Assembly: GCA_949358305.1 (NCBI GenBank)
Contig: OX442319.1
Span: forward strand, 14,198,001 to 14,262,000
Direction: 5' to 3'
Source: Strigamia acuminata
Taxonomy: Eukaryota > Arthropoda > Chilopoda > Geophilomorpha > Linotaeniidae
Length of the DNA: 64,000 bases
In this document: one piece after another, positions 1 through 64,000 of the stretch
How the letters are laid out: the number at the start of each line of letters is the position of its first letter
Numbering within the stretch: the stretch's first letter is position 1
Notes under the pieces: generated by a model
What the model saw: only the letters and a program-made list of their open reading frames with translations
What the model was told of the DNA's origin: nothing
Databases searched by the model: none
Made by a program: the position numbers and the translations under genes

Positions 1-2505
1 GTTTGATAGGCGTGACGTCACTCGGCGTCTCCCACGCAGCGCTCACGGTCACCCTACGGTCGCCATGGTGACGGCTTTTTGAGTAATTGGCCAAGAGTGA
101 CATTGACCACGCACCTGTAATTTGCCACCTGATGAATCAGACGACGGACAAAAAGGGGCCGCCAACACCGCCACCGACGCCGTCAAGGACGCAGGTTTAC
201 ATCTCTCATCTCGCGGACCCCCCCATTACGCTTTTTTTTAAATCGAAAAGTCGCAAAATTATTGACTTTTTTATATTTAAATTTTTTTATTTTTTTTTAA
301 AATTCGTTGTAATGAGGTCGGGAGTAATTAAATTGAGTTATTTGCGGAGTTTTGTTTGGATAGCTTTTTATTCTCTTTGGAGAAGAAGAAAAAAATGCGT
401 TTGTTGTAAGTTGTGAGTTACAAATACAAACTGGTTGCGGGATCTTTTTTTTTTTTTAATTTTTAATTAATTAATTTTTTTTTTGTTTGTCAAAAATGAT
501 GTTTTGTGCTAGTTTATATGAGCCCAAAGTTGTTTTGTGTAATTGTTTTGGGATTTGAGCTTTTAAAAAAATGTTTTGTGGTTTTTATTTTTTAAAAAAA
601 AATTTTTTTTTTTTGTAAATTTTATTCAATGGGGTTTCGTTGTCTGGACATTTATTTCCTTATAATATAGTGTTTATAAGTTGCAAGCAATCATTAGGCT
701 TATTTTTTTATTTCTTTTTTATATTTTTTTAATTTTAATTTAAATTCTTTTTTTGATTTTTCAAAACCTTGAAATAATTTTTTTGTTGTATTTCGACTGT
801 GAAGTATTTTTTCCTCCCCCTCAAAAAAAGACACAATAATGGTAAATAATTATTTACCATTAAAACAATTAATTTTTTTTTAAATTCAAAACATTTTAAA
901 ATATCTCACTGCACTTGACCAAATCAAACCGATTACCCAATATTAGCTTTCATAATAGCACTTAACACCCAATCAAGGTCAAAAACATTACCAAAAACCA
1001 CTTAATCATCGCCACAATTACCAAATATCTATAATTCAACCCAAAAACTGACCAAACCGACCAAATTCACGTCATTTCAACCCTATTAGCACTAAATTAC
1101 ACCCTCAACACCCTTTGCCGCCCCACCCTCGAACGAAACCCAATTTCCATCCTTTCTCTCCAATTTCTTCCGACAAAACGATCGCAAAACGACAAATCCA
1201 GCGCCAGGGTCTCGTTTTCCTTCCTCCACATCGCATCTAGGTGACAGATTCCCCGCGGAGTGCATTTACGGCCCCGTCCCGCGTTTTATGTGCGCACTTA
1301 TTCGTCGTCCCGCGTTTAATCACAAAAGAATTCCCGTGTTTGCTCGCGACTCCACCTCGCCTTCACCTGTCCGTTGCTCAATTTCCAATTTTTTTTTTTT
1401 AGTTTTTTTTGCCCCCTAAAACTCCCCCCCTTCGAGGGGCCACGCGCCAACTTATGACAAACGACCACAAGGGGGTGTGTGGGGGGGTTGGGGGTGTAGG
1501 AACATGACACGGACAACTGTTGTCACGTGGCGATTTTTTTTTACGGTTAGAGGTCAGTGGCGGATACAGGTCCCTTTTGGATGGACCCTCGGATGGGGGT
1601 CGGGGAGTTTATGAGGCCTGTGGACACAATTATTGCGCGTTTGGAGTTCCTGTTGGATATTGCGTAGTCGACAGCCAATAAGATGCATCAAAGCGAGGGT
1701 GTTGGTGCTCGCCCCTGGTGGATTACTGGGGGTCATTTGTCCACCTGTCAGGAGGGAAAAAGTGTGGGGAATGTTTGCTGTTTTTTTGTTTTGTTTAATT
1801 TATTTTTGGAGAAAGTGGCAGCTTGATGGGAATTTGTTGTTTGTTGTTTTGCGTTTTTTAATCCGTCGTTTGATTACATGTTTTGAAGCTTCCAGGTTTT
1901 ATTTGGACGGGATTTGAATGATAATGATATTGGGTGAATGGGAGAATTAATTTTGGAATTTGTAGTCGTTTTTGGAGTCGTGGAATGTGGGTAATAAGAT
2001 GTAAATAGATGTTTGTGGATTGTGGTGGTTTGGTTGATTTTATTTTATTTTTGGATTTTGACGTTAGGGGATGGTTAAAAATGGCGTATTTTGAAGTTAT
2101 TTGAGAATTGGACGTTATTTTTATTAGATTTGATTGGCTTTCGCGTTTATTTTACTTGTTTTCTGCTTTATTTCGCGAGGAAACAATTTTGTGTTGCTGT
2201 ATTTCGACGCCAGGGATTAATACAAATGGCGTCTGTCGCCGTCTTTGGGATTGGACGACGTTTTTATTTAATTCGAATTAATAATCATGTCTCTCTGACC
2301 GATTTATGTACACGCATTTCACACTACTAATGATCGAATTGTCGAAAATCGTTAGAAAATGAATTTTATATTTTATTATTTTGACGCCAGGAGACAATAA
2401 AAATGGCGTCTTGTTGTCGGTGTCGACTCGGATCAAATTTGTATTAATTTACCGATTTATTTATTCAATTCATCTTATTCATTAATTTATTTAATTTGTT
2501 TCTAG
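1..2505. other. 5' flank or first intron of ARID3; no coding exon recognised
   Basis: The first 230 bases are CpG-rich and include a perfect TGACGTCA. A second GC-richer block lies at about 1080-1320. The rest is AT-rich with long T runs. The first recognised ARID3 exon opens with a splice acceptor at 2504-2505, so the start codon and one or more 5' exons lie here or before the window. I could not choose an exon here: the short ORFs lack a convincing donor or any family similarity. An ATG at 65 gives only a six-codon frame. Confidence 0.4.
12..19. promoter_or_regulatory. CRE/ATF-type palindrome TGACGTCA
   Basis: A perfect 8-bp TGACGTCA sits in a CpG-rich stretch at the window edge, upstream of ARID3. 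CREB/ATF proteins bind this motif. Its role as a promoter element is inferred only from position and composition. Confidence 0.3.
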
Positions 2506-5500
2506 TCCAATGGTGAGGAGGACGAAATGCGGGACTCGGAAGTGGATTCGGGCGAAGAGGACGAGGAGGACGGGGACATGTCGGGCGGAGACGACTTGAC
2601 TCGGGTCAAGATGGAGGACGTGGGCGACATGGACGCCATCACCCGATATCGACTGCAGGCGCAGGAAGAGCGCGCCGAGATCGAACGAGAACTGCGAGCC
2701 ATGCACCGCCAACGCGACTCGCTCATGACCTCCTCGCCGCCCACCATGGTCCCCCTCAACCACCAGTTCGCCCCGCTACCCACCACCACCATCAACCACA
2801 TCAACAACAACAACAACAACTCGAGCAACAGCAACGGAAACGACAACAACATCCACTCGTGGTCCATGGAAGATTCCATGAAACAAGTGAATTAAAAAAT
2901 TAATTAAATTAATTATTTATTAATGATTAGTTGTGGCCAGTATTGTTTAATTAACGTTTAAGTACCACACCTCATGGTACCGGTACCATTTTTTTGGTAC
3001 CGTACATTACTTTAGATAAAATCTCGCAAAATCTCGCGACAACAACGCCATTTTTTATGATCTCACGAGATCTAAAGCAATGCAGGATGGTACCTTTGAA
3101 GAGTACCGTCTTCCGGTATTCTTGAAGAAAATCTGAACTCCAGGAATGACTAGCGCAATCAAACATGGCGAATTCGGACAAAAATTGATGAAAAATGCAA
3201 ATATCTCGCGAACGGAAACTCGGATCGTCAAAACCTAATCACCAATAGAAAGATCGGAAAAAACTACACGAGAAAACGTCGATTAAACAATACTAGCCAC
3301 AACTGATCATTTATATATATATAATTTTAAAAGTGTATACAATTTTTGATTTTGATTTTTTGGGGAGTTTTTCGGATTTATTTATTTATTTGTTTAAAAA
3401 TAAACTGCGGGCCTGCGAATGACACGCGCATTCTTTCGGGGAAATATCAAAACAATATATTTTTATCCTCGTAAATTCCAGCGACTTTTACGATCCCACA
3501 ATGGAATTTTTTTATTTAAAAAAAAAGAAATATTTTTATTTTTATAAATATTTTTTATTTTTTTATTTCCTCTGTTGTGTTGATACGAGACTGTGGGCGT
3601 CTCGCGCCATTTCTAAACAGAGGTTTTATCTAAGAATAGACTCGTGGATCCCTCGATAGTTCTTTATGCGTCTCCTTATAAGTCGATTGGTCGAGTGAGT
3701 AATGTCAGTTGGCGGATCTCCCCCTACAACCATCCCCAGTCCCCCCTTAAACTCATTTTTATCAAACTAAAAATAAACGCGACATTTATTTACTTCATTT
3801 CTCATTCGGCCGCCATTTTGGACATTTATTATTTAGTTTTTTTTTTTTGTTTAATTTTTTTTTGTGTTAAGGGGGGAAAGGGTCAAGGTGGAATGTTTGC
3901 TCGGTTCCACCAACCTGTGCGTGATTTATGCAAATTAGACACGCGTCGCGCCCTCCGCTTGAAACCCGATCATGAAGGGGAGTGAGTTTCGGAACCCCCC
4001 CAACCCGACCATCCGCCATTTTTTGTTTTTTTAATTTTTTTTTGTTTTTGGAAAATTCTGAAATTAATTTATGTTTTTGGAAAATTTTAAAAAATAATTT
4101 ATTTTTTGATTTTATATTATTTTTATTTTTTTGTGAAAAGTTTGAAAATATTTTATTTTTGATTATAAAAATAATTAATGAAATGAATTTGATTTTGTTG
4201 TCCAGGTCCGATGTTGGCGTCCTCACGAAGCGACGCCGCCGCCGCCGCCAGGACCGACTCAGTGTACGCCACAAACGGTAGGTGCAAGCGTGGAGAGGAA
4301 CAACGCGGTGCAAGGGACCCCATGCGAGGTGCGTTGGGATTTGACCTGTTGACAGCTCGCTGGGGGTACGGTGCAAGCGGCCAGGTGGTCACCTGTAAAT
4401 TTTCATCACACCTGATGCTCAGTTTTTAAATGGACACTCGAGCGTGTTTACACGGATAAGTGGCTAGTTGGGGGCCCCCCGACTTCATTTTTCACTGCCA
4501 AAAATGGAATTTGTTTCGTGAAAATGCAAAATGCTGGAAATTAATTTTTTTTGAATGGGGCCCCATTTGTTTGGGGGCCCTAACGTGTCCACGGAGTGAT
4601 GTTAGATGCCAATGTTGATTCGACGTGTAAATTAACCGGAAGTTTTAACACAAACACTCGAAATGAATTTTTATATTTAAAAAAAAAGAAAACGGGGGCC
4701 CCGAGATAAAAATGAATTCAAAGTTTCATCTGAATATTTAAAAAATGATTTTTAGGTGCCATTTAACTAGTGGGGCCCACATACAAATTTTTTTGTAAGG
4801 GGGCCCCTGGAGCGGGCCTCGAGATAAAATTGTATCAAAATATCTGCAAGATGTTTTTCGATGGTCCACGAATAAAATTTAATTTTTTTTTGTAAGGGGG
4901 CCCTTTGATGAAAATAAGCGAGTGGGGGCCCCTAGCACCTGGGCTCACGGATAACGTTATATATTTTCGGATGGGGCCCCTGGATTGGGCCCCGCGTGGA
5001 TTTCTTTCTTTCTTTCACACAGATTGGCATGACGCATGAGAGCGCAAAGAAATAAAAAGGCAATTGCATACTAGTTCTAAAAACAATTCATTCGAATTCC
5101 GGCTTCACGCAGCACGCACGCCGACGCCGCATGACATTTCAAGCTATTTTAATTTTAAATCTAATTCTTGGCTCGAATAAGAACGGGGTAGTAGACATTT
5201 TTATTTTTATTTTTTTTTAAATCAATTTTTTTTTAAATCAAAATAAATTTGTGTCTGGATCCACGATTGGCCGCAACTCGATAACCGTTTTAATGCTGAT
5301 GGACCGGAAGTGCGTTGCAAAAATCGCGCACATGTTGCGCACGGATGATTGACAGGTCGTGGGCAGCGAATCCGGGGTCGCACGTAAAACCGGGAGCGTG
5401 CGGAGACATTTTTCGCGCACTGCCCCCTCGCGGGGGTGGCGGGGGGGGGGTTTGTTGGTTGGTTGGTTGGTGGAACCATGGATGGGTGGGGGGACGCAAG

Positions 5501-8500
5501 TAATTATCAATTAATCAGATAAGACGCTGAGTCGGGTGAAGGGGGTCACACAGGTAGGCGGAGTGGAAAGGAGAAGAAAAATTGAAGATGGGATGGGGAG
5601 GGGTGTGGGACGAAGGGGGGCGGCGAGAGTTTGTTTAAGTTAATTGACTCGGTTTGCAATGTGCACTAAATCTTGTATTTTTCTCTTTATTTATTTCGCA
5701 GTTATACGAGCTCAGCGATGATCCGAAAAGGAAGGAATTTCTCGATGACCTTTTCTCGTTTATGCAGAAGAGAGGTGAGTGCGTTTGTGCCATTGGAATT
5801 TTTCTGATTTTTTTTTTGAAATTAATTTATTTATTTAGGGGGTGGGGGTGATGAAATGTGATTTTTTTTTTTTTTTTTTTTTTTTTGGGATGATTGGAAA
5901 TTGAAGTTGGAGGGGGTTTTGATTGTGTCAGGTTGATCAATCATTTGGTAAACTTGTGACCGGAGCGTTGTTCGGGGTTTGTAAATATGGTTTTTATGTT
6001 TGTACGATGTTTGTTGTTTGGTATGAGGATGGGGAAAAATTGTTTTTTATTTTGGGGATTTGAGGTAGATAGAGTGGTGGAGGTTTTGGTTGGGTCGGTT
6101 TGGTTTTTGTGTTTGAAATTGAATTTTTTTTTTAGACGAAATTTGGAATTTTGGATGATGGAAATGTAGTTTTATGTAGAGAAGGCAATTTTTTGAACAA
6201 TGCATTTTCAGACAAGAAAGATGCATTTTAACAAAGATTTATTTTAGTAAAAAAAGATGCATATTAGACAAGAAGAAAATTGCATTTTGAGCCTTTAAAT
6301 TAAATTTTTCTGCATAAAAATCAACTTTTTCTGCATGAAAATCAACTTTTTATGTATAAAAATCAACATTTCCTGCATAAAACGCAATTTATTGCTGAAG
6401 TGTAATTTTTAGCTCTGAAGTGTAAATCCAGACAAGAAAAATATAGTTTCATCAACAAAAACGCAATTTTTAGTCAAAACAACTCAATTTCAGACCAAAA
6501 AAAACCATTAAGCCCACAAAAAAATAGATCGTCAACTGCCAAATGGCAAACAAGACTGTACACACCATTACCATTACTACATCCAACGAGTGCAAGAGCG
6601 CAACAATCTAGTCCGTTGTTCGAACGGCCCGTACAGCTCAGCTTCCCTGCACCACGAGCCCGCTAATTACAATAAGAAAACGTATCCAAGTCGAAAGCAA
6701 ATAAAAAGAAGTGAGCATTTCAACTGCCAAGCAAACCATAGACGGTTTTAATTTTCTTATTTATAAACCACTCAATTTTCATTCCGATTCGAGGTCCCAG
6801 GTAATTAAGGAATGCTAATTAGCCTCACCCACTTCCATTACTCAACAAGTTGAGCTCCTTGTGCAGCTGTTGAAAGACAAGACGAGATTTATGGACCCCA
6901 TGCAACATCCCATCCCATCCCATCTCGTTCCATCCCCCCCCCCCTCCTCCCCCACGCAAGTCCCAACTCTGAAGGAAGGACGAAATCACTTTTGTCCCTC
7001 GCCAGCAGGAGGAGACTGGAGACGAAGGAGACGCGTTTTCGCCTAAAATGGCTCGAAATTTGGTGACATCTAAAAATAAGGAGGTTGTTGCGCGCCATTT
7101 TGGATTTGGGCATTGTGATTGTGGTGCATTGTAAATGTTTATGCATGGTGGCTATAAAAAGGAGAATTTGAGGTGAAAACAATAAAATGGTGTTGTAAAA
7201 GAATGAGGGATTAAACCCATTAAAGTGGTTTGGTTTGGTTGGACGAGGTTTTGAAATTTGTTTGGAGGCATTAAAAAGACAATGGGCATTTGCGATTGTT
7301 TGTTTGTTTGCTTGCTCGCTTGCTGGATTGGGGGAATTGAATTGAATTGAATTGGATTGGGTTGGGTTGGAGGGGTATTTGGCTCCGTTTTGGTCGATTT
7401 TTGTTTGAGTTTGGTGGATTTTAGGAAGATTTTTGTTCAGTTGTTGGTGAATTTTAAGCAAGTTATGATGGATTTTAGGTTTTTTTGGTGAATTTCAGCG
7501 AGATTTGTCTGATTTTGCTGAATTTCAGTCAAATTTTGATGAATTTTTAGCCAGATTTGTCTTATTTTTGATGAATTTCAACAAAAAATTTCATCAATCA
7601 CTCGATGAACTTTCACAAAATTTATCAATTTCTTGTTGAATCCAACAAACGTCCACAAATCTTTAACAAATTCCAAAATCCACAAATCCTAAACACCTTT
7701 TCCTGAAATAAAATAATAAAACCTGAAAAAAAAATTTCTAAAATTTATCACCAGTATGCACCAACTTAACTCCATGCATCACTTCCATTTGATCAGCCAT
7801 AATGACATACAAAAAGCAAACACCAAAAAAAAAAACCCTCCATCCCCCCCTCAACCTCTCCCCCCACCAAAAAACTTTTTTCCAATTCCCTCTCTGATTT
7901 ATGTCTGATGATGACATGAAAACCCCTCGCTACCAATCCCCTCCTTCCTTCGTTCCCCCAAGATAAAAGGGTTAAGCGCCTCAGATTGAGTTTGAAATCG
8001 AACACCCCTTCTATTGAAACGCTGGGGGGTAGCGAGGGACCGAGCGAGGGTGTCCTTAAAAGCCCCTTTGAAGCTGGATACAGTGGCTGTTTTTACCTGA
8101 AATCTCCCATCTTCGACTTGAATTTCACCCACAACCCTTGATGGGGGGGTGCGGGGGGGCGTGCGATCCGTGAGTAAACAAGATCCGCCCTCGGGGCAGC
8201 CAGAGCCTGAAAAATGAACGGGACCTTGACCCCTCACCTGGCGCTGATTAAATCCAAATCGAGGCGGAGCAGCGGGGAGTCCACTAGACAAATATTGGAT
8301 GATGTTGGAGATGGAGGGGGGCGCGAGGGGTCAGCGAGGGCCAGCATGGGAATCAATCTGGACGGAGATGTGGGTGGACGACGTGTCCAGATGTGGATGG
8401 AATGTTGGGGGTGTGGATTTTTATTTTAATTTGTTTTTTTTTGTGTGTTTTTTTTGTGTGTTTATTTTGTTGTTTTGTGTTGTTGCAGGGACGCCGGTAA

Positions 8501-11500
8501 ATCGCATCCCAATTATGGCGAAACAGGTGTTGGATCTTTACGAACTGTACAACTTGGTCGTGGCCCGAGGAGGGCTGGTTGAAGTGATCAACAAGAAGAT
8601 TTGGAGGGAAATCACCAAAGGGCTCAATTTACCATCATCAATCACGAGTGCAGCTTTCACTCTGCGCACACAGTAAGCGTTCGATTGCTTCGTTCCCCTT
8701 TTTAATTGTGTTGAGAATTTTAGTGCATTTTAATAAAATATTTAATTAAATTAATTTTAATTTAATTTAATTTAATTTTTTTTAAGTTGGGGGTTTAAAA
8801 AAGCGTTGGGAGAGGGTTGTCAGAGGTTAGGGCTCGGGGTTTGAGTGTGAGTGGAGAAAGGGTTGTCGGTTGGTGGATGGTGCAGTGGGGGTTAGGGGTG
8901 ATTGGGGTTTTTTGGTTGTTGTTTGAGGTGATTTGGGGGTTTGGAGTTTGTTTTTTGGGGAATGAGTTGTGATTTTATGTGGATTTGGATGAGGTTTGAG
9001 AAAGTTTGGATTGGTTGTAATGGTTTTGGTGGATATGTATGAATTTTTATCAGAATTTTGGAATTTTTTAAATATAAATTTGCGAAATATTTGCGACTTT
9101 TTGATGAATTTCGCTAAAACTTGCGACTTCTTGATGAATTTCGCTAAAATTTGCGACTTTTTTGATGAATTTTTTTAACTTTTCCGATAAATTTCCAAAT
9201 TTTGAAGAACAGTTGCAAAATTTCTGATTTTTTGATAAATTTCGGTAAAATTCGACACATTTTTTAATAATCTCACCAAACTTTTCGATTATTTTGAACA
9301 ACTCAACCAAAAATTACGACTTACTATTTCAAACGAATCTCAACCAAATTTCCAAACTTTCAAACACTGCCCCCTTTACGCACCCCCACCCCTCGCTGTC
9401 ACAGGACTCCCGGGGATCTCCATTACCCACCAACATCCCAATCTCCGACAAACCCAATTTCCACTCACCAGAAACAAAAAAAAAAAAAAAAATTAATCAT
9501 AAAACCCCCAAATTAATTAATTAGATAATTAATTAATTAACCGATTAAAACAACCCCGCCAAATAAAAAAAGCAATAATAAAAAATAAAATTTAATCTAT
9601 TTTTGCACAGATACATGAAATATCTCTACCCCTACGAATGCGACAAAAAGAAACTGAGCACTCCCGCCGAGCTCCAAGCGGCCATCGACGGCAACCGGCG
9701 CGAGGGCCGCCGCTCATCCTACTCCTCTTTCCCGCAAGACATCGCGCCTCGATCTCAGGTGTCACCACTCAGCTTAGTCACCGCCAGACACCAGGTCAAC
9801 GGAAATGGACTCGCGCACGGAGGTTCTTCAGGTACAAACAAAAAAAAAAAAAAAAAAAAAAAAAATACCCCTCTCGTCGCCCCCCACCACCCTTTTATTT
9901 TTTTTCCCATTCTCTCTCTCTCTCTCCTCTTTGTTTTAATTTCCTTTTCTGTCTTTCCCCTTTCACCAGAATTCCCATTTATTCGCAGCGTGGAATTTGC
10001 CCACTGGACACCTCGAATCAATCACACCTCTTTGCCAGTGTTTAACGGCTCCCGGTACCCCTGGAGGAGCCTGGATGTTTCCCTCCCCCTTTTTTTTCTT
10101 TTTGCTCCTTTTTGGAGTTGATGGACAGAGGTGGGGTCCATTGAATGACCAGTGTCCACCTGCGACGATTTATGAGGTTCCAGGAGCCACCCTCGCATCA
10201 TGGCTTCCCTGAGGGGGGGATGTTTGAGGGGGGTCCGAGTGTGGTGGACTCTCGTTTATGGACCAGTGGCATTTGGTCTAGGGGGAGGGTGTGGTGCAAT
10301 TTGATGAGAGGGTGCAGCTGGTGGACCCCCATGTATTTCCTTTTCCCACGCCCCCCATATACCACCCTCTTAACATTTTATCACCCACGCATGCGTACTG
10401 ACCACTGGTGTATGTTTTTTCCACTGAAAATTGGCTACAAGTTGGGTTTTTAGGATGAAAAGTTTGATTAGGAATTGTTTTTTAGGGTTAAAAATGGGTT
10501 TTTAGGGTTAAAAATGGGTTTTTAGGGTTAAAAATTTGTTTGGAATTTGATTTTTAGGATTAACAATTAGTTTAGAAATTTTTTTGGGCGAATGAATGAG
10601 TTTTTAGGGTGAATAGTTGATTTTTAGGCTTAAAAGTTGGCTAAAAATTTGTTTTTATTGTTTACAATTGGTTAGAAAATTGTTTTTAGGTTTAAATATT
10701 GGTTGGTGAATTATTTTTAAGGTTAAAAATTGGTTGGTGAATTATTTTTAGGGTTTAAGTCGGGTTAAATTGCCCAAAAATGGGTTTGAGATTGGTGTTT
10801 AGGGTTAAAAGTTAGTTAAAAGTGTGATTAGAAATATTTCTAATTTTTTATTAATTTTCGTTTTTTTTTTTTTTGGGGGCTATTTAAATTTATATTTGGA
10901 TTTTGTGGTTGTTGCCATGTGTGTGGATTTTGGTTCTCCCCAATTGCATAAATTCCTCGACTTGTATCAGTGACATTTTATGCTTTTTACTCAAGAATTC
11001 CTCCAGGAAGTGCAACTATTTCTGGAAAGTCGTCAAGAAAATGGGGGTAAAGGGAGGGGGTGGGGGAAACAGAAGGGGAGGGATTTTTCCGAGATTTTTG
11101 GGGAAAAACAGATGGGAATGCTAGAAACTTGATACATCCAGCCAAGAAGTGTTCAGGTGCAGAAGTTGATGGAAAAAGATTTCTTCTTCTGACCAGGAAA
11201 CCAAGATGAGAAACACCCGCCAACACTCAACAGCCATTACAGCACAGATACATTACAAATCCAACAACAAAAAATTACATTTTAAAATTATATTTATTTT
11301 CTATAAATTTGACCAAAAAAGTGGAAAACTTAATAAAGTCTCGGTTGGTTAGACGATTCGTTTAAATTAAAAACCGGTTGATCGCGTAGTTTGTGTGTAA
11401 AATGAAAGCAGCATTTGAGTGTGCATTTGTCACGTGGCTTGACCCCCGTTTGGTTTTTGTACGTGCAGGTGAAGAAGACAGCATTCCAAGTACACCCACA

Positions 11501-13449
11501 CACACGGCGGCGGCTTCGATGCCCCCGTTCGCCCCGCAGAGAGAAGCGCTTAACTTGGAGGTGGCCAAAGCGGCGGCAGAACAAGCGTCCAGAAGGGGAA
11601 TGATGATGGAAGATGGACCTCCGTCCAAACGAATGCTAGCCGACGACGACCAACGCATTTTGGCCTTAAACGGATTACCGGGTGGACACATGAAAATCAC
11701 CAGCAGAGGTGAGTTAATTTCCATTTCTTGTGGGTTGATGTGTGGAGGAATTTGTAGGAGACCGAGCGCGAGGTGATGGATGATAATGTGATTGTTTTAT
11801 GAGAGACATTGAATAGTTTGGTTCGGTGTCCCGAAATAGAAGCTAGGATTTGACGTTTCGGCTCTTTAAGCAGAAGACGTCTTCTGAAGAAGTGATGGAT
11901 GATGCTTTGCGAGTATTCTTTTAATACTTCGGGATGAATACTTTTAGTTTTAGCTTCGGCATTTGTCCAGTGGATGGATTGCCAACAAAATGTTGGTCTG
12001 ATTAAATTCCTCCATCTAAAATTGCCCGAGCCGCCGCTTCTTCCTTTTACTTTTAATTAACTAAAGTTGGTCGAAACATTGAATTAATTCAATGACTCGT
12101 GAGATACAAACTTGAATTTATTTTTCTCCTCGTTTATGTAATATTCCTGGAATTGTCTACATCAAAGTAAAGTTTGACAAGTAATAAAAATGGCCATAAA
12201 GTCGTGTTGTGTGAGGCAAGGTTGGCGAGAGGGAAAGAAATAAGTTAATTTTAATGAGCACTTTTTTTCTATATAAAAAGCTCACTTGTTATCATTCATC
12301 AAGGATATAATCTAATAAAAGATAAAAAGGGTGCCACATCAGTAATCTGTAATTGATATCTGAGAGAGAAAAAGAAAGGGCAAGTTGATTGTATCATGTA
12401 ATGGAAGGAGAAGGAAGGAGCAACAGTAGGTGATGAATTTGTTGTTGGCAGCCAGCCAATCAAGGCCAGCCTGTTGAACAGACTCGTTCTAGTCTGTTGT
12501 CTCTGGGACAACAAGTATTATCTGAATATTTTTTCGAATAAGAAGCGAGTCTTAACATTTCAAGCTGTTATGACAAGTCAATAAATTCTCTTACACAAAG
12601 GTGTGACTGGGAAGCGGATTTTGATGGTTTATGATGGAGAGCGCCATCGGGTGACAAAAGTTAAAATCTTAAACCCGACATGCGGTGTGCAACGAATATA
12701 TTAAGCGTCGATTATCCGAACTAAATGGGAGACATGGGTGTTCTGTTCAGTTCTTTAAACCGATTTATTCGTATACTCTATTACTATGTTTACATGCATG
12801 GAATATTTCGAGTGAGATGAAATATTCCGCGTGCACAACTGTCATGTAGACAGGGATGACGAGGATTATTCGAGTAGAGAATAATCCCTCGCAGAAGGTT
12901 GTTTAATTTGAGTGATCACGAATTATTTTCTGCATGGAAACACAACAATTTGATTTCGTATTATTCACCACTCAAAATATTCGGTGCATGTAAACGTAGC
13001 ATATGTAAAAATAAAATACCGATCACCGCCGTTCGTCTAACGGATGTTCAGATAACCGATGTTGGGGGATATCTCGATGTGATTACATAACACATAAGCT
13101 TAGGTTGTGTTATTGTCTTATTTGAACTCGGACTGTGGTCTTAAAAGATAATAAAGTGTATTATAATAAGAGATGTTTGCATGACTAAGGTTATATTAGA
13201 GGGGAAGATAATTGAGCGCACTCTGGTGACAGTGGCAAAGGTTATTCTACACTAGTGCAACCTCTGGTGGTAGATAACAAGAATTAATTAATTAATGAAT
13301 TAATGTATTAATTGGTTTTGTTGTATTTTCTAGGTGATGTTCGCGGTACAACTGATGGAACGGGATCACTGATGGTTTCTATGGACGTAAACGGCATTCT
13401 TTACCAAGGAGTTCTTTTCGCGCAGGCGCAATCCAGGGGTCGGTTATGA
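2506..13449 (+). CDS. ARID3: ARID3/dead ringer/Bright transcription factor (5' end not found)
   Basis: Six exons join in phase: 2506-2886, 5702-5774, 8489-8672, 9611-9831, 11469-11708 and 13334-13449 (TGA). They give 404 residues. All internal borders are GT...AG, with donors such as CAA/GTGAAT, G/GTGAGT, CA/GTAAGC. Residues 1-127 are acidic (SGEEDEEDGD), then a coiled stretch and an Asn/Ser-rich linker. The ARID domain starts at WSMEDSMKQ, is completed by LYELSDDPKRKEFLDDLFSF from exon 2, and runs to about residue 235 (ITKGLNLPSSITSAAFTLRT, then QYMKYLYPYEC). This matches ARID3 proteins almost residue for residue. The C-terminus (SMDVNGILYQGVLFAQ) matches the end of the REKLES domain, used for nuclear transport and self-association; the middle of REKLES is diverged. 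The protein should bind AT-rich DNA in the nucleus. The first exon listed opens with an acceptor (tttctag), so the N-terminus is missing. Confidence 0.93.
2929..3304. mobile_element. MITE-like element with 22-bp terminal inverted repeats
   Basis: AGTTGTGGCCAGTATTGTTTAA at the left is matched at the right end, in reverse complement, by the same 22-mer with one difference (GGCTAG for GGCCAG). The interior has a small KpnI-like palindrome (GGTACCGGTACC) and no ORF. It begins only 42 bp after the ARID3 splice donor. GAT occurs at both outer edges and may be a short target duplication, but the left edge has one extra T. Confidence 0.6.
4469..4996. repeat. Cluster of GGGGCCCC palindromes
   Basis: About ten G4-5/C3-5 blocks of the form GGGGGCCCC or GGGGCCC recur at irregular spacing of 20-100 bp in an otherwise A/T-rich intron. 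The blocks are self-complementary and could pair with each other in RNA. There is no constant spacer, so this is not a simple tandem repeat. Confidence 0.55.
5775..8488 (+). other. ARID3 intron inside the ARID domain
   Basis: No coding exon recognised. It contains a poly-T run near 5860, a cluster of short repeats with the core ATGCATTTT at about 6190-6520, and degenerate repeats of GATGAATTTCAG near 7440-7600. The donor (G/GTGAGT) and acceptor (ttgcag) are strong. Confidence 0.7.
8673..9610 (+). other. ARID3 intron with short tandem repeat
   Basis: Three to four copies of a unit of about 29 bp (ttgcgactttttgatgaatt...) lie at 9091-9170, followed by C/A-rich sequence. The acceptor ttttgcacag leads into the exon encoding YMKYLYPYEC. 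No exon recognised inside. Confidence 0.6.
9832..11468 (+). other. ARID3 intron with TTTAGGGTTAAAAATGG minisatellite
   Basis: The donor follows TCA G/GTACAA and leads into a poly-A run. At about 10440-10830 a decayed minisatellite repeats tttttagggttaaaaatggg at 15-50 bp spacing. The units resemble TTAGGG-type telomeric repeats only in part and are too irregular to be telomeric. No exon recognised. Confidence 0.5.
11709..13333 (+). other. ARID3 last intron
   Basis: Near 11840-11895 is a short hairpin-rich motif (gacgtttcgg ... cagaagacgtcttctgaag) of a kind often found in marine invertebrate repeats. A 216-bp MITE occupies 12784-12999. The acceptor is tgtattttctag. No exon seen. Confidence 0.6.
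12784..12999. mobile_element. MITE with CTA(T/C)GTTTACATGCA inverted termini
   Basis: The left end CTATGTTTACATGCA followed by GGAATATTT is matched by the reverse complement of the right end (aatattcggTGCATGTAAACGTAG). The inverted repeats span about 24 bp with three mismatches. The interior also contains inverted ATTATTC/GAATAAT segments, so the whole element can fold. No coding capacity. Confidence 0.6.
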
Positions 13450-13939
13450 AGGGAACGGTTTCTAGCGTAGTTTTTGGTCCGAAAGCAATGTCTACAGGAC
13501 TTTTCCAATGTGATCTCCTGCAGCCCAGGTCGCTCCCTCCGACTTGGAAAACTGACTTGAAGAGATAGATGCGTGTGTGCGAGCACTACTTGTTCTCTTC
13601 ATATTTTTGTTTTTTTAATAGAAGCCATCTTGTTATATATATCTGCCATTTTATTTTCATGTTTACCCAGTTTTTGAGTGTTTTCCCCTTTTTTTTAAAT
13701 TTATATTTAAATTTAGGCTTGACGTTTTTAATTTAATTTTTATTTTTTCCAATCTTTCTAACTGATAGTTGTTGATGTGGTTTATTTATTGTTTTCTGTG
13801 GCAATTTGGTAGAAAATGTTGGATTCAGAAACCATTAAAACTCAGGGAATTACAACAACATTGACGGACATCACCAATTATTCGGGCAGCGCATCCCGGT
13901 CTTCCACAACAAGTTAGCGGACTCAAACTCAAACTAGAA

Positions 13940-13945
13940 AATAAA
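13940..13945 (+). terminator. Candidate polyadenylation signal for ARID3
   Basis: An AATAAA lies about 490 bp after the ARID3 stop codon. It is a good AATAAA in the right orientation; use is inferred from position only. Confidence 0.35.
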
Positions 13946-14534
13946 TATCACGGTCGATTCGTGCTACAAATCGTTAAAAATCTTGGCAGCTTTGATCATC
14001 CTTGTCTTCCAGACAGAATAGCTTGGCGGAATAAGATCTGAAATAAACTATTTTACTTTAATAGCTGCATTGGAAAAATCGCTTAAAACAATGCCGTTAA
14101 GTCTAAATGACTTTTCAAATTTTTGTTCTAACGAATACTTAAAAAATTGTGATGTAACGAACCAGTTTGTTTATAACGATTCGTTGTAACGAGGCCCGAC
14201 TGTATCAAATCTTTAAACTCCGTTTATATTTCTTAAATCGGAGTTTGTCGATTTGGCTTCGGTTGTTTTCGGTCTTTCGAGTGCAGCTTCAAGTTTTCAG
14301 AAATTGAATGTTATTTGTATTAAAAACAGGTTCTCCGTACATGTTACTTGACAATCGTGTCCACAAAAGCAAATAACCTTACCTTCCTTCTTCCTTTAAG
14401 TATGACAGTTCTTATCTCGAGCCATTCAAAGCATTGTTCACTACTTACGCTGTGATTGCTGAAAAGAAACCTGGCCACATGATTATGCTGTATCAATTTC
14501 CACAGTAACAGAGTAGCGCACTAAAAGTTTTGCT

Positions 14535-14800
14535 GTTTTTTTCTTATTGCAACATTTGCAATAAGAAATAGTATGGAAAAAAATACTTCTATCATCACTG
14601 CTAATGAGAGAAAGGTTAGCTAGCGGCCTTTTCAGTGATACACTGAAGCAAAAGCGGGCTAATTTTGGGCTACTTTTTCTTATTGCAACATTTGCAATGA
14701 GAAATAGTATGAAAATAGAAGCTACCTTGCATTGTAGCAGTAGCACTGCCATCATTGCTGACGAGAGAAAGGTTAGCGGCTTTTTCGGCGATGCCGGCCT
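14535..14800. repeat. Imperfect direct duplication, about 140-bp unit
   Basis: The block starting tttttcttattgcaacattt occurs at about 14537 and again at about 14677. Both copies continue through aagaaatagtatg and gagagaaaggttagc before diverging. Each copy also contains the short palindrome GCAACATTTGC. No coding signal. Confidence 0.55.
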
Positions 14801-16539
14801 GGAAAAGCCGCATACACTCTAGCTCTGGGTTTCTTGATCAGCTTTTGTTGCTTAATTTGATTTTGTTATTGGAAAATTGCTCGAGGAAAGTGTTTGCTTT
14901 TGATATGCATTCGTAAACATTGTGGAATTATTTTTTTAATTTTCATATGGATTCTCAGTTGACTGCAAATATGAACAAAAATTCGGATTATTCAGAAATG
15001 GTTTCACATTTTGTAATGATTTTGTGTTGGAATTAATTGTTGTGTAAAGAATTTGTTGATGAAAATATTATATTTTTAATTTGATACACATTTTATATTC
15101 GTAAGTGCTGAATTTCCTATTCTGTAGCATTGGAATATCTATTCTATCCCATTAAGCAGTTTCTCCTATTATCAAATTTTGACTTCAACTGATGTGCAAA
15201 ACATGAAGAGGTTTCTGAAAAGTCCCAGTGAATAAACAATTGCAACTGGAAGCATTGTAACATGGAACTAAGTGAGCAATTTCATTCAGCCATTCGAGTG
15301 TGTGCTACTCGTGTATTTTTTCATTTTTATTTTTTAAAATATTGTTCTAGCGTAATGTGAGTTTTTGCTAGTTTTGTAGTGCTGCTATTGTTGATGTTGG
15401 AGTGGTGCAAAATAATTCAACAATAATTGAAATTCAAATTGCAGGTATTGTTAATTGTATAAAGTATTGTTTTTAGAATGGCTCTGTGGTATTGTTCAAT
15501 AGTGAAAAACTGCTGTTTGTGGCTGTCGACAATTTTATTTTTTTGCATTGTTGACGAAGCAGTTTCTGAATGCCTGTTTTTGTTTTATGTTTTGACTAGT
15601 GGCTCCATCTAGTGGGAATGAGTGAAATCTCAAGTTGCATTATCTGACAGATATTTTTGTTTCTTTTTTTTTTGTATTTATATTTTTTAATCTTTCTAGG
15701 AAATTTTCTTTTTTTTTTATTACTTCATTGAATTCAAGATTTGTTATTATCATGAAATGATCGTTGCCTTGGAAACTGTTGTTCTTTGTCTCTTCTATTT
15801 AAAAATAAAGGCCAGTTTATTTCCGTCCTCAGAACTTCTTTTCCCGTTTTGTGCGCGTGCAATTTCTTATCTTACAATTACAAAACAAACATCATTATTT
15901 ATTAACACGTACGGCCATCTTGGATTTTTGTGTACGAAGCGACCAGTGCTCGACCAGTGGGAGGACAAGAATGCGCCACTCGTTGACTTAAGTTGGCATT
16001 AAAAGAAATATTTATGTATCGAATGTAAAAAGTATTTATTTTTCCGACGTTTCTGATTTGCGGAATAATAATTTGATAATTTGAAAAAATGTTATAGTAA
16101 TGTTAATTTTAATTTCGCCAATAGAGTTCGTCCTACGTCGGTCTTGGTTGAGTTAGAGGATAAGTGATGTCATTGATCACGTGGAACTCAAGCTTTGAAA
16201 AGGACGAACACGAAGCTTGGTCGTTGTTCGCTCCGCTTGCTTTTGCTTTTACTCCTCGTTCGGGTTTAAGTTGTATTCGTATATCACTTCTCGTGTCAAA
16301 TCGGACTGCAAGTGTTGTCACGTGTGGGTTAGCTATTGGTTTAGAACTGTAGGTGTGTCGGCTCGTCGTCGTTTTTGTTGGAAACAATTTGGCGCTGGTT
16401 TTTCTTTATTTTGGTATTTCAGTTGAATTTGTTTTGGCCCGAAACCCCGAATTGATTCTTTTCCGTGAGTTTTAAGGATATTTCAACGCGAGTTGGTTGA
16501 AACTTGTGATGACAAATTGAATTGTCGAAAGAGTTTTTG

Positions 16540-16640
16540 TATTGTAAGACTGCATTCCAGATTATGATTTGAGTGTAGCATTTACAAAAGAAAATTATTT
16601 TGTACTTGTAAGACTGCATTCCAGTGTACGAATGTAGCAT
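16540..16640. repeat. Short direct duplication (TGTAAGACTGCATTCCAG units)
   Basis: The sequence ttgtaagactgcattccag ... tgtagcatttacaaa appears twice, about 65 bp apart, with small differences. It is most simply a local duplication. Confidence 0.5.
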
Positions 16641-17272
16641 TTTACAAATGTAATATGATTGACACGTTCTAAACTGTGCATCATAAATGAGATGCATGGA
16701 GCACTTAGATCAAGGCCCATGAATATTCAGAAAAGACATCACAATATTTTCAAGCGAAATAAATAAATAAATAAATTTATTTCGAGCTGAAAGTGGATGA
16801 TTTTCATCCGTATCAATACATTTTCTGATGAAATGGTGCATTGTCATGGCTTGTTTTTGGTTAGGCACGTTTTTTCGCACTATTTTCGTCTTTTTTTTAT
16901 AAAAGCTTACAATCGAGAGTGAAACGTGAAACCTATTGGTGGTCGTTGGGTGATTCTGGAGTTATTTCATCAGGTTTTACTTCATGCTGTTGGTAATGAT
17001 TTTTGATAATGATAATTGCAAATACGTACGGGTGTTTTGTTTCAATCACTTTCTTTCGGTGTAAAAAACATTGAAATCTGTGATATAAAAACTTAGGATT
17101 TGCACTAATAATAATACTAATATTAATATTTAACCTTTTTACTGATTGTTGCTGTCTGGTGTAAAGAAATTGCAACACATACAAATATTGTCTACAGTTG
17201 CTAAGCAACTCATTACTGGGCTTATATACTGGCAGATTTCTACTTCGTACGACAAATCATCGGGCAGACACA

Positions 17273-18107
17273 ATGTGTTGTATGAAGAAATTCTGTTGGT
17301 ATTACTCACTCGAAACTGGCACAAATATGGCGGCCATCTTGACAGCAGTAATTTTGTTTATTTTAATTAATTTTTATTCATTTCCAATGGAGAGTGTGAT
17401 TGAATTTAATTTTTCAAGTTCCAAGGTGCTTTCTGCGTTGTTTTAGCGATGTATATCAGTTGTTTGGACCAAAGACAAAAGGATTGGAAGAAGAATCACT
17501 TGCAAAATGAATATTTAATACCTCAAACTGAAACTGACAAAATGTTAAGTGGTAATATTGAATACTTGTGAATATGATAGAAATGTTTAATTTAAAAATT
17601 ATTTTCAGTTCTGTGGAATTATTTTGTGTATGTTTGGGGCTCATTGGTTATTTTTCCCATAATGGTGGCAAACATTGTATGTTTGATGAGTCTCAGTGTG
17701 GGAATAATGAGGGTAAATCTGTTGTAAAATGATTTTCTTTTTAATTTTAATGAGTTTTTAATAGAATAACAACATTGGGATTATCTTGTGGCTCCTGATT
17801 GAAAGTCTGTTAATTGTGTTGTTCATCACAACTGCAGTTGTTGCTATTATATTTGAGGTATAATCAAGTTGAGATAAACAAATCAACCAAATCAACATTA
17901 TTTTGTGTGTTTTTTTTTTCAGTTATATTCTATTGCTGTTTTGTGTTTCTACATCCTTTTGATGGTATTTTACTCTATTCCTTTAATTAAATCTAAATGA
18001 TTGAATTTCTTGAATTTCTTTAAATTTTTTAGCTTTACATGTGGTTTGTTGTTTTGTCGTATTTTAATCAAATAACCTCTAAAAGTTACACGAGTGTAAT
18101 TGATTGA
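17273..18107 (+). CDS. Small four-pass membrane protein, LAPTM/DUF4728-like
   Basis: Six tiny exons join in phase: 17273-17347, 17419-17551, 17609-17712, 17765-17857, 17923-17964 and 18033-18107 (TGA). They give 173 residues. Introns are only about 50-75 bp, with clear donors (GTAATT, GTAATA, GTAAAT, GTATAA, GTATTT) and T-rich acceptors. The N-terminus MCCMKKFCWYYSLETGT has the Cys-rich start followed by the R/E-TGT turn typical of LAPTM and DUF4728 proteins. Four hydrophobic segments follow at about residues 19-38, 71-101, 106-132 and 136-160. A polar loop between segments 1 and 2 (about 40-68) would face the lumen or outside. The ending LYMWFVVLSYFNQ resembles the last helix of this family. 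Such proteins sit in endosomal/lysosomal or plasma membranes; no substrate can be assigned. The assignment rests on my reading of splice sites, since no single frame covers it. Confidence 0.72.
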
Positions 18108-18191
18108 ATTTTATGTTTAAAAAAATTTAAATAACGTGTTTACATGTTTATAAATGTTAAATATATAAATATTATAATGTTGTTCAATACA

Positions 18192-18197
18192 ATAAAA
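18192..18197 (+). terminator. Candidate polyadenylation signal for the four-pass membrane gene
   Basis: AATAAA lies 85 bp after the stop codon of the six-exon gene, in the correct orientation. This is a typical distance for a short 3' UTR. Confidence 0.5.
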
Positions 18198-19087
18198 TAT
18201 TTGGGGCTATTTTGACCGAGATTCCACTTAATTCTTTCGTCATTTTCATTTGACACCCCAAACGAGACCAAAAAATCAAATAATTATTTATGTACCAAAT
18301 AAATCACGTTTTTGTCACTACGCTCTGACTGCTCAACAAATCGCATTCCACGTCTCCCATTTTGTCCATCACTCGCCTATAGTCCTCCGTAGACTGTATA
18401 ACGTAGCACGACGTGCACGCTAATTCACCTCCACATGACCCTGAAAATGTGATTTACACGTTTTACATTTTATTTATTTATTTATTTAATTGTTTCTAGC
18501 GAATCCCTCTATTTTCAACACTTTCATCCAATAAGTCGTATAGAGATCGATGCGGACCAAATTGGCGATGGTCAGATTGGCGATTTCTTAAATCGCTCCC
18601 AAATTGACCAGGCTGAAGTTGGCACCAAACAGATAGAACAAATCCCAAATTTTTTTTTTACCACGGATTTCAATGGTTTTTACACGAAAAGATAGAGGAC
18701 TTTCTCCTAAACAAATCGTGAACAGCACAATTCTCAACTCCTCTTAGTTTTCGAGCAGCAACCATTTGAATATGGCACAAAAAAGACTACTACTAGTACT
18801 AAATTTCCAAATCTGGTGCCACAACTTCAAACCCCAATATCTCAACAACCTGACCATGGATTTTTTTATTAAAAAAACCAAACAATACAAGTATAGAGGA
18901 CCTCCTCCTCTACAAACCCTAAAAGGCAGAACATTCTACCCCTCTTGGTTTTCGAGCGGCGACCGTTTGAATTTGGCGCAAATGAAATTACAAAACCCAA
19001 ATATTCCAAGTTTTAAGCATTTTTGATTTCAGCGTTGTTGAATTTCAAAGTTTTTGATTTCCGTGCATGCTACACGAAGGATCTCCA

Positions 19088-19146
19088 GCAGGCTCCCCGG
19101 CAGGCTCCCCGGCAGGCTCCCCGGCAGGCTCCCCGGCAGGCTCCCC
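19088..19146. repeat. 12-bp minisatellite CAGGCTCCCCGG, about five copies
   Basis: The unit CAGGCTCCCCGG repeats almost perfectly about five times at the centre of the foldback structure. On the + strand it reads as repeated Gln-Ala-Pro-Arg, but no gene context supports translation. Confidence 0.8.
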
Positions 19147-19247
19147 AATGTTTAAGTGTCCGCGGCTCGAAAACTAAGAGGGGTAGAGTGTCGTGCGTTT
19201 TAGGGTTTGTAGAGGAGAAGGTCCTCTATATCGTTTGGTTTTTTAAA

Positions 19248-19510
19248 TACCGTATTTTACCAAATAAGAGCCGCGGCTTTTATTGAAAACTGCCACTTGG
19301 AGCTGCGGCTTTAATTCGGGGGCGGCTCCAATTCGGCGGCGGCTCTTATTTTAAATAGTGGCCAATATCCTACTATTACGTTCATTGAACGTATATAGCC
19401 GCGGCTACTATTCGAGGGCGGCTCTTATATCAAGTCGCCTATCTCGGCCGCGGCTACTATTCGAGGGCGGCTACAATTCGAGGGCGACTCTTATTCGATA
19501 AAATACGGTA
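19248..19510. mobile_element. MITE with TACCGTATTTTA termini, nested in foldback element
   Basis: The left end TACCGTATTTTACCAAATAA and the right end (reverse complement TACCGTATTTTATCGAATAA) form inverted repeats of about 28 bp. The interior is built from GC-rich modules such as GCCGCGGCTACTATTCGAGG repeated several times. It interrupts the right arm of the foldback element between gtttggttttttaaa and aataaatccg, which are contiguous in the left arm, so it inserted later. Partial relatives occur at about 31490-31550 and 45175-45245. Confidence 0.7.
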
Positions 19511-19765
19511 AATAAATCCGTGATCAGGTTGTTGAGATATTGGGGTTTGAAGTTGTGGCACCAGATTTGGAAATTTAGTACAAGTATTTTTTGTGCCAAC
19601 AGGAGTAGAGACTTGAGCTGTTCACGGTTGGTTTAGGAGAAAGTCCTCTATCTTGTCGTGTAAAAACCATTGAAATCCGTGCTAAAAAAAATTGGGATTT
19701 GTTCTATATGTAGTTTGGGCGAATGTGAATGTTGTGCCAACTTCAGCCTGGTCTCAAATTGGCGA

Positions 19766-20751
19766 TTACTGGATCAGACAGAATGATGATGCCTTATTTA
19801 TTATAAAGTTTCAGGTTTCTTCCAGCAGATGGAACCACGAGCATTGACAACAGGTTCAGCCCAGGAGGAACAACCCTCACCATGGGGCCCCCGCTGTGTC
19901 CTTTTGCAATCAGGGGGTAAGTGATTTACCTGCGTTGTTTCTTGCATTTGTCCGTGAGCTGGGGGGTCAGCGTGAAGGGAAAAGCTCCTTTAGGGACATG
20001 CTTCCAGTTAAGGGCCCTGCCGCCAGGAGATTCACTTGGTGGTGCATGTTGCGGACATAGTCCAGTGACGGTGGGTGCATTCCCTTGGTTCGATCCTGTT
20101 TCTGGGGAGTCAAGCTTAGTCAGGGTAACTCTTCGGGATGTGCTTCCAGTTGAGGGTCCTGCCTTGGTCGTGCATGTTTTACGGTCTGCGGGCATGACGT
20201 CCAAAGACTGTGGGTGCATTCCCTTCCCTTGGTTCGTTCACATTTCGGGGAGCTGCCAGATTTGTTTGCGCGTCTGTTTGCCCAGCGGGCGAGGGAAGTT
20301 TGGGATTGGACCCTGGTCATTAGTCGACACTCACTGGAAGGGAGCAGCGAGGACATCGTGGGTCGACGGATTTATTTGCGTAATTTGGTGTTTTTATATT
20401 GATAACGTGTTTTGGTTTTCTTTTCTTTTCCTAATTTTTTAGTGTGCTAAAACTTTGAGGTGGATTTGTTTTGAATGGTAAGTCGAGGTTGAATTTTAAA
20501 TGTTTGACAAAGATTTGTGGCAAATTGAGGGTGGCACTTTGTTTGTTTGTGCTGTTTTTATTGGAAAATTTGGATTTTTAAAACAAGCATTATTAGGTTT
20601 ATGGGCAAATTTGAATTGGGCACACTTATGGGCTGATATAAAAAGCGCAACACACATTCTCTCATTATTTGCGGCGGTCGTCGTGTAGAAATTAAAGGAG
20701 GAGAATTTGGCTGCCGTGCAGTGAAACCATCGTTTAGGAGAAATATTTTAG
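19766..20751. other. GC-richer intergenic block with internal duplication and an exon-like segment
   Basis: A segment at 19815-19918 has an acceptor-like start (aaagtttcag), one open frame (ADGTTSIDNRFSPGGTT...) and a GTAAGT donor on the + strand. No partner exon was found, so it is only exon-like. From about 20000 to 20250 there are two diverged copies of a unit of roughly 160 bp containing ATGCTTCCAGTT(A/G)AGGG and GGGTGCATTCCC. No gene is called. Confidence 0.3.
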
Positions 20752-21213
20752 TATACTCAGACTCACCGTAAGAGACACACCACTAACACCAGTTCCTATT
20801 GGCCGCCTATTCACTGGTGTAGGGCTACATAAAAGTAGGCCAAAATACAAAAGCTTGAGTTACAGGAAGCCATTTTGTGTCCAGACATAACAATCAATAA
20901 CACATTTGAAAACAACCAGCTGGAGAAAGCAACCGATAAATTTAACGAACTAAACAATCATAAATTTTGAAGTTAAAACATAAAACATTGCTTCCAGACT
21001 TTTTAAAATATTTTATTAGTACATATTAATCAATTTACATCATTTCAAACACCGAAAATAATCAAAGTAATTACAATCACAACAAACCTACTTTTCCTGG
21101 TGGAATAATACAGGCAACAGTAAGGAGTAAATAGGCTCGGCCACAGTTTCCTGTGGGCTCGGCCAATAGGAACTGGTGTTAGTGGTGTGTCTCTTATGGT
21201 GAGTCTGAGTATA
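20752..21213. mobile_element. MITE with about 52-bp terminal inverted repeats
   Basis: The left end (tatactcagactcaccgtaa, then gagacacaccactaacacca, then gttcctattggcc) is repeated inverted at the right end with one mismatch. The length is 462 bp. The interior is AT-rich without an ORF. TA dinucleotides at both tips fit a TA target site, as in the Tc1/mariner group, but this is inferred. Confidence 0.75.
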
Positions 21214-21837
21214 TTATATAAGCTTATTATTCTGTGCGATATTAAAAAGATTGGAATTGGGTTTTAATAAAGTATATTTATTGGAATATTTGTTTAGTGT
21301 TCCTAATTAATGCTGTGTTTGGCTGGCCGTTCCATTTTAGGAGCGGCCAAAAAGGCACAACCCACAGTAATAATAATTTCACTAAATCCAAAAGCTGGCT
21401 GTTTATTTCCCGTTGTTGCCAACGCAACGAGCGACAACAAGAAGTGTACATTCATTATTGTTCGAACAACATAATTAGCTTGATTATTGCGAAACTCAAC
21501 AATTTGTTTTAATTACATTTCATATTTTGATGATGGAAATATTGATACTTTAGTCGAATATAATATCGCCCACGTTAGATGTTGTCACGATATGGGCGGT
21601 ATTCATTATCATTACGGTATTGTTTCAGTCGGTCGTGTCTAGATGGCGACACCGACCAGAGGCAGTTTGTGATTAGAAACGGTGACGCCATCTATGTTTC
21701 TAAGTAGTAATGAATCGGGAGTTAAAATCCCTATTGATGGTGATTATGCTTTGGGACTGGTATAGTGTCTTATTTCATCTTGATTCGTATGCTTTTGTTC
21801 CTTATTTTGGAATATCGGTTATTGTAGTATTCTCGCG

Positions 21838-22245
21838 CGATTTTGCACACATTTTACCACGATTTGGCACCCACTTTACCACGTTTTTGCACACATTATA
21901 CCACTTTTTTGCATACATTTTACCAGGTTTTTGCACACATTTTACCCGGTTTTTGCACACATTTTACCGTTATTGCACACATTTTACCACGTTTTTGCAC
22001 AAATTTTGCCACTTTTTGCACAAATTTTACCACGTTTTTTGCACAGATTTTACCACGTTTTTTGCACAGATTTTACCACGTTTTTTGCACACATTTTACC
22101 GTTATTGCACACATTTTACCACGTTTTTGCACAAATTTTGCCACTTTTTGCACAAATTTTATCACGTTTTTTGCACAGATTTTACCACGTTTTTTGCACA
22201 CATTTTCTGATAGATTTTTGCACACATTTTCTGATAGTTTCTTGC
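21838..22245. repeat. Minisatellite, about 21-bp unit (TTTTGCACACATTTTACCACG)
   Basis: About 19 variable copies of a unit reading ttttgcacacattttaccacg run head to tail, with higher-order duplication of blocks containing the variant cgttattgcac. Long open frames on the + strand across it are by-products of the unit length being divisible by three. Confidence 0.85.
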
Positions 22246-22445
22246 ACTTTCAGAGTTTGTAACCCCTAGATCGCGCCAACTTTGAATTTTTGGACGATTT
22301 TAGCAAAAACCCAAAGGCCGAAAAGTGGGTTTTTGAATACGTTTTCACTTCAGTGCACAAACTGGAGCCACTGAAATCGGTTAATAAAACACGAGCGAAA
22401 ATGAAAGATTTCAATTTTTTAACTCTTAAAACTCTTTATTTCAGA

Positions 22446-22557
22446 CGATAACAAAATGCATGGAGCTGGAGACGTGCGGTTCGCCGTGTCAGAATACTGC
22501 AGGAAGCTTACACTGCCAATGGATAAACACAACAATTGTTGTTAATTTAATATCCTA
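22446..22557 (+). other. Exon-like block with an EGF-type cysteine pattern (orphan)
   Basis: After an acceptor-like run (actctttatttcag) the + strand frame reads TITKCMELETCGSPCQNTAG followed by SLHC, then a stop after about 37 codons. The order C-x5-C-x3-C-x-NTxGS-x2-C recalls the first half of a calcium-binding EGF domain. No neighbouring exon or gene was found, so this may be a remnant or coincidence. Confidence 0.25.
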
Positions 22558-23481
22558 ACAAGTGTGGGGAATTTGTATCAGCAGGAATTACCAAATTGTT
22601 AGTTTTAGTGCTACAAAGACTTGTTTTTTGCTTAAATAAATGTATGAAACACTAATTGAAACGAACGTACTGTGAAAAATCGTGAATAGCATTGCCAGTG
22701 TTTTCGATTTTTAGTTTAATCAATTGTAATTTGAAATAGCCATATTGGAATACAGCTTTCCGTAATAATAAATAAATAGGTGATGATATTAATCATCACT
22801 TATTTGACAGAAGAGAACACAACTCACAAGGTACTGAATTTTTCTTGTATTTCTTTGTAGTGTTTTTAATATCTTTTCGTTACTATTTTGTCCCGTATTC
22901 TTTTTTGTGATGTCTGTTCTTTATTCATTTACTTTCTTTTTATCATTATCCTTTCTCTCCTCGTATTTATTCTCTATTCTTTCCTGTGTGCATCCATTTA
23001 TGGTTTTTTTTATCTGTTATGATTTATTCTTTTCTATCTCGTTACGTTCTCTCGTTTGTATAAACTTTTATGACTCATCTTATGTTTTTATTCTAGTTTT
23101 AGCCATTGTATTTTTACTTCCATTCCATTTTATTCTTTCTCTTGTTTTTCTACTCTCACTTGTTGTTTTTGTGCTCTCACTCGTTTATCTTCTTTCACTC
23201 GTTGTTTTTCTTTTTTCACTCGTTGTTTTTCTCCTCTTATTCGTTGTTTCTTCTCTCACTCGATTTTCTTCTCACTCGTTTTTCTTCGTTCACTCGTTTA
23301 TCTTTTCTCATTCGTTGTTTATCTGCTCTCACTCATTTTTATTCTTTCACCCGTTTTTCTTTTCTTCTCACTCGTTTTTCTTCTCTGATTCGTTGTTTTT
23401 CGTCTTGTTTTTAATTTCTTTCTGTTTTTATTTTGTTATTTATTCCTAGTAATAACGCTAACTGGTGGCGATAACACCAAC
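22558..23481. other. Intergenic sequence with pyrimidine-rich CTCACTCGTT repeats
   Basis: From about 23140 to 23430 the + strand is dominated by irregular repeats of ttctcactcgttgtttttctt. The open frames here are long runs of Phe, Ser and Leu and are not taken as genes. Nothing else is seen. Confidence 0.6.
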
Positions 23482-23809
23482 TAAAATAACAAATTTAATT
23501 TTTATTAGTTCATGTCATCGCCACAAGATGGCGCTGTTAAAATTAACGCTACCTGGTGGTGAAAACACGAACTAAAATAACGAATTGAAATTCTTTCAGT
23601 TCGCAACACCGCCACCAGATGGCGTAACAAAATATCTATTAGATCCACTCACTTTTTTTTAGCAGCGCCGTCTGGTGGCGGTGTCACAAACTGAAAGAAT
23701 TTCAATTCGTTATTTTAGTTCGTGTTTTTACCACCAGGCGGCGTTATTTTTAACAGCGCCATCTTGCGGCGATGACATGAACTAATAAAAATTAAATTCG
23801 TTATTTGAT
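23482..23809. mobile_element. 328-bp near-perfect palindrome (foldback MITE)
   Basis: The left arm (ctaaaataacaaatttaatt ... ccgccaccagatggcg) is followed by a short loop and its reverse complement, ending atttaattcgttattt-like. Each arm is about 150 bp and contains further short inverted copies of CGCCACCAGATGGCG. Single strands would fold into one long hairpin. No ORF. Confidence 0.7.
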
Positions 23810-24283
23810 ATGATACCGCCACCATCACTTTTTAAAAATATAATATACGCGTCACAACAGTTTTCCCGAAATCTGGATTATTTTGTGTCGCACGTGTGCG
23901 AGATGTCTAGTTATTAATCAAAATAGAATTTCTCAATTCTTAGTAATTTTTGTTACTTTTATTAATTAATTAATTAATATAAAATGCATAAACTTAAAAA
24001 AAAAACAAAATAAAACTAGTATTAAAACTAGTAAATACGTCCAATATTATCCATCGTAAAATATACTTCGAAAGTTTACAAGAAAATAGCAATCAATCAG
24101 CGGCTGAAATGATACAATACAAGTAGGCATGAAATATGAAAACAAATGATACATTTCTTTAAGCATCTAAATGAAATAATTCTTTTTGTATGAAAATGAT
24201 CAAACCTATTTACATTGTGACCTAATAACAACAACAAATAAAAACAATAAAAATGCCATTTTTTCTCAAGATAATTTGGTCCG

Positions 24284-24289
24284 TTTATT
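24284..24289 (-). terminator. Candidate polyadenylation signal for afadin
   Basis: TTTATT on the + strand is AATAAA on the afadin strand, about 175 bp after the afadin stop codon. Confidence 0.4.
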
Positions 24290-24464
24290 TGCTTTCTATT
24301 CGCTTTTAGGCACTTGGTAGAGGAGAGGGGAAATGCATTAAAAGGGGAGTATTATTAAGTAAAAGTATGCGGCTGAAAAAGAATGAATAAACGTATAATT
24401 TATATAAAAAATATTACATTGGTGTATAGACCCTTCTTTTCTTTTCCTTTCTTCTTCTTCATTT

Positions 24465-27400
24465 TTAGTTTCCATTTAAATTCGTTTCGATTTCCCGCTG
24501 AGCGCGCGAAATCTTCACTTTATCCTTTGGTGAATTAGATTCTCCCGTTTCCAGAGCGAACATCTTCATTTTCTCTTTGAAAGTCAACTTTTCGGGTCCA
24601 GGCACTTTGGCTGGCTGCGTGGTGAGGCGCTGCGCTTCGATCTTCCTCCGCGGGTCCCGGTAGACCTCCTGGGCGCCGATCACGCCCGGAGAAATCCCCG
24701 TGGAGGAGTACGAATTCATTTGCTGCGAGTTGGACGGCGTGGCCAACACGGCGGCATCGTTGTTGTTGGACATGACCACGAGGTGGCCGTCGTTCTCTAG
24801 CTCGTCGTAGTTCGTTTCGTCGTGTTTCGGTTCGTGGAACGACACTCGCTTCGGCGGCGAAACTTCGCTCTGTTGTTGTCTAAAAGCACGAGAAAACATC
24901 GTCAATCTATTTCCTGTTTTATATTTATTTCATTATTTTCTTACTGAATTCCTTGATTGGGCATCACTAAGTTATCCAATCGCTGAGTGGCCGCTGGCTG
25001 GTAATAGTTATTGCTGTTGTTGTAGGGTCCGTTGTATTCCCTTTGAAACTGATGCTGTTGCATCATCTGCTGCTGCTGCTGGTGTTGGTGATGCTGCATT
25101 TGTTGTTGGTGTTGATGCTGTAGCTGCTGCTGGTGGTGTAGCTGCTGTAGCTGCTGCTGTTGCTGAATTTGGAGCATCCTTTGCTGCATCTTAATGTCTT
25201 CCTCCTGTCGTCTCTGAGCTTCCCTCAGCAGCCGTTCTTCCGCCTCGCGCGCCGCTTGAAGTTCGCGCTGTGCCGCACGCTCTTGTTCCTTTTTCCTGCG
25301 CACTTCCTCCAATTTGTGCTGCCGCATCATTTCCTCCTCCAACATCAATTTCTGCTGCAGCTGCCGCTCTTCTTCTTCCCGCTAGAAAACACACAAATTA
25401 ATCAACCAACGAATCATAATACGGAGTAATTATTTCAATCTTTTCTCATTCATTCATTCATTTCCCATCATTTCACACTTTTTTAGATGTTACTTTGATT
25501 AATTTATGGAAATTCATCAGTTTAGACATCATATTTCTAAAACAATGCAAAAAGATGAAAAATTCATCCAAAGACATCTAAAATGAAAGAAAAATCGATA
25601 AAAAGATGTTACCCCAGAACGAAAGCCTCCAAACACTTTGCATTCAATTCAATTGCCCATGTAAAACACGTGGTAAAGGTAAACTTACTTGCACTTGTCT
25701 GTGATTTTTAATCTCCATCTGCCTCTTGAGCCACTCGTCCGGAGGTGGTTGCCTCGGCATCGGGCCTTGCTGATACTCCATTCTCTGCACAGATCTACGT
25801 AAACGAACATTCTTAGATTCCAGTTCGCCAACTACCAAATCCCTGTCCCGTCTTACTTCATCTGTTGTTGCTTTTCTTCATCTTTGCTCTGCTGTTCCAA
25901 ACGTCTCAGTCGGTTGCGCTCGATGTCTTCCTGCACCATCCGCAACAGTCCACGTCGTTCCATCAAATCCTTCAAAACAATAACGTTTTATTGTATAATT
26001 ATTATTATTACAATAAAACCCAAACCACATTAACATTAACAACATTAACCACACGTGCAACAACACCATCATGCAAAAGCTCGAGTTAATAATGATTAAT
26101 TAATTAATTAATTAATTAATTCCCAATTCAAATCAAACGTACGTCGTCTTCATCGTTCTCTTCGTCGTCGTCGTTCTCGTTCTTCTGTTCTTCCGCCCGG
26201 CGTTGAAACTCCTGTTCCAGACGCAGCGTCCTGAGCCTCTCCTCTTGCTTCGCCGACCGATACTGCATCGTCTCCAATTCCTGGATCTCCTGGTCTCGCA
26301 TTCTTCTCGCGTCTGTCAAACGCCTCTTTTGTTCCTACATTTTTCAATTTCCAACAAATTCAGCAAAAGCAAAAAGCCAGACGGAACAAAAACAACGAGT
26401 CAAAGAACGTGTGCCTTCAATTAACACCACACGCTACAAGTCAAACTACATGAAATGGAAATTGTAATTTTCTAAATTTTACTGTTTATTTTCGTACCCA
26501 ATTAACAAGTAAGTTTCGTAGCCGATTTTGTTTTGAATAAATCAGCTGCTCCACTGGTCCAAAGGGTGACAAAAAATTTAATTTTTTCAACCAAAAAATT
26601 CAAATTTAGATGAAAAAATTCATTCGGAGACCAAAATCATTCTATTTTTGGCCCGAAACGGCCCATTTTTCACACAAAATTTTTTACCCAAAATCACGTT
26701 AGTGATTCCGAACGAGAGGTTACACGAGATATCAAACGAGATGTGTCACGAAAAAGAATGAAAACGTTGCCAGTTTCCCCATTGATAGATAGCACTGCCT
26801 TTCCTGACGCATGTCGTGAAATCTCGTGCGACATCTCTTCGAAATCACTAGTTAAGTTGAATAAAAGACACGAGACACGCACCTTTTCCCTCTCCTCTCT
26901 CTCCCACGGCGACGGACTCAAAGCCGTAGCAACGTCCGAATTGCTTCCGAAATTCTTCTGCTCTTGCGGCAAGCGCGGATCGAACGTCACCCGATTCTGC
27001 GGACTCTTGGCGAAAAACCTCGGATCGTGCACCCCGGGAGAGCGAGGTGGAGCCGAATACTGTTGCTGCTCCACCGGCGGATACCCGGAAGGACCAAATC
27101 TATACGACACGTTCGGATTCGGACCGTTCTGCTGATTCAACGGATGCGTGCTTGCCGGTGGTGGTGGCGGCGGCGGCGGCGACTCCCTATACAAATGCGC
27201 TTCGTCCGGCAACGGCGGTCTTTCCGGCGGAACCTCCTGGTTCTCGTGTTGCGAGTACTGTCGTTGCGGCTTCTCCGGACCCTGGATGTAACTCACCTTC
27301 GGCTTGGGAGTGATCGGCGGCGGCGGCTTCTGGCCCTGGTACAAATGCGGCGGATACTGCGCCATCTCGTGGTTGTAAATCGGACTCGAAGGACCGTTCG

Positions 27401-30400
27401 GACCGTTCGGACCGTTCGGACCGGGCTTCATCATCGGCGGCCTCTGGTAATAGCCGGGTGGCGGCGCATTTTGCCACGCGCTCTTCGCTTGCATTTCTCG
27501 ACTCCGCTCTTCTCTTCGTCGCACTTCTTCTCGCATCTCCTCCATTTTCGCTTCCTGTCGGATCAGATCGCGCTCGGATTTCCTCGCGTCGGCGTTGTCT
27601 CCGTGTTGTTCGACTTGCGGGAAGTATCCGCCGTTCATTGCCGCGTTTCGCATCATTTCGGCGCTTCTGGGATCGCTGCGTATGTGCTGTTCCGACCGGT
27701 GGTACGGCGCCGGATGGTAGTCTTCCGGTCCCTTTCCGGGTTGAGGCGCGCTGTTCATGAATTGTTCTCGTTCGCGTTGGCTGACTATCGCCGACAACGG
27801 TCTTTCGCGAACGTTGGGCACCATTTCTGGTCGATGCAGAGACGACTGCGACCCACGCAGATTCCTCGGATCAATTTGCCCGTACCCGTTGTAAGCGAGC
27901 TTCATCTGCGCGTTCTGGTTCTGGTTCTGGTTCTGGTAAGGGTCTGCGTGTTGGAGATACTCGTTGAAGCGTTGGGCATTCGCTTTGGGAGATTGGAGCG
28001 CTTGTAGTTGCGTGTTTTCTTGAAACTGCGGTCCAGTTTGGGAGGGTTGTTGTTGTTGTTGGTAGAGACTGATGTTTTGGTAGAATCGTTCCTCTTGTTG
28101 TTGCAAGTTGGGCTGCGAAGGCGGTCGACTGCGGGGTTGGGGTTGCTGGTGCGGCCCGTTGGGGTGCATTTGGGGCGGCGGAGGGCGGATCATTCCGTCT
28201 TTGGTGACGGAGGCCGTTGACGAGGCACGACTGTAGCCCGGGTTGAAAACTTCGTTGGGGGGCTTAAGGCCGGTCGGGCTGCGGAGGGGTTCTTGAACAT
28301 TCAGAGAGGGAACGCTCTTGCTGCTGTGGATTCGAGGAGCGTGGTTTGGATCCATGTCGGGAGCCTGTTCTCGGGACACTCTGCTCGGGAGATCGCGCTC
28401 GCTCAGTCTTCGGGAGGAAGAGTTGGCGAAACCTGCAAGAAAATGTGTGTTACATTTTAAACGAGGCGAAGAGTAGTGGAGAAGAGAAAGAATGGTAGTT
28501 GAAGGTTGAAGGTGAAAAAACAAACGTGCGAGGAAATAAAGAATCCAATTAGAAAGTGTTCGAACAGAGGTGGGCAACCTATTAAATCTTGTCATTGGCT
28601 GGCTACTTCAATCACAACATACACTAAGAAAATAGTTATTCGTAGGCCCTACCGTCATAATAACAAAATTCTGTTGTACAGTGAAGCCGCTTTACAAGGA
28701 ATTGTAAAGGGACCCGAGAAATATCGAAAGTTCGTTATATCAAATTTTTTTAACATGGTGTTCTATGGCCAACCAACCAACCAACAAAACCATTTTTAAA
28801 TATTCGTTATAACAAAAAATTTGGTAAATTTTATATCAGTTCATCTTCTGTCTTGCTCGACTTCCCGTAAAGGTACAAAAAAAATTAATCACACTCGAAA
28901 TTTCACAATATAACAGAATGGTGTTGTATTGGAATATAACACAACTTTTGTGTTGTATAATTACTGAAAAATTCCGATTTTAATCCTCCCCGCCCCAACC
29001 TACCGGTAGGGTCAGTTTTGACCTTCAAAACTGTTTTTTAACGAAATTTTCTTTCTGAAATTTCATGTATTTTCTTTAAACATCGTAAGAACCAATAAAA
29101 AAAATAATAGATTCTAAAATTCCTAAAAAGGTTTTTCACGAAATTTCTTCGTTTATGTTTACCCACTACTTTGGAATTCAATTATTTTTGTATTATTTTA
29201 GACTAATTTCTAAAACTAGAGCTACATCTAATTGTTGAAGCAAAAACATGAGCAATGGGTTGCCCACCCTGACGTTCGGAGTTAAGAGAGGAAATATCAC
29301 CACCACCAGGTCTAGATTTGTTCCCGTTGCGAGGGGGACGCGGAGGCGTTATGCAGTATTTGTAAGCGTGAGCCGACGGGTTAAAGTTGGCAACCGAGTC
29401 CCACTTCCTCAAAGCATCGTTATCTAGAGGGATTTGCGAAGAGCCGAGAGCGTCGCAAGAGGAAATTCGACAAAAGCGGGAGAAGCTTTCGCCGGACGTC
29501 GAGCGACACAGTCCGCCATCGACGGACTGACAGTGACAGCAGCAGCAACAGACGGGAGATGCCGAAGTGTTGACGCAACAGGGAAGAACCAAAGACGAAG
29601 CAACACGGTTATCGAGCGGCAGGCCGTGGCAGGGGGAGAGGAAACGAGACCGACCGTCGCTATTTAATGGCATCGTTGAGGAGTTCGCTTCGTCCGTCAA
29701 CTGGTGGATCAAGGACGGAGTGGACTGGCAGTAAGGCACTTGACGAGACGCTTTGGGTAGCGTTCTGTTCCATTCGATCTTTGAGTTTAGGGGTTGTTGA
29801 GGACCGGGTTGTTTCGACCAAGCTGTTAAAGCAAAACAAAGCAACCCAAAACACATGTTAGAAACATTAGGTGCGTTCAAAGTCTGCAAGGTTTATCAAA
29901 ACTTTTATACAAAGAGTTAATCAATCTGTGCTCACTTTTATTACTGATTGAAAAATCAACTGATTTGGGATGTGCGAGTAAATTATTTGAGCATTTCTTG
30001 CATTTAATGTATGGTAAAGCTCCGAATTGTAGCCTGGTCCGTGCAGTGGCCATTTAAGCTCGGGAGGATGTGTTTTTATGCAGAAAATTGAATTGAATCC
30101 AATTAAATCTGAGATTTTTGTAAAAATTACAGATTTTGTTGTAAAAACCACAGATTGTGTTGTAAACACCACAGATTTTGTTGTAAAAACCACAGATTGT
30201 GTTGTAAAAACCACAGATTGTGTTGTAAAAACCACAGATTGTGTTGTAAAAACTGCAGATTTTGTTATAAAAAAATCGTGATTTTTTAAAATAAAATCAC
30301 CGATTATTTGAAAAATCGCCTGGCTCAAATAACCGCCTGGTCCAAATAGGTCGGATGAAAAAAATTAAAATTAAAATTAAAAGTAGTCTAAATAGCCGCT

Positions 30401-33400
30401 GAAATCCGTTTGGATCAATTGGCCATAGTACTGTATAAATAGTTTAAACTGAATGGGTTTATGGAAAAATCATTATAAACACAATGGTCACATGTGGTTT
30501 CAAAAATGAAGAAAACGCCAAAAAGAGTTATGATAAACGAACAGACTTTGAACAAAGTATTGATTAGTGGTTGAGTGCAGCCCAAAGCAACAAATTGTCC
30601 AAGGTGTGCGCAGGTTTGTTTGTTTGTTTGTTTGTTTGTTAGCTAGCTGCGTGATACGTACCTCTCTGCATGACGGGGCTCGGCTGGTTTAAAAGCGTGG
30701 CCAGCCCGTGGAAAATGGCACCTTGTTTTGCCACTTCGAGTGTAACCAAGGGCCCGGTACGGGTCATGTACTCTGCAGCTCTGATGTATAAACAAAAGGA
30801 AAGAGTATTCAAACAGACGTTTCTTTGACTTCTCCGATGCCTATCGGTTTAGCAGTTTATTTAGGTTTACTTTTCCTGACTGATTCCAACCAAACTTTGT
30901 CCGTCCACTTTGAGAAGTTGGTCGCCAGCTTGGAGTCGTCCGTCCTAAAAATACATTTTACATTTACTTTTAGTGAATAAGAGATGGGACGGGGAAGCAA
31001 ATTGGGGCAACTTACGGCTTCGGCTGCGCCTCCTTTCACTACGGATTTCACGTAAATGCCCTGCTTGTCCTGACCGACTCCCTGTGAAAAGAAAAGTGGA
31101 TCGGCGGTGAGTCACGCTCAAACACACTCCTTTTATTGAGCACAAAATCTCGATCAAGTGGATAAAAGGCCGAGACCGTTATTCAATTAGCGTGAATTAA
31201 GAGACCACATTCATCGCAAGTTGCATAAAATATACTCAGACTGGATTATTTTTTTTTTAATTTCTTAAATAATTTTTGGAAAATAATAAATACCGTTACC
31301 GGACGTCTTACTACCCTATTTCATCGATATTCAAAACCGCTTTTTTGTCAGCAACTACAATTTCTGTTTTTCGTTCGTTACATTTGTTTAATAGAACGAA
31401 TGAAGTGTGAATGTAACGAAGCGTACATTCGTCGTTTGTCACGTTAAATACAAAAAGAATACTACTGTATTTTGCGAAAATATGCTATTCTTGGTGTCTC
31501 AGCGGCGGCTCTTAATCGAGGGCGACGCTTATTCGAGAAATACGGTATATGTATTTCTGTATTTTTTTATGTAGTTCTACACACTGTATTACTCTGCTTT
31601 TAGCAGCATGTCGTTTTAAGTGGTTACGAATTTTTTTCGATGACAATTGAACCAAAAGATGCCTAAAAAGCCTTTTTAGATGCCCAAAATGTAGGAAATT
31701 GGCCTAAATTTCTATAAAATTAGCCAAATTTTAAAAATAACCTTTAGAAATATCAAGAAAACTCAAATTTCTGACCCAACTTCCAAAATAATTATTCATT
31801 CGGGCTCTTTTAATTAAAATAAACAAAAAAACCAGCCTTTTCACTTGCTGTAATAGTATTAAGCTTTGTAGCTGAAATGTTCAAAAGTTGGTAATTCCAT
31901 GTACAGCGGCTTAATGCGGCTTAAAGCCGGCTAATTTGTTACTGTATATATAGATGTAAGATTAAGCCTCGCACCTTGAGAAAAGAAGTAATTTACCCAA
32001 ATTTAACGACTTACCTTTTCGATAGTTCTAAAAAAAGGAATGAGCAAAATGGGGAATAAAGGAAACTGACATTGGCGTGTTGTGCAAAACACGGTCAACT
32101 ACTGCTCTAATTTTCCCTTTCCATGCATGAAATTTCCAGTTATTTGTTCGCATTACATAACCTAAAAATAACCTTCATTTGCTCGCTTATCACCCATCAT
32201 CTGCATTCTCTTTTTTTATCACATCACTTGCAGCTGTTTCATCATAACAAAACCACTTCCCTTTTCCATTACTAGAACAACAAATATCAACACCATTATA
32301 TTTACTTTGGTAATGCACTGTTGCACATTTTTCTTCCACACAAAATTCCACACAAATTACTCGATTGTCCCATCAAGCTCCTTCTGGGGAGCTCAACCCT
32401 TTCCAGACTAAAATACGTTACGAGTCTAATCTACAGCACCACCCATAATACCGTACAAAAAAATTCAAACAGGTTTATAATCCAAAGAAATGAATCATCA
32501 TTTGCTCGAATAATTCACGTTTCCATCACAACAGGTTTCTCCTCTACACATAAAATTACTTATTACCATATAATTACATCATGAATGATAATTTTGACCA
32601 TTTCAAATGTGTTTTCTCTTAATTCTGACATTTAAAAAAATGTATTTGTCATAATTCTCATGTTTTTATATTTATTTTGTCATAATTCTCATGTTTTTAT
32701 ATTTATTTTGTCATAATTTTAATGTTTTTTGATGTATTTTCTCAGAATTCCGATGTTTTTTTTTTATGTTATTCTGTCTCGGTGCGAAAACACATCAAAA
32801 AAACAAAATTTTCACAACAAATCCCATTATTTACATTTATTTAGTTGGCGTTTCAAAGCCCACGACTAAATTACATGCTCCGGCATTGCCAACAAAGTAA
32901 AACACGTAAACCCAATTCCATAACAAGTGGACGTGACCTAAATCTCCCAAACGCTTAGTCTCGCTTGGCTGGTCAAGCCATTCGATGAATAAACGCACAA
33001 TTAAAAACATCAATACCTTGGCTGCAACTATGCTCAGCCCCATTCCGTTGTTGCTTTTCTGAAGCTTGATCGAGGCTATTTCCGGTTCCCGTCCAATCCT
33101 CGACAGATCCGTGACGACTCCGTGCTGCCCCAAAGATCCGGTTCTTCTCAACTAAACAAACCAACGATCAATTTCAATCAATCTCCATTTTATCCCAATT
33201 CTTGCGTTGACGGCGACTTACGTTCGTTCGACTAACTTCCGATTCGGACATGTAGATCGTCCAATAACCCGAAGACGTTGGCTGGATGGTCAAACGACAA
33301 AGCCCGGTCTGTTGCAGCGGGTAGAGGAACTCCTGGAGTCCGGCAGGAACCCCACGCACTATGTCGCAGGAATAACCGTCTTCCGGTAGCAAAAACGGCA

Positions 33401-36400
33401 GCTGCAGGTCGGGATCCTCTTCGAGCCGAACGTCGCGGCCATCCGTCCGCGCGAGTTCGTCAGCAGTGTTTTCGGCAACCTAGCACCATAGAATAAATCA
33501 ATATTTAATTAATTAATTTAATTTAATTTAATTGTCTTTACGCGGGCGACGTTGTCGACCAATTCCAAGGGAATGTGAGCCTCGTCTTTGGTCGGTTGGT
33601 ACTTTTCCAGCAGGACCCTCAGCTGGAGGGAGTTGAGCTTGAAGCAGACGGAGCTGATGTTGGCGATGTCGGCCGGCGTGCTCTTGGCGGACTGGAGCAG
33701 GTGAGCCGCTTGAGCTATGCGGCTCAAGTGGCAATCGGCGGCCAGTTCCAGGCCCTGTTTCTCGGCCCAAAGCTCGACTCTGGCGAGGCGGCGTTTCAGC
33801 CGCGCACCCCAAGCACGCGTGCAGAAATTTGTGGGAACCTCCCCCACCAGTTGGTTGAACAGCCACATGTTGACGAAATGAAAAAGTTGAGAAAATAGCT
33901 GGATCGTCAATGCCGCGTTCACCCGGCAGCGTCGCAACAGCGACATGGCCGACGACAAAACCGTCAAAACCTCACCTAAATAAATCAAATCAAATAAATA
34001 CTTAAAGGAAATACGCTAAATCAATCAATCAATCAATCTTCTAACCGGCAATTCCTTCGTCGTCGTTGCTGTCGTCCCTCGGGTCCAGAAACTCGGCCAT
34101 GGTGAGCTGAATGTCCGCCTGTAAACAGTGACTGAGGCTCCTGAAGGCCACCTGAACACTCTCCGCCAGCACGTCTTGGGCGTCCAGAGTATAGGGATTC
34201 AGGTGGCGGTCCTGCTTGAGAAAATGCAGCAGTTCGGACGCGTTTCCCATCCAGAAGGCGAGCGCCACGGCAACGCCGGTCTTCTCCTGGATGACGCGCT
34301 GGATAGTCGCGGCCACTTTGTTCATGATACCCGTGAGCCGCACGGCGCGCTCGTTGGGCGTGATGTCGGGTCTGTAGTGAGTGGATGCGCAGAACCGTGC
34401 CGCCATATACAGCGTGTAAGTAGGCGCCAGTTTGAATTGCACGATGTTGGAATCAGAAGTGACGACGGATCTGAGGAAAGCATCTTCCTTGTCCTCACGA
34501 AACTCCAGCACGGCCGGCAAAATCGGATCATGGCCCTGGCGGCGGGGCTCGTACCGTTCGTACGGTGGAGGCGGCCTAAAGTACAACAAATAGAACAAAT
34601 CTCAATTTTTTCATACACAAAAGCAGAAAGAGGAGAGAGAGAGAGAGATGGTGTTGTGAGGCAACCAACCAAGAACGCCATTTTGAATTCATCATATCGA
34701 ACGTTTGTGTGTTCATTTACTTGTTTTCCTTGTTCATCTTGTCGTTTATCTCGCGCCGCGTCTCTTCCTTCAAGCTGCACGTCGACACGGTCTCGAGGTT
34801 GTTGTCGGCGTCGAAACTATTGTCCAGAACGGACGCGCGGAGTGAGGAATCGTCCTTCATGGAATGTTTGTCGTAGTAGTCGGAAGGGTTGTGGCTGCCG
34901 GATGCCGAGTCGCGACGTTGCCGCCTCTGGAATCGATTAGGATGGACGTGAGAGGGAAAATTATTTTGTTAATTGGTTGCAATTTGATTACGTCGTCGCG
35001 GGTTGCGTTGATGAAGCGAAAGTTGTGGATCTTGCCGAATCGGAGAACCATGCCGTGTTGAAGGATGGTGGTTTCGAACACGCGTTGGTTGTTGACGTAT
35101 GTTTCGGAGTCGCGGCTGCACGGGGTTACGGTGACGATGCCGTCGGTGTGCGCGACGACGCAGTGCCGAGGGTGCACATTGGGGCCGAACAGCTGAAGGA
35201 ACTGCCCGGTGGCAGACATGGATCGTTCGCTGCCCACTTCGGTCACGTTGAAGTGGAGGTAGTGGCGGTGGGGAACGCCGGTCGAGATTTCGCTGCCGTC
35301 TGCCAATGCAATTGAATATGTTTAAAATGTGAATAAATTCGTCTAAAAATTTGTATAAATTCGTCTAAAAGTTTGTATAAATTCGTCTAAAAATTTGTAT
35401 AAATTAGTCTAAAAATTTGTATAAATTCGTGTAAAAATTTGTATAAATTCGTCTAAAATTTTGTATAAATTCGTCTAAAAATTTGTATAAATTAGTCTAA
35501 AAATTTGTATAAATTCGTGTAAAAATTTGTATAAATTCGTCTAAAATTTTGTATAAATTCGTCTAAAAATTTGTATAAATTCGTCTAAAAATTTGTATAA
35601 ATTCGTCTAAAAATTTGTATAAATTCGTGTAAAAATTTGTATAAATTCGTGTAAAAATTTGTATAAATTCGTGTAAAAATTTGTATAAATTCGTGTAAAA
35701 ATTTGTATAAATTCGTGTAAAAATTTGTATAAATTCGTGTAAAAATTTGTATAAATTCGTGTAAAAATTTGTATAAATTCGTGTAAAAATTTGTATAAAT
35801 TCGTCTAAAAATTTGTATAAATTCGTCTAAAAATTTGTATAAATTCGTCTAAAAATTTGTATAAATTCGTCTAAAAATTTGTCAAAATTTGATAAAAATT
35901 TGCGTAAATTGTAAATGTAAAATCTTGACTCACCAGGATTGAGCTCCAAGAAGTAGGGCATTTTTTCGGGTACTTCGTCGTAACGATAATCGGTTTCCAG
36001 CCCGCTTTTCGGCTTCTTTTTTCTCTTCCGAGGCTGGTGGTCAGCCGGCCGGCGCCGGATATGAAAAGTAATAGACCCTAAAACAATTACATTCAATTAT
36101 TGACCAATTCTGAAATATTTCACAAAAACTCACCGTTATTTGGCGGATAATTCATCAAAATAGACAACGGGCATTCGTCGTCGTCAAGGATGTATTCCTT
36201 TCCGGGACTAGTGCCGCTGCTGTCAATATCAGTCGTGTTCAAACTCTGCAAGAAAAATTAAAAACCCAAACATAAAATAAAATAAAATAAAATAAAATAA
36301 AAAATAAAAAAGACCTGAACGAGGCAATAGTGAGTCGGATCAAGTTTATCCAAGGCATATTTGTTCAGCATCTCTTTCACTACGTTAGCTGCATTATCAC

Positions 36401-39400
36401 GGACGGATAACAGTAGTGTTTTGTAAGGCACGTCTTTGCATAGAGATTCGCCGTAGATCTTCAACGTTCCACCTGTTCAAGCAAAAACAAAAAATTAACA
36501 CTACCATATTACCCCACTGTAAGCCGCATGCCGGTATAGTTTGAGTTTTACCAGGTTTACCAAGTATGCTGGTAAACCCTGTTTTTACCCGCATGTCGTC
36601 TTAAATTGACCCAAAAGATGCCCAAAATGTAGGAAATTGGCCTAAATTTCTATAAATCTACCCAAATTTTAATAATAACCTTTAGAATATGAAGAAAACT
36701 CAAATTTCTGGCTCAAATTCCAATGTAATTATACATCTGGGCTCTTACCCGTATCGGGCCCACCGTCCCTGCTGCGAAACTGCTGCAGTTTGCGTTCCAG
36801 TTTCTGCTGGCGTCGGCGCCTCATCACGGCTTCTGGGTTCGATATGCTCCGTGTGAAACTCGTCTCTGGCAATTCTGTGTACAGCTTCTCGGCTATTTTC
36901 TTCTCGGGGTCTTCGTCATCCAATTCTTCCAATTCCTTATAATAAAGCGATTCAAAGGACAATTTCAATACGCTATTTTTACCAAAATTTTTACTTTCGA
37001 AATTATATTTTTGTAATTATATTTATATTTTGTATTTAAATAAATAAATTTCTGGGTGAAAATACTTTTAGCCGCTGTAATTTCTCGCGTTTCTTGATCT
37101 CTTTCTTCTCCCGCTTGGACAGTTTGCGCTTGAAATTCACATCGTCTTCAAAATGCTGCGGGGTCATCTGCAATTCAACGCAAACAAGCCGTTATCTTAT
37201 CAGACTCAATAATTTACAATTATAATTTCAAATTAAGCAAAAATCAATTCTCTGCCATCTGATTAGACGGGAATGTGAATCCAGAATAAATCTGCATCAA
37301 CAAAACTCACATAAGTCTTTTCGTCCATTCGCCGCAGAAGGAACCGGCCTTCACGGTCATCCTTGTGCCAGTTGAGCTGCACCAGCAACGGCTTTTCGTC
37401 GTCGTTCAGTTTTCGTTCGTCTAAATAATGATAATAATAAATAATCAATAATAAATAAAGGCTGGGTATTTATGCAAACTAAAATTCATTTTATGCGCAT
37501 ACAATATACAAAAAAAAAATCTATTTTACTCAGTAAAAAATATAAAAATTTAAAGCAAGTGTTACCCATTTGGTAGAGCAATGATACAAATTTGACACGC
37601 ACATATAAATTACATGTATAAACCATTACATGGGGCATCATGAAATTTGGGCTCACTAACCAACAAGAATAGCTTCACTAAAATTTCACTTTTTCCCCAA
37701 AATTTACATTTCGCTAATTGTCGCTATTGCTAACTAGCACCAGTTGGCTAAAAAATTGCTAATTTTAGCTATTTTATTGCTAACTATTAAAAAAATCAAT
37801 TTTTTTTAAATTCTTTAATTTCTAGTTTTGACCATTACCACCACGGATTTAATTGAATGTATTTTATTCCAAAGATGATTTAATTTTCATTTAAAATTAG
37901 CGACATTTCAAAGGTTTTAGGCTTTTAGCATTCAACGATTTCTAGTTGCTGTGCAAATTTATGCCTAACCTAAAAAGTCTCTCAACAGGTGCGCAGGAAG
38001 TTAGAGCAGTGTTAAACCTAAGAAAACTTGATTTAATTATTTGACATTTATGCAAGATGTCCACTTTAATCCCTTGTTCAGCTAAATACGGATTCATTTC
38101 AGTTTTAGCAAAATTTGCACTTATGAAATACACAAATACTTCCAAAAAGGAATAAACCGAGGGATATTTACATTAATAAATTAATAAATGCAGAACGGGA
38201 CATCGAATTACGACATTCAGTAATAAATACTTCTCCACAAAAATTGTTAGCGAGCCCAACACTGATTGTGCATATTGCAAAATAAATGCAAATATCAGCA
38301 TTTTTCGAGAAAAATAGCAATTTCTGCATTATATTCATAAATTTAGGCATTTGTGCATTTATGGCAATTTTGGGCGTTTTATGATGCAATAAAATTTATC
38401 CATGCATTTATGCATTTATCCGGTCTCCTGAAAATAAAAAATAAATAATTATTAATGATAATGACTCACCGCCATTTTCGTGTATTTCGTATAAGGCGTA
38501 TTTGGGGATGGACAGCATGCGCATGTCCGGACGGAATTTTTCTATGAGAGTTTTGATGACAACCAGAGCGGTCGCAGTGCTGGACACGCGGATGCATTTC
38601 GTCGCCACTTTTTGGCCGGCGTCTTGGAAATAAAACCTCATGACGCCGTGGAATTCGAGGTCCTGCGAAGAAATAGAGGAAACTTTTTAATATTTTGCGT
38701 TTTATTTGTTGGTTTGTTGTTTTCAGATTTTTGGGAAAAACGGCTTCCGGATTGGGTTCTTCGAGTTCACATGTAATAATTCTCACTCTATTATCCATTT
38801 GTGAAGAATGGGAGGTCAAGATATTGGAATAGCCCTTGCTATGTATGATATGATATAACTAGCAGGTGGAAAATTTCACTCATCGTTGGTTGGCTCATCT
38901 TCTTATTAGTCCGCTTAATTGAAGGTCAATTTAATAAGTTTGTTTTTTAATAAACATCAGAAAACAAAAATAAAAACAGAAAAAATTAAAAACAAAAATC
39001 AAAACTTGCAGAAAAAGACTAAAAACACGAAAAGCGAGCAAAAAATATTTTAAAACGTGCAGAAAAACACAGAAAACAAGCAGAAAACATTAAAAACATG
39101 CAAAAAACAAACCATGCTGAAAACAGAAAACAGGTAGAAACACAAAAATTAGCAAAAAACACAAGAAACAAAGGTAGAAAAAAGGTAGAAAACCAAAACA
39201 ACACATAAAACCACTATACAAACCCACCAAAAAACCAAACAAACAGAAACATTGCATAAACCTTTCCCCTAACACCAAAATATTTCCCCTTTTAATTAAC
39301 TTGCAACCACTTTACTTCAATCAATAAAAAATAATAATTAAAAACTAAAGAAAAACTCTTTAAAAAAAATATATATTTTTTTTTTCAGACAAATTATTGG

Positions 39401-40728
39401 TCAATTTAGAAATTAAACTCAAAGCCAAAACATGTTCCACTGTTTCCCAGCGTGCCAAATGTGTTTCAGATGTTTTCCAGATGCCCCTGTCAAACCCCCT
39501 CAGCTCTAACTTGAACCTTCATAAACAAAACCAAAAACCAATCAATCAATCACGCAAATTCCCAAACCAAAAATACCAACCCACCCAAAAAAATCAAAAA
39601 AACAAAAAAAAAACCCAAAAAAAACCAAAAAAACCCAAAAAATTGCCTCAAATTCGCTCAAATGCTTCGATTTTCTGGACCCACTTGACAGTCCCAGGTA
39701 CATTATGGGATTATGAAGCGCTGAGTTGATGCAGGCCAAATTCCTCACATTCCTTCTACCCATGATTCACTCGGGTGTCTGCCTGCCCTAAATCACCACT
39801 CACGATAACACAGGAGGGGAAAATATTGCCTATCAGGGCCTAAAATAACCACTTTTAGACCATCTGTAGTGCAAAGATATTTCATTTTTTATTGTTTTTT
39901 CTACGCAGGGATTCGTCCTGTGGCTAGTTCCACTCCACTGGCTTCATGGAACAATTCAAACTTAATTGTTTCCTGTCAGTTTGCTTCTTTTTCTCATGGA
40001 TTAAACAATCACTTCCTGTATTCCCCCTTGCCCCCTTGCAAATCAAAAAACCGCCAACAACAAAAACAAAAAAAAAGAATTGCTGATGGCCAGTGGTCAT
40101 TTTGACCTATTTCTGACCACTTTCGCCACTTTGGAAATTTAACCCAAATATTTCCATTTTTTTAGATTCATTTTCAGATTGGGAAATTGTTTCTGCGAAA
40201 TTACACCTGTTCCTATGCATTAACTGTGGCATTAGGCTTATCTTTGTCCTTGGAAGACGGATCGTGTGCACTGCGGCACCGTGCAGCCGCCAGTGCCCAC
40301 TTACCTAATCTCGTTTTATTTCTTTTTATTTATATCCACGGACCTTACCAACCGGTTGATAATAAAAAAGATAAACAAACAAAGTTAAATTCCATCGTTT
40401 TTGTTAATTAAATCGTGCGGATTTCAGCCGAGAACGACAAAATCCGTGCGTCGTTCAAATCGGCCACCTTAAAGACGCCATCTTGTGCCCGAATGGCCGA
40501 ACAGGTAGAAAACAAGAAAACAACAAGACAGGTGGTCAGGATGGTTAAAAAGGAGTTGAAACGGTTGTTTTGGGTGTTTTTGATGTGTTTGGGGTGACAT
40601 GGGGTGTCGGTTTGGTCACTTACGTCGTTGGGTTCGCTCAGTTCGAAGAGATCCAAGCGATTGGCATTCCACTGCGCGATCAGGTTACGGAGGTTCTCCC
40701 GTTCTTGTGTTTTGTGCGCGGGATCCAT
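24465..40728 (-). CDS. AFDN: Afadin/canoe, cell-junction scaffold (complete)
   Basis: 23 exons join in phase from ATG to TAA, about 2017 residues: 40728-40624, 38662-38470, 37420-37311, 37167-37066, 36935-36749, 36472-36315, 36245-36134, 36077-35934, 35299-34992, 34926-34721, 34575-34046, 33975-33542, 33479-33222, 33151-33017, 31081-31016, 30944-30871, 30780-30662, 28432-26883, 26334-26143, 25969-25857, 25794-25689, 25381-24945, 24879-24465. Domains in order: N-terminus (WNANRLDLFELSEPND); RA1 about 36-130 (RFYFQDAGQKVATKCIRVSS); RA2 about 232-330 (YKTLLLSVRD); FHA about 385-475 (LQLFGPNVHPRHC); DIL about 560-850 (SLLRRCRVNAALTIQLFSQL); PDZ about 970-1055 (NNGMGLSIVAAK, GIYVKSVVKGGAA); then a Pro/Gln-rich tail with coiled coils and the afadin C-terminal motif PGPEKLTFKEK. 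Afadin binds Rap GTPases through RA, nectins through PDZ, and F-actin through its tail at adherens junctions. All border phases agree, which is strong support. Several donors are weak (GTCTTT, GTTAGA). Confidence 0.95.
24945..25381 (-). CDS. AFDN: Afadin coiled-coil and polyglutamine exon
   Basis: This 437-bp exon codes for a charged coiled coil (REEEERQLQQKLMLEEEMMR) that runs directly into a Gln/His-rich tract of about 50 residues, encoded by mixed CAG, CAA and CAT codons. Human afadin has the charged coil but not so long a glutamine run. The exon ends GGAATTCA/GTAAGA and splices in phase 2 to the terminal exon. The codon mix suggests the tract is old and not a young CAG expansion. Confidence 0.85.
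29268..29822 (-). CDS. AFDN: Probable afadin cassette exon (185 codons, in phase)
   Basis: An open frame of 185 codons starts after a good acceptor (ttgctttaacag) and can end at CAG G/GTGGGC. Entry and exit are both phase 1, matching the flanking exons, so it can be included or skipped without a frame change; the flanking exons also join directly. The peptide is Ser/Pro-rich with an unusual cysteine cluster (PVCCCCCHC) near the middle. I see no similarity to known afadin exons. Another phase-1 donor six bases upstream is possible. Its length in AT-rich DNA argues for coding, but use is not shown. Confidence 0.45.
30121..30262. repeat. 20-bp minisatellite in afadin intron
   Basis: About seven copies of GTTGTAAAAACCACAGATTG or close variants lie head to tail in the intron before the candidate cassette exon. 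Confidence 0.8.
31082..33016 (-). other. Large afadin intron within the PDZ coding region
   Basis: This intron separates NNGMGLSIVAAK from GVGQDKQGIYVKS. It contains a fragment of the TACCGTATTTTA MITE at about 31490-31550, a degraded member of the TACCGTATTACC family at about 31580-31860, and a 13-nt exon-like motif at 32015-32027. No other coding exon is seen. Confidence 0.6.
31580..31860. mobile_element. Degenerate copy of the TACCGTATTACC MITE family
   Basis: The segment shares aaaagatgcc..., gcccaaaatgtaggaaattg, cctaaatttctataaa and aactcaaatttctgacccaa with the copy at 36502-36748 and the interior of the full element at 47213-47632. Its left tip ctgtattactctgc is a decayed terminus and the right end is unclear. 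Confidence 0.6.
35325..35882. repeat. 22-bp minisatellite, about 25 copies, in afadin intron
   Basis: The unit aattcgtctaaaaatttgta plus ta repeats without spacers for about 550 bp, with a few positional variants (gtc/gtg, ctaaaa/ctaaaat). It fills the intron between the exon ending ELNPG and the FHA exon. There are no unique spacers, so it is a plain tandem repeat. Confidence 0.9.
36271..36305. repeat. (AAAAT)n microsatellite
   Basis: About six copies of AAAAT lie just 3' of the afadin exon encoding LDPTHYCLVQ. Confidence 0.85.
36502..36748. mobile_element. Truncated TACCGTATTACC-family MITE abutting an afadin splice donor
   Basis: The left end (taccatattaccccactgta, then agccgcatgccggtata) matches the left terminus of the full element at 47213. 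The middle matches the relatives at 31.6 kb and 47.3 kb. Homology runs up to tctgggctctt at about 36745, which on the afadin strand lies inside the 5' splice site GGGTAAGAGCCCAG. The right terminus is missing. Confidence 0.65.
38663..40623 (-). other. Afadin first intron
   Basis: A-rich low-complexity sequence (repeats of the type gcagaaaacat, 39010-39270) and C/A-rich tracts. One + strand exon-like block of 77 bp is described separately. No afadin exon is missing here, because the flanking exons join in phase and match the family (SEPND/DLEFHG). Confidence 0.6.
40428..40504 (+). other. GC-rich exon-like block antisense within afadin intron 1
   Basis: On the + strand a 77-bp segment lies between an acceptor-like atttcag and a CAG/GTAGAA donor and is open in the frame ENDKIRASFKSATLKTPSCA. 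It stands out by GC content from its surroundings. No partner exon was identified, and the minus frame is also open, so it could be regulatory or an unused exon. Confidence 0.22.
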
Positions 40729-41230
40729 TTTGTTTGTGTTGCTTTCGCTCGTGTGCTGGACGCGCGTGTTGGCCGCTCGGGGTGATCAATTCGGGCGAGG
40801 GATGCTGGTAAATCCGAGTAAATGGTCGGTTAAGTGAGGCATCCAGAAGGCACTTTACATCCAATGCGCTGCCAAGTCAATGGCCCGTTTTTTGTTTATA
40901 GCGCATGCGTCAGGTAGGGTTGTTGGTGGGAATGGTGAGATGACGAACGGTGTTGAAATTTTGTGACGTGTGCATGGTGTGGGTGGTTGGCGAGAGAGGG
41001 CGGTAGGGTGAGAAAATGGAGGTTTTTCGGATTTTTTGGTGATAAAAGAGTGGTTTTGAATAGAAAAATGGAGTTTAAATGGAAATTTGTAATTTTTTTT
41101 ATTGATATGGTGAAATTTAGCGTTTTTGTGATGTTTGTTGATATAAAAATGGTTTTTTATGTTGGAATTTTGGAATTTTGTGTGGAAATGAATTTTTTAG
41201 AGATTTTTGTTTAGGAAAAATTTTATTTTA
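40729..41230. promoter_or_regulatory. Upstream region of afadin (probable promoter and 5' UTR)
   Basis: The 250 bp before the afadin ATG are GC-richer, with CpG-containing segments, grading into AT-rich DNA. No TATA box or leader exon could be fixed. Assignment is by position. Confidence 0.3.
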
Positions 41231-43190
41231 TTTTGTACGTTTGAAATATTTTTTGGTTAATTTTTTGGATAAGATTAATTTGCAATATTCGGTTTGGTTT
41301 TGGCTTGGTTCCTCGGAATGAGTCAGGAATTCTACACAATTCTACAAGTGCGAGAAGAAGGTGTACTACCGTAAATACTAAATCTGTACCCAGTCCAGCC
41401 CTGATCATTGGTCGTCATTTTTAAGCAGAAATACAGCGCTGATTTTACGCCGTAGAGTTGCAGACGATTGTTATTATGAAACATAGTACGTTTGAAGAGT
41501 TCCCGTTGAGTGTGCAGCTGCATTTTCCTGAAGTCGAGGGTTGAGTGAAAAATTGTGAAGTTTTGGTGTTTTTATGTTGATTAAATGTGATTTTTTTTTG
41601 TTGTAAGCTTATTGTGGTGACGAAAAGGAAATTTTCTGAATCAATGCACTATTCGTACGGAAAACTTCATTTTTAGATGAAAAATTGATCAAAAATTGAT
41701 ATTAGCTGAAATGAATTTTTTATTGTCAAACATTGATCTACAAGAAACAAAAATGCTTTTTAAGGCATAAAAGTGTAAATTAAACCTTAAAAAATAGATG
41801 ATAAAGGGACAAAAGTGCGTTTGGAGGCAGAAAAATGTAATTTTATACGTGAAATTTGACTATTTCTGGTGCAAAAATGTAATTTTTGAATAAAAATGAC
41901 CAAAATCATCAAAATTAGATCTTCAAATTGATGTAAATAGCCCAAAAAATATTTTTTTTTTGTTTAACTTGAAAAATTCATAAAACACCCACAAAACGAC
42001 CGGGATTTGTGGTTTTTACGCACAAATCAATGAAATTTTATGTATGTTTAGCGATTCACTGCGAGATCAAATTGAATACAACGTATTCAAACTCAACGTA
42101 CTTTTTAAATTTTTAAATTTATCTAAATCGTAGAAAGTGAAGTCTCCATGATGCAGGAAAAAGACACGATGGCCCGAACAAATCTCCGTAGTCGTCGGAT
42201 TGTTTTCGCTAAACAATAATGTGTCGCGTAATTTCGTCTCGATCAGCACAAGGCGAGGCTCGAGGCGAGGTGAACAGCAAGATTTTGCTATTCCACATGC
42301 TGTGTTCGTTTTTCACGTTATTTAATTCGGTTTGATTTCAAAAAGGTTGGTTTCGTAAACATGGAATTTACATTTCTGCAAATTTCTCAGCAAGTTCGAA
42401 TTCGTATTTCTAAATGATCCATTTATTTTCTTACGTGTGTTCTTTTGATATTGTTTGGTGCCATTTTAGGCCTACTATAGGCCTAGTTCGAATTGTATTT
42501 TCTTCTGTATTTCTTCAGTTGTGTGGCGATGAGTATTTATTTGGCAAGAATATTATTTGATGCACCTTTTGGAGCTTTTTGGTGGTTTTTGGTGGTTTTT
42601 CAAAGTTTGGTTTGAATTTTCATTTGAAATTGAATTTGTCTTGTGGGTTGTCGTGATTTGCTATTTTTCGTGATTTGCCATTTTTCGATTTTGCCATTTT
42701 TCGTGATTTGCGATTTTTTGTGATTTGCGATTTTTTGTGATTTGCGATTTTTCGTGATTTGCGATTTTTCGTGATTTGCGATTTTTCATGATTGGATATG
42801 GCTTTTGCCTTTTTTCATGACATGAAGTGTTCAGTTTGGGATATGATTTCTGAAACCTGGTTTTTATTTTCAAAGTAATCATAATCAGTGGCTCAGAGGA
42901 TGGTCAAGGTTCTTCAATCTCAAATGCTTTTGGTTGGACTTCTCTGGGACTTTGGAAAATTTTTCAGTCACCTTTTTCTGTATGACCCATGGAGTGGTTC
43001 TTTGTCTTTTCTTCTTGCGTGCAGTCGTTCTAGGTTAATTCTCTTTTTTTATTCTTCTTTAAGAAAAATGTCACGTTTGCTGATTTATGACGTAAAGCAT
43101 CAAAAAACACTATTGGAAACCCATTGGGTCATTTTGACCAGTCTAGCTGTTCTAGTGTTAAACTAAAATATTTGTAAACCTTTGAGAAGC
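41231..43190. other. Geneless stretch with orphan minus-strand ORFs and a tandem repeat
   Basis: Two minus-strand frames look partly coding. One lies at about 42082-42249 and ends in a good donor (AAAA/GTACGT; contains FFLHHGDFTFYDLDKF). The other lies at about 41332-41525 after an acceptor-like cttcag (contains KSALYFCLKMTTND). Their phases do not match each other. The second loosely resembles the WRN block at 43.8-44.0 kb. I do not recognise either. A cluster of ATGCATTTT-type repeats lies near 41670-41930. Confidence 0.3.
42655..42795. repeat. About 17-bp minisatellite (TTTTTCGTGATTTGCGA)
   Basis: About eight head-to-tail copies of ttttcgtgatttgcga, with T/C variation at one site. Confidence 0.85.
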
Positions 43191-43760
43191 TTTTACTTTT
43201 TTCAAAATGACACTCCAGTGTTGTAAGATAAACAAATGCAAGAAAAATGTTTTGCTGTTTGAAAACAACAACATGGTGGAAAGCACTGTCTTTAAGCTTA
43301 GAAAAAGCAAACAAAATAACATAGTATATTGCTTTGCCGCAAATGTTGCTTAAACTCCAAAATGGATTGTGTGAAAATAATAGTTAGTGAAATAACTACA
43401 ACTTGTTTTAATTTAATGTAATTTTATTTTAAACTATTAGTAATAATAATTAGTCGCGACAGTGGACACGGAAATGCTGAATTGTAATATGATTGGATAA
43501 ACAACATGGTGGAAAGTTGTTTTCGTTTCTTGTGTGTTCAGTTTAGGGACCTGTGTTTGTGCCAATTGTAAAATCTTTTAAACGGTAAAAGCAATTCCTC
43601 AATAGATGGACAGAAAAAAAAGAGTTTCTTAACAATTTTCATTCCTTTAAAACTTCTTGGGCTAACATTCCGATTGTCTTTCTGTTTGTATTTATATTTC
43701 TTGCTCAATATTAATCACTTGTTCTACTATTGCCTATCTGATACAAAACTCCAATGCTGG
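43190..43760. repeat. Segmental duplication block, copy 1 (partner at 49.85-50.24 kb)
   Basis: Shared stretches with 49850-50240 include caaaataacatagtatattg, ccgcaaatgttgcttaaact, ggaaatgctgaattgtaata, gattggataaacaacatggt and cttcttgggctaac. Both copies end tctgatacaa. Copy 1 carries about 150 bp of extra sequence. Both have the same orientation. Confidence 0.75.
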
Positions 43761-43779
43761 ACGATGGTGAAAACGGAAT

Positions 43780-44210
43780 TCACGGAACAAGTTGGTCCGT
43801 GCTGAACAAGTCGTGAATATGTCGTGTAATTTCTCCTCTTAACGTCCGAAACGATGAACCAAAGAAATATCCATAATACCTAATTAAGAAGCAATGCAGC
43901 TCCCATGCAGGAATTCCTGCTCTGTACTGTTGGTTTTTGGAATTCACAAAACGAGTGATGTTGTCTTCCTCCTCTACTGTGAAGTGGTACACTGCGTTTC
44001 GCCATCTAAACGAATGATCGAATATTTGACACATAAAAATTCGAAATCAGTTACCGTATACAAGTATGCCACCCGGTACTGACCGAAATAAATCCCTAAA
44101 AATTGAGACACTGAGATAACAGTTGATTGTTAATTGGCTTATGCGATGTGCTGTGTCGATGCTGTCGACGCCGAATTCTGCCACCAACTCCCAGATAGTC
44201 GGTAAAATTC
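43780..44210 (-). pseudogene. Unknown duplicated gene family, copy A (two exon-like blocks)
   Basis: Block 1 (about 44210-44085) is open for QLTINCYLSVSIFRDLF and has a possible donor at TCA/GTACCG. Block 2 (about 44005-43780) follows a catt cgtttag acceptor and reads WRNAVYHFTVEEEDNITRF, then GIPAWELHCFLIRYYGYFFG, ending at a stop. The GIPAWEL and WRN motifs recur in copies at 44.6-44.8 and 49.1-49.3 kb, and the QL(V/T)IN/HTY motif at 44.96 and 49.4 kb, so selection once kept these frames. The two blocks do not join in phase as I read them, which suggests decay or a missed exon. I do not recognise the family. Confidence 0.35.
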
Positions 44211-44569
44211 AATGAGATGCAAAATAAAATTACTTTATAAAAAGGCAAATTGCTGGCAAATTTTTATAGGTTTGGACTTAGAATAAAAAAGGGGGCTGGT
44301 GGGTGGGTATACAGAATACAGATTCTCTCATTTTATTTGTTCTTGCATTAAATAGAAAGCAAAGAAATTTAAAAACAAATTTTATTCAAAGAATAGTGTA
44401 GAAATTATTAATTTTGTTTCCAAAATTACACAAAATGTAATACCGGTAACTACACTAAATGCATATAAAATTTTTAATTACCCAAAAACAAAAAATATAA
44501 AACAAAATACATAAAATATTACAACTATTCAAAACTAAGTAAACTGTTTTAAAATACAAATATTAACAA

Positions 44570-45440
44570 ATAGCGACGCTGGAGTAGCTCCCTCCCTTCC
44601 TTCCTTCCTTCTTTGACTTGTGTGGTCCCCAGAAAAACCAGAATTTGCGCAAATGAAACCAACTCAGTTCCCAGGTAGGGATTCCTTTTGCGTACGGTAT
44701 TTATCGCGGTTTGCCTGTAAAAAAATCGTCTATATCGCGATCCTGCTCTCTGGTGTAAAAATAGGTGGAATTACGAAATCTAAAATAATAAGCGTTATTT
44801 TAACAAAAATAAAATTTAAAATCCGCGGGAAGTTAATTAATTGTTGGGTTGGTACATTATTAGGTACGGTAGTAGTGCTAAACTTTTGGCCAAAAACAAA
44901 AAATATAAAACGAATTACATAAAATATTACAACTATATAAAACTAAGTAAACTGTTTTAATACGTATTAATTACGAGTTGGCATAAACGTTGGATGATAT
45001 CGGTCCAGTCGCGGCCAAATTCACTAACCAAGTCAAAGATGCAAACGGTGAAGTTTAAGCTGACTATCAACAAAATAACTTTTAAAAGCTTTCCGAGCCG
45101 ATGAATATTCATGTATTTAGGTTGTCTGTCGAAATCGAACAACACGACAGCGTGCCGCATTTAATTACGGAAACAATGCCGTACTTTTGCAAAAATGCGG
45201 TATTCTTGATGTTTCAGCCGCGACTACTATTCGAGGGTGGCTACAATTTTTAATTACACAAAAACAAAGAATATAAAACAAATTACATAAAATATTACAA
45301 CTATATAAAACTAAGTAAACTGTTTTAAAATACAAATATTAACAAATAGCGACGCTGGAGTAGCTCCTGAGGTCTTCCTTCCTTCCGTCTGTTGGTCGAC
45401 TCGGGCATCCATGCGTCGAATCTAGAAAGAAATATATAAA
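44570..45440 (-). pseudogene. Unknown duplicated gene family, copy B
   Basis: Three minus-strand blocks match copies A and C: 45420-45340 (TDGRKEDLRSYS, after a tttctag acceptor, then a stop); 45122-44957 (signal-like start MNIHRLGKLLKVILLIVSLN, then DIIQRLCQLVINTY, stop); and about 44720-44580 (GIPTWELSWFHLRKFWFFWG running into a copy of the GRK...LRSYS segment). Frames are interrupted between blocks, so this copy is probably broken. The 3' AT-rich tail containing caaatattaacaaatagcga is duplicated within the copy at 44.5 and 45.3 kb. Confidence 0.35.
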
Positions 45441-45663
45441 CTCTTAAACAGAAGTAAAAGTGCTTTATATTAAACTGCTAATGACTTAAAATAATAACTA
45501 AACTTTAAAAACACTCATTATTAAATAAAACAAATATTGTGCCAGCCTCGGTCAATGCCAGCCGACTATTTGCCAGCCTTTTATTTTTCAGCCTTTTTTA
45601 ATATTTTAAAATACAGTATAAAAATAAGTTAATTAATGAAATGATTATTTAATATTTGCCTGA

Positions 45664-45803
45664 ACTTTAATTTCTAGCCCTTTATTATTCTAGCCCTTTA
45701 TTATTCTAGCCCTTTATTATTCTAGCCCTTTATTATTCTAGCCCTTTATTATTCTAGCCCTTTATTATTTTAGCCCTTTATTATTCTAGCCCTTTATTAT
45801 TAA
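45664..45803. repeat. 16-bp minisatellite TAGCCCTTTATTATTC
   Basis: About eight almost perfect copies lie downstream of the RING ORF stop. The same motif appears inverted on the other side of the ORF as AAAGGGC-type units. Confidence 0.9.
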
Positions 45804-45860
45804 ATGAAATAATTAATTTTAATTTGCCAGCCCTAACATTTTCAGCCCTTTTTCCCCTTA

Positions 45861-46253
45861 CTAAAACATTTTATACATATTACTGATGACTTGTCTGCAA
45901 GACAAGCAGTACGGCTCCACCTTATCGCTGAGGAAGTTTTGCACACATGCGGAGCAGAATTTGTGTCCACATGGCACCAACAAAATGGTCAGCTTGTTAG
46001 TCAGGCAAATTGAACATTGGTTGGATTCATGTTCCGATTCTTCCACTTCTGCACCCCGTAAAATCTCCCGCAAGTTATAACGATGCTGCACCTGCTCCTC
46101 AGACTGGTGTTTCCATGCATTGCGCGCATTGAACGCATCTACAACCGCTGCCATTAAAGTCGCATCACTGTTGTCACCCTCCAGGGCAGCTCTCTTTTCG
46201 ACTAGATCAGCCTTCAGCATTGCTAAGACGGCAGAATCCTCGGGATAACGCAT
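45861..46253 (-). CDS. RING-finger (C3HC4) protein, 130 residues
   Basis: A single uninterrupted ORF. Residues 1-75 are helical and charged without a recognised domain. The C-terminal half holds a RING finger: C-S-I-C, eleven residues, C-G-H, then C-x2-C, thirteen residues, and C-L-S-C, i.e. all eight zinc ligands of a C3HC4 RING. RING fingers of this type usually act as E3 ubiquitin ligases by recruiting an E2. The ORF lies inside an insertion flanked by inverted GCCAGCC repeats, so it may be cargo of a mobile element. An acceptor-like gttacag lies about 40 bp upstream of the ATG, so an upstream exon is possible. The target is unknown. Confidence 0.7.
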   Translation of the reverse strand: MRYPEDSAVLAMLKADLVEKRAALEGDNSDATLMAAVVDAFNARNAWKHQSEEQVQHRYNLREILRGAEVEESEHESNQCSICLTNKLTILLVPCGHKFCSACVQNFLSDKVEPYCLSCRQVISNMYKMF

Positions 46254-46479
46254 ATAATGGCGTTCTGTTCGTGGACGTCTTGTAGGTGGCTGTAACTCTC
46301 TCAGCGCAAGAACTTATGCGTATGCATCGGGTTTCTAGGAGCTGTGCCTTCGCAATAACGAAAAAAATTTTCATTGTACCAATGAAATCGCCCCAAACAG
46401 TGTGTAACGTTAATGCGACGTTAAGGCGATAATGCGATGCGACGTTCGTGCGACATTTGTGGCGTGTTTAAAAGAGGCT

Positions 46480-46600
46480 AGAATATAATGGGCCGGCAAA
46501 TATAAGGCTGGCAAACTAAAGGGCCAGCAAATATAAGGCTGGCAAACTAAAGGGCCGGTAACTGTAAGGCTGGCAAACAAATATTTTATGACTACTTTTT
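46480..46600. repeat. GGCTGGCAAACTAAAGGGCC tandem repeats
   Basis: Four to five units alternating GGCTGGCAAACTAAAGGGCC and GGCAAATATAA. They are the inverted counterpart of the repeats at 45.54-45.85 kb. Confidence 0.8.
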
Positions 46601-46918
46601 ATTATTATTAATATTAAAAAAGGCCAAACACAAAGAGGCTGGATTAGAAGTTAGGAAATACAAACATCGAAGAGGCTAGAAGTTATAAGGCTGGCAATGT
46701 TGTGCACCGAACAAACGCGAGGTAAAATAATTTAAAACTAAACATTTTCGTAAGATAGAAAGCGTCAACTAAAGGTTAATAGTCAGTTTGGCAAAATAAG
46801 TGGATCTTCTCGATAAAGTCACAATCAGAACCGAGAATTAATTCGCATATACTGTCGGTATAATTTAATGATATTATGCAAATCGTAATTCGGGAAAAAT
46901 TTCCTAATCTAAATACGT

Positions 46919-47022
46919 TCATGTTGAAAATTTCATGTTGAGAATTTCATGTTGAGAATTTCATGTTGAGAATTTCATGTTGAGAATTTCTTGTTGAGAA
47001 TTTCATGTTGAGAATTTCATGT
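46919..47022. repeat. 14-bp minisatellite (TTGAGAATTTCATG)
   Basis: About seven near-perfect head-to-tail copies of gttgagaatttcat. Confidence 0.9.
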
Positions 47023-47212
47023 TTGTGTGTGCCGGTAATGGAACATTGCTGCATTTAATTGTTACTCCACGAGGTAACACTGTTGTAAGTACACGAAATT
47101 TCCGTTGTGAGTGATGAAAAATGTCAAATTTTGCTAAGATATGAAGCAAAATATTAATTGTATGGATAACAAATAAATTCGCGTGGTTATGTATGGTTAA
47201 TATACTGTCACG

Positions 47213-47632
47213 TACCGTATTACCTCACATTAAGCCGCATGCCGGTATAATTCGAGTTATACCGGCATGCCGATAAACCTCGTTTATAACGGCATGCCGG
47301 TGTAAGCAAGTACAAATTTTTTTTAAAGAATTTAGCCAAAACAACCAAAAAAATCATTTTTAGATGTCCAAAATGAGGAAAATTTGTATAAAATTTCCCA
47401 AATTTTAGTAATGATCTTCAGAATATCCATAAAACTCAAATTTCAGACCCAAAATCCAATATAATTATTAATCTGGGCTCTTTAAAAAAAAACCAAGAAA
47501 AAAAAGTTTTTCACTTATACCGGCATGTTTCGTTTTATATCGGCATGCCGGTATACACTTTTTGGACAAAATTTTAAAAACCTGCTAAACCCATGCCCAA
47601 CGGCATGCCGCTTTATGTGAGGTAATACGGTA
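47213..47632. mobile_element. Full-length MITE with TACCGTATTACCTCACAT termini
   Basis: The left TACCGTATTACCTCACAT and right (inverted) TACCGTATTACCTCACAT termini match exactly over 18 bp, and both continue into AAG-CGGCATGCCG-like sequence. The length is 420 bp. The interior has several palindromic GGCATGCCGGTATA motifs and a central AT-rich part shared with copies in two afadin introns. TA at both tips fits a TA target site. No ORF. Confidence 0.78.
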
Positions 47633-48556
47633 TCAACTGAGATATTATAGTTGATGACTTAAATTTACGCGCATGTTGAATGAGCGAAATAAGTGGGCAG
47701 GTTCGTAGGTTTACTTATAAATACCGCCGTCAAATGTGGACATCGGGCGGGAAGTAAACCCGGACTCGCTGTAATCAAACGTTATTTATATTCGACTGGA
47801 TCAGACTCACTGTGTATGTGTTTAGACTAAAAAGAATGATAATGCGCGAGGTAATTCCAAGACGGGTGGGCGAGGATTATCACGAGCATTCAAATATAAA
47901 AGGTGGGCAAAAAGAGGCGCTATTAGGGTAGTAGTAGTTGCGCTGTTTAAGACGCGAAGTTAAAGTAAAGGGTGACAATCTCAGCTCTCACTAAAGGTGT
48001 GTGCCTATTGAGAGAGGGATGAGAAGTGTTAGGATTTGAGAAAAACAGTTATTAGGTGAACATGAGTCACATGGTCCGGTTTATGGAAGTGGGAGAGGGG
48101 GTGAAAGGTAGTGACTCAGGTTAATTGTTGAAAATAAGAAGATGCGGCATATATTTGAGGTGATTCATCTTAGTTAGATGAAATGAGAAATTTAAGGAAA
48201 AGTATGAAAGAATAAGGATGGGTTAGTTTAAGGATAAAATGAATGAAAAAGAGGGTGGGTAGCCTGCCCGTGACAATACTTCCTCAGAAATATCTTTGGT
48301 GGAAGAAAAACCTAATAACAAAACACCAATCACCTCAATTCCCATCATTGCTGCCCCTAAACTTTCCTGCCGACCACACTGCCCCAATCGCTTTCCCAAT
48401 TTACACATAAAATTAAAACACAATAAAATAAAATAAAAAAAAAAACCCAAAAATCGCCTCACCTCATTGACCCCCAAACCTGCCCCAAAACCCAACCAAA
48501 CAAATCATCTTGGTCCCCCAAGCTCTCCATCAAAACCCATCCAACCTGGATACACC

Positions 48557-48968
48557 ATGCATTATTTCCCAAACGATCCAAACCCGCCCGACACCAACGA
48601 AATGCTATTTTACTACGATTCCCACCCTCGCCATTATTCCCCGTACGGCCCGGCACATCCCGCTGCCCCGCACTTCACCGCAGCGCATCACCAGGAGCCG
48701 CCGTGCACCGTGAGCCAGTTGGGCTGCGCGACAGAGCCTGGTGCGCCGCATCGCTGAATTCTTTGTTTAGTTCGTCGCGGACTCCAGTTTTCGACGACTG
48801 GAGTTGCGGGAGTCCCGTGAATTCCGTGAACGGGTTTGTAACCCCGGTTTCGCGTTTGGCGGGGTCCACGAGTACTTTGCGCAGCCGCAATATCAACATT
48901 CGCTCGATTCGGGTGTCGATGGATGCGGGCAACAGTCGCCCGATTCGAGCGACGGAGTTTTATATTAA
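48557..48968 (+). pseudogene. Truncated GC-rich gene fragment, unidentified (transcription-factor-like composition)
   Basis: A GC-rich block stands out from AT-rich flanks. From ATG 48557 the frame reads MHYFPNDPNPPDTNEMLFYY, then a His/Pro/Tyr-rich segment to 48709, where ACC/GTGAGC is a good donor. A 61-bp intron ends tttgtttag at 48770. The next block is open in two frames: one gives SRTPVFDDWSCGSPVNSVNG in its first half, the other gives FGGVHEYFAQPQYQHSLDSG in its second half. This suggests a single-base shift, or that only one frame is right. Coding stops abruptly at about 48955 where a copy of the duplicated ttatattaaactgctaat repeat begins and supplies the stop. I do not recognise the family. 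Confidence 0.4.
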
Positions 48969-49079
48969 ACTGCTAATAACTTAAAATAATAACTAAACTT
49001 TAAAAACACTCATTACTAACTAATATGGTAGATAGCTTATGTGATTGTGTTTGTGATTGCGTTCCCTAAGTATTGCCTA

Positions 49080-49530
49080 ATTCTTTTCCTTAAAATCAAA
49101 GCTCGGGCCCCAGAAGTATAAATATCGTCGGATTAGATGTAAATTAATCTCCCAGGCAGGTATACCATTGGCATAAGCTATTTGTCATTCATTGCATTCA
49201 CGAAAGCTCTTATGTGTAAATCTTCCGTTCGCGTGTAGTAATAAGTCGAATTTCGCCACCTAAAAAAATAATCAATAGTTTGACAAAAATAAAATTTGAA
49301 ATCAATTACTGTATACAGTAATTACTTACTTGAATAATTCCGAAAGAATCGAGACGGTACGTATGAATGACGAGTTGGCAAAAACGTTGTACTTGTATGG
49401 TATCTGCCCTGTCGCAGCAGACATCACTACATAAGTCGTAGATATAGTCAGTGGAGTAGCTCCTGAGGTCTTCCCTCCTTCCGTCCGTTAGTTGACACAG
49501 GCATCCATGCGTCGAATCTAGAAAGAAAGT
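49080..49530 (-). pseudogene. Unknown duplicated gene family, copy C
   Basis: Block 1 (about 49518-49331) follows a tttctag acceptor and is open without break: STHGCLCQLTDGRREDLRSY, then DTIQVQRFCQLVIHTYRLDS, ending at CAA/GTAAGT. Block 2 (about 49261-49100) follows ttttttag and reads WRNSTYYYTRTEDLHIRAF, then after a frame shift GIPAWEINLHLIRRYLYFWG. Block 1 and block 2 are phase-incompatible, and block 2 needs a shift near AATGACAAATAG, so the copy is probably a pseudogene. Cysteines are frequent in block 1. Confidence 0.4.
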
Positions 49531-49631
49531 AATAAATTCATTGTAAAATATATAAACTCTTAAACAGAAGTAAAAGTGGTTTATATTAAACTGCTAATGA
49601 CTTAAAACAATAACTAAACTTTAAAAACACT

Positions 49632-49791
49632 AGGTGCATTCAAAAATTCTAAAACGTATGCAAAACTCGTTTTGTGTTTGAACGTGACGTCACTCCCATT
49701 TAATAACATTCCCATGTTATTCAATGGGAATGACGTCACGTGCAAACACGAAACGAGTTTTGCATACGTTTTAGAGTTTTTGAATGCACCT
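49632..49791. mobile_element. 160-bp palindromic MITE with 3-bp ACT target duplication
   Basis: AGGTGCATTCAAAAA...TTTTTGAATGCACCT: the two halves are inverted copies over about 75 bp each. Related loci at 45.5 and 49.0 kb read aaaacactcatt without it; here the flanks are aaaacACT and ACTcatt, giving a clean 3-bp duplication. Each arm contains a perfect TGACGTCA (49685-49692 and 49731-49738). Confidence 0.85.
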
Positions 49792-49849
49792 ACTCATTAC
49801 TAAATAAAACTGTAGAACAAACGCGAGGTAAAATAATTTAAAACTAAAC

Positions 49850-50240
49850 ATTTTTGTAAGATTAACAAATGCAAGAAAATTTTTTTGCAGTTCAAAAAAC
49901 AAAATAACATAGTATATTGCTTGCCGCAAATGTTGCTTAAACTCCAAAATGAATTGTGTAGTGATCCGACTGTAATGGGAATAAACGTAGTTTACTTGTG
50001 TTTTATTTTATTGAAAACTATTATGGAGTATTAATAATTGGTCACAAGTCCGTTGTTGCGGACATGGAAATGCTGAATTGTAATATGATTGGATAAACAA
50101 CATGGTGGAAAGTTGTTTTCGTTTCTTGTGTGTTCCTTTAAAACTTCTTGGGCTAACCTTCCGATTGTCTTTCTGTTTGTATTTATATTTCTTGTTCAAT
50201 ATTAATAACTTGTTCTACTATTGCCTATCTGATACAATGC
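49850..50240. repeat. Segmental duplication block, copy 2 (partner at 43.19-43.76 kb)
   Basis: Collinear with 43190-43760 as described there, but lacking about 150 bp of it. Together with the exon-like blocks it shows that a multi-kilobase unit was duplicated. Confidence 0.75.
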
Positions 50241-50340
50241 TGATACAATGGCCGGGTGGGATACCGGGAATTTCCCGGTGGCCAGTGACTACGTAAAATT
50301 TTTTCTCATACCCTGTGGCTCAGTATAAATTTCTTTCCAG

Positions 50341-50454
50341 TCCAACCAGCACTGCTTCTGCCGCAATTGCCTCCGCAGACTCTTCAAACTGCACGGCCCA
50401 CAAGAATTAGGAAGCCGACGCAGTTTTACGGTTTCCCGTCAGTCTAATCAATGA
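50341..50454 (+). pseudogene. Orphan half of a TRIM-type RING finger
   Basis: After an acceptor-like tttctttccag the + strand reads HCFCRNCLRRLFKLHGPQEL and ends after 37 codons. The pattern H-x-FC-x2-C-L-x2-L-x5-HGP is the middle of a TRIM-family RING. The expected final C-P-x-C-R appears to be lost (FTVSRQ). No other TRIM exons are nearby. It is most likely a gene remnant. Confidence 0.35.
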
Positions 50455-50589
50455 TTTAATTCGAGTTTGTTGTTTTTAACATTTTATTGAACTTCATTTC
50501 TCAGTTTTATGTTTAAAGTTTTTATTAGAGTAATTACTCCCCTGGTTGGTTATCAATTAAGGAGATACTGGAGTGTTTTAATAAAAATT

Positions 50590-51240
50590 ATTTTATAGAT
50601 TGAATGCATTTTCACGAGCAAAAAAAAATTATTGTATATTTTTATATGTCTAAAAACCATTTTAAACTACAAAATGTATTTTCAGACGCAAAAAATATTT
50701 TAGACCATAAAATGCCTATTTGGGCGCAAAAAAAAAGATTACTGTACATCAGAAAATGCATTTATGGTGCCTAAAAAAAATCACACAATGCATTTTTGAA
50801 GTCTAAAAAATTTATTTTGCATTGTCAAATGCATAAAAAATTATTTTGAAGTTTAAGAAAATCACCAAATGCATTTTTGAAGTCTAAGAAAACACCAAAG
50901 GCATTTTTGAGGTTTAAAAAATCGTTTTAGACCATAAAATAAGTTTTCAGTTGCAATAATAATTATTTTGTAGATAAAATGCATTTTTATGAGCAAAAAA
51001 AAATTATTGGAAATTTTTTGATGTCTAAAAAGCACTTTAGACTACAAAATGCATTTTCAGATGCAAAAAAAATTTAGACCAGAAAATGCATTGTCAAATG
51101 CATAAAAAATTATTTTGGTTTAAAAAATGCATTTTCATATGAATAATAAAATTATTACACATTACAAAATGCATTTTAGTGTCCAGAAAATAATTTTAGA
51201 CCACAAAATGCATTATCAGATGCATAAAAAAATCCAATTT
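50590..51240. repeat. Cluster of AAAATGCATTTT(C)AGA repeats
   Basis: About fifteen irregular units of the form acaaaatgcattttcagatg followed by A-rich sequence. Similar clusters occur at about 6190-6520, 41670-41930 and 63470-63790. Spacing varies from 30 to 60 bp. Confidence 0.7.
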
Positions 51241-51262
51241 TAGATTTCTTTCATTCCACCAC

Positions 51263-51268
51263 TTTATT
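51263..51268 (-). terminator. Candidate polyadenylation signal of the original MID1IP1-like gene
   Basis: AATAAA on the minus strand, about 565 bp after the recovered stop codon at 51833. It is now cut off from the promoter-proximal part of the gene by the insertions. Confidence 0.25.
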
Positions 51269-51832
51269 TACAACTACATAGAAAAAAATCAAAATCAAAA
51301 CTTGAAAACCAAAATTTCAACCAATATTTCCACAATTGCTCACTAAAACTCCATCAACAAGCAAAAATAAGCACAAAGCCGAGCCCAGCTCGACCCAGAT
51401 CCTTCAAAAACCAAAAGGAATGTAACATCCAACAACAATAGAGACAAGTAAATATAAAGAAAAATCTACGTTTTCGTTGGTAAAGGCTTTTACATTGCTG
51501 CTGCAAATCGCCGCCAGAGTGCGCTGCTATCAAACATTTTTCCGCGTGCCAAAAAAATTAATAAACATATTTTTTCTTTGTAATTTAAAAAATAAAAATA
51601 TACAGGTTTATAGGGCGTTAAGCCAGCTACAAACTGAGACTGGTTCCAGAATTTATCGAAAACTTTTAACATCGAAGAAAGCAGTTTTGGAGTCGGGTCG
51701 GAGATTTGGCATCCATTAAAGTTTTAGTCGCGTACATGTGGCGCTAGCAACACCGGAAGTTTAAACAAACACACAAACAAACATTCATGTCAAATTAAAT
51801 AAAAAGCCTTTAAAAAATACAGGCAAATCGCG

Positions 51833-51866
51833 TCAATCCGCCGTCGCACCAACTTCTTCTTGATAT
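51833..51866 (-). pseudogene. MID1IP1: Detached last codons and stop of the MID1IP1-like gene
   Basis: Read on the minus strand, ATAT followed by nine codons (QEEVGATAD) and TGA. When placed after the ATAT at 62386-62383, which finishes the tyrosine codon of LTSRY, the frame continues exactly. Vertebrate MID1IP1 ends LTNRYKQEIGFGNWGH, so RY(K/Q)(Q/E)E(I/V)G aligns. The repeated ATAT is the 4-bp target duplication of the retrotransposon. Confidence 0.85.
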
Positions 51867-51867
51867 T

Positions 51868-53423
51868 AGGGGGTTTCATTAATTAAGCAATTTTGTAATT
51901 TTGCAACTTTAGCAATTTTGCACTTTTGGATTTGTCACATGATATCAGTTCCACCAATCATGTGCATAATTGCAAAAACACAAAACAGAAAAAATACACA
52001 ATCACAAAATCAAAGGTAGTTTTGCTATTTTGGCAAAAATGGCAGCAGCCAAACTCAATCCAAGTGGCCATCACAAATTGTGATTAATAATTAGTTTCAA
52101 AAATAATCTCATAATTTTGCAATTTTGCAATTATTTAAATAGTCACGTGACTTCCTATCCACCATATTAGGTTATAGTTATATCCAACCAATTTTAAAAT
52201 GTGATGCAAAAAAACTAGTTCTTATTTGTGTGATGGAACAAAATATTTTTTAATAAGGTGCATTTTAATAAATACTAGCTGTTCACCCACAAAGCCAAAG
52301 CCATAGATCAGACAAATGTATACAACCAAATCATAAAATAAATTTTTGCAAAACTAAACCAAACCCGTAATAATGCAACCCAAACCCAAACCACACCAAA
52401 CCAAAACCAATGCCAATCTGGCCAATACCCAAACACAATCAAACCCAAAAGTTAACCTAAACCCAATGCCAATCCAGCCAATTCAATTTTGGCCCAAACC
52501 ACTGCAACCTGCTATTTTGTCCTCCTTTATTATTCAACTACTTTTTCCAACTTTTTCTTATAAATCAACCCAAAAAAGATCGTTTTTTCCAAAATTTAAA
52601 ATCAACGGTTAATCCGATCAAAAAGTTATCTGTACCATCGTTTTCAGCGGGATTTTCTTCTCTGGAAACCTGTTTTAAACATTTCATTCGGTTAATTTTA
52701 CGAATTTTTGGTTTTGTCATGGTCGAATCTCGAATCCAAATTCTGCACCAAATTTCCAAATTTTCCCATTCGGTCCCCCGCTAAGATGGCCCGAATCGGC
52801 ACTTTTCCTCGCCCGAATCAAAAAATAAAAAATACAGGCTTGTGCAGAATTGTCTCCTCTTCAAAATGAGCTTGGTTCCATAATTTTCCGAGCTCATCTT
52901 GACATAGAAAACAATAAAAAACGATACGCGACGAACATTTCCGCCTGAATTTCCATTCGGGCACCCGCTAAAATCGCCCTGAATCGCCCTGAATCGGTAC
53001 TTTTTTTTACCCGAATCGAAGTATTGAGTTTCCTAGCTGTTATACAGTCATGGATGCATCAGCATTTTGATGATATACAAGGATACAAGTTGGCCACTTA
53101 GATAGAGCTTGGATGCCTCCATTTTGTTTTGAGTTTCACAAGCCTCAAAATCACTTCTTATCAAAATCACAAAAACTACCTTTTAGATGTTTTTGGGATT
53201 TTGTGTTTTTACTCTTTTGTGCTTTAGTGAATGTGAATGTGATTGGTAGAACAGATATCACATGACAATACTCAAAAATCACAAAATTGTCCAGATCACA
53301 CAATTGCAAAATTGACTGGGTTAATTCAATGTAAACTCATTTTTGGAGGCATCAAAAAATAATGATTTTGTGATTAATGCAAAATCACAAAATTGCAAAA
53401 TCATTCATATAATGAAACCCCCT
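51868..53423. mobile_element. 1.56-kb inverted-repeat DNA element at the outer edge of the retrotransposon
   Basis: Termini AGGGGGTTTCATTA and its exact reverse complement. Just inside both ends are repeats of GCAATTTTG and CACAAAATTGCAAAATC. Of the possible target duplications, the 3-bp ATT (51865-51867 and 53424-53426) leaves symmetric ends. It separates the ATAT target copy from the first base of the LTR, so it inserted after the retrotransposon. No transposase ORF was seen. Confidence 0.75.
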
Positions 53424-53425
53424 AT

Positions 53426-53923
53426 TGTTACGTGGCTAAATGGGGATTGATTTAGTCCTACGTGACATGAAGTTAATCAAGAATGACACAGGGTTTTATA
53501 TGTAAAATGCCTATTGGCTTTATTATTCAAAGTCGGACATTTACTCATGTAAATGTTCGGTCAACAGCTCTTATTACATTTGTTCATTTATTGATCTTAA
53601 AATATAAATCATTCAAATAAGTAAATAACTAAATAAGGATGATGCTGTTGTCAATTCAATTCAATTCAGGAAACCTAGTCCTGCCTGACCGTCAACCGGC
53701 TGGCAGTAGTAGGTGAAGGTAAAAGTTTGAGAATCAAAAGAGATCTGAGCTCTCTGGCTTAATCAACTCACTAAGTAAACTCCTATTCCCCCTATCAACT
53801 AAGTTGAATGGTCTGTGCATCTAATTAGGTGCACAGCGCCGTCTAGTGAGAATTCATTGCATTAAATGCCTAAACAGAGCGAGCAGAGCCAGCCGATACA
53901 CGGTACGGCTCTACCGCGTAACA
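53426..53923 (-). repeat. 3' LTR of the gypsy element
   Basis: 498 bp, ends TGTTACG and CGTAACA. It reads the same as the 5' LTR by eye across its length. It contains TTTATT motifs (AATAAA on the element strand) usable for polyadenylation. The outer edge touches the 1.56-kb inverted-repeat element. Confidence 0.95.
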
Positions 53924-53938
53924 GCCCCCCCCTTTAAT
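53924..53938 (-). other. Polypurine tract for plus-strand priming
   Basis: On the element strand AAATTAAAGGGGGGGGC directly precedes the 3' LTR. It is a textbook position and composition for the primer of second-strand synthesis. Confidence 0.8.
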
Positions 53939-54380
53939 TTTTTCGGTCTCTCGAAAAACAATGAATTGTTCTAACTAACGCATCTCCTTTCACATTAAAA
54001 AATTCAAATCATAAACTCAATTTTACAATTTTGAGAATCTCTTTTCATCATCCTTATTTTTACAAAAATATGATATAACACACTTTTCAATGTTTATAAA
54101 TGTCATAGTCACTTTTTATTACATTTTTTTTTTTTACATTGGAAACAATATTCAAAGTTTAAAATTAAATAAAATTAACACTTTTCATCAATGATAACAC
54201 TTTTTGGTTTTTTCTGTTTTATATTACTTTTTTTCTCCAGTTTTCAATTTTCTATAAAATAAAAAAAAAAACACACACAAAAAAAAATGTTCAAAGTTCG
54301 TGTTGATTTTACACTTATTCACTTAAAGAAGTTAAAGTTCACTTCACTCTCCTCCTTCCGCTTGATCCTTCTTATCTTCT

Positions 54381-55649
54381 TCATGGCTCCCCAAACTGCA
54401 TTAAGTCACGGTCTTCAACGTATCTTCCAATGAAGTAGAGTATGGTTGGGCCACAGCTGTCATTATCCAATTGGTGCATACGTGGCGGGTCCCAACGTAT
54501 GAATTTGTTTGGAAACTTTACTCCTGCATCCATCAACGAGTATCTTAAAGATTCCCACTTTGGATATGTGCGCTCTATTGGTCCGCTTGGGTCATAAAGC
54601 ACGTATTGGGTTGGCTTTTTCCGCCAATCCACTATGAAAAGCTGCCAATGCTCTTCAATAGGAACTGGAAACACCCAAATCTTCTTTTGAGCACTTGGAA
54701 GTCTCTTCATTAGCCAATAGATCGCTTCCTTTCGTTTAGCTGGGTCCACCATTTTGAAGACCCACTCAGATTGAATTGGTGCCAATATGGGATATCGTTC
54801 TTCTAACAGTTGGAGGTAGTGATCAACGACGCTGTCATACGTCCAGCTCTGTCGTCCCGGCGTTAGGTCGCCTAATGCTGCCATCTGATAGTTCATGACT
54901 TTAATCGGCGGACAACCTACGGCGTCGAATGCTAAGTCATATTTTGGCGCATTACTATAATCTAATGCAAGTCCGAGAGCCTGGACCTGTCGTGCAGCGT
55001 CCAACTCCACACGGTATACCCGTATAGGAGTGGGAAATACTACACTAGGGTCCTGGAAGGACTCTCTTCTCGCTAGGGCGATGGCTTTTAAAATGTTTTT
55101 TCTTATCTTCGCCTCCTGGATCAGCAAAGCATTCGCCCCTGTTCTCCACAACTGGTAGTCGGGCAATCCCATCACTCCTTTTAATTTCCTGGCTCTAATG
55201 GCGTTGACCATATTCCGGTGCTCCATTCGCAAATCATTTAATCGGCGTTTGTTTCGATCAACGGTGTGACGCATTTCTTCTTCCCGGATTCTTTTCGATT
55301 GCTCGTCAAACACTTTCTTCTTTTGTGCTTTCTTATCTCGTTTCAATTGTCGATTCTTACGACGACGACGCAATAAGCCTTCTTCACCCTTTGTTAATGG
55401 TCCTGCATATTTCTTTTTGTCTTCCTCCGCCTTTTGTTTTCCTTCTGTAAACGGGCGTGGGCAGTTAACCAATTCGTCCAAAGTTTTACTTGTGCTCGGC
55501 TTATTTGCTAAATAAATTTCCAAGTCATCGCCTTTCTTAAGTTGACGTTCCAAAAGATCGCCCACTTGCATCGAGCAAACCGAATCCGCATCGCTGTCAC
55601 TGTCACTACGCACATCCATCCGATCAAATTTGCTTGCCATTTCGTCCAT
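54381..55649 (-). CDS. Third ORF of the gypsy element: Ulp1/C48-like cysteine protease
   Basis: 422 codons from an ATG, starting 415 bp after the pol stop. Residues 1-60 are acidic; 85-160 form a very basic coiled-coil region. The C-terminal 100 residues carry the signature of Ulp1/SENP (C48) peptidases: His334 in EEHWQLFIVDW, Asp353 in LYDPSG, Gln393 in MHQL and Cys399 in DNDSCGP, in the right order and spacing for the His-Asp-Gln-Cys site. Ulp1 enzymes cleave SUMO or related modifiers, or process polyproteins in some viruses and Polintons. A splice acceptor-like atatattag lies 7 bp before the ATG, so it could be made from a spliced RNA like a retroviral env. It has no membrane segment, so it is not an envelope. 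All catalytic residues are present. Confidence 0.75.
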   Translation of the reverse strand: MDEMASKFDRMDVRSDSDSDADSVCSMQVGDLLERQLKKGDDLEIYLANKPSTSKTLDELVNCPRPFTEGKQKAEEDKKKYAGPLTKGEEGLLRRRRKNRQLKRDKKAQKKKVFDEQSKRIREEEMRHTVDRNKRRLNDLRMEHRNMVNAIRARKLKGVMGLPDYQLWRTGANALLIQEAKIRKNILKAIALARRESFQDPSVVFPTPIRVYRVELDAARQVQALGLALDYSNAPKYDLAFDAVGCPPIKVMNYQMAALGDLTPGRQSWTYDSVVDHYLQLLEERYPILAPIQSEWVFKMVDPAKRKEAIYWLMKRLPSAQKKIWVFPVPIEEHWQLFIVDWRKKPTQYVLYDPSGPIERTYPKWESLRYSLMDAGVKFPNKFIRWDPPRMHQLDNDSCGPTILYFIGRYVEDRDLMQFGEP

Positions 55650-56064
55650 TCGGATTCTAATATATTGTTTGAAAAGAAAATAAAATAAATTAATTCATTG
55701 ATTCAAAATTTTCACAAAATTATTCCAATTTCCATTCATTATTTCATTTAACATTTCATGTTACACTAAATTACACTAAATTTAACAATTCTTCAACTAA
55801 TTAGTCACTTGATAATATATGCACACACTAAAATTTCATTTCGAAGATTTAACACAATTATTTAAGCCTAAATTTCCATTTCGCGATGTTATTTTCTCAC
55901 AAAATTCGCGATAGATTCGTTTCGTTTTTAAGCTATTTGTTCGCCAAATTCGTTCAAAATCCACTCTTTTCACTTACGGAATCACACACAAATCAACTGC
56001 TGCTGTTATTAATGCTTTAGGTTTCTTTGAGTCACACAGTAAACCCGGTTCGTCTCAGAAAACC

Positions 56065-59000
56065 TTAACACAATCCACTGTAGTCACGACGAGCCTGTTT
56101 GCGAAGGCGACGTGACCGGAAACTCTCGATTTCAGGTGGCGACGCGTCATCGACTGCGTCAGCGACACCTGTCGGCGGTTTTCGCAATTGATTTTCTTCG
56201 TTTTTCCGTTCGTCTTCGTTTTGCCATCTTTCCATAATTTCTTTCGGTCCATAGAGCGCTTTTAATCGCTCTTTTTCGCTTGGAATTGGGAAATTTGACA
56301 CTTTTATTGTATTTTCTTCAGGTTCAAAGAGTGTTTTTAACGAAATTTGATCGTCATCGCTAATGAATCGTTCTTTAGCGATCGGAATTGGCGAAATTGA
56401 CGTGTTTTCTTCAATTTCTTGTTGTTTTTCACTCTGTGTTGCAGTTTCATCAGCAAATGTGACTTTTTTAGCTGTCAATTCTTCTAATATCTCCGCTGGA
56501 ATTTCTTCTCTGGGTTTATACGGTTTTAATCGTTCAATGTTAACAATATCTGTTTTCTTTCCATTTGAACTTCTAATTTCGTAGTCATTTGGCGCGGTTC
56601 TTCTTACTATTTCGAATGGGCCTGAGAATTGTGGTAGGAGTTTTTCACTTAACCCAACTTTTCTATTGGGTGTTTTGAGATAAACTAATTCTCCTGGATC
56701 AAATTCCACATGAACTCGGCCTTGATCGAATCTTTTTCTGCTTTTTTCTCCTTGCCATTCCAACCTTTCATTTGCTATTTTCCTAGCTTCTCTGATGAAT
56801 TTCGAGGTTCGCAAGGTGAATTCTTTCTGAGGTAAGTTGAGGTTTACGTCCACGTTCAAATCAACTTCATATCCTTTCAAAAGATAATAAGGTGTATATC
56901 CTGTCGTTTCATGCACACCGGTATTATATGAGAAAAGCAAAAATGGCAAAAAATCATCCCAGTCCCTCTGGTCCTTATCAACATAAATCTGCAACATTTT
57001 TGCAAACGTCGCATTAAATCTTTCTGTAAGGCCATTGGTCCTTGGATGGTACCCTGAAGTGGTTTTGTGTAGGGCTTTAAACATATTTGATACTTCTTCC
57101 ACCATTTTGTTTCTGTATTCTGTGCCTCTATCGCTCAGGATTTCTCTCGGACTGCCTTCCTTCAACATTAACTCATAAAGTAAGGTTCTAGCTGCTTCCA
57201 ATGCTGTTGATGCTGGAGCTGCTCTAGCAATCACTGTCCGCGACAAATAATCTGTCATTACGAAAACATACTTGTTGCCCTTGTCGGAGGTCGGAAAACT
57301 TCCCAGTGTATCGATTCCAATCCTCTCGAAAGGCTTAGATATCGTAGACCACGGCTGCATTAAACCTTTTGGCGCTGTCGTCATTGATTTCGAGCTCGCG
57401 CAATGTGGACAAGAAAGTACGTAATTTCTAACGTCTTTATATATCCGGGGCCAGAAGAATCTTGTTCTCATTCTCTTCCATGTTTTGTTTAGGCCCAAGT
57501 GAGCACCCGTCAGTCCGTCATGCATTTCCTGAAGTACGTCAGTTTTTAGATGCTGCGGAACATATAACAGATTTACTTCCGTGTCTAGGGAATTCAAAGA
57601 ATTTTTCTTCCTAAACAACACATTGTCGAGAAGGACGAACTGCTTTAGAGGACGTCTTCTCTTCTTCGGAAGTTGCTCTACTTGATTCATTGCGGTGATC
57701 AATTCCAGTAGCTTCTTGTCCTTACGCTGCTCAGCAGGAAGGTCGAGCTGTCCGAGTAAAAGTGAGGGAACTATTTCATTTTCTTCCTCGCTTAAATCTT
57801 CTGGAATTCTGCTCAAGGCGTCGGCATCTTTGTGCGCTTTTCCGCTCTTGTAGATCACATCGAAATCAAAGTCTACTAGCTGTAGGCTCCATCTAGCTAG
57901 TCTGCCATTGGGATTTTTGACTGATTTTAGCCATTGGAGTGCCGAATGGTCTGTAATTATCTGGAACTTCTTACCATACAGATAAGGTCGGTACTTTTCA
58001 ATTCCAAACAGAATGGCCAGACATTCCCTTTCTGTGGCTGTGTAATTCTGTTCTGCTTGGCTGAGAAGTCTGCTGGCGTAAGCTATCACATGTTCTTGTT
58101 TGTTTATCTTCTGTTTCAACACTGCTCCAAGACCATATGCGCTCGCGTCTGTCGATACCATGAAGGGTTCTTCAAAATTAGGGTGCGCAAGCACTGGCAC
58201 GGTGATAAGGGCGGTCCTCAATGTCTTGAAGGCCTTGTCATGAGGTGGGCCCCAATCGAATTTCTCGTCCTTCTTCGTCAAATTGACTAAGGGCTTGGAT
58301 ATGTCCGCAAAACCTGGAATGAACTTCCTGTAATACGAACAGAGCCCTATGAATCCTCGAAGAAGTTTGAGGTTAGTAGGAACTGGAAACTTAGCTACGG
58401 ATTCCAGATTCCTAGGGTCTGGTGATATACCCTCAGAGTCCACGACATGTCCCAAATACTTGATGGTGTTCGTCCCAAATGTGCACTTGCTCAACTTCAC
58501 CTTTAAGTTAGATTGTCTAAGCTTGTCGAAAACGTTGTCTAGATCTTTCAAATGCTGATCGAATGTTTTAGAGAAAATGATAAGGTCGTCAATGTACGCT
58601 ATACAAACTTTGCCCAGGAGGTTGCCTAAAACTTTGTTCATTAGCTTTTGAAAAGCTGCTGGACTATTGCATAATCCCATTCCTAGGACGTTAAACTCAA
58701 AATGTCCGCTTGAAGTGGTAAACGCTGTTTTTTCACGATCTTGTTCATCTATTTCGACTTGATAATATCCTTGAATAAGATCCATCATGGAGAAGAACTG
58801 TGCACCTGCCAGCTGATCTAAAGTGTCATCTATTCTTGGCAACGGGTACACCATTTTCTTTGTTATCGCATTCAAACGTCTCCAATCAACGCAAAATCTC
58901 CACTTACCATCTCTTTTCTTTATTAGCAATACAGGCGCGCTCCAGGGACTTTCTGATTCCCTTATCACTCCCATATCAAGCAATTTCTTTGTTTCCTCTG

Positions 59001-60008
59001 CTTCGACTTCTTTTTCCTTCATAGAACGACGATACGGTTGCAAATGTATTGGTTCATGGTCTCCAGTATCGATTTTATGCTTATACACTTGAACTCTTCC
59101 CAAATCCTTGTCAGAAACAGCAAATCTGTCTTGATTCTTTTGAAGAAGTTGTCGCATTTGCTCTTGTTGGTCTTTATTCATTTTGTCTTTTGCTATTGAG
59201 GAGTCAAAGTCAAAACAGTGTACCTGTTTTTCATCAAACACCCCAACATCAACCACATAATAAGCTTTTGCGATTGCTGACTTCTCCTTCAGAAAGACTG
59301 TCTTCTTGGTTGGGTTAGCCACTCGAATGATGCCTTTTCCGTTCTTGAAATCTGTTAAAGTTTTACAACCTATCACAGCAAATCTATCAGTAACATTATG
59401 CAATGGTTGTACAAACATGTCCAATGTTATTGCTTTATTCAAATAGATGGGAACAATGCACTCATGCATTGGTGGAATTGTGATGTTCTTCATTACCCTC
59501 GCAACATAATTCTGATCAACAAAAGTTTTATTCATTGGAAATGACACTTCCTTTCCACTAGTTCGGCCCACAAAGATTTTTTGTTTGTCGTAGTCTAATA
59601 CGCACTTCGCGAACAGCATGAATGGGTCACTTAGCAGTAGTTCATAATGAAATCCTTTAACAATCAGGACCTCGATCCTGTATGTTAATTCACCAATTGT
59701 AATGTTCATCTTGGCTTTTCCTATTGGAGTCACAAGTTCTCCGCTTACCCCTTGTAATCGTATATTTGGGCTTGGCGGGTATTTCAACTGTAAAGCTTCA
59801 GCAAGCTCTTCGCTGATAACATTGCGTTTTCCTCCAGTGTCCATAACTGCCTTGACTTCCATGTTGTTCACTATTACTGGAATTTCCAATAGAGATTCTG
59901 AAATGTTCATTTTGACTACGATTATCTTCTCTCTTCTATTCTTTCTTTTCTTCTTTGGATGACAACATCTTCCTTGTTGATGGTGACATCTTCTTTGTGG
60001 CCGACCCA
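56065..60008 (-). CDS. pol: Gypsy pol polyprotein (protease, RT, RNase H, integrase)
   Basis: About 1314 codons open to a stop at 56065. The frame is open from about 60048, overlaps the end of gag and lies in the -1 frame, so Pol is probably made by a -1 ribosomal shift; the first ATG in frame is 33 codons further on. Order: aspartic protease with DTG at about 57-59; reverse transcriptase about 330-510 with YIDD at 472-475; RNase H about 615-735 (D621, E660, D687); integrase with an HHCC zinc region about 830-870 and D900, D960, E996; then GPF motif near 1120 and a charged tail. All catalytic residues that I checked are present and no stop interrupts them, so the element may be competent. Confidence 0.95.
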
Positions 60009-61340
60009 CTAGTTTTCCTCTTCTTGTTGACCTTGTTGTGGGTTCTGCTTAGGATTAGGGTTCGTTTTACCGCCCCCTTGTGTCCTTTTCTTCTTAAACC
60101 ACCTTTTGTTGTTTGGGTTCCCTCTATTTTCTTGAGATTGTTGCTCCTGTGGCGCTGATGTGTTATGCTCACAACCATAACGATGCCAACATCCACATGA
60201 ACGCGTTGTTGTCGGACTGCTATTTGACCGCTGTCTACCTCTATTATATCTACCTCTAAAGTTCTGTCCGCGCTGCGATGCTGGAATATACCACTCGCCT
60301 TGTATGAATAATGGAACCGATTGTTGTGGCTCTACTGACTCACTCACGAGCTTTTGCTGTTTTAATTTGATATTTTCAGCTAATAACTCGGCGTAGCTTA
60401 CTGGGGATCCCCCTGTTCCAGACAGTATACCTGTTGTCGTAGGGTTCACCTTTTCATCTACAACTTTTTTGAACATTGTGAGCAGTAGATCCGCTGGTTC
60501 TTCTGTTTTGTGACTTTCATACAATTTAAGTCTCTGTTCCATTTCTTCTAACGTCGATGGAAATACTGTTATCATCATCTTCTGCATTGCAGGCTTCAAA
60601 CCTTGGTAAACATAATTTATTTTCTGAGTTTCAGTCATTTCTGGTAGAATAAACGCACATTCGGCCAAGACTTTCTTCATGAAGGCATCTGCTGTACCCT
60701 CTTTGTGTTTCATGAAGTGGAGAGTATTGTAAACATTTTCTTGGCTTCTTCTAAATTTTTTCTCGATCTGTGGTTTCCAATCCGTCCATTTCCATGTCGG
60801 ATTCTTCTTTAGTTGTTCCACAAACCATGCCAATCCATCAGTCTTTAAGGCTAATGCTAGATGTTTTACTCTCTCATCATCTGTTCCTATTGTAGCTTCA
60901 TATGCCACTAGCCATTGGTCAATGTTGCCTTTTTCTGTATCGTAAGTGACGACTGGTCGCTTCTGCACTACCAAACTCTTCAGTAAGTCGGTCAATACGT
61001 CCGTTGGAGTCTGTGATGATGTCATTTTTGGAAAATTTGGTTCAATTGGTATTGGAACTGGTTTAGTCTTTACTGGTGTAAATGTCTTTATTATTTCTTC
61101 TAAACCTTTTTGTGGAATTAATTTTATTAACGGAGTAGCGAAATCCAACTTCTGTAGGATTGATTGAGGTTGAGATCGGACTTCTTTATCTTCCTTCTGA
61201 GGTTCAGTGTCAGATTCAGATCCAGTGTTCCTTTTCTTTCTAGTAGCGATAAATTTCAAATCCGGTTCGGGCAATTCCCAATTTTGCAAATCTTGAAGAT
61301 TATCCGTATTGAACTGCGACAATTTTACTGGCTTATCCAC
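60009..61340 (-). CDS. gag: Gypsy gag
   Basis: The frame is open from about 61364 to a TAG at 60011-60009 but has no ATG before 61025. The first 105 codons may therefore start at the GTG at 61340, enter by splicing (an acceptor-like ggcttcag precedes), or be untranslated. Residues about 130-300 resemble a gag capsid (FMKHKEGTADAFMKKVLAEC). The C-terminus is basic and RG-rich (RGQNFRGRYNRGRQRS). It holds an odd cysteine group CGCWHRYGCEH, not the usual CX2CX4HX4C knuckle. The stop overlaps the -1 pol frame. Confidence 0.82.
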   Translation of the reverse strand: MDKPVKLSQFNTDNLQDLQNWELPEPDLKFIATRKKRNTGSESDTEPQKEDKEVRSQPQSILQKLDFATPLIKLIPQKGLEEIIKTFTPVKTKPVPIPIEPNFPKMTSSQTPTDVLTDLLKSLVVQKRPVVTYDTEKGNIDQWLVAYEATIGTDDERVKHLALALKTDGLAWFVEQLKKNPTWKWTDWKPQIEKKFRRSQENVYNTLHFMKHKEGTADAFMKKVLAECAFILPEMTETQKINYVYQGLKPAMQKMMITVFPSTLEEMEQRLKLYESHKTEEPADLLLTMFKKVVDEKVNPTTTGILSGTGGSPVSYAELLAENIKLKQQKLVSESVEPQQSVPLFIQGEWYIPASQRGQNFRGRYNRGRQRSNSSPTTTRSCGCWHRYGCEHNTSAPQEQQSQENRGNPNNKRWFKKKRTQGGGKTNPNPKQNPQQGQQEEEN

Positions 61341-61870
61341 ACTGAAGCCTTTATATTGCGCTTTTTATCACTTTCACTAGCACTGATTCGCTTTCTAAAC
61401 ACTGAATACACTAACACGAATTCATTACCTGAAAACTTAAAGTGTTATTAGCATATAATACATAAATATTACACTCAAAAGTACAAAGAAAATAATCCAT
61501 CAATAACATTTCAAAACAATTTTTCAATTCCTATAAATTCACAAAATTTCCTGTAAATAAATATCAAAATTAGTATTTATACACTATATATTTTATTTAT
61601 TCTAAATATAACAATTGTAAATCAATTTATTAATCCCTAATAAACAATTAAACTCTATTTTTATTTCCAAAATGCAAATTATTTCACACAATGACATTAA
61701 ATATTCAAGCTGTGACTTCACTTGTTTTTACCAACTCTGAGTCATTCAAGATAATTGCTATAAAATCAGCAATTTTCAAGTTTTTATTTCTAGATTTTTA
61801 TTAAATTATTTTGGTAATTTTAATCCAATTTTAATGGGATTTTAATTCTAAACGGGCTACAATCGAGACC

Positions 61871-61882
61871 GCATCTCCACCA
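61871..61882 (-). other. Primer binding site, tRNA-Ala type
   Basis: Two bases after the 5' LTR the element strand reads TGGTGGAGATGC, complementary to the CCA-tailed 3' end of eukaryotic tRNA-Ala (...GCATCTCCACCA). The similarity continues imperfectly into the T-arm. The tRNA match is from memory of the tRNA family. Confidence 0.65.
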
Positions 61883-61884
61883 GT

Positions 61885-62382
61885 TGTTACGTGGCTAAAT
61901 GGGGATTGATTTAGTCCTACGTGACATGAAGTTAATCAAGAATGACACAGGGTTTTATATGTAAAATGCCTATTGGCTTTATTATTCAAAGTCGGACATT
62001 TACTCATGTAAATGTTCGGTCAACAGCTCTTATTACATTTGTTCATTTATTGATCTTAAAATATAAATCATTCAAATAAGTAAATAACTAAATAAGGATG
62101 ATGCTGTTGTCAATTCAATTCAATTCAGGAAACCTAGTCCTGCCTGACCGTCAACCGGCTGGCAGTAGTAGGTGAAGGTAAAAGTTTGAGAATCAAAAGA
62201 GATCTGAGCTCTCTGGCTTAATCAACTCACTAAGTAAACTCCTATTCCCCCTATCAACTAAGTTGAATGGTCTGTGCATCTAATTAGGTGCACAGCGCCG
62301 TCTAGTGAGAATTCATTGCATTAAATGCCTAAACAGAGCGAGCAGAGCCAGCCGATACACGGTACGGCTCTACCGCGTAACA
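61885..62382 (-). repeat. 5' LTR of the gypsy element
   Basis: 498 bp, same sequence as the 3' LTR as far as I can read. Its outer 50 bp now supply a substitute C-terminus of 17 residues and a stop to the interrupted MID1IP1-like ORF. Confidence 0.95.
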
Positions 62383-62970
62383 ATATCTACTCGTCAAATA
62401 GTCCGCGGACTCGGTCAGCTTGTGCAACGAGTGAAAAAGTCCCGACAAATGTTCCCGAAACGTTCCCGCAATGGCCGCAGAGTGCTCGTCCGATTCCGAC
62501 AACACGGAATCGAACTCCGAGCTAGATTCCAACTCGAGGCCGGAGTCCGAGCACGTCGAAACGGTCGACATGCGCCGCGCATGAATCGTCGCTTCCATCT
62601 CTCTGCTCGCTTTGCTCCCATTGGCTGCGCCCCAAATCAACTCCGTCTTCACCGCATTCAACATGTTATAGAAACTGTACAGATCCGAATTAACGACCGC
62701 GCTGGGAATCACAGTGGCGGAGCTCTCCCCGTCGCTCGACATATCGAGAAGCCGGCTGGGAACCATGATGACGTCATCCATATTGTTGACAGCCTGCACG
62801 AAGCGATCCATGCCGCTCAGGATGGACTGCTGCGAGAAATCGCTCGGCTCATGGTCCCTCGCGCTGTTTTTGCGCTTGTTATGGTTTAAATCGGTGAGGA
62901 TTCCTTTGCTTAGACCGGAAAGGAACGTGTCGATGCCCGTGGCCTTTGAATTTCGTCGAGATATTTCCAT
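62329..62970 (-). pseudogene. MID1IP1: MID1IP1/Spot14-like gene, 3' end replaced by LTR sequence
   Basis: ATG at 62970, 196 native codons to the target site, then 17 codons read from the LTR before a stop. Family motifs: ILSGMDRFVQAVNNMDDVIM at about 50-69, DLYSFYNMLNAVKTELIWG near 96-114, and GLFHSLHKLTESADYLTSRY at the end, all typical of Spot14/MID1IP1 (PF07084). These proteins regulate lipogenesis through acetyl-CoA carboxylase, and MID1IP1 binds the MID1 ubiquitin ligase. An upstream non-coding exon probably ends at 63057 (TCAG/GTAAGT), with an acceptor just before the ATG. The uninterrupted protein would be 205 residues. The change removes only nine residues, so the product might still work, but the LTR poly(A) signals would end the transcript. 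Confidence 0.85.
62383..62386. other. Target site duplication ATAT (second copy at 51863-51866)
   Basis: The four bases after the 5' LTR equal the four bases before the 1.56-kb element on the other side. The interrupted coding frame is restored when one copy is removed, which is independent support for this duplication. Confidence 0.85.
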
Positions 62971-62972
62971 AT

Positions 62973-63300
62973 CTTGCTTTTTTTTGTGGAATTTTAAATA
63001 AAAAATGGCGGATTAGATGGTTTTTGTGTTCTTTCTGCGTTTGATAAAATACTTACCTGATTTTTGTGGGTTTGGATTAGGTTTTGTTGGTCATTCGTTA
63101 GCTGGGTTTTGTGCAAAGTGAGCGGAGTGTCGTTCGAGAGAGATGAGGTGTTACGTCATACATCAGGCGAGTTGTGGGGCGATTCGCTAATTGGTCGATG
63201 GGATGACGCGTGTTGCCGCCTTTTCTTGGGGACACGTGATCTGTTCGTGGGTTCTATTTTCGTGTTTTCGTTGAAAGTTGATGCAAGGTTTTTTTTATTT
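62973..63300 (-). promoter_or_regulatory. 5' UTR exon, intron and promoter region of the MID1IP1-like gene
   Basis: On the minus strand TCAG/GTAAGT at 63057 is a strong donor, followed by an 84-bp intron ending aagcaag just before the ATG. Upstream is GC-richer sequence with a TGACGTAA-like site near 63150. The transcription start is not placed. Confidence 0.45.
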
Positions 63301-64000
63301 TTATTCGGTGGTGATTTTTTTTTGTTTTGTTTGGAAAGAATAAATAAATAGGTGGATGAATAAATGCAGGAATTTCAAATTTTAAGTATAGGATAGACGT
63401 TGGGGAAAGGCTGGTTTGGATTTTCGGATTTTGCCGCTTGGAAATGGAGGAATTTGTATTGCAGGATTATAAATGATTATTTTAGACTGGAAAATTGATT
63501 TTTAGATGCAAAATAAGTTATTCTAAACAAGAAATGGCTTTTTTTGGTTAAAGTAAAAATTATTTTGACCTTAAAATTAATTTTAATACGCAGGAAAATT
63601 TATTTTAGTCCACAAATCGATTTTTAGATGCGAGAGAAATTAATTTAGACTGAAAAATGCATATTCAGACGCAAACTAAGTTATTCTAGACAAGGAAACG
63701 CAATTTTAGTTGAAGTATAAAATTATTTCAGACCGTAAAATTAATTTTATTACGCAGGAAAAAATATTTTAGACAACAAAATGCCAAGAACGGTTTAAAC
63801 CAGATAAATACGGTACCCTCTAAAAAAAAGCAGAATAGCCACCTTGACAGAATATTCTGCCATTAGAGCGAGCTAACGATTCTCTAAACAGCGCCAAATT
63901 CAAAGATTTTACTATTTCCAAATGTTTCTTCGCAATACCACAAATAAATCGATGTAAACTTATTTATCGATGTTGTGCAGGTAGGTCCAACGCCATTATT
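63301..64000. other. Geneless right end with ATGCATTTT-type repeats
   Basis: From about 63470 to 63790 irregular units with cores such as gactgaaaaatgcatattca and gcaggaaaatttattttaga recur, as in the cluster at 50.6-51.2 kb. No gene is seen. Confidence 0.5.

Follow-up and report, generated by a model that had tools for sequence, protein, structure and literature searches.

The window, by which we mean the whole stretch of 64,000 nt that was analysed, holds a gypsy element flanked by two direct LTRs, which match at 499 of 499 bases with one common flanking base counted in (Table 1). The gag and pol genes use different reading frames, and a third open reading frame, ORF3, follows on the same strand. 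The initial annotation, made from the sequence alone, had placed such a sense ORF downstream of pol and within the LTRs, and this arrangement is indeed found. The order protease, RT, RNase H and integrase in pol, together with the LTRs, identifies a Ty3/Gypsy LTR retrotransposon. The sequence TGGTGGAGATGCGG next to the 5' LTR is presumably the complement of the 3' end of tRNA-Ala. At the position of a target-site duplication the flanks of the window copy read ATAT and ATAG, that is, with one mismatch in four.

Table 1 Features of the element and its third ORF in the window
Feature	Position	Strand	Remark
5' LTR (TGTTACG...CGTAACA)	61885..62382	-	same as 3' LTR
Probable primer-binding site TGGTGGAGATGCGG	61869..61882	-	sequence adjoining 5' LTR
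gag frame	60009..61340	-	Ty3 capsid-like stretch, residues 151-269
pol	56065..60009	-	aspartic protease, RT, RNase H, integrase with GPF motif (Pfam)
AG acceptor-like site, first exon base 55656	55656..55658	-	7 nt before ORF3 ATG, preceded by T-rich tract
ORF3	54381..55649	-	422 aa, 422 codons, between pol and 3' LTR
ORF3 residues 87-157, predicted basic long helix	55179..55391	-	AlphaFold2 model, pLDDT mostly >70
ORF3 residues 258-422, C48 (Ulp1/SENP) catalytic domain, C-terminal end absent in window copy	54384..54878	-	
His334 codon, putatively catalytic; Trp335 next	54648..54650	-	H 20/21, W 21/21
Asp353 codon, putatively catalytic	54591..54593	-	21/21
Gln393 codon	54471..54473	-	21/21
Cys399 codon, putatively catalytic	54453..54455	-	21/21
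Polypurine tract	53924..53935	-	adjoins 3' LTR
3' LTR	53426..53923	-	same as 5' LTR

The capsid match of gag reaches 19.4 bits, under the curated Pfam cut-off of 29.1. The gag frame as listed (60009-61364, minus strand) starts with GTG and has its first Met at residue 106; either gag is shorter or it has a spliced start. Among the 120 listed of 2543 relatives of pol, identities range from 31 to 50%, and those named by organism come from arachnids or a crayfish. ORF3 is embedded in a stop-free run of 437 codons, whereas the longest run was 233 codons when 1000 Markov-1 sequences modelled on the pol-LTR interval were read in six frames. A Spot_14 (MID1IP1-like) coding frame (62329-63012, minus strand) has the element at its 3' end, and the open frame continues into the 5' LTR. 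The window also holds genes with ARID, FHA and Spot_14 domains, as fits an animal, and, at 44466-45815 and 48925-49792, a 16-bp minisatellite, dispersed repeats of 86-126 nt and a 79-nt inverted repeat with arms that are 94% complementary.

What kind of protein does ORF3 encode? Taken by itself, the window sequence makes a suggestive case for a C48 protease. In Pfam, the whole window ORF3 matches no family at E<=1, C48 included; its C-terminal part has C48 as the top family (E 0.045; 14.0 bits, where the cut-off is 20.7), followed by Vaccinia I7 (C57) at E 0.12-0.19. In a search of PDB sequences with the whole ORF3, the best 14 of 20 matches are SENP or Ulp1 (E 0.0019-0.04), and the C-terminal part reaches E 0.00069. 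A reversed ORF3, used as a control, yielded no C48 and no Pfam match; its PDB hits to designed TIM barrels, with E-values as low as 9.8e-8, are spurious, and single-sequence phmmer E-values near 1e-3 are for this reason not relied on. The local alignment with a SENP1 fragment scores 94, and none of 5000 shuffles exceeds 50; for a SENP2 fragment the score is 95 and the highest shuffle 55. The loose catalytic motif by itself appears in 58 of 200000 shuffles.

The decisive evidence is a family profile built from 21 ORF3s of the host genome, which share 31-100% identity. Its match to human SENP1 has E 6.6e-11; the alignment spans the entire catalytic domain (positions 258-441) and brings the H, D, Q and C residues into register. 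Among the 18 PDB sequences that match the profile at E<=10, 17 are SENP1/2/3/5, Ulp1 or XopD and none is adenain, the C5 type. Pfam C48 is found at E<=1 in 16 of the 21 members, at best with 1.2e-4, and is absent at this threshold from the other five. His334, Asp353, Gln393 and Cys399 stand where they had first been named and follow the order and spacing of C48 enzymes. The Asp, Gln, Cys and Trp335 are present in every member, the His and Trp269 in all but one each: L040 has a Ser in place of the catalytic His, and L041 has a gap at Trp269. By analogy, Gln393 would form the oxyanion hole, while Trp269 and Trp335 are, we assume, the tryptophans of the SUMO diglycine tunnel. Two structure predictions, run on the single sequence with no alignment, give low confidence to the C48 part. 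A fold search with the poor C-terminal model returned 277 matches at E<=10. None of these reached E<=0.001, the top one was a bacterial MCF-like effector (0.28), and the best 50 included no SENP; since the model is poor, the search is uninformative. The profile match and a SENP1-fragment score above all shuffles thus bear out the initial proposal of a Ulp1/C48 protease as the third ORF of a gypsy element.

In the host genome (237.5 Mb), ORF3 has at least 100 matches in several families, of which 87 lack an internal stop; with 99 of 426 candidates scored, this count is a lower bound, and a second ORF3 query adds six further places. Twenty loci, picked across the families, were fetched. Their ORF3s are 421-480 aa long, and in 19 of them pol sequence, partial in some, lies upstream, ending 292-947 nt before ORF3. 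LTR pairs are visible within the fetched stretch at six loci (L022, L023, L025, L029, L032 and L041) and, among five loci with extended upstream sequence, at L034, L038 and L031, not at L028 and L033. At all nine loci with a pair, ORF3 sits between the LTRs; they belong to families A and B, apart from a single locus of C and a single one of D. At the remaining loci the pair may be absent or lie beyond the fetched stretch. Close copies of ORF3 and of the integrase travel together: for 42 of 45 ORF3s with >=90% identity, an integrase is listed within 4 kb upstream. Among the matches listed, ORF3 follows within 4 kb downstream for 42 of 51 integrases at >=90% identity, and within 4 kb for 23 of 87 at 80-84%. 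The absence of the ORF from other copies, named at the outset as a sign of a private capture, is the opposite of what is observed: ORF3 is a recurrent part of a gypsy lineage.

At locus L040, together with 3 kb more upstream, no pol or gag match is better than E 1.5. It holds a solitary open ORF3-like frame of 462 aa (L040:6801-8186; C5:11346795-11348111) with 31% identity, in which Ser takes the place of the catalytic His. It is possibly a domesticated or decayed copy, and a BIR/RING (IAP-like) frame lies about 7.6 kb away.

The initial observation, stronger than first apparent as a feature of the lineage, is weaker for the window copy, which is not the intact ORF that was first described. 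It is truncated C-terminally; most of the near-identical copies examined run on for another 35 residues. In loci L014-L021 (n=8), ORF3 measures 422 aa in the window copy and its twin on C11 and 457 aa in the other six, with 23 and 58 residues, respectively, after the catalytic Cys. Relative to L023, the one copy compared, 68 nt are missing. The lost stretch aligns with the C-terminal end of the SENP1 catalytic domain, and because this end of the C48 domain is gone, ORF3 of the window copy is probably impaired.

Other copies have lost nearly all of ORF3. Downstream DNA was fetched for four of the 64 integrases at 80-84% identity that have no listed ORF3, and all four copies have long open pol frames of 1310-1360 codons. 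In three of them a remnant is left, consisting of only the last 44-78 codons of ORF3. As these remnants are 92-98% identical to the ORF3 of three different sub-families, ORF3 must have been deleted several times. The fourth copy has no remnant at E<=1e-3, and its flanking DNA is closely related to that of one of the other three. The large number of integrases that lack a listed ORF3, with four of 64 sampled, suggests that such copies multiply, the protein being either supplied in trans or optional; the four copies, in which ORF3 is deleted and the pol frame long and open, fit both. In cis, ORF3 appears to be dispensable, and its action may be in trans.

Selection on the protein was gauged by the Nei-Gojobori method in 18 pairs, which share sequences and are not independent; six are saturated and 12 measurable. 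In ten of the 12, dN/dS lies between 0.06 and 0.14, with similar values in the N-terminal (0.06-0.14) and C48 parts (0.06-0.16). The other two are L030/L031, at 0.39 with 1.42 in the N-terminal part (12 differences only), and window/L023, at 0.03 (9 differences only). Based on the ten low values, the ORF3 protein is under purifying selection within families. Considering both its homology and its history in the genome, we regard ORF3 as almost certainly a SENP1-type C48 homologue and a long-standing cargo of the element.

Between families, synonymous sites are saturated in both ORF3 and integrase, and dN of ORF3 is about 5-6 times that of the integrase (0.62 vs 0.10-0.13 for family A vs B). The sharpest case is L034 vs L038: the integrases are 98% identical (pS 0.31), whereas the ORF3s share 63% with saturated synonymous sites. 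At the DNA level, identity is 86.5% through gag-pol and about 65% in ORF3, and the step falls after pol. Since near-identical integrases here accompany ORF3s that are far apart, either ORF3 has been swapped between lineages, as the step after pol makes it look, or it diverges extremely fast. Over 19 sequences, two with partial integrases, ORF3 and integrase distances are correlated (Mantel r 0.61, 0 of 5000 permutations).

The N-terminal half of ORF3 has a character of its own. The basic coiled-coil half noted initially is reflected in the predicted long helix and in 29 K/R vs 12 D/E within residues 80-165. It was considered as a bZIP, an identity rejected for want of a Pfam match. A retroviral or errantiviral Env was rejected as well: the window ORF3 has no transmembrane segment, its highest 19-residue Kyte-Doolittle mean being 0.72.

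The gap of 415 nt between pol and ORF3 contains eight ATGs. The acceptor-like AG upstream of ORF3 ranks 18th among 679 AGs by a simple score. Eight of the 20 loci were examined for this feature: a T-rich tract with an AG also precedes ORF3 in L023, L025, L029, L031, L032 and L041 (families A and B), and is not evident in L034 and L038 (families C and D). Given the eight preceding ATGs and the acceptor-like AG that adjoins its own ATG, the ORF3 protein may well be made from a spliced subgenomic RNA.

Where did ORF3 come from? The host genome has 29 other C48 matches, of which 10 fetched loci were compared. Against the ORF3 profile, the SENP1 fragment scores 34.7 bits. L043, which does best among the other C48 stretches fetched, reaches 12.7, and a C48 frame with weak Mutator/MULE matches 3.1. 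With the SENP1 fragment pre-chosen as a best match and 10 of 29 loci compared, this only leans towards the capture of a cellular SENP-type gene.

Outside the host genome, word-based searches of 5.8 billion proteins gave nothing at E<=0.01 for the whole ORF3 (7997 candidates scored) and nothing at E<=10 for residues 225-422 (355 candidates). No viral contig matched pol, ORF3 or the alignments A1 and A2, and no genome contig matched ORF3. The pol alignment A1 found 13 loci among genome contigs, bacterial or symbiont records by title; they lack a C48 motif, and no match to ORF3 in them falls below E 1.7. A C48 motif is likewise missing from the 120 pol relatives listed, out of 2543, in which no match to ORF3 falls below E 1.2. 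Searches with NCBIfam and Rfam gave nothing useful. An SL1 sequence, looked for as a sign of a nematode host, is absent from the window with up to 3 mismatches allowed, and no exact copy occurs in the genome. Loci L001-L012 carry gypsy-type pol on contigs binned as bacterial, which presumably represent eukaryotic contamination.

With SENP1 and Ulp1, ORF3 shares the H-D-Q-C order, the HW pair, the upstream Trp and the catalytic domain from end to end. It differs from them in its N-terminal half, for which there is no match, in its place on a retrotransposon and, in the window copy, in the missing end of the domain. Gypsy elements with an accessory enzyme are a known kind, and the C48 cargo is what is unusual. 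For example, orchid gypsy elements with an AlkB-type m6A demethylase ORF have likewise kept the enzyme of an extra ORF through amplification; the enzyme is a different one, and in the main text of that report, as far as available, no Ulp1/C48 is named and 'ulp' and 'c48' occur 0 times (PMC9289625). The giant Burro gypsy elements of planarians also have extra domains from the ubiquitin/SUMO field, but these comprise SUMO-like and other domains in one polyprotein, within an internal region of up to 25 kb, and the accessible part of the report describes no SUMO protease (PMC6431247). An LTR element with a C48 ORF was not found in the searches made of open-access papers, and an earlier report in subscription journals or Repbase is possible.

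The enzyme family of ORF3 is well supported; its activity, substrate and role are what we infer. The product is probably an active SUMO isopeptidase. The best explanation overall appears to be a captured SENP1-like SUMO protease that serves the element as an accessory factor and whose most likely use is to counter SUMO-dependent silencing, and we would give this a probability of roughly 0.6.

SUMO-dependent silencing is one route by which animals repress transposons. In flies, SUMO and its ligase Su(var)2-10 have roles in piRNA-guided transposon silencing, as stated in the accessible text of PMC7676866. The basic helical N-terminal half would localise the ORF3 protein, probably to the nucleus, and the protein could take SUMO off host proteins that silence or restrict the element. 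As it would act in trans, copies without ORF3 could amplify as well. Such trans-acting relief of SUMO-dependent silencing is a tentative proposal, at somewhat less than even odds. Slightly more speculative is the wider picture of a gypsy lineage with a diffusible SUMO isopeptidase against the silencing machinery, a shared good that full copies supply to their deleted relatives. A host-facing, recombining cassette would predict both fast divergence of ORF3 and sharp differences despite near-same integrases. If this is true, a selected SUMO protease in an LTR element makes the arms race testable, and an LTR lineage can keep an accessory gene despite its loss in many copies. To our knowledge, counter-defence genes on retrotransposons have rarely been caught.

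Could the C48 fold be only a binding module? ORF3 would then be a nuclear regulator of RNA export or expression like CERV of C. elegans Cer1. In its favour, CERV is the third product of an animal gypsy element, made from a spliced RNA, nuclear and divergent between species (PMC10309623), and the N-terminal half of ORF3 is likewise basic and helical. CERV, however, has domains named H, M and G, and the export of genomic RNA depends on it; the available text does not present CERV as a C48 protein and mentions neither 'ulp' nor 'sumo' (PMC10309623). Moreover, the conservation of Asp, Gln and Cys in 21 of 21 and of His in 20 of 21 members, down to 31% identity, counts against a binding module, which needs none of these residues. 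We consider this role unlikely.

Two further readings retain a protease and appear more improbable still. In one, the substrate would not be SUMO; the enzyme would cleave ubiquitin, NEDD8 or a further protein of the ubiquitin-like kind, as the C48 family includes the NEDD8 protease SENP8. The PDB chains matched are, however, SENP1/2/3/5, Ulp1 and XopD, and both tryptophans of the presumed diglycine tunnel are kept. In the other, ORF3 would be an adenain-like Cys protease that processes the Gag or Pol of its own element. Clan CE proteases do mature virus proteins in adenoviruses and Vaccinia, and Vaccinia I7 is the second Pfam match. The processing of Gag, one of the two roles considered initially, nevertheless becomes less likely because pol has its own aspartic protease domain and the profile matches include SENP, Ulp1 and XopD and no adenain; the existence of copies that have lost ORF3 by deletion while their pol frame is long and open also speaks against it. 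Finally, a passive hitch-hiker, captured once from a host SENP gene and without function, would account for truncated and deleted ORF3s, but it is largely contradicted by the low dN/dS and by the retention of the catalytic residues across families whose synonymous sites are saturated, and is hardly credible.

Going back to the SUMO protease as accessory factor, the nearest printed parallel, judged from the accessible part of its description, is Ginger1, which also combines a gypsy-type integrase with a Ulp1 domain (PMC2836005). As a DNA transposon, Ginger1 has terminal inverted repeats, and its Ulp1 domain lies at the C-terminus of the transposase (PMC2836005), whereas the centipede element is an LTR element with RT and a separate C48 ORF. 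Its RT and RNase H and its direct terminal repeats led us to reject an identity as Ginger1. An element with an integrase followed by a C48 ORF could be a candidate for the kind of source from which Ulp1-bearing Ginger1 transposons arose. Mutator-like elements with Ulp1 domains are likewise transposon-borne carriers of C48, but again DNA transposons. The host genome seems to have such a Mutator-like element with C48 of its own: a 1075-aa frame is listed in six places (L047-L051 and C1:13498094-13498426), and the one of these that was scanned, in part, L047, shows matches to C48, to PHD just below the cut-off and, weakly, to a Mutator/MULE transposase.
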